A stretch of 64,000 nt of DNA, from NCBI RefSeq assembly GCF_032854445.1, contig NC_088295.1:40597385-40661384 (forward strand), written 5' to 3'. Numbering within the stretch: position 1 is the first letter of the stretch; each line of letters begins with the position of its first letter. A model generated the notes under the pieces. It was not told the DNA's origin. It did not search any database and was given only the letters and a program-made list of their open reading frames with translations. Positions 1-64,000 of this stretch are shown piece by piece. The stretch is from Liolophura sinensis. Lineage: Eukaryota; Mollusca; Polyplacophora; Chitonida; Chitonidae. The position numbers were made by a program, and so were the translations under genes.

Positions 1-97
1 CGTTTTTAGTGAAGCGAATACTATGATTTTATGTCTTTGTTACTGAAGTCATAACGCTTTTCTTTCCAAGGAACCCCTGCAAGGTGAACAACCCAAA

Positions 98-1303
98 ATG
101 AGCAACTCCACGAACATTTCCTTGGACTGCTCCGAGATAGTGGACGCGATACATCCTGATAACAGCAACAACGACCAGCTTCCCATAGAGGTTCTCCGGG
201 CTAAGATAGACTGCCAGGTTGATGCATTTACACGCAGTCTACTCCCTTTCATTGGCTTAGTGCAGGGTCTTCTTAACTACGGTACAACTATCATCGTGTG
301 TTTAGGGCTCTTCTTCAACACAGTATCGTTCATCGTTTTGACCAGAAAGAAGATGCGTCGATCGTCAGCCAATATGTTCCTCTCCATTCTGGCCGTGTAC
401 GATACCTTGTCGCTGACCTTGAACTTCATGATCGGGGTGATACGCGGACAGAATTTGTCGGCGAACCAGAGTTTCATGGACAATCAGTCTTTGTGTAAGC
501 TTCACGGCGTGTTTGTGGTTGTCTTTAATTTGTTGTCTGTGTGGACCATCGTAACCTTCACCATCGTTCGCTTCCTCATCGTCAAATTCCCTCTCAAAGC
601 TAAGAACTTCACTCAGATGAGAACACTAATCATTATCGTTTCCACATCTTTGGTCGTCGTTGTTTTCTCCTGCCACAAAATCTTTATCACCGGCTTTGAA
701 GGGGACTCAGTGTTTGGGTACAAAGGTTGTCAGACGGATCGCGCTAGGATACCAGACATTGGCAAGTTTTACGTGGCTTTCAACACCTGGCTGCCCACTG
801 TCCTGGTTGTGATCTTCAACCTAGCCATCGTCCGAGAGATAAAAATCCATACGGCGAGAAGGCAAACCATGACCACATCCACGTCGCGCTCAGACGAGAA
901 GGCAACACGGCTTTTACTAACGGTATCCTTTGCTTATCTTGTCCTTGTAAGCCCCCTGGGAATTATCCAGACGATCGAATTGTTCTGGAATGAAAATGTC
1001 CAAGCCACGCCTTTGACCAGCCCGCACTACGCTGATAATATGATCGTCAAAATAAATCTCAAGTGGATCCGAGCATTTTGCTTCTTTTTCTACCAGATCA
1101 ACTTCGCCATCAATTTTTTTCTCTATGCCTTTTCCTCTTCTGGTACGATGTTTCAGAACACACTTCGGCAGCTGATGGGTTTCAAAAAGAAGGAAACATC
1201 GGACATCACTCAACGCACCGTGACGACAACGGTATCGTCTAATGCGGTCATGCCTCTGCCACAACCAGAAGCGGAAGAGCGTAATGCGACAGAGGGCCAG
1301 TAA
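98..1303 (+). CDS. rhodopsin-like (class A) GPCR, peptide-receptor-like, copy 1
   Basis: A 401-residue, seven-helix receptor encoded in one exon; expected at the plasma membrane and coupled to G proteins. Seen: an N-terminus with NST/NIS glycosylation sites and no obvious signal peptide; TM1 about 59-82 with N74 (1.50); TM2 about 92-114 with D102 (2.50); C133 at the start of TM3 and C211 in loop 2, the usual disulfide pair; TM6 about 270-297 with P286; TM7 about 326-347. Two activation motifs are altered: V157-R158-F159 replaces D/E-R-Y, and N339-F-F-L-Y343 replaces NPxxY. The start is chosen because MSNSTN aligns with the MANATF start of the paralogs. A pyrimidine-rich stretch ending in AG about 25 bases upstream may be a 5'UTR splice acceptor. 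The receptor is clearly paralogous to the copies at 5641-6831 and 18401-19576 but is the most divergent. The ligand is unknown; FMRFamide/TRH-type peptide receptors are the closest general type I recognise. Confidence 0.9.
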   Translation: MSNSTNISLDCSEIVDAIHPDNSNNDQLPIEVLRAKIDCQVDAFTRSLLPFIGLVQGLLNYGTTIIVCLGLFFNTVSFIVLTRKKMRRSSANMFLSILAVYDTLSLTLNFMIGVIRGQNLSANQSFMDNQSLCKLHGVFVVVFNLLSVWTIVTFTIVRFLIVKFPLKAKNFTQMRTLIIIVSTSLVVVVFSCHKIFITGFEGDSVFGYKGCQTDRARIPDIGKFYVAFNTWLPTVLVVIFNLAIVREIKIHTARRQTMTTSTSRSDEKATRLLLTVSFAYLVLVSPLGIIQTIELFWNENVQATPLTSPHYADNMIVKINLKWIRAFCFFFYQINFAINFFLYAFSSSGTMFQNTLRQLMGFKKKETSDITQRTVTTTVSSNAVMPLPQPEAEERNATEGQ

Positions 1304-1839
1304 ATCTATGACGTTACACCATGGGTCAATAACCGTGATCCCATGGATGATACTCTTTAATTCATATTACATTAATGCTCTGCATTTTAAAGCTAGTACA
1401 TGCACTCAAAAACTGACGCAGGACAAATCAATGTGGTCCTGTAATGGTCGATCGACTGACTGAGGGTTGATTAGTGATAGGGGGAAGGAATGCGTGGTTT
1501 GACCTAACATTATTGTCAAATTACCTGACAAGCCTCCTGATTTAAAATCGCTGTTGAAACAGAGAAAGCTGGAGTCGAACAAGCGATTTCAATTGTCAAC
1601 GGCCCGAGAGTCGCAGAAAGTCAACGCTTTAACATAAGAAGATAATGAATTATATATATGTATATAGCAATCATTTACAGCCTTTTTGTTTTGGGTGTTG
1701 TATTTGATATACAACTGAACTGACTTTTCAGCTGTATTTATTGGCTGTTTTATGTTACGGTTGTATTTATTGTTATGCAGATTCTTTGTTTGTTGGTAGC
1801 TTGTTGTCCGCAGTTCCTTTGTTTTGATTTGATTTTAAT
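1304..1839. other. intergenic, 3' flank of GPCR copy 1
   Basis: Contains the 3'UTR of the receptor; no further gene or clear repeat seen. Confidence 0.6.
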
Positions 1840-2098
1840 TTGATTTCATTGGTGTTTTAAGCCGTACTCAAGAATATTTCACTTATAGGATGACGGTCAG
1901 CATTATCGTGGGTGGAAACCAGACAGAGACCGGGTGATATCCACGACCAACCGCAGGCTGTTCGAAGACCTTGCCACGTACGGTCGGAGAGAAAAGCCAT
2001 CATGAGCTGGACTTGAACTCAAAGCGACCACATTGGTGAGAGGCTCCTGGGTCATTGCGCCGCGCTAGCAAGCTAACCACCTCGGCCAAAGAAGGCCC
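1840..2098 (-). mobile_element. SINE family 1, near full length
   Basis: Minus-strand order: tail side GTTTTAAGCCGTACTCAAGA, core with ATCATGAGCTGGACTTGAAC, then a decayed tRNA-like head ending CTCGGCCAAAGAAGGCCC. Confidence 0.8.
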
Positions 2099-2210
2099 TC
2101 TTTGTTTGGATGAAAATCGGTTACGAATTAACTGTAAAATAAATTGTGACGTTCCTTATAAAATGCCGATAAATTTGCTTCTCAGTTTCACTTTCACAAA
2201 CAAATCTGTA

Positions 2211-2247
2211 TGAATGAATGAATGAATGAATAAATGAATGATTGAAT
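2211..2247 (+). repeat. GAAT microsatellite
   Basis: About eight GAAT/AAAT tetramers. Confidence 0.9.
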
Positions 2248-4862
2248 TAAAGGGTTTTAACGGCACATGGATGCATTTTGCGCCGGATATTACTAAAAAT
2301 GCTACTTGCTTAAAGAATCTAGGAAAGGATGGGTGCGTCGAGTAAAAGAAAAGCAGAAGATAGTTCAAAAGGGTTTTATTTTAATGAAGTTTAAGACATA
2401 CTGAACCGTTTTTCCTTACAAAGCATATGTACAAGACCTACGGATCCAAGGCACCACTGTGTTTGGAGCAACAGGGGATAAATTTAGGGGTTTGCCTTTA
2501 ATATGCAGTGTGTGTAATCTTCGTCTGACCTTTTTAAGGCTACATACAGCCACCATTTGATTGGTGAAAAGAATTCAAAGCATCATGAGACATTAAAAAA
2601 CGGCGTCAATGTCATTCTTGAAAATGGTTTAAAAACAAACCGAAATATAGAATCGCAACACATCGTCCAAAGTCGTTAATCGGAGTTGCAGCAATATTGT
2701 TAAGTAAACTGAGTACAACGGGAACAGTGTGATTTATCTGGCTTGTGTGCAGAAATTTATTTATTTATTTATTGATTTATTAGACTTCCATGTTGGAAGT
2801 TGGAAGCTTATTCTTCCTACAGGGATTAATATTCTATTCGCAATTTGCTTTTGGTCATTTTTTTAAGAACACTGCAATCACAGCTGTTCAATTACACTGT
2901 TCATTGCCAAATCCCTGGCTGTACAAACTGGTATGTAAATCTTTACGCTCCTCTGATCTACTTGGTCTTGTACTATGGCAAGGAAAATATATCGAAATCC
3001 GTAAAGTAACTTCTCCAGAACCGCTTATCCGATTGTCTGACAATTTATCATGCATGTGAACAACTATAGTTTTATTGAAACATGCAGAAGTTCAAAGAAG
3101 ACTGATTTGGTTACGTGACCAAAAAACTACACGGTGGGATGTAGGCCTAGTAGTCTTAAAGAAGGCAAATTTTGTTTTAGTTTTTGCTACATATAGTTGG
3201 CCTGTAAATAGCAAATAAATTTTGAAATCTTGCGCCAGTAAAGGGTTAATTGTGTTTTTTGTTATACGCCACCGCGAGCGCCACCACGGAGAACTCCCGA
3301 GAATTCGTATGTCTCATAGGCCTGAGGTCGTCTCATAGGTCTGAGGTTTAAAGTATACATAAAGTTAAAACCAACTTCTGTTCCTCAAATGAAAAGCAAC
3401 AGGGAACTGTAATTTAAATTATTTTCTTTTACATTTTAACCATGAAATTTCACAAAAGCAACTGTTTTCTATAAGGTTCGTTTTTGGAATCACATTTTGC
3501 AGAAGATTTTCGCATTAACCTGAGCGATTAAAATCCATTAAAACTTATTGGAATGATCTTGAGGCCAAAATGAATGAATATAGCATGGACAGAATTGTGC
3601 CCTGCGTTTTGAATGGCACTGACTTCCTCACGCCGTTTACATTAGCATATATTTCCTCTATAACTGTTATCAACCGAGAAAAACTTATAAGCGGTGTACA
3701 CCTCCATGTGTTAAACCAAGGAGGTATTGGCCTATATACTTCTATGGTTAACTGTGGTATAAACAATCACCAAGACCCACTTGTTCAAACTGTCTTAAGA
3801 CTTAATACCATTTTTAACATCGTCAAGTCTTCAAGTTTGTACTTGGCCCAAAAATAATTGTGTAACAGTATATTAAATATGATCTTCATCTGCTGCTCTT
3901 TTATTTGGTCTGTGTACAACTGTATTGGTTGCATGGTTTTGGTATAATGGCTAATATATAATATGACTTAAAACCAATATTAGCTAATACACGTTTGAAC
4001 TTTCAGTTTTCATCCTGTACTTGTATTATACATGCATAACATGAGGTGTAAAGTCTTTAATTCTCTAGATTTAGTCGTACGTGCATCCACCTTCGCTTCA
4101 ATATTTGGCGATATATTTCAGGTGAATATGGAGGCATAAAGGACTAAATTTGATTCATAACCTGCGTCATTCTATGAATATTCATATGCTATTAAATAAA
4201 AACAATTACGTAAAACAATTTAATTGTCTAATATTTTAAAATCAGTTGATAACGTTACTGGTGTATTTATCACATCTTTAAACGCCGTATATGACTGTAT
4301 GAAACAGAAACAAATAAAAGGCTTACTTCCGTGTGATATGTATAATTTTATTTTTTACAATCAAGGATGTACACAAACAGTTTCCTTCCACAGGTACATG
4401 CAGTGTAATATCACGATTATTATCAGTCCTCTGAATACGTTGACCTTTCCAAAGTTTGTTTTATATTACTTGAATAAAAACATAATAAACAGAATGTTGG
4501 AGTGTACTAAGAATCTATATTATATAAACAAAGTAGAAAAATATTCACGTACATTTCTACACGTTTTACAAAATATTCTCTGCTGAAAGCCAACCTACGC
4601 AGAGATGTAAACTACACTAAATGTACATCATTATAACTCACAAAAAATGTTAACATTTGCAAGGGAACGAATAGATCTCAAATAGTACTCAACCCCATTC
4701 CCTGTCCACATGTTTTAAAACATGAAAATGTGAAATGTAAATAACATGAAAGAATCGTAACGAGATCGGCTTAGACACATTACATACACATTTGAATGAC
4801 TGCCTGCTCAACATTGCATGGACTTATTCCATTTTAAATGTTTGTTGATTTATTTCTCCGAC
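2248..4862. other. intergenic, AT-rich
   Basis: Only short chance ORFs. A TTTAT-rich run at about 2757-2780 looks like an orphan SINE tail. Nothing else recognised. Confidence 0.6.
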
Positions 4863-4900
4863 CTGCGGTACTCAAGAATATTCAACGTACAGACGCGATC
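4863..4900 (-). mobile_element. SINE family 1 tail fragment
   Basis: GCGGTACTCAAGAATATTCA matches the 3' core only; it abuts MITE family A copy 1. Confidence 0.4.
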
Positions 4901-4903
4901 AGG

Positions 4904-5131
4904 GGTCGATTCCTCAAAGCCATTTTCTGACTTAAGTACAAATTTAAAACCTCTTTACATTGCTCAGTATTTGATTCTGAAAGCATTTGGTCAAAACATT
5001 ATGACAGTTTTGTCTTTACCTAATACCAATGAGGTGGACAAAATATTAATTTCTAAGGCCGAAAAATATGATTTCTGATCGTATTTCAATTTTTGGCTTA
5101 AGTAAGAAATAGCTTTGTGGAAGGTGATTCC
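4904..5131. mobile_element. MITE family A, copy 1
   Basis: Ends are inverted: GATTCCTCAAAGCCATTTTC at the left, GAAATAGCTTTGTGGAA at the right. It shares internal sequence (GAGGTGGACAAAATATTAAT) with 40463-40675. About 225 bp, no coding capacity. Confidence 0.75.
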
Positions 5132-5640
5132 AGCTTTTTGCATGGAGAAAAATGGAGTGCCCATAGTAAACCACCTAAATTTACTTGCTTTAAGCCACAG
5201 TTGAAGCAGCGAGAGCTGGATTCGTACATACAACCTTACTGGTCAATGGCGATCAGGTCACTGGAGAAGAAAACAAGTCCCCAGAGTATACCGCTGAACT
5301 TCGCTAGGCACTTAACAAACCTGCTGACTTAAATTCGCACTTGAAGCAGCAAATTTTGGATCCGTACATGCAATGTTAGGCCTATTGACGGAGGGTCTGA
5401 TGGTTGCAGCGACCCAGCGCTTTACCATCTGACCAAGCAATGACAGTCGTGATAAAAAAGGTGTAGATAATCTATCAATTTTCACGTACAATGTCAAGCT
5501 GTGAACGTGATCACAACTTCACATCGGCAAGATTACAATTTTTTGTTTAGTTATACGCAGGTGTGAGTGACTTAACAATCTTGACTGAGCCCCAGCACAA
5601 AGCTTTCAAGTACAGCTGGTGTCCACTATCAGGTTTTTGA

Positions 5641-6831
5641 TCATTTGGCCTCAGCTCGCTGTGACAGTGGTGCGACTGCGTTAGATCCCATGGGAAGTGC
5701 TACCTGCGGTTCAGGAGAAGTGTCTTTAAACTTTACACCAATCACATCCAACAACGTTCTCTGAAACATCTTGTGAGCTGACACGAAAACGTTCAAGAAA
5801 AAAATCACAGCGAAGTTAAGTTGGTAAAAGAAGAAGAAAAATGCTCGAATCCACTTTAACTGGATCTTTATCAAGCAATTAAAGACGTAGAGAGGATCAA
5901 CCAGCGGCGTGGCGTGGACTGTATTATCCCAGAACAACTCTAAGGTTTGGATGATACCCAAGGGAGATCTCAAGACAAAGTAGGTGAAGGACACAGTCAG
6001 CAGCACTTTTGTAGCCTTTACGTCCAGTCTGCTAGTTGTCAGATTTGTAGACTGAATCATTGTTTGCCTCCTAACATTTTGCTTTCTGATCATCCGTATT
6101 ATGAAAACATTTAAAGTCAGGATCAAAAGGGATGGCAGCCAGGTGTTGAAAGCCACGTAGAACTTGCCAATGTCTGGTACACGAAGACGATCCGTCTGGC
6201 AACCTTTGTATCCGAACACTGAATCCCCTTCGAAGCCGGCGATGAAGATCTTATGACAGGAGAACATGATAACGGCTAACCAGACAGAAGCGATGATGAT
6301 CAGCGTCCTCTTCTCTGTGAATTTTTTAGCTTTATGAGGATATTTGACGATGAGAAAGCGCGCGATGGTGAAGGACACGATGGTCCACACGGACAAAAGG
6401 TTGAAAACAACCACAAACACTCCGTGAAGCTTACACAGAGATTGGTTGTCCATGAAACTCTGGTTCGCCGAAAAGTTCTGTGCTCGGGTCACCCCTATCA
6501 TGAAGTTCATGGTGAGCGACAGAGAATCAGAGATGGTCAAAGCCGTGAGGAACATGTTGACGGAGGATTTCCTCATTCTCTTTCTCGTCAACACCACGAA
6601 CGACACAGCGTTAAAGAATAATCCAACACAGACGATGACGGTTGTGCCGTAATACAAGAGACCCTGTACTAGAGTAGTAAACGGCAATATTCTCAGATTA
6701 AAAGCGTCAATCTGACATTTTATTTTAGCTTTGAGTACATCCAGAGGAAGTTGGTCGTTGTTGCTGTTGTCAGGATGATCGAGGTCGACTATCTCGGAAC
6801 AGTTGTTGAACTGGAAAGTGGCGTTGGCCAT
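5641..6831 (-). CDS. rhodopsin-like (class A) GPCR, copy 2
   Basis: A 396-residue receptor in one coding exon on the minus strand. The reading frame stays open further upstream, but the start at 6831 (MANATFQF) is chosen because the copy at 18401 has the same N-terminus. A conserved splice acceptor also lies 17 bases upstream of the ATG in both copies. The fold is as in copy 1: C133/C211 disulfide pair and D102 in TM2. The DRY motif is A157-R158-F159. TM7 reads IFFLN, so both N7.49 and Y7.53 of NPxxY are lost, the weakest activation motif of the three. Residues 1-252 differ from the 18401 copy at only about seven positions, while loop 3, TM7 and the C-tail differ at many. It lies in opposite orientation to both other intact copies. 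Confidence 0.9.
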   Translation of the reverse strand: MANATFQFNNCSEIVDLDHPDNSNNDQLPLDVLKAKIKCQIDAFNLRILPFTTLVQGLLYYGTTVIVCVGLFFNAVSFVVLTRKRMRKSSVNMFLTALTISDSLSLTMNFMIGVTRAQNFSANQSFMDNQSLCKLHGVFVVVFNLLSVWTIVSFTIARFLIVKYPHKAKKFTEKRTLIIIASVWLAVIMFSCHKIFIAGFEGDSVFGYKGCQTDRLRVPDIGKFYVAFNTWLPSLLILTLNVFIIRMIRKQNVRRQTMIQSTNLTTSRLDVKATKVLLTVSFTYFVLRSPLGIIQTLELFWDNTVHATPLVDPLYVFNCLIKIQLKWIRAFFFFFYQLNFAVIFFLNVFVSAHKMFQRTLLDVIGVKFKDTSPEPQVALPMGSNAVAPLSQRAEAK

Positions 6832-6848
6832 GATTGTGTGATCACAAT

Positions 6849-6861
6849 CTGCAAAGACAAA
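6849..6861 (-). other. 3' splice acceptor of a 5'UTR exon, GPCR copy 2
   Basis: The minus strand reads TTTGTCTTTGCAG followed by 17 untranslated bases and the ATG at 6831. The same acceptor and leader precede the ATG of the paralog at 18401, with one base difference. An upstream non-coding first exon is therefore likely; it could not be located. Confidence 0.6.
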
Positions 6862-9226
6862 GGCTTTGGGATATAATGTACTTAAAGATATATAGTACAG
6901 AGAGTAAACCAGAGCAACGAAGACAGTGTGGTAGTTGGCAAATGAAGTCAAACCTCCTGTATACTTAATGCAGTTAGTGTTTTGCTGCAACTATTCATGT
7001 AAATGCTTTAAAAAATTGCACCTTACACGCAGTTTAGGCTTCCCCAAACACTTATGCACAAGAAATGTAGTGATGTTAATTACCCTTTACTATATATTAC
7101 TGTTTTAGAATTAAGCCCTTGTAACTGTTGTCCTTAATTCAGACAAATATAAAATTTTGGTGAATAATGTTACCCCCAATACTTAAATAGTTCTTATTAA
7201 CAACTTTAACAACAAGACAAGCATCTTGTCACACGATGCCGCATTTGACGAATGCTTGGCGTCAAATGCTCCACACAATAACGTATGGTGTCTACAGACT
7301 CTACAGAGTAAAACCATAAATCAATCCAAATGGTGTAAAATATGGGATATAAGGAAATTATGACCAATTCGGTCTAAAACATACCTGTGTATATAAAAAT
7401 ACGCCAACGTAACGAGTGTGCTCCTTGATATATCTTAAATGTCTGAGAAATATCTTTACATATTGAATCCAATGATCTCAAAGTATGGTATCCTCGTTAG
7501 CACAGGGTACATGTCAAGGTACGATTTACAACAAACCATGAAGTAAACATCTGCAGTCCCTCTAACCCAACTGCCGACCTTAAACCCCCAGCACTCACTC
7601 TAACCGAATGCCGTATGACTAGCCTCATGTGACATAGAGTTATGGCATCACGGTATTTGTTTGCGCTATTAACCAACAGCATACCCGTGTTCCACCTACA
7701 GACCTGGCGAGTTCAACACATTAGCACGTCTAGAAAAACATCTTTGCATCACCCTTTCCAACGACCAGTGTAAATTAGATTTTCACAGACAGATAAATGC
7801 AGGTTTTACCTGCTCTCGTGCACGTCATACTTATTTGGAATAACAGCACTGTATCTAAATCGAGCGCCAAACACTCTGGGGCATATCCTCCCCGCCCTCA
7901 TCGCGGGGCCAGTTCCCAAAACGAAGTTTAACACAAACCATAAAAGAAATAAGAAAGAATATAAAGTACGAAATTAGGACAGGGTCATGCCAAGAGAAGC
8001 AGTCGACACTTTTCAGTGATATTGGAAAGGCGCAAAGGTATGTTCTTGGTGAATAAGTTAAATCAGTATTCAGATCGTATACCATGCTAGTATGTAAGTG
8101 GTCGATAATAAAATATGTATCTCAGTTACGTTTTGATTGCAACTGCCCATAAATTCAACATGGCGATCTAATTCAACACTATAAATTTACAGCGCCTAGT
8201 CCCGGGTTAAGGGAACTAGACAAATCGTTATGCAGAGTGGCGAAGATCCTGAACGCTGAATGTCACCCGACAAGCAGAAAAATATACAACAGAAAGAGCA
8301 GCCGAAAAATGCAAAAGAGCTGCCAAAAATTGTGCTCCTATGCAGGGTCCATTTGCCTCTATGTAATGAACATACTTAAATTTATTCCCAGAAAGAAACA
8401 TTGAAGTCTGCCTTAAAAAGTGATACCACCCAACAAGCCTGTGGTCATATAATGTGCAGTAACAAATCTGACTGGAGATAGACACGATTGCTACATGGCT
8501 GCGATAAGACTGGAGGAAGACTGGGCTGTTAACTCTTACACTAACGGGCTTCATTCAGTACTCCATCATATCTTACGCCTACACGAAGATTGATCAGGAT
8601 GTATGTTTATATAATAAAGTATTCAATATCATATATCTCGTTGCGCAAAAATTTTAAAGCAACATGGATTTTTACTCCTGTGTGGTCTTCAGGCGACTCT
8701 AAGTTTGTAAGCAATTATGAATGGCAAAGGCTCTTCGTATTCCATCAGGTTTTTAGCAAAACCGTCCTTTTATTGTGCGGGACGAGGACATATCGCCCCG
8801 CACCCATAGTGGGAGTGCAAATCGAGAGCAGTGCAAATCCCGAGAAGCGCGGGACGAGATGTTCTCATCTGGCTTCCATATATTTCCTCCCTAAATCAAA
8901 GTATAATATCAGTCGAGAAATATACACCCAAACGTGAATGTTGATCTTTAAATGAGAAATTATGCTTAATATTTTGTACAAAACCTTGGAATTCCTCTTC
9001 TGATTGTTGAGAGTAGGTAACTGATATGCATCTGCCAATGCAAACCTGTAACACAATGGTGCGTGGCGGGAGGGGGGGGGGAATCTGAATTTACTTTGCC
9101 ATTTAGCATCGTTAAGTGTGCTAATATATCCAGGTGGACAGGTATTTTATGTATAAGTGGAAAACGGGTACGCTACTTTTTACTGACTGCGACGTGAATA
9201 CATTCACAGAGACACTAACCCTTCAC
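6862..9226. other. intergenic, 5' side of GPCR copy 2
   Basis: Should contain the promoter and a non-coding first exon of the minus-strand receptor, but neither could be placed. No other gene seen. Confidence 0.5.
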
Positions 9227-9356
9227 ACAACACAGCATTTTGAGCAATTCTAGACCAATGACGTCTAATAAACAGCACTGCATTATTTTTACCTAATTCT
9301 GCTTAAGTCATGGCGCGGGGGCGTGTAATTTGCTAGTATTTATGCATTTACATTAA
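9227..9356 (+). repeat. local duplication, copy 1, upstream of the GPCR pseudogene
   Basis: Shares ACAACACAGCATTTTGAG, TTTTTACCTAATTCTGCT, GGGGGCGTGT and TATTTATG in order with 9594-9726. Confidence 0.8.
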
Positions 9357-9593
9357 CAGTTGTAATAAAACCTTAACTAAGGTACATTGACGAAAGACCG
9401 TATTTCACCGCGGTTACGTGAGACCATTTGACAGATATCACGCTATCGTTACTGCTCTTGCTTTTCTCTCTATGCTGTGCATCTTAATTATATTGTTATT
9501 CCTGCATAAACCAGGACTATGTTGGTGGACGAAGCATTCCCGAAGCCTGACCCCTTTGCATTGTCTTAATGTGATTGTATGCTAAATGTGATG

Positions 9594-9726
9594 ACAACAC
9601 AGCATTTTGAGTTATTCTAGCTAATAAATTGCAATCAACATCACAGCATTTTTTTACCTAATTCTGCTCAAGCCATGGTGCTAGGGGGCGTGTGATTTGT
9701 TACTATTTATGAGCATTTACATGATC
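9594..9726 (+). repeat. local duplication, copy 2, upstream of the GPCR pseudogene
   Basis: Diverged partner of 9227-9356, offset about 367 bases. Confidence 0.8.
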
Positions 9727-9798
9727 ATTTAGACTGATCTCTGGCACTCTGCTTTACGATTGTCTTTAACTCCGCTTAACCTGGGGCCAGCGGCTTTA

Positions 9799-9852
9799 TA
9801 TTCATCATGTTGAATTAGATCGCTAGGTTGGATATATGAACAGTTACCATCG
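9799..9852 (+). repeat. duplicated segment just upstream of the GPCR pseudogene
   Basis: GTTGGATATATGAACAGTT and flanks match 12351-12404 over about 54 bases with few changes. Confidence 0.75.
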
Positions 9853-9906
9853 AATTAAGAAGGAATAATTAAGAACGTTACACGGATTTATATCGTACAA
9901 AATTTG

Positions 9907-10543
9907 TCTTCACAAATCGTAGCCGAAAAATCATTGCCAACAACGACCAAATTTTCTTTGGAAGTATTCCACACCTTTAATCTGAGGATATTGCTATTTA
10001 CTACACTCACACAGGTTCTCTTGTATTACCGCACAAACTCTGTGTCGTTCGTGGTGTTGCCCAGAAAGAGAATGAGGAAATCCTCCGTCAACATGTTTCT
10101 CACGGCTTTGGTCATCTCTGATTCTCAGTTGCTCACCATAAACTCACTGTCAGTGAACAGATCGGGGTTATCCGCAGGTCAGAGTGAGCGGCGAATCAGA
10201 GTTTTATGGTTGGGGTTATCCCTGAACAGATTTGGTCATCGGTGTTACAACATTATCCGCGAACAGATTTGGCGGGCAAATCAGAGCTTCATGATTCGGG
10301 TTATCCGCTGATTGGAGTTGTCCGCGGACAGATGTTGTTGGGTTAGGTCGAGGTTATCCACACATTGGGGCTTCCCGCCGACAGATCTGGGCGGCGAACC
10401 AGAGTCACGTGATAGATGTTATCCGTATCGGGGTTATCCGTGGACAGAACTGGTCGGCGAATCAGAGTTTCATGATCGGTAATATCCGCGGATCAGTGTT
10501 ATCCGCGAACAAAACTGGTCGGCGATTAGTACCATGTAATCCA
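9907..10543 (+). pseudogene. truncated GPCR pseudogene of the same family
   Basis: The reading frame aligns with the paralogs from the DHPDNSNNDQLPLDVL segment (decayed), through FNLRIL.FTTL, RKRMRKSSVNMFLTAL and ISDS. About a dozen codons of TM1 (the IVCVGLFF segment) are deleted. No ATG is present; the open frame begins at a TTG. After TM2 the sequence does not continue into TM3. It dissolves into degenerate tandem copies of the extracellular-loop-1 coding segment, and TM3-TM7 are absent. This is a dead copy in the same orientation as copies 1 and 3. It may still be transcribed; nothing in the sequence tells. Confidence 0.85.
10160..10540 (+). repeat. degenerate minisatellite made of GPCR loop-1 coding sequence
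   Basis: About seven imperfect units carry GGGGTTATCCGCGGACAGA, then GGTCGGCGAATCAGAG, then TTCATG. They match the paralogs' coding segment for FMIGVIRGQNLSANQS (48 bases). In the intact genes this segment is bounded on both sides by TTCATG, a microhomology that would permit tandem duplication by slippage or unequal exchange. Units vary from about 40 to 65 bases and contain stops. Confidence 0.75.
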
Positions 10544-11695
10544 CACGATGTCTTCAACCCACCATTTTGATCTTAGTTGAATTGTTTTTAAATCTATTTG
10601 TTAAAATCCTAATTTCTGGTATTTTATACAGTAACCCAAAAGCATGCTTTATCAAGTTCTGATGTTATACAGTAAGCAATTTAAAAAGTTTTGGCTGTAA
10701 GAAGTGTAAACAAAATATATATGTGCAAGAAAACAATAGAGCAATGAATTTCCCAGTATGTGATATTTTTCTTCAAATAGGAAGAGTGTGAGAAATCTCA
10801 AAAAGGTGAGGTACCGGTAAGAGAAAGCTCAAACAGACGGAGTAACAGAAAACGCAAACAGGTGGATTTAGAGAAATTCCCAAATGGTTAACAGATGCTC
10901 TTTGTGTGTTGCCATTAAATAACGATTAATTAAGTGTACCTCGGTTATATTCACCTCCCCCCCCCCCCCCAACACTGCCTTACATACCCGGCCCAGCCCT
11001 CACAGAGTCTATATATATGAATCTACATCATCCATGCAGAGCCAACCTTGTTATCGCTGACATTGCATGAATAGCATATTAAGGCCATATCGAAACCTCG
11101 CTAACAACATTTGATTTAATTAACGAGCATCAGTTATTAACAATGTTTCAAATGCACCTTTTGTGATACTTATAATTAATTGCTTTCTTGTATTTGTTTG
11201 TAATACGTCTTTTATTCAGCCCACTCTTACGACTCACCTAGCGGCCTTTGTACCGGTAAATAGTATCTCAGCCGGCCTGTTTAAGATGGGATTCTGTGGT
11301 TTACGCAGCTCTAGAGATGTCAACGCCCAACATACATATTCCAGCGCGAGTATGGTCTGCAGGTGATCGTAAAGATAACCAGATTTAAAACCGTCACAGA
11401 AGATGGTACGTTCACATATCTTAAAACTATTGGCAAGAAAAACATTTCTACGGAAAAGTGACCTGAATATTTTTTGTTAAAAACTCTTCGGTATCGCATG
11501 GCGTTAAATAACAAATCAGAGGAATAAATGAATTAGTGTTGTTCACACTGTTTTCATGAGGTTTAATTGGCACATAACAGCCTTCGTTGGTTACTGATGT
11601 ATTTTAATAAGACAGAATCGAGTGATATATTTCCAAGAACGTGTTGTTCCGAGCTCAAATAAACACATGTGATTAATAAGAGTGTAACGAAATGT
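10544..11695. other. intergenic after the GPCR pseudogene
   Basis: No TM3-TM7 sequence continues. Contains a run of 14 C at about 10957; otherwise unremarkable. Confidence 0.6.
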
Positions 11696-11775
11696 ATTTA
11701 TTTATTGTTGTTTTACCTCGTACTCAAGAATATTTCACCTATACGACGGCGAGCATTATGATGGGAGAAGTGTGA
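11696..11775 (-). mobile_element. SINE family 1, 3' fragment
   Basis: TTTATTGTTGTTTTACCTCG then TACTCAAGAATATTTCACCT and GGCGAGCATTATGATGGGAG; the 5' part is missing. Confidence 0.7.
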
Positions 11776-12350
11776 CTTAATGTTTATTTTCTTGTCGGCC
11801 TTCTTATACGTCCTATTTCTGTCGTGCTAGCCCTTGGCAGGCTGTATTAGCCCCTGGCTTGACCTTGGACCAATACAGCATGTCTTGGGCCATTACGACG
11901 ACATTGGGCCTATAACAAGGCCGAAATGAAAAGAAACATTTAAGAACATAATAATATTGCGATCCAATGCGAACTCTCGACGACCGTTTGCTGCAGGGAA
12001 AGGTTGTTAGTGAGTTGCCAAATGTCAGGGTTTTACCCGTGCGTACCCGGGTTTCCTCCACCCTTAAGACTGACGGTCATCGTACAAGCGAAAATTTCTT
12101 AAGCAGGACAATAAAAACAATCATATAGATAATTAAATAATATTTGCTGAATCTACTTCTGTCAAACTGGATTATCAGTGTAATTTATCGATAAGGGGTC
12201 TTCAAATTGTTTCAGTTAAGCATGCACGAAGTAACCTTTTACAGGTTATAAATGTAACTTATCGTAGAGGGGTTTCCGACTTGTTCTATGGATCTTGAAG
12301 TAATCTAATCTTGTTAAGGTTATCGGTCTAATTAATCACAAAGGAGCTGA

Positions 12351-12404
12351 ATCTTCATCGTGTTGAATTATATCGCCACGTTGGATATATGAACAGTTCC
12401 AATC
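12351..12404 (+). repeat. second copy of the pseudogene upstream segment
   Basis: Matches 9799-9852. No receptor coding sequence follows it, so it may mark a lost or moved copy. Confidence 0.75.
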
Positions 12405-12894
12405 AAAGCGATACTGAGATACACATTTGGACTATGTTCAACTTGTGAATCGGCGTAGTGTTTAACTCATACGCCAATAAACATTCCTTTCCATCATGAC
12501 TGAAGCCGCTAACTGCTTCTCTTTGCACGAATCTGTCCTAATTTCTTACTTTACGTTGTTTTGAAAATTGTTCTTGCGATTACTGAACCATTTTGATTGC
12601 TGGCTGGTATATAAGAATTTCTAGCTTGACACCTAGATCCGTATCTATTTTGCCGGCTTTAAAGTAGATTTATGTTGTGTATAGTTATTAACATAATGTG
12701 AAGAAATAATATTATATGTAACCACAATATGATATTTATGTGGCTAAATCAACTGATTTAATTTTATATCATTTTATTGGGCCTGGAGATATTAAGCTTG
12801 TTTTCATCGCAGTTGCACGACCAATGCAGGCCTATTCATGGACGATGTTGAAGACACCAGTAGAACTGAAGTGACTTGCATGTATTAAATCTTC

Positions 12895-13090
12895 CATATA
12901 CGACTGACCCGCTGTGGTGACGTATAGTCTGCCTCGTGAAAGGTACGACGGGAGTTCAATCCCGAATCGAGTCATATCTGTTAGTAAATATGAACAAACG
13001 TCAGCCTCTCTCCTTGTTCATCGGAGCTACATGCAGAAAACGCTCCCCGCCTCCCTACGGAGTAAAATAGACAGCACGATGCCTGCATGA
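12895..13090 (+). mobile_element. possible tRNA-derived SINE
   Basis: GTAGGTACGACG-type D/anticodon-like sequence is followed by GGGAGTTCAATCCCGAATCG, a pol III B box. Downstream is unrelated unique sequence to CTACGGAGTAAAATAGACAG, a motif common in tRNA-SINE bodies. Single copy here. Confidence 0.35.
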
Positions 13091-13517
13091 AACATTCATT
13101 TCCTATAGCTGCCGTCGACGGTTTTTCAATACAACATGATTTTTAAAACAACCAATCTTCACCATCCATGATAATCAACATCAGTAATCTTGGTAATACT
13201 TGGCTTGGTGAACAACATAAGAGGAAAATGCTGACCAAGAATTAATTGGTGGCTGGAGGGAGCGTCGAATCTGGCGTCTTCGGCATTGGCTCCGGTCTGC
13301 TATAAGGAAATACCGTCGTGATAAAAAACAAAATTGCAAACCAAGTTAAGCCCCAATCATTGACTGGTATACATATAGGACTTGTCATTTATATTGTGTA
13401 ATAGCGTAAATCCTGTGTAGGCTTCATCCTCTCCTCGTTTTTTTTTTTTTTTTACTTGGTTCAGGCCGATTAGTTATCTTATTCTCATGTATTGCTAAAT
13501 GTTCCAATTCGATAAAT

Positions 13518-13597
13518 GAGTACAACTTTTCACTTGAAAAGGGATATTCTCTGATTAGAGTACAACTTTTCACTTGAAAAAGGAGATTCTCTGATTT
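13518..13597 (+). repeat. 40-bp tandem duplication (2 units)
   Basis: GAGTACAACTTTTCACTTGA recurs 40 bases later with the rest of the unit. Confidence 0.9.
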
Positions 13598-14399
13598 TCG
13601 CAGTATAGCAGATTGTTTTTATGTGATATTCGCCCATATACATGACCCCTGCCGATAGTGCTTGAAGTCTCGAATAGCAAGCGTATAGGCGTAGCGAGAC
13701 ATTCAATTACTGTATGGAAGTTTTCCAGCACTAGTTTAATTACTCTCAACGGACAATGTCATGAAAATACATTTAACAAATTGCATGGTTAGGCTGAAAT
13801 ACATTTCTGAAATGAAAAGGTTCTGATGATATTAGTTGTGCTCTCACACAAGATCTAGTGCAAACATGTATATTTATGTAGTTATGAATCCAGATTTTTG
13901 TTTGAGAAATCAGTTCCCTAAATCCGGCCCATCGAGAAAAGTATGTTGTAATTGGTTAATTTAGGTCACGTGGGTCATAAACCTGTTGAATATGCAGCCA
14001 CTGAAGGGCTGTTGGAGTATTTGCCAGCTGGCACACATCATCTCAAACAGTGTCATCTAACTATATAGGAAGTAACACATCCTCTATAGTGAATACTACT
14101 ACATCTAGTGGTCAGTAAAAGGATGAATGGATATCATTTGTTGGTAAAACACTGTTGTCTACGGTGTTACTGGTTAATTATTATGCTATCGGCCACCACA
14201 CTCAATATGAGGCCTATTCCATCAGGATACATTGAACATAAATCTAGACATCGTACCCGACATTCGTATAACAATTGTGATGTCAAGGCTATTATTCAAA
14301 ACAACGATCAATACAAACCAACAAAAGAACTAAGAAAAGCCTTTATAAAAAATATGAGAGGCCGTTAGAATGGATTCATGCATAGAAGCAGTCAATTTT

Positions 14400-14547
14400 A
14401 TTTGATTTCTTTCGCTGGTGTTTTACGCCTTACTCAAGAATATTTCACTCATACGCCTGCATGCGGCCAGTATTATGGTGGGAGGAAAGCAGACAGAGCC
14501 CGACCGAACCCACAACGATCCACCGGTTCCTGGGAGGCCTTCCAACA
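14400..14547 (-). mobile_element. SINE family 1, 3' half
   Basis: GTTTTACGCCTTACTCAAGA, GCGGCCAGTATTATGGTGGG and decayed core; the tRNA-like head is absent. Confidence 0.7.
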
Positions 14548-14699
14548 TCTGATCAAGTTTGCAAGCCGTCCAGTTTTTGAGAAGTGTGAATTTTCCAGCT
14601 AACTAAGGCTTTAACCATGTACATTTCGTTGTGCGCAGTGAATTTGGGCTTTGAAGCGTTGACAAAAACTGTTTTGTCTCAATCTATCTTCTACAAGAG

Positions 14700-14850
14700 T
14701 AGAAGTCGGACTTGACGCTTAGATTGCAGACTTAAGAGAAATATTGGTGGGAGACAAGTGTCTTAGGCTGGATTTGAACCCGTGCCTCATAAGTAATATA
14801 GACTGAAAGGTAAGCGCATTAAACATTCGACCATGATACGCGCCTCGAAG
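14700..14850 (-). mobile_element. third tRNA-like SINE or tRNA relic
   Basis: Minus-strand GGCACGGGTTCAAATCCAGC holds a good pol III B box (GGTTCAAATCC), preceded by a tRNA-like AATGCGCTTACC stretch. No closed cloverleaf is evident, so it is not called a tRNA gene. Confidence 0.4.
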
Positions 14851-15262
14851 ATTAATAATGAATAATAATGTTCTATTTCATTAGCTCTCTAGATATATCT
14901 GAGGTCACATCAACATTGTGCATTCTCGCTTTGTGATTCATCATGAATGTGCAAGACGAAAAAAACATCCAGTCTATAACAGCAAGGGTAACTTTCGCCA
15001 GTCCCTTAATTTAAGGCAAGAATGTAACTTTATAGGCACGGAAGCACTTTTAAAAAAAGGTACTTTCGTTTTTCGCTACTTTCATCGGAAATCACGCCGC
15101 CTTATGGAACTATAACCTGGACATCGTATTTATTACGAAACTTTGTAAAAATGCCCTAAACTTTCAAACAGATGCTGTAATCCACCTTGTTGTGAGGTCT
15201 AATCCACATCTAATCGCCGCGCTTTCAGAACACATGCTATATTGATTGAATGATAGACTGCA

Positions 15263-15375
15263 AGATGTTTAACGCCGTGATTAAGGATATTTCACGTATT
15301 TGACGGCGATCAGATTCACGGTTTGACGAAACCCAAGTGTGTGGAGTAAACCACTGGCCTTTGGCAAGTAATTTA
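15263..15375 (-). mobile_element. decayed SINE family 1 fragment
   Basis: TTTAACGCCGTGATTAAGGA, ATATTTCACGTATTTGACGG and ACGAAACCCAAG keep the order of the 3' core but are strongly diverged. Confidence 0.45.
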
Positions 15376-15492
15376 CCCCACGCAATATGTTCAGCCGCAA
15401 AGCGCCATATGCGCTGAAGGCAAGAGATCTCAGCCTCAGACATTGTCAACTGATTTATGAACATATAAACGGTCCGAAAAGCACTGTGTACC

Positions 15493-15797
15493 GCTTATCC
15501 AACCAGCCCTGTGGACCGGTTATTCAACGAGCACTGTGGACTGCTCATACAATTAACCAACACGGTGGGCCGCTTATGCAACGAGCACTGCGGACCGCTC
15601 ATCCAACGAGCTCTGTAGACCGCTTATCCAACGAGCACTGTGGACCGGTTATCCAAGGAACGCTGTGGACCGGTCATCCAACACTCACTGTAGACCACTT
15701 ATCCAATGAGCACTGTGAATCACTTATTCAGCGTGCACTGTGGACCGCTTATCCAACCAGCACTGTGGACCAGTTATCCAACCAGCACTGTTGGCCG
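15493..15797 (+). repeat. 25-bp minisatellite
   Basis: About 12 units near GCTTATCCAACGAGCACTGT plus GGACC, 25 bases each except one of 29. Because 25 is not a multiple of three, the open frame across it reads the unit in rotating phases; no protein is claimed. Confidence 0.9.
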
Positions 15798-16225
15798 CTT
15801 AGGACCACTAAAAGCCTGATAAAAGGCGGCGGAGGGCAATAACGAAAATTCTACTTAACCCGTATCTGAGATTGTCCGACTGGAATACCGAAAGATATGC
15901 ATGCCTACGACCCACTCAAGTAACTTCGATTGGAGTGGAAAAATTAAACAAAGCAAGTTGAAACGTGCCGAACTCATGTCGAATTCGAGCAAGCCAAATC
16001 AATTATATATTTTGTTTTAATTTTATAATTTTGTCATTTGCTTTAAAATATTAATAACATTCACAGAAACCTACGTCCAAATCTTACATATAATGTAAGA
16101 AAAACTGTTTCACCAATATGTTTATGAATAGGCATGATCTTTACTCCACAATAAGTACTGCGAATGAAGAAGGGACATTGTTAGGTTTGATGTCTTGTAA
16201 CATCGCCAGTAACTACAAAATGATG

Positions 16226-16491
16226 GGGGCCTCTGTGGGTCAGTTGGTTAGCGCGCTAGCGCAGCGTAAACACCCAGGAGCCTCTCACCAAAGCGGTCGC
16301 TGTGAGTTCAAGTTCAGTTCATGCTGGCTTCCTCTCCGGCCGTAAGTGGGAAGGTCTGACAGCAACCTGCGGATGGTCGTGGGTTTCCTCCGGGCTCTGC
16401 CCGGTTTCATCCCATCATAATGCCGGCCGCCGTTGTATAAGTAAAATATTCTTGAGTACGGTGTAAAACATCATTCAAATAAATAAATAAA
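16226..16491 (+). mobile_element. SINE family 1, full length with likely TSD
   Basis: Starts GGGGCCTCTGTGGGTCAGTT (tRNA-like head), with core GTTCATGCTGGCTTCCTCTC and tail AAATAAATAAATAA. Flanked by TACAAAATGATG (16214-16225) and TACAAAGCGATG (16492-16503), 10 of 12 identical. Confidence 0.85.
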
Positions 16492-16983
16492 TACAAAGCG
16501 ATGCGGAGTCGTACGACATGATTCTCTGCTAAGATCAACACCTCCCAGCCGTTGATAGATCAGATGCAAGCTTATTCCCAGTAGTGACTTTACCCCCCTC
16601 CCCCCTTGGGTTTTTTTGTAACGTCACATGTTTGCTCGATCCTCCGCTCGTCTATTTGAATGATTCTAATATGCATACTGAATATACACATGTAATGAAT
16701 TGCTTAATTAGCGCATTACCCACAAATGAATGTTGTGTTAATTGTGAATGCAGCTGCATGTTGCAATTAAGGACCCGGTATACAGGTATACCGCCATATA
16801 GAGCCAAGATTGCCGTAAATATCTAAACATAGGTCACACGACATCAGTGTATCTTCTAAAACAGGGAACTATTGTCATATTATTTCTTCCTGGAGAAAAA
16901 GTCGGTGGATGACAGAGCAGGAAACGAAAAGTTCCAAACTGAGAAGGTAAGTGTAGAATTAGAAAGCCTGACGATATACTTTC

Positions 16984-17148
16984 ATCTTCCCCGGCTGTTC
17001 GTGGGGAGGTCTTCCTACAACGTGCGGATGGCCGTAAGTTTCCTTCCGGGCTCTGCCCTGTTTCCGCTCACCATAATGCTGGCCGCCGTTGTACACGCCG
17101 TCGTATTCTTGAGTACGGCGTAAAACGCCTATTAAATAAATAAATATG
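16984..17148 (+). mobile_element. SINE family 1, 5'-truncated
   Basis: Contains GTGCGGATGGCCGTAAGTTT, CATAATGCTGGCCGCCGTTG and GTACGGCGTAAAACGCC, ending in AAATAAATAAAT. An 11-base insertion-like ACACGCCGTCG sits before the tail. Confidence 0.75.
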
Positions 17149-18370
17149 ATTTCATTTGATTCTGGTGGATGATAGGACCAAAGTTAGTGCGTGTCACCTA
17201 GACAGTTGGTCTATTCAAGTGGAGTGTTTTGAGAAGTTAAACACTACACCGTCTGTTTTTTCACAGCTTACACTTTTGTGCTATATAATGACTTTGTAAC
17301 ACTATTTCGCTAAATACTTCTTTGCAGAATGGTCTAGACGGTTAATATACGGGACCTATTGGCGATGGTACCTGATTCTGTAGGTTCGCAGTCAGTTTTC
17401 AACTCTATAATCTTTTCTATTCACCAAAAGTATATGTCCAACATAACGCAATTACTTTAGCAAACGCCAAGGCCCCACTTTTAGTTGTAGTACTCATCGT
17501 TATCATTTGCGTAGAAATGTTAAATTTAGGCAAAAAGCCGTTTAAAATTCCTAAATTATGGCCATTTTCTTGATGAGTGGCTGACATATAGGCCTAAGTT
17601 GTACGATTCATAGAATTTTCGATTCCGTGGACAGAACTTGATCACGGTATGAAATCAGATGTCTTTCATTCCATACATACGAACAGAGTTTTAACCTAAA
17701 CTCTTTCCAAATGCTTTTTTGAAAAAATCTACCGATATAGTTGTGGACACTTGTAGTTCAACATGCATTTTCAGTTTATTTCTGTAGCCTAGAACCAGAC
17801 CATAAGAAGATATGAAAAATATACTGATTCCTCAAAATTCATAAATAACCATAACATGAGCGCCAAGGGGGTCATGTTCCTTTTGCCAAGTAAAGAAATA
17901 AAATACACGGTGCGCAGCGACATTTAAACCACAAAAACTTGGATGTATGTAGAATTAATGCAAAGGAAACAATTATACGCCTTCCTTCAACGGTTATAGT
18001 TTTGAATAGCCCAGTGCGACATTAACGTATTTCTAACATGCTATAAAATAGCTATAACAGTTGCTTGACATTCTAATGGTTACATAAGATGAACAGCATT
18101 GCTTTGACAACACCATATTTAGTTCCTTGATTGCATACATCACAACCAATTAACACAATGCTGTAACATGAACACAATGCTGTAACACCGTAACAGGTAA
18201 TCAGTTCATTTTCACAAGGACATATACATGTAGTATGACATGGCTGCACAAAGTTAACTATGTAAGCATAGGAACTCAGGCGCCAGCGAAGTCATTCAAA
18301 TTTTTCTACACCTTATTACGCTCTGTAATGTTATCAGTAATGGGGACAGAAGTTTAACAGGATTACAGCA
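17149..18370. other. intergenic or 5' region of GPCR copy 3
   Basis: Probably contains an intron and perhaps a non-coding first exon of the receptor; no coding signal seen. Confidence 0.5.
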
Positions 18371-18383
18371 TTTGTCTTTGCAG
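18371..18383 (+). other. 3' splice acceptor of a 5'UTR exon, GPCR copy 3
   Basis: TTTGTCTTTGCAG precedes a 17-base leader and the ATG at 18401. It matches the acceptor of the inverted paralog (6849-6861), so the duplicated unit included the end of a 5'UTR intron. Confidence 0.6.
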
Positions 18384-18400
18384 ATTGTGATCACACAAGC

Positions 18401-19576
18401 ATGGCCAACGCCACTTTCCAGTTCAACAACTGTTCCGAGATAGTCGACCTCGATCATCCTGACAACAGCAACAACGACCAACTTCCTCTGGATGTACTCC
18501 AAGCTAAAATAAACTGTCAGATTGACGCTTTTAATCTGAGAATATTGCCGTTTACTACTCTAGTACAGGGTCTCTTGTATTACGGCACAACCGTCATCGT
18601 CTGTGTTGGGTTATTTTTTAACGCTGTGTCGTTCGTGGTGTTGACGAGAAAGAGAATGAGGAAATCCTCCGTCAACATGTTCCTCACGGCTTTGACCATC
18701 TCTGATTCTCTGTCGCTCACCATGAACTTCATGATAGGGGTGATCCGAGCACAGAACTTTTCGGCGAACCAGAGTTTCATGGACAACCAATCTCTGTGTA
18801 AGCTTCACGGAGTGTTTGTGGTTGTTTTCAACCTTTTGTCCGTGTGGACCATCGTGTCCTTCACCATCGCGCGCTTTCTCATCGTCAAATATCCTCATAA
18901 AGCTAATAATTTCACAGAGAAGAGGACGCTGATCATCATCGCTTCTGTCTGGTTAGCCGTTATCATGTTCTCCTGTCATAAAATCTTCATCACCGGCTTC
19001 GAAGGAGATTCAGTGTTCGGATACAAAGGTTGCCAGACGGATCGGGCTCGTGTACCAGACATTGGCAAGTTCTACGTGGCTTTCAACACCTGGCTGCCAT
19101 CCCTTTTGATCCTGACTTTAAATGTTTTCATAATACGGATGATCAGAAAGCAAAATTCACGAAGGCAAGCAATGCTTGGGTCTAAAAATCCCACAACCAC
19201 CAGTCTGGATGTGAAGGCCACGAAACTGTTGCTGACTGTGTCCTTCACCTACCTCGTCTTGAGATCTCCTTTGGGTATCATTCAAACCTTAGAATTATTC
19301 CTATACCAGGTTGTTCACGCCGCGCCAATAACCAGTCCGCTTTACGTCTTTAACTGCACGATGAAGATCAAATTGAAGTGGATTCGAGCATTTTTCTTCT
19401 TCTTTTACCAACTTAACTTCGCTGTGAACTTTTTCCTGAACGCTTTCACGTCATCGGGCACGATGTTTCAGAGGACATTGTGGGATCTTATGGGTGGAAA
19501 GGCTAAGAAATCACGCGACACTCCCTGTGCTGTGCAGGTGCCGGTAACTGTGGCGTCAAATACATGTAGAATCTAA
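18401..19576 (+). CDS. rhodopsin-like (class A) GPCR, copy 3
   Basis: A 391-residue seven-helix receptor in one coding exon. It starts MANATFQF, right after a conserved acceptor and 17-base leader. Seen: N-glycosylation sites near the N-terminus, N74 in TM1, D102 in TM2, C133 and C211, A157-R158-F159 in place of DRY, a proline in TM6, and NFFLN in TM7 in place of NPxxY (Asn kept, Pro and Tyr lost). Through TM5 it is about 97% identical to copy 2; the region from intracellular loop 3 onward is much more divergent. It belongs to a local receptor family with copies at 98-1303 and 5641-6831 and a pseudogene at 9907-10543. Its ligand cannot be told from sequence. Confidence 0.9.
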   Translation: MANATFQFNNCSEIVDLDHPDNSNNDQLPLDVLQAKINCQIDAFNLRILPFTTLVQGLLYYGTTVIVCVGLFFNAVSFVVLTRKRMRKSSVNMFLTALTISDSLSLTMNFMIGVIRAQNFSANQSFMDNQSLCKLHGVFVVVFNLLSVWTIVSFTIARFLIVKYPHKANNFTEKRTLIIIASVWLAVIMFSCHKIFITGFEGDSVFGYKGCQTDRARVPDIGKFYVAFNTWLPSLLILTLNVFIIRMIRKQNSRRQAMLGSKNPTTTSLDVKATKLLLTVSFTYLVLRSPLGIIQTLELFLYQVVHAAPITSPLYVFNCTMKIKLKWIRAFFFFFYQLNFAVNFFLNAFTSSGTMFQRTLWDLMGGKAKKSRDTPCAVQVPVTVASNTCRI

Positions 19577-21319
19577 AGACGGCTTCAATTACTGAGAACT
19601 GGTACCATGATGATCACGTAGATTTCTAAAATTACACAAGACTACAGTTCCACGGGAGTCAGTGTTGAACTAAGCGTTAGCCTTTAAAAAATATCGATAT
19701 CCAGACAATCTGATGTCATTTTTCATATTGTAGAACATATATTTCGATTCAGTAAACAGTGTTTTGACCGAATCAAAAATGTTAACCGTTTTAATACACG
19801 GCAGTGTACAAGTAGACGACCAAAATATCAAATAACTGAATAATGACTGGTACATGGTGTCAATGCTTTCTTTTGCATAATGGACTCTGTATTCGTTTCA
19901 ATGGGACCAGGACGTAGTCTGTTCAGGTTATCGGAATGTAAATTATCAGAAAGCAAACCTTGCATCTACTCCCTTTAGCCCGAACGATGGACAGTAGTTT
20001 ATCGCTCTGCATTCCTTTTGTATGAGACAAGGAAGGCTGGTATAAAGATTGTGAATGTGACATGACGGACAGAGCTTCTAATATCTCTTCCTAACATCCG
20101 AGAACATAGGCATATGACTACAGGTTACAAATATAAATTTTCACTAAGTTGTTCAGTCATATATGAGTTGAGGAAACCCTGTATATAGGCTTTGAATGTA
20201 ATGTCTCATGTTGTTTTCATCAGCCACGTGAAGCAAAGTTGCGACTTGCTTGTCAGGAAAGGTTTCTCTTATCTAGGGTTGAAGAGGCTACAAATGGAAA
20301 CTGGCAGCTTTAATTGCTTTTGTTTTGATCGTCCGGAGGACCTGAATGACTCAGGGCATGTCTCAAATCTGTTTCAGTATCAATGATAACGATGTAAACG
20401 TTGTAGTTATTCTGTTCGTGTGTATATTGTCGTGACCAGTGTTTCAAATATACATTTATTTCATCAGTTGTTAAGAATGTATAGATATTTTTGGTTTTGG
20501 ATTTATCCATTTGGTCGTGTTTTATTATGTTGTCTGAATGGCGTTATTAGAGTACATTAAAATAATATGATGTAAACTTTTAATATAATAATTTAGCGAA
20601 TGATTGTACGTAAGCCTGCTTGTTGGATGAAAAATAAAAATGATTTTCAAATAGTATTTTGATAATCATTCGCTATGTAAGCAAGTGTTTGATGAATCAT
20701 GTTCACTATCGTGCTTGCCAAATAGCCTAAATTTAATGAGTTATGCTTCTGAGTTACGCTCTTGCTCTATACCAGAGATGTGCACATTCGATAATAAAAA
20801 TAAAATTTTTGAAGTTACCGAGAACAGCTCAAATTATTGCCCTTCAGTAGGCCTAATTATCAGACTCGTACCAGTACGACTCATGATGTTAAAATTATCT
20901 CACCAAGGCTGAAAACCTTACATTTCTAGCCGTATTATCAACTTTAGGGATGTTATCACTGTATCGATTTTGGACGGTAAGATATTTATTGAAACGCAAT
21001 TATTTTGCCTATTCTCAGATAAAAGCAAAATTAGATTGGATCCATTTTAAATCAAAATTTTCATTTCTAGGGTAAATATGCTCTTGGGCAAGATGAATTT
21101 GAACTAAGCTTGCCTGCATGATACATAAGGGACCTGTTTCTCAAAACACTTTTGGATCGAAGTCTAAAATTGTAATCTTTATTACAAAACAAAATATATG
21201 AAGCTGGATACTTAGGCTTGGCTCAGATTCTACCACAAGCGCACAGAATCGAACATCAAAATGTTATCGTTTTGAACTGATACCTATATATATTTTAAGA
21301 GTTTAATTTGGGTCACAGT
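19577..21319. other. intergenic after GPCR copy 3
   Basis: AT-rich, no gene or recognisable repeat beyond simple runs. Confidence 0.6.
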
Positions 21320-21584
21320 TTTATTTATCTATTTGATTGGTGTTTTACGCCGTACTAAGGAATGTGAATGTGAAAGAATACGACGGAGACCAGCATTATG
21401 GTGGGAGGAAACCGAACAGAGCCCGGGGAAATCCTCGACCTTACGCATGTTGGTGACAGACCTTCCAACGTGCGGTCGGTGAGGCAACTAGCATGAGCTG
21501 GACTTGAACTCACAGCGACAACATTGATCGTTGACAACACGTATCCATCCAACAGACTAGCTGCATATTAAACTGACGAGGCCA
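21320..21584 (-). mobile_element. SINE family 1, near full length
   Basis: TTTATTTATCTATTTGATTG, GTTTTACGCCGTACTAAGGA, core GCATGAGCTGGACTTGAACT and a decayed head ending GACGAGGCC. Confidence 0.8.
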
Positions 21585-21784
21585 GATTTCAACGGTTGTG
21601 TGACAAGGCGAACTAGGACACCGTCTTCGTAGCACTGGTTTTATTCTATATGATGCAAGTCTTCAGTACTATAAGGTTTTGCGCACCTTTATGATATATA
21701 GACGAATGGTGGGCTATAGACAATCCGTTCTCTGATTCCAACAAACATGTGTGCATGTTATCCATTGCTAATCTACCAATATAA

Positions 21785-21895
21785 CAAATGTCTGGTCGAC
21801 GAAGAAGCATTTTCGACGCATCGTCGAATTCTTCAAACGTCAATAGTTTACTTTTCATTCGTCGGCAAGCGGCTATTTGGGGCGTCATTTGTATT
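21785..21895. other. CpG-dense patch, possible unassigned exon
   Basis: At least nine CpG in about 100 bases (CGACGAAG, CGACGCATCGTCG, TCGTCGGCAAGCGG) inside CpG-poor DNA. Both strands are open; the minus strand from 21888 encodes KSKLLTFEEFDDASKMLLRR, which looks protein-like. No homolog recognised and no continuing exon found. Confidence 0.3.
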
Positions 21896-22000
21896 AACTA
21901 TGTGGTAAAAAAAACAAACGTACCAGTATTGTTCAAACCAAACATCGCTGTCCAAATACCTGACTTACGGGAGCATTACATGCATAGGCCTAAATACTTG

Positions 22001-22112
22001 CTTTATTGGAGTTTTACATCGTACACAAGAATATTTCACTTATACGATTGCGACCAGCATTATAGCAGGAGTAAACCAGAGCAGAGTCCGGGTGAAAGTC
22101 ATGACCCTTCGC
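22001..22112 (-). mobile_element. SINE family 1, 3' fragment
   Basis: TTTTACATCGTACACAAGAA, TATTTCACTTATACGATTGC and CAGAGTCCGGGTGAAAGTCA. Confidence 0.7.
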
Positions 22113-23480
22113 AAAACACCTCCTTAAACGTTCTAATTCATTCACTTGTTTCTTGCTTTAAAAGATACAGCGAAGACGTGTTTGGAGAAAACGAAAGTTG
22201 TCCCAGGTACCTGCAAACCTCCTGATCATAACCTTAGTCTAACAATACACAACAGACATGAATTCCACATTACACATATGCAGCTTTATGACTGTACAGG
22301 AGTTATAGTATACATATGCTATTCAGAGGCTATGAAACAAGTTATTCATGGTTCAAAGCTACAGCATACCAAATATACTTGGTACCAAGACTTTAACATT
22401 GTAGGTCAATCACATAACATTTTCTGGTCCATGGGCATGCATAAAATAACTGACGACAAAACAAATCAACGGCGTGTGAAATACTAGGGTGTCGAAGCAA
22501 AATAACAAAACAGCGTTGTGTTTGTTTTGACAAGTGCATGCTTTAGACGAACAACTGTTTTAAACTAGTCAGCAATTGTTTCATGTCACAATAAAATGGA
22601 TCACATAGACCATGATATTGCCAAAGTTGTGTTAAGTCACAATCACTCAATCCAGCTGGTCACATGCACCTGTTAACATTCCTCTGAATCCACGGGAAAT
22701 ATTTTGCTACGCCATACTCATAGCTGCTGAACATCAGGTCAAAGACCCCGACATTCATGTAAGTATCAGCTAATAGCTTGCAAAGCACATTAATGCCCTC
22801 CACGAAGCTCTAGCTGTCGTAACAACTGCCATGCACTATTTTGTTGGGAGAATGGATTGTGGGTCATGATTATGGGGTGTACAAATATTTCTCAACGTAC
22901 TAATCAGTGTACACAGACAAGCTGATGAAATACTAGGGTGAACTGGTAAAGTTAAAGACCTGTAAGGAACACATGGCCCTCACAGACGTTACGCTCATGT
23001 TAATGCAGGGACCAAGTGATCCAAATGTTAACATTTGCAATACCTGTACTTGCTGAACAATGACGAATGGTTTTGGCATTATAGAGCTCATCCTCCTCAA
23101 AGCACAGTTTATATATTTATTGCTAGTCACAGAGAAACACTGAATGTACTAGCACTGGAATACGGTTATAAGGAATACAGCCTCTGGTCAGGCGCATGCC
23201 AGTTGCCATTCCCAACTGTTAGTCTTCTCAGACTTTGATAAATCCAATTTTCCTATGCCTTACTAATTCTCAATCATAAGGACAGTTTTGAAACATTTTT
23301 CTATGCACTATCCAGAATAAGTCAATAAAATTACATTATGTTACACTTAAAACCCAATGATGGCTGTTGTTCGACATGCTTATCAGTTCTAGCTGGTAAA
23401 AAATGCACAAAACTAAAATAAAAGCAATAACGATGTGCTTCCTTAACGGTCGCCAATGCAGGGAGAAGTGTGACGACAAC
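22113..23480. other. intergenic and EXOC7 3'UTR
   Basis: The last few hundred bases are EXOC7 3'UTR; the remainder shows no coding signal. Confidence 0.5.
23116..23121 (-). terminator. candidate EXOC7 polyadenylation signal
   Basis: TTTATT on the plus strand is AATAAA in transcript sense, about 360 bases after the EXOC7 stop. It is the nearest canonical hexamer I see; position only. Confidence 0.3.
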
Positions 23481-26400
23481 CTAAGCAGTGGCATCAAAGA
23501 AAGTGTCGAGAAGTCTGGATACTTGATCTACTGTGTACTTGACATATTTATCTGGATTTTTGGTAAAGTTCACCGCCGTGTATTTGTCTCTGAACATCTT
23601 GTACTTGGGGGTGATATAGTCTTTATTGTCTCTTATCAATGTCTGGCGAAGGTCAGAGTCCGGGATCGCGTAACTCTTCTGGATTCGACAAATGTCCTCG
23701 AGTTCTTTATTAAATCCCTATAATAAAATAAAAAAATAATGTCATAGAAGGACTTACAACTGTTTTGATACATGCTACTAAAAAACAGGTATGAAACAGG
23801 AATTTCTAACATAGTGTTCCAGGTGCAGCTCATGTTGGCTTCATCTCAGGTTGCATGAGGAAGGTCTGCAACCAACCCCTGGATAGTCACAGGTTTCCAC
23901 TGGCTCTGCCCAGTTTCTTCCCACCATAAATGTTGGACTGCATCGTATAAGCGCAAAGTATGCAATACTATCACAATAGCACAGGAAATTAAATATTTAC
24001 TAAAAAAATGTCACTGATTTGAGCAAGTCTATGAAAATCAATCATTTATAAATAATTAGCCATGACTATTCCATTTACCAAAGCTAGGAGTTTTTGAGTA
24101 AACAATATCAACAGTTCAATAGATCAAGTCTTTCAACAAAACAAAAGCAAAGTGAAAACATCAAAACCACTTACTGTAAACTTATCTTTGATATTTTGTT
24201 TGTCCTTGTCTTTCAGCTGAAACATAATTAATTGATAATGGTATCATAAATTCTGTAAAGTACACACAAGAAATACGCAAAAGTGGAGATTTTGACCTGC
24301 AGATCAAGACTGTCTTGTTTTAATAAAACAGAAGTATCAGCTCAGTCCACCTTTACAAAACTGCATCGATGGTAAAAAATCATTCTGAACAGTTCTGGTA
24401 CAAGGACAACTGGTCAAATTGAAAATGAAATGCCTTCCCTTCTCTTGACTCCTCAGCAAAACCCATTCTTAATCTACATGTAGCTTTTGACAGCGACAAA
24501 GTATAATATAATCATCCTTATTACGAACTAAGCTTAATATAATGTCCTGAGCAAGAAACAGTTTAGCTTCTTTTACAGTTCTCCTAATTCACCTTGAGAT
24601 TAGCAACATCAGGTGAGCTGGTCCTCTGCACAGAGATGGGTTTGTGCACCTCCAGGATATAGTGTAACACTCTACTCCAGCTGAAACAGAAAGTGAAAGT
24701 AAAGCACTGAATATACATAATCACTGCGTGATGATGCTATTGCAGGTATAGCAAGATATGTACCTATTAATATTAGGATACATGTAATGGAAAGCATGAT
24801 AGTTCTGCAGCCATCCCTTTAAATGTATTTATTCATTGGATTAGTGTTTTAAGCTGTACTCAAGGATATTTCACAACGGCAACCAGTATTATGGTGGGAG
24901 GAAATCCAACAGAAACCCATAACCATCTGCAGGTTGCTGCTATCCCCTTAAAAAGCAAAATATCACTGCTAAACAGATATGTCCCGCTAAAAAGCTGTTA
25001 TGTCTCTTGCAAACAGTCGCAGATTTGCTACCCTTTGTAGAGGACCAGATTGCACACTAGATTGCAGTATATACAGTCGTGGGTAAAATTATCAATAAAT
25101 GGTGTATTGGTGTATACCCAATGGCCTGTAACCTTCATGTAACCCACACAATGATTTCAGCAGAAATCAGTGGAAGACAAACTCAAAAAATCTCACAAAA
25201 ATGTCAAAATATCTCACCTTTCTGAGTATAACTTCTTGTTCTCAAGAATTTTGTCATTAAAGGCTTGTTCCACCTGGTTGTCAGCTATGTGTACAAGTTC
25301 CAAAAGACCACTCCTACAAACACAACAGAAAATAATACACTAATTGATCTATCACATTACAATCAAACCACTGCTGATAATTGTAAATCAATGCTTACAT
25401 TTTGCATGTTAACTATTTGTGTTAGAATTTCAAATAACTACTGTTTTATTTCTGTACCGCTCAAAAGTCTTAATCGTCATACAGAATACAATAGCATGCT
25501 CATGGGGTCAAGCTAGCAAGTACTTGGGCCTGGAGGAAAAGATTAAAACTTAACACAGGGCAATTCACTCAATCTGGCATCTTGTGTTACTCAAAATACA
25601 TGAGAAGCATTATACTCCACATCATTATTGAAGGGAACATGTGCACAGATGTCACATAAATACTGATATCAAATATATACATATATATCATAAAAGAAGG
25701 CCCTACCGACTATTAAGTGTACAATAAACTGACACAGTCTGTCACACAAAACATTACGTAATCTAGACATGTAACCACTACTGGGGTTCTTGTTTTCAAA
25801 CCTATTCTAAAGACCTACCTTTTCAGTGACTTCAGCATATAGTTATAGTTGTTCAGCATAAAAATGGCTCGTAGTGTGGCATCACCATAGGTCTCTGCCT
25901 TATTGGTCAAGTTCAGGCCCAGAGATGACAAAACCTTCACTGTGAAGAAAAAAACAAGTCCAGATCCAATGTAACTGATGTAGCTGATGTGACCAGCAGC
26001 TCTATCACAGGACAATGATGCAGTTATTGATGTCGTAAGGGATCTCTTATTCTTGATTGTGGGGTGCATTTTTGAAACGTGCATGCATCAAATCTTGGAT
26101 TTCACACAGACTGACAAATGTTTGATTCCATGATAGTTCTTCATGATCACAGTACAGATGGTTGGTACTCTTCTGAGGGATTATGTACAAGAGCTATCCA
26201 TCTGATAGTACATGTACCTACCTTATAAAATTCCCAACAGATTCATCCACATGATTAAATGCCATTCATATGTGTTTTCGGAGCCTGAACTCTGTGCTTA
26301 GCCAGTTTTTCTTTGAAACATGTAAAATGGCCTCATCTTATTTATCTATTTGATTGGTGTTTTACGCCGTACTCAAGAATATTTCACTTATACAATGATG

Positions 26401-29400
26401 GCCAGCATTATGGTGGGAGGAAACTGGGCAGAGCCTGGGGAAAACCCATGACCATCAGCAGGTTGCTGAAAGACCTTCCTGCGTAAGGCTGGAGAGGAAG
26501 CCAGCATGAGCTGGACTTGAACTCATACAACCGCATTGGTGAGAGGTTCCTGGGTCATTACACTGTGCTAGCGTGCTAACCAAATGAGCCACGGAGGCCC
26601 ACACCATGGCCTCATCTGATTGATTATTTATTAAAATGTGCTCTATTTCCCTATAATCAGTTTAACAGTTGGTAAGCCTGATTACATAGAAGGCAGTCTG
26701 GGGAAACCATTTACACATCACTAAGTACCTGCTAAGCCAGCTGCAGCTAATTTGCAACACTGCTGGTCTTGACCAAGGCTGATAAACCTACACAATATAA
26801 ATGGTTGGGCTTTACCCATTATGACTCATTTTGCCTGACTCACAGACTCATTTTGCCTGACTCACAGACTCAGAAACATTGAACTCCAGATTACTGTCCA
26901 CAATATCTCAATCCTGTGAGGGGCCTCCGTGGCTCAGTCGGTTAGCGCGCTAGCACAGCATAGTGACCCAGAAGCCTCTCACCAATGCACCCACCATAAT
27001 GCTGGCTGCCATCGTATAAGTGAAATATTCTTCAGTACGGCATAAAACACCAAATAAAAAAAAAAAAAGAAAAAAAAAAAAACCAATCCTGTGTAACTTA
27101 CTGACATAATCTGCTATCTTTTTCTTAGCTTTCTCAGGATCAGCGCCCATGGATGTACCAGCAGGATCGTCTGAATAGAAAGAATGCTTGATTTAAAAAA
27201 AAAGTTTTTTTCATTACGGGTTACATTAATATCAAAAGTCAAACACTGAAAAAATCAGTAATTCTCATTTCTACCTCTGACCCATGATGGTTTCCCTTTC
27301 CACTTGCATGCTTCTTAAACGACAATTTCCTTTGTGTTTCGAGTATTAAGGACAATATACTCTTATGAAAGTTAGGTGTTTCACAAAAAAAATATTTAAA
27401 ATATTTACTCTTAACAACATGTAGTTGACATTAGGAATTGACCTAATGTTTGTTTATATGTTTATTTATTTTGTTTATGTACATATTTCTTCAGCCTTTA
27501 TCTTCCTTTACTGACAGATTCACTATACTATGATTTATTTTTTTTTTGTTTGATGTTTAAAGCGCTCAAGAATGTTTCACTTATATGAGCAGTTTATGAG
27601 TGGCAGAAAACCGAGTGCCTGAAGTAAATCAACCACCTTTGTCAGGTAGTTGACTAACAGTGCTAGAAGTGCATCCATCTGACACAATATTATCGCTGTA
27701 ATCTCTTACCATGCCTAAGTAACATAACACCTGCAGCATCAGCATATTCCAGCAGCTGCTCCAAGAAAATCATCACCTGAAACATGGTCAGTTACTTCAT
27801 ATTTATTTATTTACTTGATTAATGCTCTGCATAATGTTCAATAATGTTTCAATTCTATGTTGGTGAGAAGGTTCACACCTTTCATGAAGCCATTGCCCCT
27901 TTTCAAATTCATGACACACTTCCAGATATACATGTGAGGTGACCAAAATCTAAGCTGATCAAACCATTCAAACATCACAACATTGGAACACACAGCTTTA
28001 TTGGTCATAAGATCTATAAAGACAAATCTTGGTTGGAGGAGTAGCCCATGGTAAACCATCAGCCTTGGCCTAAAATCAGATTTAGGTAACATGAAATAAA
28101 TTTAATTAATAGAGCCATATTTTCCAGGAGTAAATCATGACAGAATTGAACACCTGAGCAATCACCATAAAGCATGGTGACCTTCAAACTAACTTGACTC
28201 AAAACAGGGTGAGAGATTGCTGAACTGCAGAGAGACCAATAACAGACACATTAAATTCCACTTACATGATTGGTGAGCTCATGTACAGTGTCATCTTTGT
28301 CCAGAGATGTGACAATAACAGACAGATTAAATCCCACTTACATGATTGGTGAGCTCATGTACAGTGTCATCTTTGTCCAGAGATGTGACAATAGCAGACA
28401 GATTAAATCCCACTTACATGATTGGTGAGCTCATATACAGTGTCATCTTTGTCCAGAGATGTGACAATAGCAGACAGATTAAATCCCACTTACATGATTG
28501 GTGAGCTCATGTACAGTGTCATCTTTGTCCAGAGATGTGACAATAACAGACTGATTAAAATCCACTTACACGATTGGTGACCTCATGTACAGTGTCATCT
28601 TTGTCCAGAGATGTGACAATAGCAGACAGATTAAATCCCACTTACATGATTGGTGAGCTCAAGTACAGTTCCATCTTTGTCCAGAGATGTGACAATAACA
28701 GACAGATTAAATCCCACTTACACGACTGGTGAGCTCATGTACAGTGTCATCTTTGTCCAGAGATGTGACAATAGCAGCAGACACATTAACTTCCACTTAC
28801 ATGATTGGTGAGCTCATGTACAGTGTCATCTTTGTCCAGAGATGTGACAATAGCAGACAGATTAAATCCCACTTACATGATTGGTGAGCTCATGTACAGT
28901 GTCATCTTTGTCCAGAGATGTGACAATAACAGACTGATTAAAATCCACTTACACGATTGGTGACCTCATGTACAGTGTCATCTTTGTCCAGAGATGTGAC
29001 AATAGCAGACAGATTAAATCCCACTTACATGATTGGTGAGCTCAAGTACAGTTTCATCTTTGTCCACAGATGTGACAATAACAGACAGATTAAATCCCAC
29101 TTACATGATTGGTGAGCTCATGTACAGTGTCATCTTTGTCCAGAGATGTGACAATAGCAGACAGATTAAATCCCACTTACATGATTGGTGAGCTCATATA
29201 CAGTGTCATCTTTGTCCACAGATGTGACAATAACAGACAGATTAAATCCCACTTACATGATTGGTGAGCTCATGTACAGTGTCATCTTTGTCCAGGGATG
29301 TGACAATAACAGACTGATTAAATCCCACTTACATGATTGGTGAGCTCATGTACAGTTCCATCTTTGTGACAATAATAGACACATTAAATCCCACTTACAT

Positions 29401-32400
29401 GATTGGTGAGCTCATGTACAGTGTCATCTTTGTCCAGAGATGTGACAATAACAGACTGATTAAATCCCACTTACATGATTGGTGAGCTCATATACAGTGT
29501 CATCTTTGTCCAGGGATGTGACAATAACAGACTGATTAAATCTCACTTACATGATTGGTGAGCTCATATACAGTTTCATCTTTGTCCAGGGATGTGACAA
29601 TAACAGACTGATTAAATCTCACTTACATGATTGGTGAGCTCATGTACAGTTCCATCTTTGTGACAATAATAGACACATTAAATCCCACTTACATGATTGG
29701 TGAGCTCATGTACAGTGTCATCTTTGTCCAGAGATGTGACAATAACAGACAGATTAAATCCCACTTACATGATTGGTGAGCTCATATACAGTGTCATCTT
29801 TGTCCAGGGATATGACAATAACAGACAGATTAAATCCCACTTACATGATTGGTGAGCTCAAGTACAGTTCCATCTTTGTCCAAGGATGTGACAATAACAG
29901 ACTTATTAAATCCCACTTACACGATTGGTGACCTCATATACAGTTTCATCTTTGTCCAGGGATATGACAATAACAGACAGATTAAATCCCACTTACATGA
30001 TTGGTGAGCTCAAGTACAGTTCCATCTTTGTTCAGAGATGTGACAATAACAGACAGATTAAATCCCACTTACATTATTGGTGAACTCATATACAGTTTCA
30101 TTTTTGTCCAAGGATGTTACAATAACAGACTGATTAAATACCATTTACATGATTGGTGAGCTCATGTACACTTTCATCTTTGTCCAGAGATGTGACAATA
30201 ACAGACAGATTAAATCTCACTTACATGATTGGTGAGCTCATGTACAGTTCCATCTTTGTCAAAGATAAGACAATAACAGATAGATTAAATCCCACTTACA
30301 TGATTGGTGAGCTCATGGACAGTTCCATCTTTAGGCATATTTGAGGCCCTCTCTGGATCTGCCTATTGTCAGGAATGAAACAAGAGAATCATTACACAGG
30401 TTAGTTACATTTCTGACAAGTAAATGATCTAAATAGTGCATCTAATAATAAATATGAACAATATGGTAATTTAAATACATTTTTTCCAGTTCAACTGCAA
30501 CCTACATGTATTGCATATCTGTTCATGAATCAAACTCAGCTGCCTAGAATTTGACAGATATAAAATGGAACCATTTGTTATATGCAGATGCAGAGAGATA
30601 ATGACTACAGTAATTTGAGTTGCAATACTAATATACTGCATTTCGCCTCAAATTTACCTCTTTTCAAGTGACACACCTTTCTTGATTCTGACTTATTACA
30701 GTAAATGATGTAAAGTTTCACCCATTGGTTACTGTCGTTTACTTTCGCACCGGGCTGAATTAGCGGCAAGATGATCGCCCATTTCATTATCCCACATGGC
30801 AGCTATTGTCCCTAATCTGCGCCATGTGGGGTGAAATCACTCACAGCAAAGTGTGCAGATCTCCCAAATAGCCATCTATAATCATACCCATGAATTAAAT
30901 GGAAGAAAGTATCAAGTCAGGAGATGAGTATTACAAACCCATGGTCATAACAGTACAAACAGGCCTACAATGTACGCTGCAGGCCTCGAAACGGGGAACG
31001 ATTGTTCAGTGACGTGACTTCCATGTGCTTTATGTGTCCCTAACAACAGGTAAGATTTTTTTGCCTTTCAGCGGCAAAGGGGGCCTCTGTGGCTCTGTCG
31101 GTTAGTGCGCTAGCGCAGGGTAATGACCCAGGAGTCTCTCACCAATGCGGTCGCTGTGAGTTCAAGTCCAGCTCATGCTGGCTTCCTCTCCGGTCATACA
31201 TGGGAAGTTCTGATAGCAACCTGCGGAGGTCGTGGGTTTCCCCCGGGCTCTGCCCGGTTTCCTCCCACCATACCGCTAGCCGCCTTCGTATAAGTGAAAT
31301 ATTCTTCAGTACGGCATAAAACACCAATCAAATAAATAATTAAATAAATAAATAAATTCAGCGGCAAAAATCCCGCAAATGATAGGTATAACTGACACGT
31401 GGAGATTTCAAGCCTTCTGATTGTAAGTTGTTGCTTTAAACGCAGTTTGACATCACCGGTTGCTAGTTCGAAAGCAAGGATTTACAGGGTGCTATTAAAC
31501 TTCTGTTATGGCTTTGTACTTGAAGAGCTGTGCATTTCATCGGATATTTGACATGCCACTCCACACGGGCAAATGTATTAAAAAGTCATGCTCAACCTCC
31601 AGAGAGTTTTCTCCCAAATTCCTGTTCATCATGAAATGGCAATCATAAAACAATGAAGGTGCACCTGTTGTGAAATAAGCCTCTATGTACTAAATTCATT
31701 ATGATTAAAACTGAAGAAAACATGAGCTGCTGGTGGTGGAAGCCTAGACTGATTGCCCAATGAAGTGTGAGCTTGCAGGTTTATTACATTCGGGAACTTT
31801 CCATATAATCCACCCCTGAAGCTCTCCGGCGACGCCCATTCACCAAGAATCACAGTCAACGTAGTGAATCATGGGATACACTTTCCAAGTCTTAGAGCAA
31901 AACTTTAGGTTATTTACTGTAATCTAGCTTATACATGTAGGGCCACTTAAGCAGTTTTTGATATGTTTAAATAACTTCTTACCAAAAACAGTGCTTCATC
32001 TAAACTGACCTTTTAAGGCCTTTATGTTCTGATGAATGTTTACAGGCTAAACTTTAGATGAAATACAGAACTTTAGGAATTATTTTTCGAAATTCAGTCT
32101 TACCTTTATGCTGTCAACAAATGCATCTAATCCCTTGGCACCCTGCAAAGATGTGAAGATGTCTAATAATTATCAAGTTTTATTTTAATCAGTGAGCCCA
32201 TGCAAGACTCATGACTTGGGGTAAAGTGATAAATACTTATTTTTCTGATTGTTGTTTTGAAATGAGAGATACTGAACAATTGTAATGATATATGATCAAT
32301 GTCAGTTTTATAGGTAATGGAAAAACAAGTGGTCTTCCAAAATCCTGAGTCAAACAGCCAAAAGAGTGGTATCAGCTGCTTACTGACAAAGGCCCTATGA

Positions 32401-35400
32401 ACAATGAACCCCCATCTTGTGTGTATCAATCATTGAAAGACAAGTCCATCAATCTTAACAAGAATCCCATGAAATGGTAGTGCAGAGGGGAAGAACTTCA
32501 ATTTATTCGTAGGTAGTATCTTTAATGAAGGTGCAAAAGTCTTTGGTTGTATTATAAGCTGTGGTTGGTAGTTACATGTATGCTAATTCAGCCAATTCAG
32601 CCCTTTGTCAAAGTGACCACATACGTGTGTAATACATACCGTTGTATCAAGAGAAGACAGTAAGGATGTTAACTTGGTCCTGGTGTTTGTGTTTAATCCC
32701 TGTAAACAGTGAGCAGATGGCAACAGTTGAAACTCACATGAATGCCCTATACCAAACACAAATTTCTTCCCAGACAGTAGAATACTGTACAAATACTCTA
32801 GAGATTATACAATATATATCTCATTAAAATACTTAAATAATTTTTATTAAGAAATATTTATGCATGGTTCCTAACCATTAAAAAATATTTTTCATGGATT
32901 TTTACATAATCTATGTGTTCCAGCACTTTCAAAGACTATTTAGTTTAAATACAAACCTCCACCTTGAGATTAACCGATACTACATGCTTTTTAGCAGCTT
33001 ACTTACTGGGTCATTTACAACACTTTGCTACATTCTTATTACATTTAACAATACTCTGCTACATTCTTATTACATTTAACAATACTTTCAAGGACATAAC
33101 TCAAAATAAACATTTTCTGCCAACAAAATTTGAGACGTTTGAAGGATTTCAGTCACCAGTTAGAGCCCTATTTACATGTATGGTTACCATGGAGATATAT
33201 TAGTCTTTAAGGGTCAGTCAACAGAAGGAAACACAATGTGGTATTCTGTTTAAGAAATTACAAGCAAAGTCATTGGCTGTATCTTCCACATGTTATAATC
33301 ATGGCAATGCAATGGGCCCGCTCTGAATTACCTCCCTTGTTACACAACATTAATAGCGAGATTAGTTTTTGAGGCGTGAAGCTACGAGAAGTGGGAACTC
33401 GTTTATTACAGCATGCACAAAGTAGTTTATGTCACAAAAGTCACAAATATTTTCTACACAACAGAATGTAAAAAATAAGCATGATATCAGTCTTTGAGAG
33501 TCGTAGAAATGTGGAGAGATCTCAAATGAAGTTGATGTTTCTCAGCTTAAAAGTAGAATATATAACATTTGACAGAGTTCACCAAAGCTGTCTAATGTAT
33601 TTAGGGTCAAGAGTTTTGAATTATCTCTGAATGGATTAAGAAATGCATAGTTTATCCTGGACTTCCAAACAGGTTTACTTCGAATTAAAAGCTGTCTTAA
33701 AGCCTTCAAATAGCTTATGCCGCTTTAACTTTGATACTAGCCATTAGCCATCTCAACTCAAAGGAGGTAATTCTGGGCTGCTCCATTACATCTTTTAGGA
33801 ACTTACCTCTAGAGTGAGATCAAAGTCTGACTTAATGCTTCTGATGTGACGGATAATGGGGAAGACATTCAGCACAGATGTGTACTCGTGACGACCCATG
33901 GCTTTCCGGACATTCACAGCAATCAGCTTAAACAAGACAAGGGTATGCTGTATGAGATTATCCGCAGAAGGAACACAGTAACTTAATGGAACACACCTCA
34001 CAATACACAAGTTACAAAACTTGACAGAATAATGACACCTTCAACAGACGATTTGACTTTAATCCTTAACATAACGGACATGATGGATTCATTTGTCAAT
34101 CTGACCACCACTGGTGGCAGAGGCTATCATGTCACAATGCTCCAGAAGTCAGGCCAAATTGTGTCAGCTAAGAACACACACTACAACACATACCACCTAC
34201 TTGACCTATGTCAGACTCTATGGAGGCAATGACATCACTGGTGTTCTCAAGGCAATGTGAACGGAAGGAAACATCAGTGATCACATCCTCCTCCGGAACA
34301 AATCATACCTAGTGAGGAGAGAGCGAATGATGAACTACTATAGTTACCTCCCCTTCGCTAATGACCATCTCCATTGCCTGCTGTATGGTGTCATCTAATA
34401 CTGTTCTCTGGTGTTTCTCAGGTATGATGTTTGTCATTAACTGAGCCTCACTCTGCAATCATACAGTATAACACTATGGTAACAAAATATTTACACATTT
34501 AGCTTTCTTATCAAAGTTTACATTTAGCAAAATGGCCAGACAGCGATGGGAGCCACTCACAAACTCGTCAGGAAAATACCTAATAAATAACTTTGGTATA
34601 TTAGTGACCAACATTTTTATGTGTGACCAACAGATTTGTATATCATGCCCTTAAACAATGAGATTCCATGACAGTAGTCAGATTTATGGGATGCTGGAAA
34701 TTAGACTGAATCATCTAGTAGATTTGGGCAAATACTCTGTATTGAGCAGTCTGTGTTAAGAATGAATGACTCCTGTGATACCTGTATTAGTTTGAGTAAT
34801 GCTGTCAGCTGAGTGATGTAGAACTCCAGCTCTACATCTGACCACGTCTCTTCTCTCGTCGTCTCTAAACTCGCAGATATCTGACGTTTGTTACCTGAAC
34901 AAATTCATGGCATACATGTAAATACATAAATATCTGATTTACTCAGTCTCAAAAATGGCTTTTGGTTTTATACCTTTCAATGTGGACATCTGGTACATTC
35001 ATGAAACAAAAAAGGGTGATATATTAATTGACGGCAAAATGACAGACAGGAAATGTTCCCTTAACACTATTTGCATATTCCTAGCTCCTCTGAATATAAT
35101 TTATGTTGCTTTATCAGGTGAACATGGAAATAAAATATCATTCTTGTACTCTGCCACATCTGACAAAAGTAAAGTTTTGTAAAAAAATGTTTGATATATT
35201 GAGAAAAATACTTTGAGAATTAACACAAGGAAACAGGTGGAAATGTTGACGGATCAGTTCAGAAATCTGGAAATGCTATGTGGTGATGCCAAAACGATAA
35301 CAAAGCCACTCGTACCACCAAACATGCTAAAGAAGTGATTATGAAACAAGCTTGGTTTTCTTTGACATTTATTACAATTTTATTTATTTATTTAATTGAT

Positions 35401-38400
35401 TGGTGTTTTACGCTGTCTTCAAGAATATTTCACTTATACGATGGCGGCCAGCATTTATGGTGGGGGGAAACCGGGCACAGCCCGGGGGAAACCCACGACC
35501 ATACACAGGTTGCTTCCAGACATTCCCACGTAGGTCCGGAGAGGAGGCCAGCATGAGCTGCACTTGAACTCACAGCGGTTATAATTTTAGGGTTTAGCCC
35601 TAGTAGAGGGCTGTACTCACCAGCTTCAAATGGTGATTTTATCAATGCCTTGGAAGCCTTATTCATAAATCTGAAAGAAGAATTGCTGAATGAAAAGTTA
35701 ATGTCTAAAAAACAATTCATAAAAATATTTCATTTCCAAATAGAATACTCTCCTAATTATATGGATTTCCAGTCATGTTGAGATTAAAGTAAAACATATA
35801 AAAAGGGAAAAAATTGAGACATTGAGATCAATCTACAAATTTTGACAAATAAATCTTAAACTACTGCATGGCCACAATATAATTTCATTCTTTGCTTAAA
35901 ATGAATATTGGTAACTTTCACTCACAGTGTTCTCTTTATGCTCTTTCTTGTGGGTGTTTCCTTAGCTGTTCTGAGTTTCCCACTCTGAAAGGCACAAGGA
36001 AATAAATCATACAAAACATCACTGAAACAAATTCATTTATTATTTCATTGGTGTTTTATGCCATCCTCAAGAATGTTTCACTTATACAACGGCGGCCAGC
36101 ATTAGGGTGGGGGGAAACTGGACAGAGCCCTGGGGAAACCCACGACCATCTGCAGGTTGCTGTCAGACCTTCCCACGTACTGACGCAGAGGAAGCCAGCA
36201 TGAGTTGAACTTGAACTCACAGCGACCACACTGGTGAAAGGCTCCAGGGTCATTACGCGGCGCTGGTGTGCTGGCCGCCTCAATACACGCAAGTATACTT
36301 ATGCATAGTTTTATTTATTTATTTATTTGACTGGTGTTTTACGCCGCAGGTTGCTGGCAGACCTGCATAGTTCTAAGTGACCTATTTGATGATGCCCACT
36401 TCAATTTTTAGAATTCTTTCCCTTTAATTAGAAAAGGTTACTTACTGTTGCTGGAGAACTTTGTATATGAAAGGAAGCACTGCCCAGGCTTGACGATTTC
36501 AAGTGATCTTTCAATCTGTCAAAATAAAAATCATTCAACAGACATCTATAAAAAGAGTACAAAAAAATTAACACTCAGTTTGAACGAATGAATGAATGAA
36601 ACCTTTATTTAAAAGAGGGTAGCCCTATCACTGAACAATTTGCTCTTCCCAGAGGCCCTCTAAAACAATACATGAACATTAAATAAGTACAAACAGTACA
36701 TACAATTCCATTTTTAAAACATGAAAACAGTCAATAATACATCACTACATATATAAGCTGAAATCTTAAACAAACAGACGTGTTCCAATTTATTGGCTGA
36801 AATAAGTCTGCTTGAAAGGAAAATGTATTTTAAAAAGACATATACTTTCCACAGTGAGCTTTATAACCATATTTCTATTTATTTAACTTTCCACTACTGT
36901 AAATTTTGATCAGTCAAGAAAGCTGAAGTTGAACTAGATCCATGTACTGAAAGAATGATTATGGCTTAAACCCACACCAGCTGTATTTAATCCAGATGTG
37001 AGTGAAATTCACTAAAAGAGATGCAAACATAAAAAGACCAAGAGGAAAACTGCATAAATAGCACACCCTTACTATGATAAATATATTTATTTGACTGGAG
37101 TTTACCCTGTACTCAAGAATATTTCACTTATATTACCGCGGCCAGCATTATGGTGGTAGGACACTGAGCAGAGCCCGGGGCAAACCTACAAACATCCACA
37201 GGTTGTTGACAAGGCTTACCCCTGAAGTGACTGTTGCAGAATGGAGGATCTTGATGCTGAGTAGACTTTAAGGAAGTCTGTAGTGTTGCCGTCGGTGACC
37301 AGCCATCTGGCCATCTCTCCCAGTTCTCCCATTTCCTTCTCAGGGAAGTGTTCTAGCACTGTGTTATCAGAGTCATGACTGCCCTGAGAAACAATATCTG
37401 CAGGAAAGACACAAGAAATAAATGGCAACACTTGACATGAAAATTTAGGCTTTTATGTATATTAAGATATACAGAGAGTATACAGTACAGAACATTTACA
37501 AACTCTCCCCAAACTTAACAACGACAACATAATCATAAAACAAGTCTTCTCAACCTTTAAACCAGGTTCAGGTATGACAGACTATTATTTCTTTAGGTAA
37601 AACCAAACCTACCATCATCTCCACCAAGCAGGTTCAATATTATCATTGGGCGAACAGGTCTTCCATGACGACTTAGAGTGGACTTGAACTCCTGCTGAAT
37701 GTTGTCTTTTCCTTCATCAAACAGCAAACTCTGATGACAAAAGAACGGCACTGAAAATAAATTCTCAGAGACACAAGTCGCATTATTTAACTGCTTAGTT
37801 TTTCCTTCTTTCTCACACCATAACCAACTGTTTTATATCTCAAAAGTATACAAGTGGTGAATAAGGCAACCACTTCTACATAAAATGCTTCTAATCAATT
37901 TAACACTGGTTTCACAAGCTTAATGCAATGCATAAACCACATGTCTGTTGTCATACTTGTACATGTAAATTGCCAAAAAGTCAAAAGAACAACCTTTTCC
38001 GTATTGTTAATGCTTCTATCAACTATTGTTTCTTGTTTCATTTAAGACAAGATGATGTCACTAGAGCTTATCAACAGGTTACATGCGCAACAGCTGATAT
38101 TTCCTCGACTATGTATATCATATCAGGCAACAGTGTAATCTTAGCACTCCTGACAATTCTAAGCTTTATGAATCTTACCACTATTGATACTCTATCTGTA
38201 TCATATCTGGCAACAGTGTAATCTTACCACTCCTGACAATTTTACACTTTATGAATCTTACCACTGCTGATATTTTCTGGACTATGCATAACATAATTAT
38301 ATAAGATGAAAGTGCAATTTTACCACTCCTTACAATTCTGAACTGTATGTATCAGTGTAATCTTACAACTGCTAATATTTCCGAACATGTGTATCATATC

Positions 38401-41172
38401 GAGCACCATTGTAATCTTACCACCGATATTTTTGAATATGTTTATCATATCAGGCACCAGTGAAATCTTACCACTCTTGACATCTTCAGGCATGAGTATA
38501 ACCTTACCATTGCTGATATTTCTGTACTACATTTATCACATCATGCAAACAGTGTAACCTTACCACTCCTGACATGCATGAGTATAATTTTACCACTGCT
38601 GATATTTCTGTACTACATTTATCACATCATGCAAACAGTGTAACCTTACCACTCCTGACATGCATGAGTATAATTTTACCACTGCTGATATTTCTGTACT
38701 ACATTTATCACATCATGCAAACAGTGTAACCTTACCACTCCTGACATGCATGAGTATAATCTTACCACTACTGATATTTCTGTACTACATTTATCACATC
38801 ATGCAAACAGTGTAACCTTACCACTCCTGACATGCATGAGTATAATCTTACCACTACTGATATTTCTGTACTACATTTATCACATCATGCAAACAGTGTA
38901 ACCTTACCACTCCTGACATGCATGAGTATAATCTTACCACTACTGATATTTCTGTACTACGTTTACCACATCATGCAAACAGTGTAACCTTACCACTCCT
39001 GACATGCATGAGTATAATTTTACCACTGCTGATATTTCTGTACTACATTTATCACATCATGCAAACAGTGTAACCTTACCACTCCTGACATGCATGAGTA
39101 TAATTTTACCACTACTGATATTTCTGTACTACATTTATCACATCATGCAAATAGTGTAACCTTACCACTCCTGACATGCATGAGTATAATTTTACCACTG
39201 CTGATATTTCTGTACTACATTTATCACATCATGCAAACAGTGTAACCTTACCACTCCAGACATGCATGAGTATAATCTTACCACTACTGATATTTCTGTA
39301 CTACATTTATCACATCATGCAAACAGTGTAACCTTACCACTCCTGACATGCATGAGTATAATTTTACCACTGCTGATATTTCTGTACTACATTTATCACA
39401 TCATGCAAACAGTGTAACCTTACCACTCCTGACAGTTCAGGGCTTCCAGGGCTGTTCTCTGTGAAGTAATTCTTGGCTTTGAGCAGCCTATTCATCAGCA
39501 ATAGATACTTGTCTAAGCCACAAGTTGTGGGGCTGAAATATAACACAAACACACATGTTCATATGGCTTGTTTTTACATTCCTAAGCCTTTAACTATTAC
39601 AAAGAGAGCTTAATCTTGCATTCAATCTAGCCAAAACCATTGTCTTGTTGGTTTGAAATGTCAAAAAAAAATCAGTCATTATGTCCAAGAGCATATTACA
39701 CAAAAGTAACAATTGGACAAAGGCAGAGTAAAGAACCTATTGTACTTAATATCACAATTATCCCTCTGTATCATAAAAATGTAAAATGACATCTGAAAAC
39801 AATAATTACATGTAGTTGATCTACAGAACATTTTTTGGCTTACCCATCCCTTATAGCATCTTCTACTTCTTTAGCCACATGGTAGTAACTCAGCACATTA
39901 TCCAAGGCTCCCATGGTTTTCTCAATATCTATCATTGGTCAAGGTGAAATTTACATTTTCGTCCTATGAAAAAGTTGGCGCTGCATTTAATTTAATAGTT
40001 TTTCCGAGATGTACAAACTTAGAAACGGATGTCAAAAGCTAAAATCTGGAATTGAGGTCTGAATATTGCACCACAGAATGTGCATGTATTTTGTGACTTG
40101 GTCTCAGTAATTATGATGTTATTGATGGTAAAGGATACTTTCTTGTCTCCTCCTGAGATTGTCTGTCTCCTGGTAAAGAGGCACAATGTTATCATTTAGA
40201 CGTTTAAGACGACTTTCAAAACTGGAGAGGATAGTCAGCATGTTCTGGGTGGTGTTACTACTCTTATATAGTGTGTCCTTCATAAGGTTCAGGTTAGTCA
40301 CTTCCTGGAAACAAAGAAAGAATAGTTATTTACATGATATATGTGCCATGCAATAATGTCATAAGTGTCATTTTAACGTTTTGATTGCTATGTTGCCAGA
40401 GACAAAGATTATATACAGAACCACACTGCAATGAAAATGCATAGAACACCTCAGGTTCTGAGGTTGATTCCACAAAGCAATTTCTGACTTAACTCAAAAT
40501 TTAAAACCTGTCCACAATGCTTAGTTTTCGGTACTGGGAGCTGAATTTGGGACATCTTTGTCTTAAAGATAATATTGATGAGGTGGACAATATTTTGATT
40601 CCTAAAGCCAGGAAATAAGCCTTGAGATCATATTTCAAATTTGGAATTTAGTCAGAAATGGCTTTGTGGAATCAACCCAAGATGCTTTTAACTCACAGGT
40701 AAACTGTGAAACCCAACAGTATAACATATGTTTATTTATTCTTTTTATTTTAACATGAGTCATGGTGCCTACTCAGCCCCAGCACCTCACCCCAGCCTAC
40801 ATGCCCCTGAATTACACAACAACAGTTGAATAAAGAATTCAATGTTTCAATTATTCTTTCATTCAGTTTTTTAAGTAGTTGTGACATTTTGTACACCACG
40901 CAGACTTTCTGGAAGAAGCCATATAAATCTATCCTCAATTCATGTTTTTCAGTTCCATCTTCAGGTTTACACAGCCATTAATAAAATATAAGAAATAGTT
41001 ACGACAGCGCCAGGCACTCATATACACTGACAAGGCCATTGATCACGAAAAATGAGCCATGTATGATACCATTCCCTGCTAACACACTCAGTGGGAGGAT
41101 CTAGAAAATTACCTTGTCTAGTTTGGCATCAATTTCAGCCTTCAACACAGCGATGTCAGCACTGTCGTCCAT
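23481..41172 (-). CDS. EXOC7: exocyst complex component 7 (Exo70), complete 22-exon gene
   Basis: Exo70 is the exocyst subunit that binds PI(4,5)P2 and Rho-family GTPases and tethers secretory vesicles to the plasma membrane. I assembled 22 exons with consistent phase and GT/AG borders into 704 codons, within the vertebrate EXOC7 isoform range. Landmarks seen: an N-terminal coiled coil with ILSSFESRLKRLNDNIVPLY (exon 2), VLSYYHVAKEVEDAIRDG (exon 3), YFTENSPGSPELSG (exon 4), RWLVTDGNTTDF (exon 6), a linker TAKETPTRKSIKRT (exon 8), PKDGTVHELTNH (exon 15), IFMLNNYNYMLKSLK (exon 18) and the C-terminal YVKYTVDQVSRLLDTFFDATA (exon 22). The Exo70 C-terminal domain spans roughly residues 300-690. A lysine-rich stretch near 613-627 corresponds to the phospholipid-binding patch of the family. 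Introns 4 and 15 hold donor-derived tandem arrays, and several introns hold SINEs. The start MDDSADIAVLKAEIDAKLDK lies 285 bp from the WBP11 start on the other strand. Confidence 0.96.
23826..23955 (+). mobile_element. SINE family 1, core fragment (EXOC7 intron 21)
   Basis: GCAGCTCATGTTGGCTTCAT, GGAAGGTCTGCAACCAACCC and CCACCATAAATGTTGGACTG. Both the head and the A-rich tail are missing. Confidence 0.65.
24824..24942 (-). mobile_element. SINE family 1, 3' fragment (EXOC7 intron 19)
   Basis: TTTATTCATTGGATTAGTGT, TAAGCTGTACTCAAGGATAT and ATTATGGTGGGAGGAAATCC. Confidence 0.7.
26339..26605 (-). mobile_element. SINE family 1, full length with perfect 12-bp TSD
   Basis: Flanked by ATGGCCTCATCT on both sides (26327-26338, 26606-26617). 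Complete from the AAATA tail to the tRNA-like head GTGGCTCATTTGG/GGGCCTCC. Sits in EXOC7 intron 17, sense to the gene. Confidence 0.95.
26823..26872 (+). repeat. 22-bp tandem duplication
   Basis: GACTCATTTTGCCTGACTCA with CA, two full units and a partial third; EXOC7 intron 17. Confidence 0.85.
26919..27083 (+). mobile_element. SINE family 1, internally deleted, perfect 10-bp TSD
   Basis: Intact head with pol III A box TGGCTCAGTCGG (26930-26941). A core deletion joins CTCACCAATGC to ACCCACCATAATGC; the tail is a long A run. Flanked by CAATCCTGTG (26909-26918, 27084-27093). The downstream TSD ends about eight bases from the EXOC7 exon 17 donor. Confidence 0.9.
27533..27630 (-). mobile_element. 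decayed SINE family 1 fragment
   Basis: TTTGATGTTTAAAGCGCTCA, AGAATGTTTCACTTATATGA and GTGGCAGAAAACCGAG keep the 3' core order. Confidence 0.5.
28249..30294 (-). repeat. EXOC7 intron 15 tandem array of exon-15 5' splice sites (about 76-bp unit)
   Basis: There are 27 tandem copies beside the real exon 15 donor. The donor-type motif, CTTAC on the plus strand, falls at 28261, 28337, 28413, 28489, 28565, 28641, 28717, 28796, 28872, 28948 and onward to 30220, then the true site at 30295. Spacing is 76 bp except 79 once, 66 twice and 75 once. In transcript sense each unit holds the last roughly 36 bases of exon 15 (coding KDGTVHELTNH or a variant), GTAAGTG, and about 35 bases of intron. Reading past the true donor meets a TAA within five codons. 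Confidence 0.95.
31079..31356 (+). mobile_element. SINE family 1, full length with perfect 12-bp TSD (EXOC7 intron 14)
   Basis: Flanked by TTCAGCGGCAAA (31067-31078, 31357-31368). Head GGGGGCCTCTGTGGCTCTGT; B box GAGTTCAAGTCC; core CTCATGCTGGCTTCCTCTCC and GGGTTTCCCCCGGGCTCTGC; tail (AAATA)n. Confidence 0.95.
33022..33089 (+). repeat. 31-bp tandem duplication
   Basis: GCTACATTCTTATTACATTT occurs at 33027 and 33058; EXOC7 intron 12. Confidence 0.85.
35384..35576 (-). mobile_element. SINE family 1, 5'-truncated (EXOC7 intron 9)
   Basis: TTTATTTATTTAATTGATTG, GTTTTACGCTGTCTTCAAGA, through GAGCTGCACTTGAACTCACA; lacks the tRNA-like head. Confidence 0.85.
36034..36280 (-). mobile_element. SINE family 1, near full length (EXOC7 intron 7)
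   Basis: GTTTTATGCCATCCTCAAGA through GAGTTGAACTTGAACTCACA to GGTGTGCTGGCCGCCTC. The head is partly decayed. Confidence 0.85.
36309..36366 (-). mobile_element. SINE family 1, internally deleted fragment
   Basis: Tail and GTTTTACGCCG joined directly to CAGGTTGCTGGCAGACCT, skipping about 90 core bases. It lies about 28 bases from the copy at 36034-36280. Confidence 0.65.
37082..37216 (-). mobile_element. SINE family 1, 5'-truncated, abutting the EXOC7 exon 6 donor
   Basis: Runs from the tail at 37082 to CACAGGTTGTTGACAAGGCT and ends within a few bases of the exon 6 5' splice site (donor GT at 37218-37219). Confidence 0.75.
38060..39423 (-). repeat. EXOC7 intron 4 tandem array of exon-4 5' splice sites (86-bp unit)
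   Basis: The motif CCTTACCACTCC (plus strand) recurs at exactly 86-bp intervals ten times before the real exon 4 donor; the following GACA falls at 38571, 38657, 38743 and so on to 39431, with no indel. In transcript sense each unit carries the last 11 exonic bases, TGTCAGGAGTG, then GTAAGG and intron sequence. A second donor-like CAGTG/GTAAAA lies in each unit. From about 38060 to 38560 the same motifs occur in degenerate, irregular copies, so the array is older away from the exon. Confidence 0.95.
40463..40675. mobile_element. MITE family A, copy 2 (EXOC7 intron 1)
   Basis: The best-preserved copy. Left end GTTGATTCCACAAAGCAATT and right end AATGGCTTTGTGGAATCAAC form a nearly perfect 28-base terminal inverted repeat, with weaker complementarity to about 45 bases. 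No ORF; the whole 213 bp could fold back on itself. Confidence 0.85.
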
Positions 41173-41457
41173 CACTGTGGATATTTTATACTACCAACAG
41201 GGAAAACGCTCCAAATGAATATTTCTTTTCATAAAAAGGATCACATTTTTGATGCTGTTTATGATCTGACGATGTCGCAAAAACGAAAGCTGACCCCCAG
41301 TTTCCGATATGTCACGTGACGTCTGAAACAAAATGGTGCCCTCCATGCGAAGCGGCATCGTCAAGAAGTAGAAGGCAGCAATTCGGAACTTTGCACCGTG
41401 TGTGCGTGAGCACACGTATTTTAATTGTTTAAGAAGTGAAACACATACAACATCAAG
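41173..41457. promoter_or_regulatory. putative bidirectional promoter and 5'UTRs of EXOC7 and WBP11
   Basis: 285 bp separate the two divergent start codons, so both 5'UTRs and any core promoters must fit here unless upstream non-coding exons exist. It contains the 10-bp palindrome GTCACGTGAC (41311-41320, E-box CACGTG) overlapping the CRE-like TGACGTC (41317-41323), and an AAAATGG tract resembling a YY1 site. No clear TATA box. The shared-promoter reading is inference from the layout. Confidence 0.6.
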
Positions 41458-44400
41458 ATGGGCCGACGGTCAATTAACACCACCAAGAGTGGGAAATACA
41501 TGAATCCCACGGATCAGGCCAGTGAGTTCTCAAACTTTAACATGACAACTACAACAACAACATAATCGTAACTGCAGTGTGTACGATAAGGAATAGAGCT
41601 AGACCATTGATGATTTCAGAAATGTAAGAAATGTGGGCAGTTGTAAAGATTAAGTTGTCTCATTTGTTAGTCAGTGAGCCCCTTCTAATTGATGTTCATT
41701 GTGTAAAGTTGGTTCTTCACTCTACCACCTGACAGCAACCCCAACTTTAAAATTCCCGATGTGTATATAGCAGTTATTAGTAACAATAAAGGTATGTCTT
41801 CTGATTTTGTTATTCTTATGTACTTTTAAATTAGAATTAATCAGCAAAATCAATGTTTTTATCTTCCACTACAAATTTTTGCATATTCACATTACAGGGA
41901 AGGAGGCGAGAAAAAGAGAACTGAAGAAGGTAATTATCTTTTGTCGAGAGCATAGTTACCTTGCTGTTGATTGGAGGTAGTGGCAAAGTTGATAGAGCAT
42001 TTATGTTGTAACTACCTCGTCCACTTCCTAGACATATCTGTTTCCTTTGCATCTACATCAATGAATAGAAAACCCACCATCACTGGCTAATATGTTCATT
42101 TTGATGGTTTTGAACTTTTGATTGTTAAAATAGCAAGGGTACCCTCTCTTGTATTTAGAGTCTTCAAAATATGTTCCGACCAAATGGCTTTTAATATTGA
42201 ATTGAATTGTATTGCACAATTTCTCTCCTGGAATGGCTACAGCAAAACTACTTCCAAACGTCCAACTGTTTGCCTCAATTTGGAAGGCATGATAGACCTA
42301 TCAAAATCTGGAGGCGGCTTCCCTAAAGCGGGGAGTACTTTACTAAACGATGTGTATCACAGATAAGTTGTTTTTGTTTATCAGTGGCTGACCACCAAGA
42401 TCAGTTTCTTTACTCACACAAAAGATCCTACCCCAGTGCAGTTCAAAAGCTGTGTCATTTCTAAATTTTAATATCCAGCATGTTCATCTGAATACACTGG
42501 TAAAACTGTTAGATGCCTTATTATGAGAATAAAAGAACCCAACAAGAACCCAAACTTTAACAAGACAACTACAACAACAACATAATCGTAACTGCAGTGT
42601 GTACGATAAGGAATAGAACTAGACCATTGATGATTTCAGAAATGTAAGAAATGTGGGCAGTGAAATATACAATCATGTTTCCAATTGTAATGAATTTCAG
42701 TATCTCACCTGCTTACTTTATCTACCAGGTAACCTCAATAATACTAATCCACCGAGCCTTTGTGGTATTATTCTAAGCAACACAACTATTATAGATCAAT
42801 CCTACCACTCGTCCAACGTTTTGTTTAAGGAGGCTCTTTGTATTCGTAGATGTAGTAGATGTGTTTAGATATGTTAAACCTACACTTCCTAGCCCTATAT
42901 ATATGTTGTTACTGCCCATTTTATAATACTCCTGATGATGGCATAATAAAATGATGAAATATTGAGTCAAAATTAAACTTTTGTTTTTCGGAGTTGCACT
43001 ACTGGTGTACTGCCTTGTTTGGTGCTCAGCATAATGTGAGTGGGTAGGGTATTTGTGACTGGTGTCTTCACACATCAGCATGGCATTCCAGTAAAGCAGC
43101 ACTATAATCATTGTGTCACCTTTATAATACGGCTGTCACTGAAGTATTGTTGAAAGCAACAGTAAACCCCCAACTAAAGAATGAAAATCTTGTATGTTTG
43201 AATACCCTTGACCAAACAGTATAGTGTATTTGAGTGCAGCTCCTGCCAGTTTAGTCAGTCTCCTGAGGAGGTGCTCACTGTGCATATGTATCTGCCTATA
43301 TACATGTATACCTGGTTTCCTTGGGCAAACGCCCAACCGCGATAATATTAATAAAATATTCCCAAATATGCTGCAACATAACAATCAGATAAATGAGTAA
43401 TTTAATGTAACAGCATTGTAATTGGAAAATAATGTGCCAGAAAATAGACACTAAATATTGTGAGTGTTTTCCGAATTTCATGTATCAGCAGTCTCGGGTT
43501 CGTGGAATATTCCCTCTCTTTAATTTGGGATGAAGTCGTGTAGAGACTCGATTGGTGTCATTGAGTTCTTTCTTAAATAGGACAGCCATTGATGCGATAA
43601 TGTGATTATCTGTTACATCTTTCCATTCTACATACCCTTGACAGAACAAGAAGCAACGTATGATGGTGAGACAGGCTGTTCTGAAAGGCAAAGATCCCAT
43701 GAAGCTCCTTGAAGAAGTTGAGCTTATAGACAGACAAGGTAAATGGTTGTAAAGAATTAATATGAATTATTTACTGTATTCTCTGTGTTTCTGTTTTGTC
43801 TGATGTTGTTCCAAACAGTTGACCTTTAATAAACACATTTATGCGGATTCTCTGAACACCAGTTCCATAAACGCATATGTTTTGTTTTCATTCTCTGTAT
43901 TATTGTGTGTTTTTTCTTCTACAAACATCTTACCAAAGTCATCTCAGTTGAACATATCTTGTCTAATTAAACTATATGTATATTCAATGTATTTTTTCTT
44001 TTATTTCAGAGTATGATCCTATCAATCCACCAAAACTAAATGAAAAGGTCTTAAAAGATAAACGGAAAAAGCTGAAAGAGACATTTCAAAGAGTTGTGCG
44101 TCTTTATGTAAGTATGGTCATCAAAACTGTTCAGGAGACTGTTGCGCTATTATTTTTCACGGCATATCTATAATTGTATATTTGTAATATAAAGCATTAC
44201 AGACAGTGAATGGCCAGGTATATTACTATGTTTGCATACTTTTCAGTGTGACAAGGATTGATGCGATTTTATGTTTTTTATTATTTCTTTTAATTGTTTT
44301 ATCTGCAGGAAAAAGAAGACCCAGAATACTCTATGGAATTAAGGAAAGCTGAAAATGAATATGATAAAAAGAGATTGCAGATGCAGATATATTATGGTAA

Positions 44401-47400
44401 TGGTGTACAGACATAATGATACATGCAGGAAGCTACATCTATGAGGAGTCAAATGGGAACATTAGAGGAGTTTAGAAACTTTTCTTAAAAGTCTACCTTT
44501 GACAAGAAAAAATGTACTTTTATACTCTCATTTAAACAGTTACGAAAGAGGCAATATGTCTCCCTATAGATTTAAGAATTTCAATGTGTAGATCAATTCT
44601 TATATTGTCTGGAAAAGTAAATTTTTTTGTTTATTTCACTGTAAATGACTGTAAATCCTTTATCACCTTTGCAGAGCAAGTGAAGAATGCCGAGAGAGTG
44701 CAGATAGACCAGATCCCTCTCCCTGAGGCTCCAGTGGATACCACAGGTAACACACTCTGCTCCTTCTAGAAAGAAAAAACTGGCACTAGTAATCACTCTT
44801 TAACCATGGACTTGAGTAACAAGACTATTAACATAAGTTCAGAATGATGAGAGTTGTAGTTACTGCCTTCCAATGTGATCACGCTTTTTATGGCTTCTTC
44901 TGTAGTGATGTGTAATATTATAGTATGGTCCATCCATCCATAAACCTTTTGGCGTTGCCTCTATATCTGCAGAACTGCTTAATTATATAGTCATATAGCT
45001 GGTTGAGTTTGTGTCTCTACTACCCAAGCAGAAGCCTTTTGACAGTCCTGTGTATTCCAATAATCAACACAAACCTGGCTGCATTGCCTGTTATTCACTC
45101 TACTATGATGAGTGTGTTTTAAAGGGATGCAGAATCGATGTTGATTGGCTGACAGTGGAGATAGGGTTCCCTGGGTTAAACCCTGCAACCTTGGTCACAC
45201 TTGAATAAATGAACCTAAAACTCAGCTTAGGCAAGGCATAGCCTGGACTTGCCTGTCTCTCACACTAGCCAATCAGAGTCAATTCTGTATCCTTTTAATA
45301 CCCTGAAACTCATTCATGTTATCATTAAGATGAAACTAAAGCGGAGAAGGCTGTAGAGCATCAAACTATTTCCTTCATCAGGTGGGCTTCACAATGGTAA
45401 TACAGAGGAGGGTTATTCAAACCCTTAGTGATAGCCAGTGTTGGAAAACATGCAGAGCTGCTCTTTATGTCCACAAGACTGAACATACATTTGTTAAGTG
45501 CCACAGTATTATTTGGTTATCAGATTTTGCTGAAGTTTTCACAGTGAGCATAATTAACTCTTTGTGTTACAGTGCCATATATGATCCCCCTACCCAGTGA
45601 TATTCCCCTCCCTACAGCTACACCAAAAGCTGGTATATTGAAAAAGACCACGGCCTATGGGTAAGTCTTATATTCAGGTAGTTAAACTCTGATGAATGTG
45701 ATTGCTGTTGAGATACCTGCTTTGCGATACTTGAAAAAGCCTATTTTGTATTGGTGATGAAAGCAGAGAGGCACTAGCATAATGTGAAACAGTTATGCAC
45801 TGTGAAGTAATAATGAGATAAATAAATATGTCTTGTCCTCCAAGACCTGACATTCCACAGTGGCATGATGCCAACAATGACGCTACACTTGTAGTGAGGC
45901 ATTAAGGATGCATGCATTAAGGATCTCGCATGTACAGTCTGCACAAAATAAGGAAGAAAACTTGTTGTTTGTCAGGAACCATTAGTGTAGTGTTAGGCAT
46001 ATAGAGTTGATTAGGTGTACTAATTGTCTCAGATGTCTCAGTCGGCATGATATGGTGGCCAAACCGCCTTTGTCAGTCTGTTAGTTTAATACAGACCTCT
46101 TGATAACATTTTATTTGATTAACATGTTATGCACGAGGAAGAATCCTGGCAAACCCTGCATCCCTTATATGAAACAAATTCCTTTGAAGACACAGGCACA
46201 AGTGATGATGATGTAACATGCATGTATGCGGGTCTATGTCTTTGTGTGGATTAAAGATGGTTTCACACACCTCCCTATCACTAAGCAGTGTTAGAAAACT
46301 GTGCAGTGTTTTTTCGTTTGATGTAATGTACCAGTCAAAATTGAAATATCAGTCAGCAGCCTTCCGTTATTTAGTCCACAGCTAGGCCTACCCACAGAGC
46401 TCTATAGTCAACAGAAACACAAGAAGAAACCTCCTGGCCCTCCTCCAGGGCCTCCCCCTGAACTGAGCGAGAGTGAGGATGAAGAGTATGACCCAGAGAA
46501 AGGTACCAGTTGTCATAGTTTATATATGTATACATAAATGTTCCGCAGTGTAATGACCCAAGAGCCTCTCACTAATGTGGTTGCTTTGAGTTCAAGTCCA
46601 GCTCATGCTGGCTTCCTCTCCGCCCGTACGTGTTAAGGTCTGACAGCAACCTGCAGGTGGTTGTGGGTTTCCTCTCACCATAATGCTGGCCGCCGGCGTA
46701 GTACGGCATGAAACACCAATCAAATAAATAAACGTTTCATTTTTACTCCCAAATTTCGATAATTCTGTAAGTCATTGATAGAATCAGTGTATACTGACCT
46801 TATAATAATGCGTTACAAGAAAAGGAACAGTGACGTATTGTTCATTCTTTATAAATGCTATTTTGTGGCGAACAAAAGGACAGTTCTTCACTTCGTTGTG
46901 CTAGATGATGCAGAAAGATGATCATTGTCTGCATCATTTGTTCCCCCACTGACAGCAGAAGAGAAGAGAAGGACTTGGCAATTGTTTGTGTTTGAAGAAG
47001 GACTAGGGCTTCCTAATATTGACTATACCCCCCACCCCCCACTCTTTACCCTCATAGATTGACATCATAAAGACCATTTCTACATATGGCTTTGTGTTTT
47101 TGTCCATTTGTATTTACAAAGGGACTTTTTCACAAAGATATGAAGTAAATTGCAACTACAGTACCATGGCAACAAAGTAACTACAGCACCATGGCAACAG
47201 AGTATATTAGCTATATAAGGCATATGTCAGTATGGTTGTTACAATCAGTTTGACTTACACCGACTTTGATGAACAAGACCCAAGATGAAGTCTAGTCCAT
47301 AGCACATGTATATCTGTATGACTTCCATGAGGGTCATCAGTATGAACCTGAATCCAGACTTTCCGTTCTCCACTATCATGATTGCTACTGGTTACGTTAA

Positions 47401-50400
47401 ACAAAGATGGCTTCACCTCAGGTGTTTTGTTTAGAATGGCATTGTAAATCTTTCAGCTATAGAGGAGAACATTGGTGATGTCCAGTTACCTGTGGATGAC
47501 CAGATACCAACTGACGTGCCAGACAGAGCAGAGCAGACTGACCAGAGTGGGCAGCCAGAGAAATCTGAACGAAGTGGACGCTCAGAGAGGAGCAGGGAGA
47601 AATCTAAGCACAAGTCATCAAGAGACAAGAGAGATGAACCCAAAGGTGATCAAAGTATATACAGTCACATATATAATCTTTCCAGAACCAGTCTTAAGGA
47701 CAATGTAAATTTCTTTATCATAATTACTGTATTTCACCTATTAAAGATTAAGCATTTTTCAAATGAGATATTTCGCTCGATTTTGATTGATTCATCAACC
47801 TTTTACAGCCACTTAAGAGTTTGAGTCATTTATTTTAGAAAAAACTAATGTGTTGGCATCAAAACTATCCTTTGAAGGCTTTATGTGTTTCTGAAAGTGT
47901 ATTTTTACATTCTAAATTAGTCTGTATACTGTTTTTTGATTGATTGATTGATAAATGTGTCAGTTTTCTGTAATAATATCAAAGGGGTCAGGATCCTGCT
48001 GTGCATTCAGTAAAGGATGGCTATCAAGGGGTACAAAGTTGACCACCCAACATTGTTCTCCTGTGAGCCATGTATCCACTATGTTTGACATGTTGATGTC
48101 CTGATTACCATTAGTGCAACATTGCGCAAACGCTTTCATTGTAAAGCCCTGCTGGTACTTAAGGGCTTTACAAACATACTAATTTCGACAGACAGCATAT
48201 TTCTCTTACAGTTTACAGCTTGTAGACATATGATGTAATTAAATAGTTATAGTGCATTGTTTATGCTGTTTTCAATATCAGCCTCTTTTTGAACCTAATT
48301 TACCTGACTTTGTACTTTTCCACAGCCAAGAGTCGGAAGATCCGCTTTGCTGATGACGACATGAGAGATCTGGATGAAGCGGAGAAAGACACAAGACTCA
48401 CGATTCAACGACTGATCAGAGAGAAGGGGAAGAAGAAAGTCACACCATTACAGGCTAAGATGTTACGGGTGAGATCATCTTTATATACCCTACTTCCTCA
48501 ACCTTTTCGCATATGAAAGACCTGCTTTCAGTGCAAATATTGCACACATATGATTTGATTTTGAAGACAAAACTACACTGGTTGGCATGGCCAATGTCAG
48601 GGCTTTACCAAAAGTATATATTTATCTGTCTACACAGAATAGTTCCTTCATAGTGTGCTTGAATAAACACTTTGCCAACATGCAAAAAGGTTGAAGAATT
48701 ACAGTAGTCATAATGTACTTGTTCTACCCCGCTTTTAGTAGGAGGGAGTGTGCAAATACACATATCAAATAGAGATGATCTTTTAAGCAATGTCAGGTGT
48801 GTCAAGCAACACACCAGCCAGTACGTTTAAGGGTTTAACACAACAGCGATGTTTGTCATGTAATCCAATACCTTGTCAAATCTCTGGAATGTTGCCCGTC
48901 CATGCGATTCAACTCGGTATGAAACACGGTTCAATGGTATCAGGACAACAAACACGGTTACGACAGTGTTAAACATTTAAACACCTACTTTAATGGGGTT
49001 AGAAACAAGAGAAAGATAGTATATGCCTATAAAGATTGCGTGAAAAATTGAATAATGAATTAAATTGTTCTTCCAATAGCTTGCAATATTCACATTTTTT
49101 CGCACATTTGGGCAAATTTGCCTTTCACCCAGAAAGCATCTTGAATCTTGCTTCAGAACTTCAGATAAAGAATTGTGAAACTACAAACTAAGTGTCTAGC
49201 TCCAAGGGTTTGTCCTTGATGAAACTTGTATTCTCACTCAAATCAACTTCCCGGTTTGTCTCCTCAGATGGCAGGTCAGGATGTGCCCGAGTATGAGAAC
49301 GCTGATGAGGATGAGGAAGAGGAGGATAGGGAGGCTGATAGTGACTCCAGTGACTCTGACAGTGACGAGGACTCCAGGAGGGTAAGGGTAAATCTTCCTT
49401 GTAAGATAATTGTCTCCCCTTTCATTTTCTGGTGAGGCACATGTTGTGTTTGTGATGCCACCATCTTGACTTGACTGTACTGTTATAATTTTGAAGGGAG
49501 GTGATTGCAAGTGTTTAATAATATTTAAATATGGTATGGTTTATTCCACTTTCTTTATTTTTCCACTTTATTCCTTTTGACCCTTTGTGAGTGAAATCAA
49601 GTGGAAATGGCTGTTAAATCCAAAAGAAGAAGGGAATCAACCTCTCCTTTTTCATTTCCAGAGGCGGGCTGACTCCAGCTCTTCAGACTCCTCCGACTCC
49701 GAGACAGAGATGACAACCCAGCAGGAGGAGGGAGCATCTAGTACATCAACAACCAAACCTTCCACCACTGCCCAGTCTGCCCCTCCATCAGCTGGCACCC
49801 CAGCAGCACCCAGCAGGCTGTTACCCCCAGGTCCCCCTCCTGGGGCGCCACCGGGAATGGGTCCACCAGGGTTACCTCCAGGTATGAGCTGTCTTCATTT
49901 TCGGCAGTACCAGCACTTACTGTGAAATGTATTGTGAACACAGTTTTGTTATCTGGCCTTCGCTGACTCAAATGGGTAAGCCTTTGGTGGCTTTGACTTG
50001 GAATCTAGCTCTGGTTTGCATGTCATGAGGTTGGTCAGGTACTGGCTGAAATCTGATGGTTTACACTGGCCACTTTATATCTTCCTCTATCTACAAAGCT
50101 GACCTATGATACAATGTATGTAACTGACAAATTTTTTAGGATGGCATTAAATGTCAGTTGTATGCATAAAATAAATTGAAGTTTGTCCACAGTCTTATCC
50201 TGATTATTTTTGCACTGTAAAGTTGTATTCAGTCAAATACACAACATGTACATGCTTCATGGTTGTCATGTATATTTGAATATTATGGAAAGAAATTATG
50301 GTGACCTTGCAGATAGGAATACTTCTATATGTTTATAAATGGAATAACCAAAAGAAAGAAGGAAAATAACTGTGTGTTCAGACAGTTTATGGTAACTCAA

Positions 50401-53400
50401 GGAATATTTGTACTTTAAGGCTGTGGTAATCTTTATATCTTTGGCTTGTAAGTCAACACTATTATGACATCATTGTTGTACTATTCCAGGCCCGCCTCCA
50501 GGTGCCCCACCCATGTTTATCAGACCTCCGCCCTTGCGAGGGGGTCCACCAGGTGGCCCACCCAGAATGTTACCCCCAGGACCCCCACCTGGTCGTCCTC
50601 ATGGCATGCCTCCTGGACCTCCACCTGGTCTACCCCCTAATATCCGAGGCCTACCCCCAAGGCTTCCCTCTGGACCACCAGGTAAAGTCATTTTGGTTGA
50701 TTGCACTCAGAATATTTTGTAATCAAACAAGATAACAATTACTGTCCCTCATTCCACACTGAAACATTGGTTCAACCATTTTTAGAGCTTTTATTTCTTT
50801 AACATTCAGAGAATAATGCTCACAAAATATGTCATAAAAAAAACTTTTTATATATAAAGTATACAAAATGGATTGAGAATACTGTAAATGCCTTTTTATT
50901 CGCGGGTACAAACTTTCGCGGATTTGGTAAGAAGACACATTCGCAGGGATTAACTTTTGCGGATCTTAACAGTATTAGAAACTGATAAACGAGTATTCAA
51001 CTTCACTACAGAAACGTCAAGTAATAAAACAACTCAAGCATTCGTTCTATACAATACAGTAACTTGATCATACAAAGGAAGTTAATCCTCTTAAGCTTTT
51101 AATCTTTTGAAGACTGTTAATCTTTATGAGACGAAGCCCTTCGTCTAACGAATCCACAGACCAGTCAGTCTTCAGAAGAGGCTGAGACCGTTCAGGCTGC
51201 CAAAGACGCTGTAGATGTTGTAATGGCAGAAAATCACAGAAAACGAAAGGGCAGTGAGTATAACAGCTATGATGACAAGACAAGAGCTAAGATTGCCCAA
51301 ACTGCCGTGGAAATTGGCATAGCACGTGCTGCCTGAAAATTTCCCTCTCAGATGGGTTACTCAGTTAACGAAAGTACGGTCCGAAGGATGAAGTCTGCTT
51401 ACTAAAAAGAGATGAAGGGAGACCCCAGCAGCATTATTCGATCCCTTCCTAAGTCTACAACAGGTCAGCCCTTACTAATTGGCAGTAAACTTGATGAAAT
51501 GGTGAGGGACTGGGTAAAAAAAGTCCGTTAGAGTGGCGAAGTGATCAACCGCAGAATTGTAAAGGCAACAGCGGAATGAATTATTCTAAAGCAGGACAAA
51601 ACCAAAACTCCCACAGTTTGGTGGCACAGTTAGCATCACTGAGACGTGGGCCTGATCTTTACAGAGACGCTTGGGATATGTGAAGAGAAAGGGAACAAAA
51701 GATGTAAAGAAGTTGCCAAAGAAGAATTTGAACAGATAAAGGAAACTTTCCTTAAGCGTGTGTCTGACGTCATCAGTCAAAACAACATCCCTGATGCACT
51801 TGTCATAAACTGGGACCAGACCGGCCTCGGCATGGTTCCCATGAGGAAATTTGTGAAAGCCAGTATTTCTAATTAATGTGTTTGAAAAAGTATTAGAACT
51901 AAAGTGCTTGTTACAGAATTTATAACTGTAAAGCATGCTATTATAATAAATTACTTTTATATACTTTATACTAGTATATGGGTTTTATATATGATAGCCA
52001 AACAGGGACATAGACAGGTTACTATAAAAGGGATCGATGATAAGAGACAAATGATTGCCCTACTTGCAATTAGTATTTGCCGGGGAGTCTTATCTACCGA
52101 GGGAAAATGGATCGCTGTCACCCCCAAATCAAGTTCCCTGCTGACTGGGACATCACACGCCAAGTTGAAGCAAAACCATATCTGTTGTGCTTTTGTGCCA
52201 GCATTCTGTACCAACCGTCTCTAGCCACTCGACCTCTCAGTCAACAAAGAGTTTAAAGATGAACTGAAGAGCTACTTCCAGGGGTGGTATGCCAATGAAG
52301 TTCTGACCCAGTTTGAAGACGGACATGTGGATACATGCACAACAACGCTGAAGCCAATTCATGCACAGTGGATTATAAAGTGTCACAACATAATCAACAA
52401 GAGATGGGATTTGATCCAAGCAGGATTTGTGAAAGCCAGTATTTCGAATTAACATGTTTGAAAAAGTATTAGAACTAAAGTGCTTGATAAAGAAGTTATA
52501 ACTGTAATGCATGCTATTATAATAAATTACTTTTATATACTTTATACTAGTGTATGGGTTTTATATTGGATGGGTTTTATATTCGATGCTACTTATGTTC
52601 GCGGAATTGTGTTTACCGTGGAATCCTCGAATGTTAGTACCGCACAAATAAAAAGGCATTTACAGTAATAACTGCAATTCTATGGTTTTAAGATCTTATT
52701 ACCACTAGCTCTACTCTTACCATCTATTTTTGATAGTTTGCTCAGAATTGTACTAACAGGTGAAAACACACTGATTTTTTCAGGCATGCCACCGCCGCGA
52801 TTGATGCGACCTCCTCCTGGAGTTATGCCCCCTGGATTACCCCCTCCTCCAGGGATAATTCCGCCTCCAGTCAACCCAAATGTTCTCAGTGCTCCACCCA
52901 GCATCATGAAACCCCCACAGAAACTGGGCGACGACGAAAAGAAAAACACTGCAACTATCGAGGCTAAACCTCAGATTAAACATGTCATGGGTGACGTTAC
53001 ACGCTTCATGCCCACATCTCTCAAGGTCAAGCGGGAAACGAAAGATGCCAAAGGAAGAGTTGTTTCTGGTGGGTGAAATTACAGCACAAGTTTGTAAAAC
53101 ACTTCAGAAACATTCAGAAAGTTTGGTGGGTAATAATGCTCTTTCAGAAGCACATGAAGACCTTAAAATGATACTTTGATTTTTTAATTCTTACTTTTTT
53201 TCTCATGAGAAATTATTCAGACTTCACTAAAAACTTTTAGCTGGCAGGTAGATGAATCAAGCAAAATGTGTCATTTGAAAAGTGTTAAACATTAAGTTTG
53301 TCTCACTATTCAGAGTTGTTTATATTGATTTTGCAGCATCATAAGAAAAGGTTTTCTAAAAGGGTGAATATTACATGGAAATATTTCAGCTATTCAGTTA

Positions 53401-54131
53401 TTTCAAGCTCAGTTGATAAGGTTGATAATTTATTCTTTAGAATTTCTGTGCATAAAGTTACAGGAATGTGAAGTTGTGTTTTGTAGTCTAGTATCTGGTG
53501 ATGCAAAGTACAGTTGTAGCTCAAATGTTTCAGTGGCTTATCGTGACTTTAGTTTATTACCAAAAATATTTTCATTTTATTCTTGGTGTAGAGTTTTATT
53601 CGATAAAGCAATTTTAGTCTTGAGAAGTGTACAGTACAAGTTTTTAGAAGTATTCTGGCAGTGTGACATTGGCCACCATTTGAGATGTGTCCTGGAAACA
53701 ATTAATATATAACATGTTAATTTCGATGTGCCATAGTGGTTATAGGATCAAATACAGCATTTGTTGGTTCTGCTGAGACTTTGAATCGGGAAGTTTGTCA
53801 AGTTTGACGGTGTCAAATGTTGATGGTTCACTGCAAGCATTCCCTCCGTCTATAAACCTAGCCATTGCAACTTCAGTGGATAATGACAAAAATTCATAAA
53901 ATGTGATTATTAGAAATAACACAATGATATATAAATTATCCCTCAGATATGTTGTTGTTTGCCCTCATTGGAGTAACACTGAAATGTATCGTGCCCATTT
54001 TATACACAGGTAAAGAAGACGAGAAAGCAACAGTTTCTGCACCCAAGCTGACAGCCATGCCAGCATCAAAAACCAAGACAAAGGATGATGCATATGAGGC
54101 CTTCATGAGAGAGATGGAAGGCCTGTTGTAA
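41458..54131 (+). CDS. WBP11: WW domain-binding protein 11 (spliceosome-associated), complete 15-exon gene
   Basis: WBP11 (also SIPP1/NPWBP) is a nuclear pre-mRNA splicing factor. It binds the WW domain of PQBP1 through proline-rich motifs and docks and inhibits protein phosphatase 1. Fifteen exons join in frame to 642 codons plus stop, almost exactly the human length (641). Seen: N-terminal Wbp11 domain starting MGRRSINTTKSGKYMNPTDQ, then RKEARKRELKKNKKQRMMVR; LNEKVLKDKRKKLKETF with a charged helix to about residue 150; IPLPSDIPLP and ILKKTTAYG; an RVxF-like PP1 docking motif KIRF near 289-292 followed by AD; TPLQAKMLRMAGQDVPEYE and an acidic Ser/Asp run about 345-390; long PPGPPPG repeats about 425-540; C-terminus DDAYEAFMREMEGLL. 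Divergent neighbour of EXOC7. Intron 13 carries a pogo-like transposon, intron 2 a Penelope-like remnant and intron 10 a MITE. Confidence 0.97.
41531..41640 (+). repeat. 110-bp duplicated segment, copy at start of WBP11 intron 1
   Basis: Begins nine bases after the exon 1 donor. It matches 42551-42660 over 110 bases with two mismatches and no gap; the copies are exactly 1020 bp apart. Confidence 0.95.
42400..42960 (+). mobile_element. Penelope-like retroelement remnant (GIY-YIG end)
   Basis: In WBP11 intron 2. Frames encode SSEYTGKTVRCLIMRIKE, then after a 110-bp interruption EIYNHVSNCNEFQYL and LFKEALCIRR. These are the motif order of the C-terminal GIY-YIG endonuclease of Penelope-like elements. 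The reverse transcriptase part is missing and stops are present. A typical short 3' tail with a CCTGATGATGGC motif follows. Family assignment is from memory of the motifs. Confidence 0.7.
42551..42660 (+). repeat. 110-bp duplicated segment, copy inside the Penelope-like remnant
   Basis: Second copy of 41531-41640. It interrupts a GIY-YIG-like reading frame between RIKE-type and IYNHVSNC-type motifs, so it looks like the inserted copy. Confidence 0.9.
42985..43110 (+). mobile_element. fragment of the second SINE family (3' half)
   Basis: TTGGTGCTCAGCATAATGTG, GGGTAGGGTATTTGTGACTG and GGTGTCTTCA follow the same order as the 3' halves at 63185-63490 and 63688-64000. Confidence 0.55.
46541..46731 (+). 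mobile_element. SINE family 1, head-truncated (WBP11 intron 8)
   Basis: Starts in the head (CCGCAGTGTAATGACCCAAG), core CAGCTCATGCTGGCTTCCTC, tail CAAATAAATAAA. Part of the core (CCCGGGCTCTGCCCGG) is deleted. Confidence 0.85.
47154..47204 (+). repeat. 25-bp tandem duplication
   Basis: AACTACAGTACCATGGCAAC is repeated after 25 bases with one or two changes; WBP11 intron 8. Confidence 0.8.
48490..48706 (+). mobile_element. MITE family B, copy 1 (WBP11 intron 10)
   Basis: Right end GGTTGAAGAATTACAGTA; eroded left end TACTTCCTCAACC. The interior (GACAAAACTACACTGGTTGG, CTTGAATAAACAC) matches 60308-60526. It begins only about 22 bases after the exon 10 donor. Confidence 0.75.
51170..52452 (+). 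pseudogene. inactivated pogo-like (DDE_1) transposase
   Basis: Recognisable pieces in order: DDKTRAKIAQTAVEIG, ESTVRRMKSAY, VINWDQTGLGMVP (first catalytic Asp region), GIDDKRQMIALL, CHPQIKFPADWDIT (after a frame change), FQGWYANEV and LKPIHAQWI near the C-terminus. At least four in-frame stops (near 51333, 51403, 51526, 51577), a frameshift around 52080 and a 143-bp internal insertion show it is dead. Confidence 0.8.
51848..51990 (+). repeat. internal direct repeat of the pogo-like element, copy 1
   Basis: Matches 52424-52566 (offset 576) at high identity. It contains the C-terminal FVKASISN stop segment and AT-rich 3' sequence, here placed in the middle of the transposase. Confidence 0.9.
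52424..52566 (+). repeat. internal direct repeat of the pogo-like element, copy 2 (native position)
   Basis: The C-terminal end and 3' sequence in the expected place, continuing into the right terminal inverted repeat. Confidence 0.9.
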
Positions 54132-55347
54132 TGGACACTGAATTTGACTGATGGTAAGCATAACCTTATTATTTTCAAAGGCCATGTTTGGAGTGACAAG
54201 AGCTTTGTGGGATATTTTTATAAACCATGAGTGTGTTAAAAGTGACTTGAAAGTTGAAAATGCAGATACTGCATCTTACATCATCAAAATATTGATTTAC
54301 AAATAAGAACAGTGAATAAACCTGTTGGTGTACATTGGAGGTAAAGATGTACTTGGTGTACTGCCAATGGATGTATTATGGTAAGTGGCAGGATGAACCA
54401 GCACAAGTAAAAAAATATTCCTCTCATACATGTTAGATAATACAGGCAAATATAATTACTGCGTAAGAATCGAGTTTCTCAGTTTTGTTGAAAATTGACG
54501 CTGTTGCTGATGCTAAGATTTATTGATTACAACTGTGAGAGTTGGGAAAGGGAGAGAGTAAACAGTGCATTGAGTAAACACATTGGGGAAGAGGCTTGAG
54601 TACCAGGAAGCAGGCAATTCCTGCTGAAGAATAATGCCTAGGTCTCTTAGGAGGCTTTGGTGTGTTATGAATTATACAATCAATGTATGCTCACACGTGG
54701 TTGATAGGTATTGTGCCAATGAGAATATTGTCGTGGAAACGAAATCCAAATAACACAACACCCACATATATTTGGTTTTGATGAGGGATTGTGTGAAACA
54801 TTTCACAGAATTTTTCACTACCTATATGGCAACAGTGTTGTTTCTGGGTTATATTAAATATTTCAATAAATGTTCAGTCATTAGTTTATTTTCTGATTGC
54901 ACATACATAATTTATATATGTAACTATTCATATTCTTATGATATCATAATCCAGGTATACATACGCACATGTATGTCAGTTTGGTGATATATGCCCTACC
55001 CCCACCTCACCTCTCCCTGTCCCCTTAGACAGTATAACTGTAACTGGCAGTAAAATAGACCAGAGTATTAGTTACCAGAGTCCAAATTTAGATAAGTGGT
55101 GCTATTTTAAAGTGTAAGATGTTGTATTGATCTCCTGAGTTAGCATTTATTGTGACCCCGTAGTATCATTATTTGATCCCTGATCTAAAGAGATCAGGAC
55201 TTAGTATTCTAGACACCCATGTACCAACACATGTAGACTTCTCTGCTGTGATATATCCAGGGCACCTCGTGTCAAGTTTTAAGTACTCATGGAGTTAAAT
55301 GTGTGTTTTGGTACCTTGGCAACACTATACCTTCAGTACTGATTGCT
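54132..55347. other. WBP11 3'UTR and downstream intergenic DNA
   Basis: No further gene recognised. Confidence 0.5.
54315..54320 (+). terminator. candidate WBP11 polyadenylation signal
   Basis: This is the first canonical AATAAA after the WBP11 stop, about 185 bases downstream. Assigned only by position. Confidence 0.4.
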
Positions 55348-55575
55348 AATTCCACAAAAGCCACTCTAGTCTTTAGTGGAACTTTGAAATATGATTTGAC
55401 ATCTTGTCTTTGGGCCCTATGAATTGATATTTTCAGCACCTGAAACATTACATGTATCTAATGATTGATGTGTAAAACTTTTGACTTGGTGTTCCAAAAT
55501 CTAATGTGTGTAACTCTACAAGCGTCTCAAGAAACTGATCCCTAGTCTTTTTCAATTACAGATGGTGAGCACCAG
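55348..55575. mobile_element. possible decayed MITE family A copy
   Basis: Starts AATTCCACAAAAGCCACTCT followed by AACTTTGAAATATGATTTGA, like the left end of family A. The right inverted end is not recognisable. Confidence 0.4.
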
Positions 55576-55755
55576 TGTAGATATATTTATTTGAAAGTGT
55601 GCATACATATTCACATACATACCGACAATCCTGTGGAAATATTTTCCACTTTGTTTCCTCTCGCCATACTGATGACGATCACAAATTACAAATAAAAACG
55701 TAATTAAATTATCTAAAAATCATGGGAAGGTAATCCAAATTCTTCAGGATGACAT

Positions 55756-55824
55756 ACATATTAGTATAAGTGATATATTCTGCAGTAAGGGATAAAACAC
55801 CAATCAAATGAATTAATAAATCAG
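55756..55824 (+). mobile_element. SINE family 1, 3' fragment
   Basis: GTATAAGTGATATATTCTGC and GATAAAACACCAATCAAATG followed by an AT-rich tail. Confidence 0.6.
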
Positions 55825-56892
55825 TGTCAATCAGTGCAGTCTAACTGGTATGCAGTGTCAAAGACACCAAACCTGACACTAAACCAGACACCAAACCAAC
55901 TACAGAACACATTCACCAGGTCATGTTTGACCTGTGTACCTACACGTAACTTTGAGTCTGTGAATGTCAAAAGTTTTTCTGGTTTAGTCTTGAAAAACTT
56001 TTACTTGACTTGGACTTGAACCCTGGTGTTCAGCTTTATTACTGGACTAGAAAACTCAGGTTAGGTTAAAATCAGAAAGACATCACATGGTGTCGGTATT
56101 AAGAATAACAGAATCCGGTCATTACAGGCATAAGTTTTGCTAAATTATGGTTTAGTCTATATAGTGTTATATAGTGATTTGTCATAGATATTTTTGAACC
56201 GTCATGTTAACTCTCTTCCTCGGTAGGGCATCTTTCATATCATTTTAATACTTCAGCTTGGTTTCTCCCCATGGACTGAAGTACGGTAGCACTTAATTAA
56301 AGTCTGTTTGCCTAGGTGCATGCATACCTAGGTTAAAGGTGCCAATACCTCGAGTAAACAGGTGCATGGTCTTAACTACACATTGAAAGCAGAAAAGATT
56401 AATTATTCTTGACCTTTCTGGATATTACCTATCATGTTGTTGACATTGCGATCTTGTTTTATGTGGCATATGTTATATGCTTATTGATAAGTGACCTTGA
56501 GCATTCATAACACATCTAATACAAAGCTGTACTTCTCCAGGACTCCACATGCATAATTCTCAGACAGGATCAGTCAAGGTGTTCAGCATTGTACAGCGTG
56601 GGTGGAGTTAACTTGAGATAATCTATAAAACCCCCACTAATTCCAAATCCTTAAAGCTGACAAGTTGGATCAGGGTATTGTGCGGGAACGTGTGAGATAG
56701 CGTACTGAGTGGCTGTACGTGGTTTAGCTAGAGTCTTGTATAACCAGCTTCTGTGTTTATAGAATCAGTCAATCTTTTGTCTTGATTATGTAAGGAATTT
56801 TATATCATAAAACGCATGTGGCTCAGTGGTAAGGTGCACAACAAGTAAAGTCATAAAATTCCAACTTTATGTAGTACTAGTATGTCTAACAA

Positions 56893-56983
56893 ACATCCTC
56901 CCACCATAATGCTGGCTGCTGTCACATAAGTGAAGTATTCTTGACTACGGTGTAGAACACTAATCAAATAAATAAATAAATAA
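56893..56983 (+). mobile_element. SINE family 1, 5'-truncated with 9-bp TSD
   Basis: CCTCCCACCATAATGCTGGC to (AAATA)n, flanked by GTCTAACAA (56884-56892, 56984-56992). Truncation with a target duplication is typical of LINE-driven insertion. Confidence 0.85.
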
Positions 56984-58118
56984 GTCTAACAAGCAAATTT
57001 GATGACTTTGGTCTCATTTAGCTGTAGTTTCTGGAAACAAATTGCCTAAACGTAAGGTCAGACATTTTTAAGCCTAGCTTTCCTGGCAGTAATTTTCCAT
57101 GTGCAGAACTTGTTTACAAAACAGTATATTAAATATCAGCTTTGCGACGACATTTGAATTGAGCAGCAAACAATGTCATAAATGATATTTGTTAAAGTAA
57201 CATTGTCAGATTTGTCAATCCAGCCACATGTCTGCATATTCCTAACTTACCAGTAACGTATACAATGGCATTTTATAACGCTGTTTTTGTGCAGCAAGCC
57301 GAAAGGGTACTGTGTTCTTTAGCCACTAATAAGATTTGTGGGCACGAACACCAGCAATTGTTCTCTTGTGATGTAACATTTTAGTGTTGGGTTTAAACTG
57401 ACATATACATGTACAGGCAGTGAATGAGGCAGAATAACGATGACGCTGGCTTCTGACCTATTACCACTGTGCCTTCACACTACAGTGACCCCCCCAGCCT
57501 ACCTGTTGGGACATGCATAATAGTGAGACTGTAGGACATAGTACCTGATTGACTCCAGGCTGCCAGGTTTGGGTACAGAAAACATTACAGGTGTAGACAG
57601 ATAGTATATGCTTCTCCAGCACATGTTAATGGGTTTGGGTGTATTCTTGCATACTTGTGTATTTTGCAACTTCTGTTCAATGAATGAACAAATTATTTGG
57701 TTCAGCACCATATTGGCAAGTATTTCAGCCATATGGTGGCAAGATACTTGTATAGAATGAATAAATGCAGAGTTAGGGCCATCCTTAAAGAAGTGTTGGC
57801 AAAACCTGACCAACTCTCCTAAGAAGACCCTCCTCTGATTTGTTTTCCTTGTCTGTTGTCTTTTTAATATCCCTATCTATATGTGTGTTTCATTATCCTT
57901 TAAAAACAAATTAAATGCCTGCCGACCCACCCTGTTTCATTCTGAACCGCCAAAGTTTTTCTGATAATTCTTCTGTCAAGCTTCTTCCAGCAAAGAATTT
58001 TTTAAGGTTTTATGTATTTATACAGATAAAATAATGAGAAAACTCGCAGAATGAAAGTGTACAGTGATGTTGAAGAAGTTATTGGCTTTAACTACAACTG
58101 GTATTATGGTATTAAACC

Positions 58119-59326
58119 TACATGTAGTCATTGACTCTCTGACTTTGTGGCCACTGATAGAATGTACATGTAGTCATTGACTCTCTGACTTTGTGGCCAC
58201 TGATAGAATGTACATGTAGTCATTGACTCTCTGACTTTGTGGCCACTGATAGAATGTACATGTAGTCATTGACTCTCTGACTTTGTGTGCACTGATAGAA
58301 TGTACATGTAGTCATTGACTCTCTGACTTTGTGTGCACTGATAGAATGTACATGTAGTCATTGACTCTCTGACTTTGTGTGCACTGATAGAATGTACATG
58401 TAATCATTGACTCTCTGACTTTGTGGCCACTGATAGAATGTACATGTAATCATTGGACTCTCTGACTTTGTGTGCACTGATAGAATGTACATGTAGTCAT
58501 TGACTCTCTGACTTTGTGTGCACTGATAGAATGTACATGTAGTCATTGACTCTCTGACTTTGTGGCCACTGATAGAATGTACATGTAATCATTGACTCTC
58601 TGACTTTGTGGCCACTGATAGAATGTACATGTAATCATTGACTCTCTGACTTTGTGGCCACTGATAGAATGTACATGTAATCATTGACTCTCTGACTTTG
58701 TGTGCACTGATAGAATGTACATGTAGTCATTGACTCTCTGACTTTGTGGCCACTGATAGAATGTACATGTAATCATTGACTCTCTGACTTTGTGTGCACT
58801 GATAGAATGTACATGTAGTCATTGACTCTCTGACTTTGTGTGCACTGATAGAATGTACATGTAGTCATTGACTCTCTGACTTTGTGGCCACTGATAGAAT
58901 GTACATGTAGTCATTGACTCTCTGACTTTGTGGCCACTGATAGAATGTACATGTAATCATTGACTCTCTGACTTTGTGTGCACTGATAGAATGTACATGT
59001 AGTCATTGACTCTCTGACTTTGTGTGCACTGATAGAATGTACATGTAATCATTGACTCTTTGACTTTGTGGTCACTGATAGAATGTACATGTAGTCATTG
59101 ACTCTGACTTTGTGTCCACTGATAGAATGTGCATGCAATCATTGACTCTCTGACTTTGTGTGCACTGATAGAATGTACATGTAATCATTGACTCTCTGAC
59201 TTTGTGGCCACTGATAGAATGTACATGTAGTCATTGACTCTCTGACTTTGTGTGCACTGATAGAATGTACATGTAATCATTGACTCTCTGACTTTGTGTC
59301 CAGTGATAGAATGTACATGTACATGT
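58119..59326 (+). repeat. 46-bp minisatellite, about 26 units
   Basis: Unit: ACTGATAGAATGTACATGTA, GTCATTGACTCTCTGACTTT, GTGGCC. Units are nearly identical apart from two recurrent binary variants (GTAGTC or GTAATC; GTGGCCAC or GTGTGCAC). The repeats are contiguous, with no spacers. Confidence 0.95.
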
Positions 59327-60307
59327 GTACTGTATGGGTAAAGGCTAGTCAGACAAGCTCTATGGGTTCTCTTCTTGCCTGTCTAGTCGATCATTGGTGT
59401 TTGATGCCTTTGTTTGTGCAGTCTCAGACAGTGTTGATCGTAGTCAGTCTAATGTTTGCGTGGTTAAGAATAGCAAATGTGGTCCGTGCTGTTGGCCTAT
59501 AAGGTCATGTAGATCAGCCATTTGGTACTGTGGGATGTTTGCACAATTTTATGGTGTACATGCTTGCTGTCTGCCTTTCAAACATCATATTGCCATTTGT
59601 AGATGGGCAGCTGCATTAGCCATTTGATCAACGACCAATATGTTCTGTCAGGTACAAGCACACTGTAATTGCTAGATTACAACAGCTAAGTGAAAAAATT
59701 GACGTGTCCTCTGACGTTACTCTCGTTGTTGATGAACACAGGTATCTAGTAACCAGGCGTGTGATAGTCAGTATTCTGTATTTGATATCATTCATATATT
59801 TTACCTGATCCAAAAAGGAAAGAAACTAATATATATGAGGCAATGTAGAATATCACCATAGCATTATTTAGATTTAAAGGCACCCCAAGTGCGCAAACCG
59901 CAGTCAAAACTAAACGTACAAATCTCATAGTACTGATAAAGGGAGAGCACACTGTCTTTATGTCGTGTCTTGCTGTGGTGAACAGATTTGTCCATCAGAA
60001 TGCAGATAACAGCCAAAATTTTATTGGCTAACCTGTGATCAAAATTTCATCCTAATCCATTTGTAACTGACATACAGACAGAGGGACAAATAAAGGCGAG
60101 CAAAACCATTTGCCTAGCTCTTTATCATGGTAATAGTTAAGCCATTGTGTAGTGGCCTTGAGAATGGGTGTTATTAACAGTCAGGATTTACTCTGAAGAA
60201 GAGTTGTCACCCATAAGAATATATGTCCATAGCATTAATTGGTATACAAATTCAACAGCTGAAATACTGCTGCAGTTGTGTCAAGCCATAATCGATCATT
60301 CAGAGGG
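59327..60307. other. intergenic between minisatellite and MITE B copy 2
   Basis: Short ORFs only, none with recognisable motifs. Confidence 0.5.
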
Positions 60308-60526
60308 TGCCGTAATTCCTCAACCTTATTCCATGTGAAAGAGTGTCTTTCAATGCAATTTATGCACATTTTTAATTTTATTTTGGAGACAAAACTACAT
60401 TGGTTGGATTGGCCGATTTCAGAGGTTCACAAAAAGTATAGTTTTATCAGCCAGCACAAAACAGTGCCTTCAGAATATCTTGAATAAACACCTTGCAAAC
60501 ATGAAAACAGTTGAAGACTTACAGTA
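60308..60526 (+). mobile_element. MITE family B, copy 2
   Basis: Left TGCCGTAATTCCTCAACC and right AGTTGAAGACTTACAGTA are inverted repeats. The interior aligns with the 48490 copy throughout. Confidence 0.8.
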
Positions 60527-60829
60527 CTACCAAATTGACAGCAGATTTACTGATTCAGCTGACAGTTTCAGTTGGTTTTATCTCATATTTCCAAAATCAA
60601 CCTATAAGTAGCATGGACATAGTTTGAAAAGCTATGCCATAAATATCATAAATTCACTGGATAATCTCAATCTGTACTAACTGGTATGTCAACCACACTA
60701 TAAACACTCATACAAAGAATATTGAAAAGAAGAACTGAAATGTTTTCCCCTTAAAACCCATGTTAGATTACATTTTTATATTTACAGTTATTGTCTCACT
60801 CTTCAGCTGGCAAACTGACATAAAACAGC

Positions 60830-61045
60830 GGGACAAATTCCACAGAGCCATTTCTGACTTTAATCAAAATTTGAAATATGATCTTAAAGCTTATTTTCCA
60901 GTTTAATCAATTAAAATTTTGTCAACCTCCTCAGTGTTATCTTAAGCCCAGTGTTTCCAGATTTCGATGTTCAATACCAAACTGAGCGTTTTAGAAAGAT
61001 CTTAATTTTTGACTGAAGTCAGAAATGGTTTTTGTTGAATCGGCC
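60830..61045. mobile_element. MITE family A, copy 3
   Basis: Left end ATTCCACAGAGCCATTTCTG and right end GTCAGAAATGGTTTTTGTTG with TGAAT, inverted relative to each other. Inner sequence is related to the 40463 copy (TTTGAAATATGATCTTAAAG). Confidence 0.8.
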
Positions 61046-61145
61046 TAGTTATCTAACTTTTGGCCTTATGCCTGTGTCTTAATCTAGGGCAGAGGCCTAC
61101 TTTGCATGATGCCATAGTGCTGATATGTTTCCCTGAAAATGACGG

Positions 61146-61391
61146 GGCTCAGTCGGTTAGCGCGCTAGGGCAGTGTAATGACCCAGGAGCCTCTCACCAA
61201 TGCGGTCGCTGTGAGTTCAAGTCCAGCTCATGCTGGCTTCCCCTCCGGCCGTAAGTGGGAAGGTCTGTCAGCAACCTGCGGATGGTCGTGGGTTTCCCCC
61301 GGGCTGTGCCCGGTTTCCACCCACCATAATGCTGGCCGCCGTCATATGAGCGTGTATTCTTGAGTACAGCATAAAATCAAAAAAAAAAAAA
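61146..61391 (+). mobile_element. SINE family 1, near full length with perfect 11-bp TSD
   Basis: Flanked by GAAAATGACGG (61135-61145, 61392-61402). Starts GGCTCAGTCGGTTAGCGCGC, lacking the first few bases of the head; core complete; A-rich tail. Confidence 0.92.
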
Positions 61392-61911
61392 GAAAATGAC
61401 GGTGCTTATCAGTCAGTCAGTGTACCTATATATAGCAGGGTGATCAGTCAATGGAGCGGTTATTACTGGTGTGTGGGTGTGGTGTCGGTGACACTCACCC
61501 TAATGGGACATCATGGGGTGGTGCCATGATTTAACCTGTCTAACCAATCAACTGAGGGTTAATAATCGAGCTAAGCTAACACAGTTGAGTGGATCGCACA
61601 GAGATTGCTGACTTACTGTGGCTGAAGTTAACTGTATACATAACGGGGTGTGATTCTGCAGCTTTTTAGATGCATTTGGTCCACTTTATCAAGCATGTTA
61701 TCTTTCAGACAGGGATTTTTTATGCATTTGTAGTTTGCAAATGAAATCAGAAGACAGAGATTGGCCTCTGATTTGAAGGATTTGAAGTTGGTACATATAT
61801 GTGTTTCTTATATACATTCCTTGTTTTATTTTTCTATGTACATCTAAATGAATAATATGGTTGACACTGTAATTCCTTTACATCCTTTTCACCTTTGCTC
61901 ACAATTGTACT

Positions 61912-62134
61912 TACTGTAATTCTTCAACCATTTCAACTGCCTCTGCAACCAATATTTTGAAACATTCTGAGAGAACTATGAGGTGAAGAGAAATAATTTG
62001 CACAGTTTTATGCGGCTGACATCTTCATTGACACAAGCAAATCGTTTTAGCATCATTTTCATAATAATTTTATGCATAAATTCCACTGAAAATTAGTTCT
62101 TTAAAGTCATAAATGTTGAAGATTTACAGAACTA
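61912..62134 (-). mobile_element. MITE family B, copy 3
   Basis: Left TACTGTAATTCTTCAACCAT and right TGTTGAAGATTTACAGAACT are inverted. The reverse complement aligns loosely with copies 1 and 2 (CAGTGGAATTTATGCATAAA). TA at the tips fits a mariner/pogo-type MITE. Confidence 0.7.
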
Positions 62135-63184
62135 CATTTATTGTGTTTCTCCTGGGTCATGACGCTGCGAAAGGAAAACTTAAGTTTTGGAGATCAAAAA
62201 TGTCATGTAAGGTCTTTATGTGCTTCTTAAAGTGTATATTTCCATGCACGTACCAAACTTTAGGTGAAATATCATATATTTATGTCCAAACTCTGAGGAC
62301 ACTTTCTTAATAATCTTCTGGAAAGCAGTACATCTACAAGGTAGTGTCTAAAATCCAGTCAAATTCCAATAAATCCACATAAATTTTTTTGATTTTTAAG
62401 CACATTTTGACTAACACGTAACTGGTCTGTTTTATGTTTCGGCATGAACTAAATACTTGTAATTAATGCCTACTGGCTCTTAACTTAGTTTAAGATATTT
62501 TGTATCAGCTGAGTGGTACAGAAATAGATTCCGGGATCTGTTGTTATATTCAGTTACATTGGCATGTGACCTGAGATAGGCTTGACTGTGTAAAATACAC
62601 CCAGAGCTTATTAGCATGTCCAGGTCAGCTAATTAAATGCTAATTAATGCAAATCAATTAACAGAAAATGTGTGAAATCCAAGGTTACTAGTGACAAGTG
62701 ATATGCTGAGAAAAGTTTGGCATTTCACCCCCATTCATGGTTCTGAACTCTGGAGTGGTATTAGGACTCCAGTGCCAGTAATTTCTGCCTGGATGATAAA
62801 AATCAATGCAAATTTCGGGCTGAGTAAGTCAGATTCCAATAGAAACCTTCCTGGCAGGTTTAGTGTAGCTTCAAAGAGATCAGTGGTATAAACCTCACTT
62901 GACTGCACGTTAAGACGAGGTTTTAAACCCAATATTCTGGCAAGACAGATTCCATCGGGCTTGACTGTTGTTACTAGACCTAGTTTATACTTCATTCTCA
63001 TGTATGGATAACATGTTACTCCATGGCAGTTCAAAGCTGATTGGATAAATTGATAGCTGTATTTTTTTTGTTGTAATAAAAGGGCAAAATAAAGCCAAAA
63101 GTTGTTAATTCTTTTTATAAATGTAGTTTTAGCCTATTGAGTTTTTGAGATTGAATATTTCTAGATAACATCAGTTTGTTTAAA
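62135..63184. other. intergenic
   Basis: No gene, repeat or RNA feature recognised. Confidence 0.5.
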
Positions 63185-63490
63185 GAACTGCTTTGGTAAG
63201 AGCGTTCACCTCGAAATCGGGAGATCTGAGATTAAACCCAGGTCAGGTCATAGCAAAGAGTTCAAAGACAAGGACTTGGTACTTGTTGCTGCCTTCCTTG
63301 GCACTCCACACTGATGTTAGAGCAAGCAAGCAGGACTTGTTGACCCATTATCTGTATAATGTAACTGGGTGGGGTGTATTGTCTGGTGTCTTCAACATGA
63401 TACTTCAGTGACGGCAGCACTTCGGCAGCATGGACTCGCTGTGTCACAAGAAAATACAATATACATTCATGTCAAATGACTTGTCATCAT
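63185..63490 (+). mobile_element. SINE family 2, copy 1
   Basis: tRNA-like start GGTAAGAGCGTTCACCTCGA with a decayed B box (GAGATTAAACCC), then TACTTGTTGCTGCC, GTATAATGTAACTGGGTGGG, GGTGTCTTCAACATGATACT and GGACTCGCTGTGTCACAAGA. It aligns along its whole length with 63688-64000. Confidence 0.85.
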
Positions 63491-63687
63491 CACATGACTG
63501 AAAAGTTGTTTAGTACTAGGTAAACCCAAGCATACATGTACATCATACGTATAAACATGTACGTATCTTGTCTAGATATACTCCACTGTTCAGAATGATT
63601 TAACGATTAAAACCCACTGTGACGTTAATCAAGACTGCTGTCATCAGGAAAAAGATGTAATTGTGGACTATATTCTGTATTAACATC

Positions 63688-64000
63688 GACCGTTTCAGTG
63701 GCTTAATGGTTAGAGCGTCCGCCTTGATGTGGGGAGACTTGGGATCAAACCCCGAGTTCACATATAGACTTTGTAAATGACACTTGTTGCTGCCGCGCTT
63801 GGCGCTCAGCACTCAGCACTGAGAGGTTAGAGCAAGGAAACAAGACTGGTTGACCTGGTGTCAGTATAATGTGACTGGGTGAGGTGTCATGTCTGGTGTC
63901 TCTGGCATAATATTTCACTGGTGGCAGATTTGGCGGAATGGACTCGCTGTGCCACAAGAAGACACAATATATGTACATACACCTAATGAGTCCTCATCGT
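63688..64000 (+). mobile_element. SINE family 2, copy 2 (runs to window edge)
   Basis: Better-preserved head: A box TGGCTTAATGGT and B box GGGATCAAACCCC. Body CACTTGTTGCTGCC, TATAATGTGACTGGGTGAGG, GGACTCGCTGTGCCACAAGA. It may continue beyond the window. Confidence 0.85.

Follow-up and report, generated by a model that had tools for sequence, protein, structure and literature searches.

Tandem arrays spanning 5' splice sites in the EXOC7 gene of the chiton Liolophura sinensis and their relation to the mirage minisatellites of amphioxus

Introduction

In the open-licence literature that was searched, tandem arrays spanning exon-intron boundaries are reported for lancelets and for a scattering of human genes. 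The amphioxus arrays have been named "mirages" and occur in Adh3, in the globin genes BflGb6 and BflGb9 and in TnC, with similar repeats in PGBD5; the copies at the edges of these arrays escape homogenisation (PMC3087553; PMC3902484). In humans, the CBS gene harbours a 31-bp VNTR, c.1444_1467+7(16_21), with 16-21 copies (PMC2630376). Moreover, the human IFI6 (6-16) minisatellite provides several splice donors, and two downstream repeat units are used according to a secondary account (PMC4526556, citing Turri 1995). Human segmental duplications likewise contain internal tandem repeats (minisatellites) at exon-intron boundaries, which are described as altering gene structure (PMC2812944). Boundary-spanning arrays in molluscs were not found in the open-licence papers, and a 27-bp minisatellite is known from an abalone intron, in a report whose available part does not state whether a boundary is spanned.

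Here, we describe two arrays that begin at 5' splice sites of a chiton EXOC7 gene, together with arrays of the same build elsewhere in the genome. The novelty lies in the occurrence of arrays of the mirage type at many loci of a mollusc genome. A mollusc genome rich in boundary arrays would make it testable whether introns grow by duplicating their own junctions. It would offer many donors to set against acceptors and random positions, and RNA-seq could reveal whether the repeated donors are silent. The species of the chiton genome paper, Liolophura japonica, was later corrected by the authors to L. sinensis (PMC11068029; PMC12441733).

The EXOC7 gene and its two arrays

The window, i.e. the whole stretch of 64,000 nucleotides that was analysed (C1:40597385-40661384), belongs to a genome that was searched as well and whose 632 contigs total 609,464,459 bases. 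On its minus strand, the window carries an EXOC7/Exo70 gene, of which 18 exon stretches could be placed; the 5'-most exon or exons are not among them and some exon ends are approximate. The joined translations of 17 of these exons align in three stretches to chain 2pft_A ('Exocytosis Protein'), which we take to be mouse Exo70. The relevant features are as follows (window positions; a slash marks the splice junction):

23484-40304, minus strand: EXOC7/Exo70 gene (Pfam PF03081 matches; 2pft_A at E 1.3e-112 for 17 of 18 exons)
39424-39531, minus strand: coding exon with array 2 starting at its tail and donor (Exo70 alignment; exon start within 2 nt)
38490-39434, minus strand: array 2, an 86-bp unit repeated 11 times and containing two donor-like sites (Tandem Repeats Finder and reading of the copies)
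38109-38474, minus strand: decayed half-unit copies of array 2, deeper in the intron (GTGGTAA sites at 38181-38474)
37614-37730, minus strand: coding exon after array 2, acceptor TCATCAG/AGTTTG (exon placement)
30300-30362, minus strand: coding exon of 63 nt, with array 1 starting at its tail and donor (AATAG/GCAGAT...AATCAT/GTAAGT; aligned to Exo70)
28237-30332, minus strand: array 1, a 76-bp unit repeated 28 times, its first copy overlapping exon 30300-30362 (Tandem Repeats Finder and copy mapping)
27610-27678, minus strand: coding exon after array 1, acceptor GTGTCAG/ATGGAT (exon placement)

Tandem Repeats Finder describes array 1 as 27.8 copies of 76 bp with 90% matches and array 2 as 11.0 copies of 86 bp with 97% matches. 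The first copy of array 1 is the tail of its exon (ADPERASNMPKDGTVHELTNH) with the donor CAT/GTAAGT, and the unit consists, in sense order, of about 33 exon nt, the donor and the rest of about 43 intron nt. GTAAGT is intact in 27 of the 28 copies, which were located with a pattern that itself contains GT; the copy spacing is 66-79 and never double, so there is no room for a missed copy. Identity to the consensus amounts to 0.87 in the first copy, 0.84 in the last and 0.89-1.0 in the inner copies, except for one of 0.75 that carries an insertion. In array 2, the first copy corresponds to the end of exon 39424-39531 (...GSPELSGV) with the donor GTG/GTAAGG, and only 9-11 nt of this exon recur in the copies (9 computed, 11 by eye). 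Its unit is a dimer of half-units, one with the donor-like GTAAGG and the other with GTAAAA or GTAAGA, and the donors thus alternate 56 and 30 bases apart. The arrays lie in introns of about 2.6 kb (array 1) and 1.7 kb (array 2), roughly four-fifths of which they make up, and both array-opening exons align with Exo70 up to the donor, showing that the arrays abut an authentic gene boundary.

The original observation that the two arrays are unrelated in sequence yet alike in build, with exon tail, donor and intron piece, all in sense orientation and adjoining the real donor, was confirmed. A search of the 609 Mb genome, which skips very common words, matched each array to its own locus only, and a mobile-element origin was therefore rejected, the unit not being dispersed. 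Annotators should be aware that every such array presents them with numerous strong false donors.

The window also contains dispersed SINE-like repeats, recognised by eye at 31088-31320 and 36040-36290, which are presumably of a mollusc type. A further stretch, 58119-59321, holds 26 copies of a 46-bp minisatellite and appears to be an ordinary array; this array and those at 15480-15801 and 10375-10525 were considered as further boundary arrays and dismissed, as by eye no exon was seen at their edges.

It had been proposed to compare donors, acceptors and random points by means of the 40 bases around each of them. When this was done in the EXOC7 gene, copies were found for two of 16 donors (27 and 13 copies) and for none of 15 acceptors, a difference that is not significant alone (p 0.48) and in which a few exon ends are placed to within 1-2 nt and the end of E2 shows no GT. 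Of 400 points placed at random in the gene, 70 lie within such repeats because the arrays occupy about one-fifth of it.

Recurrence at other coding exons

The genome was scanned for places where the strong donor CAGGTAAGT recurs in three spaced copies, and the same pattern read backwards served as control. In the whole genome, 267 array rows against 162 control rows were obtained for periods of 27-57, and 573 against 108 for periods of 58-88. Among the matches listed, 15 short-period and 10 further long-period donor loci were sampled and their 5' flanks were read; these 25 loci exclude the two EXOC7 arrays as well as L020, which was examined but is no pattern hit. Of the 25 arrays among the matches listed, 14 begin at the donor of a stretch that can be read as a coding exon, open and with a protein-like translation. 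The construction seen in EXOC7 recurs at other, unrelated coding exons with different units, and to this extent the original interpretation is supported. At least 5 exon nt belong to the unit in 11 of the 14 exon-anchored arrays, whereas L003 (GC donor), L013 and L031 share fewer than 5. Six of the 14 array-opening exons have a database match to a family or structure:

L005: RNA polymerase III RPC1 (E 9.8e-8)
L007: glycosyl hydrolase 31 (E 7e-13)
L014: SMAD MH2 (E 7.8e-11)
L017: diacylglycerol kinase accessory domain (E 1.2e-8; no structure match)
L028: DNA-PKcs (E 1.3e-15 and 3.2e-12)
L034: fumarylacetoacetase (E 7e-14; Pfam score below its cut-off)

The other eight are open frames read by eye. 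The exons of L003, L008, L009, L013, L019, L029, L030 and L031 gave no significant database match (Pfam only for L013, L019 and L029-L031), the best hit of L003 being polycystin-2 at a non-significant E of 0.058. The arrays L001/L016, L002, L004, L006, L010, L011, L012, L018, L032, L033 and L035 are not exon-anchored or are ambiguous.

Fifteen control arrays were examined, of which 12 were readable at one edge at least (L023 is without a repeat row, and L038 and L039 reached no edge), and none of these 12 starts or ends at a visible exon. The exon calls were made by eye and not blind; for the donor arrays the 5' edge was inspected, for the TGAATGGAC control arrays both edges and both strands where reached, and for the TTTTACAGG controls the 3' edge of the motif strand only. 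For donor loci among the matches listed, the contrast of 14/25 with 0/12 gives p 0.0009 and that of 11/25 gives p 0.007, while the database-supported exons alone (6/25 against 0/12) yield no significant contrast (p 0.15). Given the 0/12 in the controls, the exon readings at the donor arrays are not mere noise. However, this contrast does not identify donors as hot spots, since the motif used is itself common at exons.

The exon share of the unit ranges from 5/31 (L014), 9/49 (L008) and 33/76 (array 1) over 28-32/39 (L007), 32/44 (L005), 37/44 (L017) and 55/65 (L029) to 71/83 (L028) and 35/38 (L009), and thus varies as widely as random break points would give.

Some of these loci have features of their own. 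At L015/L017 (C3, about 23.271-23.276 Mb), more than 100 copies of a 44-bp unit, of which 37 bases are exonic, follow the diacylglycerol kinase exon. The 39-bp units of L007 (1410-2166) and the 66-bp units of L034 (1134-1758) are open in frame in the printed part, and splicing from their inner donors could introduce protein repeats into the GH31 enzyme and fumarylacetoacetase, respectively. Beside the SMAD array, four 77-bp copies with an acceptor-like TTACAG and a donor-like CAG/GTAAGA lie on the opposite strand (L014, 2243-2553), where no clear exon was seen.

Array formation per donor motif

The build of the EXOC7 arrays had been regarded as hard to explain by random minisatellite birth, and it had been proposed that active 5' splice sites start tandem duplication more often than other places, through R-loops, transcription-linked breaks or slippage. 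The finding that 14 of the 25 donor-nonamer arrays among the matches listed begin at apparent coding-exon donors is consistent with this proposal. However, CAGGTAAGT occurs 9807 times in the genome and its reverse 4854 times (copies within arrays included). Given this two-fold excess over the reverse, about half of the copies of the donor nonamer are plausibly true donors, which by chance would predict about half of the arrays at exons, as observed.

Among the matches listed, 15 short-period donor loci and seven reversed loci were counted in the same stretch, corresponding to a per-copy ratio of 1.06 (0.41-3.07); with long periods included, the counts are 25 and nine and the ratio is 1.37 (0.62-3.35). 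Three pooled control nonamers gave, for short periods among the matches listed, 22 loci against 15 for the donor and a per-copy ratio of 2.04 in favour of the donor (0.98-4.12; p 0.036). Likewise in favour of donor seeding, long-period loci among the matches listed number 10 for the donor and two for the control, with 573 and 108 raw rows, respectively, for periods 58-88. The short-period loci come from C1, C2 and C3 to 23.3 Mb, among the matches listed, and C2:109440 and C2:176925, which look related, were counted as two. The control loci of the same stretch, again among the matches listed, comprise seven for the reverse, eight for TTTTACAGG, where five related places on C2 near 17.88-18.02 Mb were counted once, and seven for GGACATTTT. 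The long-period loci among the matches listed are from C1 and C2 to 8.73 Mb; arrays of the short lists were dropped and two neighbouring control places on C1 near 90.01 Mb were counted once.

The 7-base motif GGTAAGT yielded 2134 array rows, fewer than its reverse (2988), which argues against donor enrichment. Since rows count long arrays many times, the 9-base motif and array loci were adopted. TTTTACAGG was tried as an acceptor motif and rejected, because its genome count equals that of its reverse (12205 and 12293; array rows 208 and 92); it was therefore used merely as another control.

The data fit a range from zero donor preference up to a few-fold one. The result that had been named as speaking against the proposal, i.e. 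donor arrays no more common than others, is nearly what the base-reversed control of equal composition shows, while the three pooled controls leave some room for a preference. As both intervals for the reversed control include 1, the claim that random birth can hardly explain the arrays is not supported, and seeding of repeats at 5' splice sites, which these ratios do not demonstrate, appears unlikely. A similarly low probability is assigned to the broader idea that minisatellites of this lineage truly originate at active 5' splice sites, with formation raised about two-fold or more and introns growing by junction copying.

Fate of the repeated donors

It had also been suggested that the repeated donors are kept by selection to bind U1 snRNP, thereby guarding the transcript against premature polyadenylation or tuning splicing. 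The GTAAGT retained in 27 of the 28 copies of array 1 and site A of array 2, which is invariant in all 11 copies, would agree with such a role. However, many other windows of array 2 are invariant, too (26/86), and none of its 86 windows varies more than site B. In 23 evenly spaced copies of the 28 in array 1, the between-copy variation of the donor window is 0.053, nearly that of the unit (0.071), and 29 of 76 windows are as invariable as the donor window or more so. The arrays elsewhere were chosen by their intact donors and thus provide no test of donor conservation. Moreover, introns of such length would be short for a need of this kind. Selection for multiple U1 sites is not supported, as the donor bases are not clearly more conserved than other bases of the unit, and this explanation is considered very improbable.

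Alternatively, intron growth or gain may be under way, with inner copies of exon tail and donor supplying new splice boundaries, as proposed for the amphioxus globins (PMC3087553). The arrays of L007 (39 bp) and L034 (66 bp), whose units are divisible by 3 and open in frame in the printed part, would permit this. In EXOC7, however, read-through past the true exon runs into a stop in the first unit of both arrays, and use of the second donor in array 2, which lies 56 bases further, would shift the reading frame. Ongoing intron growth or gain is considered very improbable.

Proposed origin of the arrays

Random minisatellite birth in a chiton genome that carries many minisatellites, tolerated because the first donor stays with the exon, is the probable explanation. 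A chance local tandem duplication with break points flanking a 5' splice site would have founded each array. The exon-adjacent copy would have retained a working donor, so the mRNA would be unchanged and selection would not have removed the event. Later, slippage or unequal exchange may have multiplied and homogenised the unit, and growth would have been tolerated only inwards, into the intron. The spliceosome would take the exon-proximal donor, leaving the extra donors as passive by-products, and the use of later donors would lead to frameshifts or stops. The mechanism of birth, the actual choice of donor, neutrality and the step from duplication to neutral growth are what we infer from the anatomy of the arrays, their recurrence, a rate per motif copy near that of the control and the lack of clear extra donor conservation.

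Comparison with known systems

No named class was originally known for such arrays, but the amphioxus mirages provide one, and human CBS and IFI6 are relatives. The repeats in human segmental duplications were judged by retention and splicing between paralogues, whereas the EXOC7 arrays are recognised by donor anchoring. The CBS VNTR, likened here by its name and not by its sequence, resembles the EXOC7 units in comprising 24 exon nt and 7 intron nt across a donor, as its name shows (PMC2630376); it is a single, polymorphic human locus. In IFI6, the inner donors are used and make isoforms, whereas the EXOC7 arrays are known from sequence alone.

Normal splicing and length instability, among haplotypes and somatically, have been demonstrated for amphioxus mirages, while the chiton arrays are known from the sequence of one assembly. 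Amphioxus mirages are reported at both donor and acceptor sides, whereas the genome-wide scan of the chiton covered donors. The EXOC7 copy numbers of 28 and 11 exceed the three and six reported for amphioxus BflGb6. Mirages are reported from cephalochordates and the EXOC7 arrays are from a chiton, but the host is not taken as defining. In both cases, a tandem unit spans the exon-intron boundary, here with 33 and 9-11 exon nt plus the donor, and the array abuts an authentic gene boundary. The EXOC7 arrays are real, recurrent in kind and of the known mirage type, and they most likely reflect ordinary minisatellite birth filtered by splicing.
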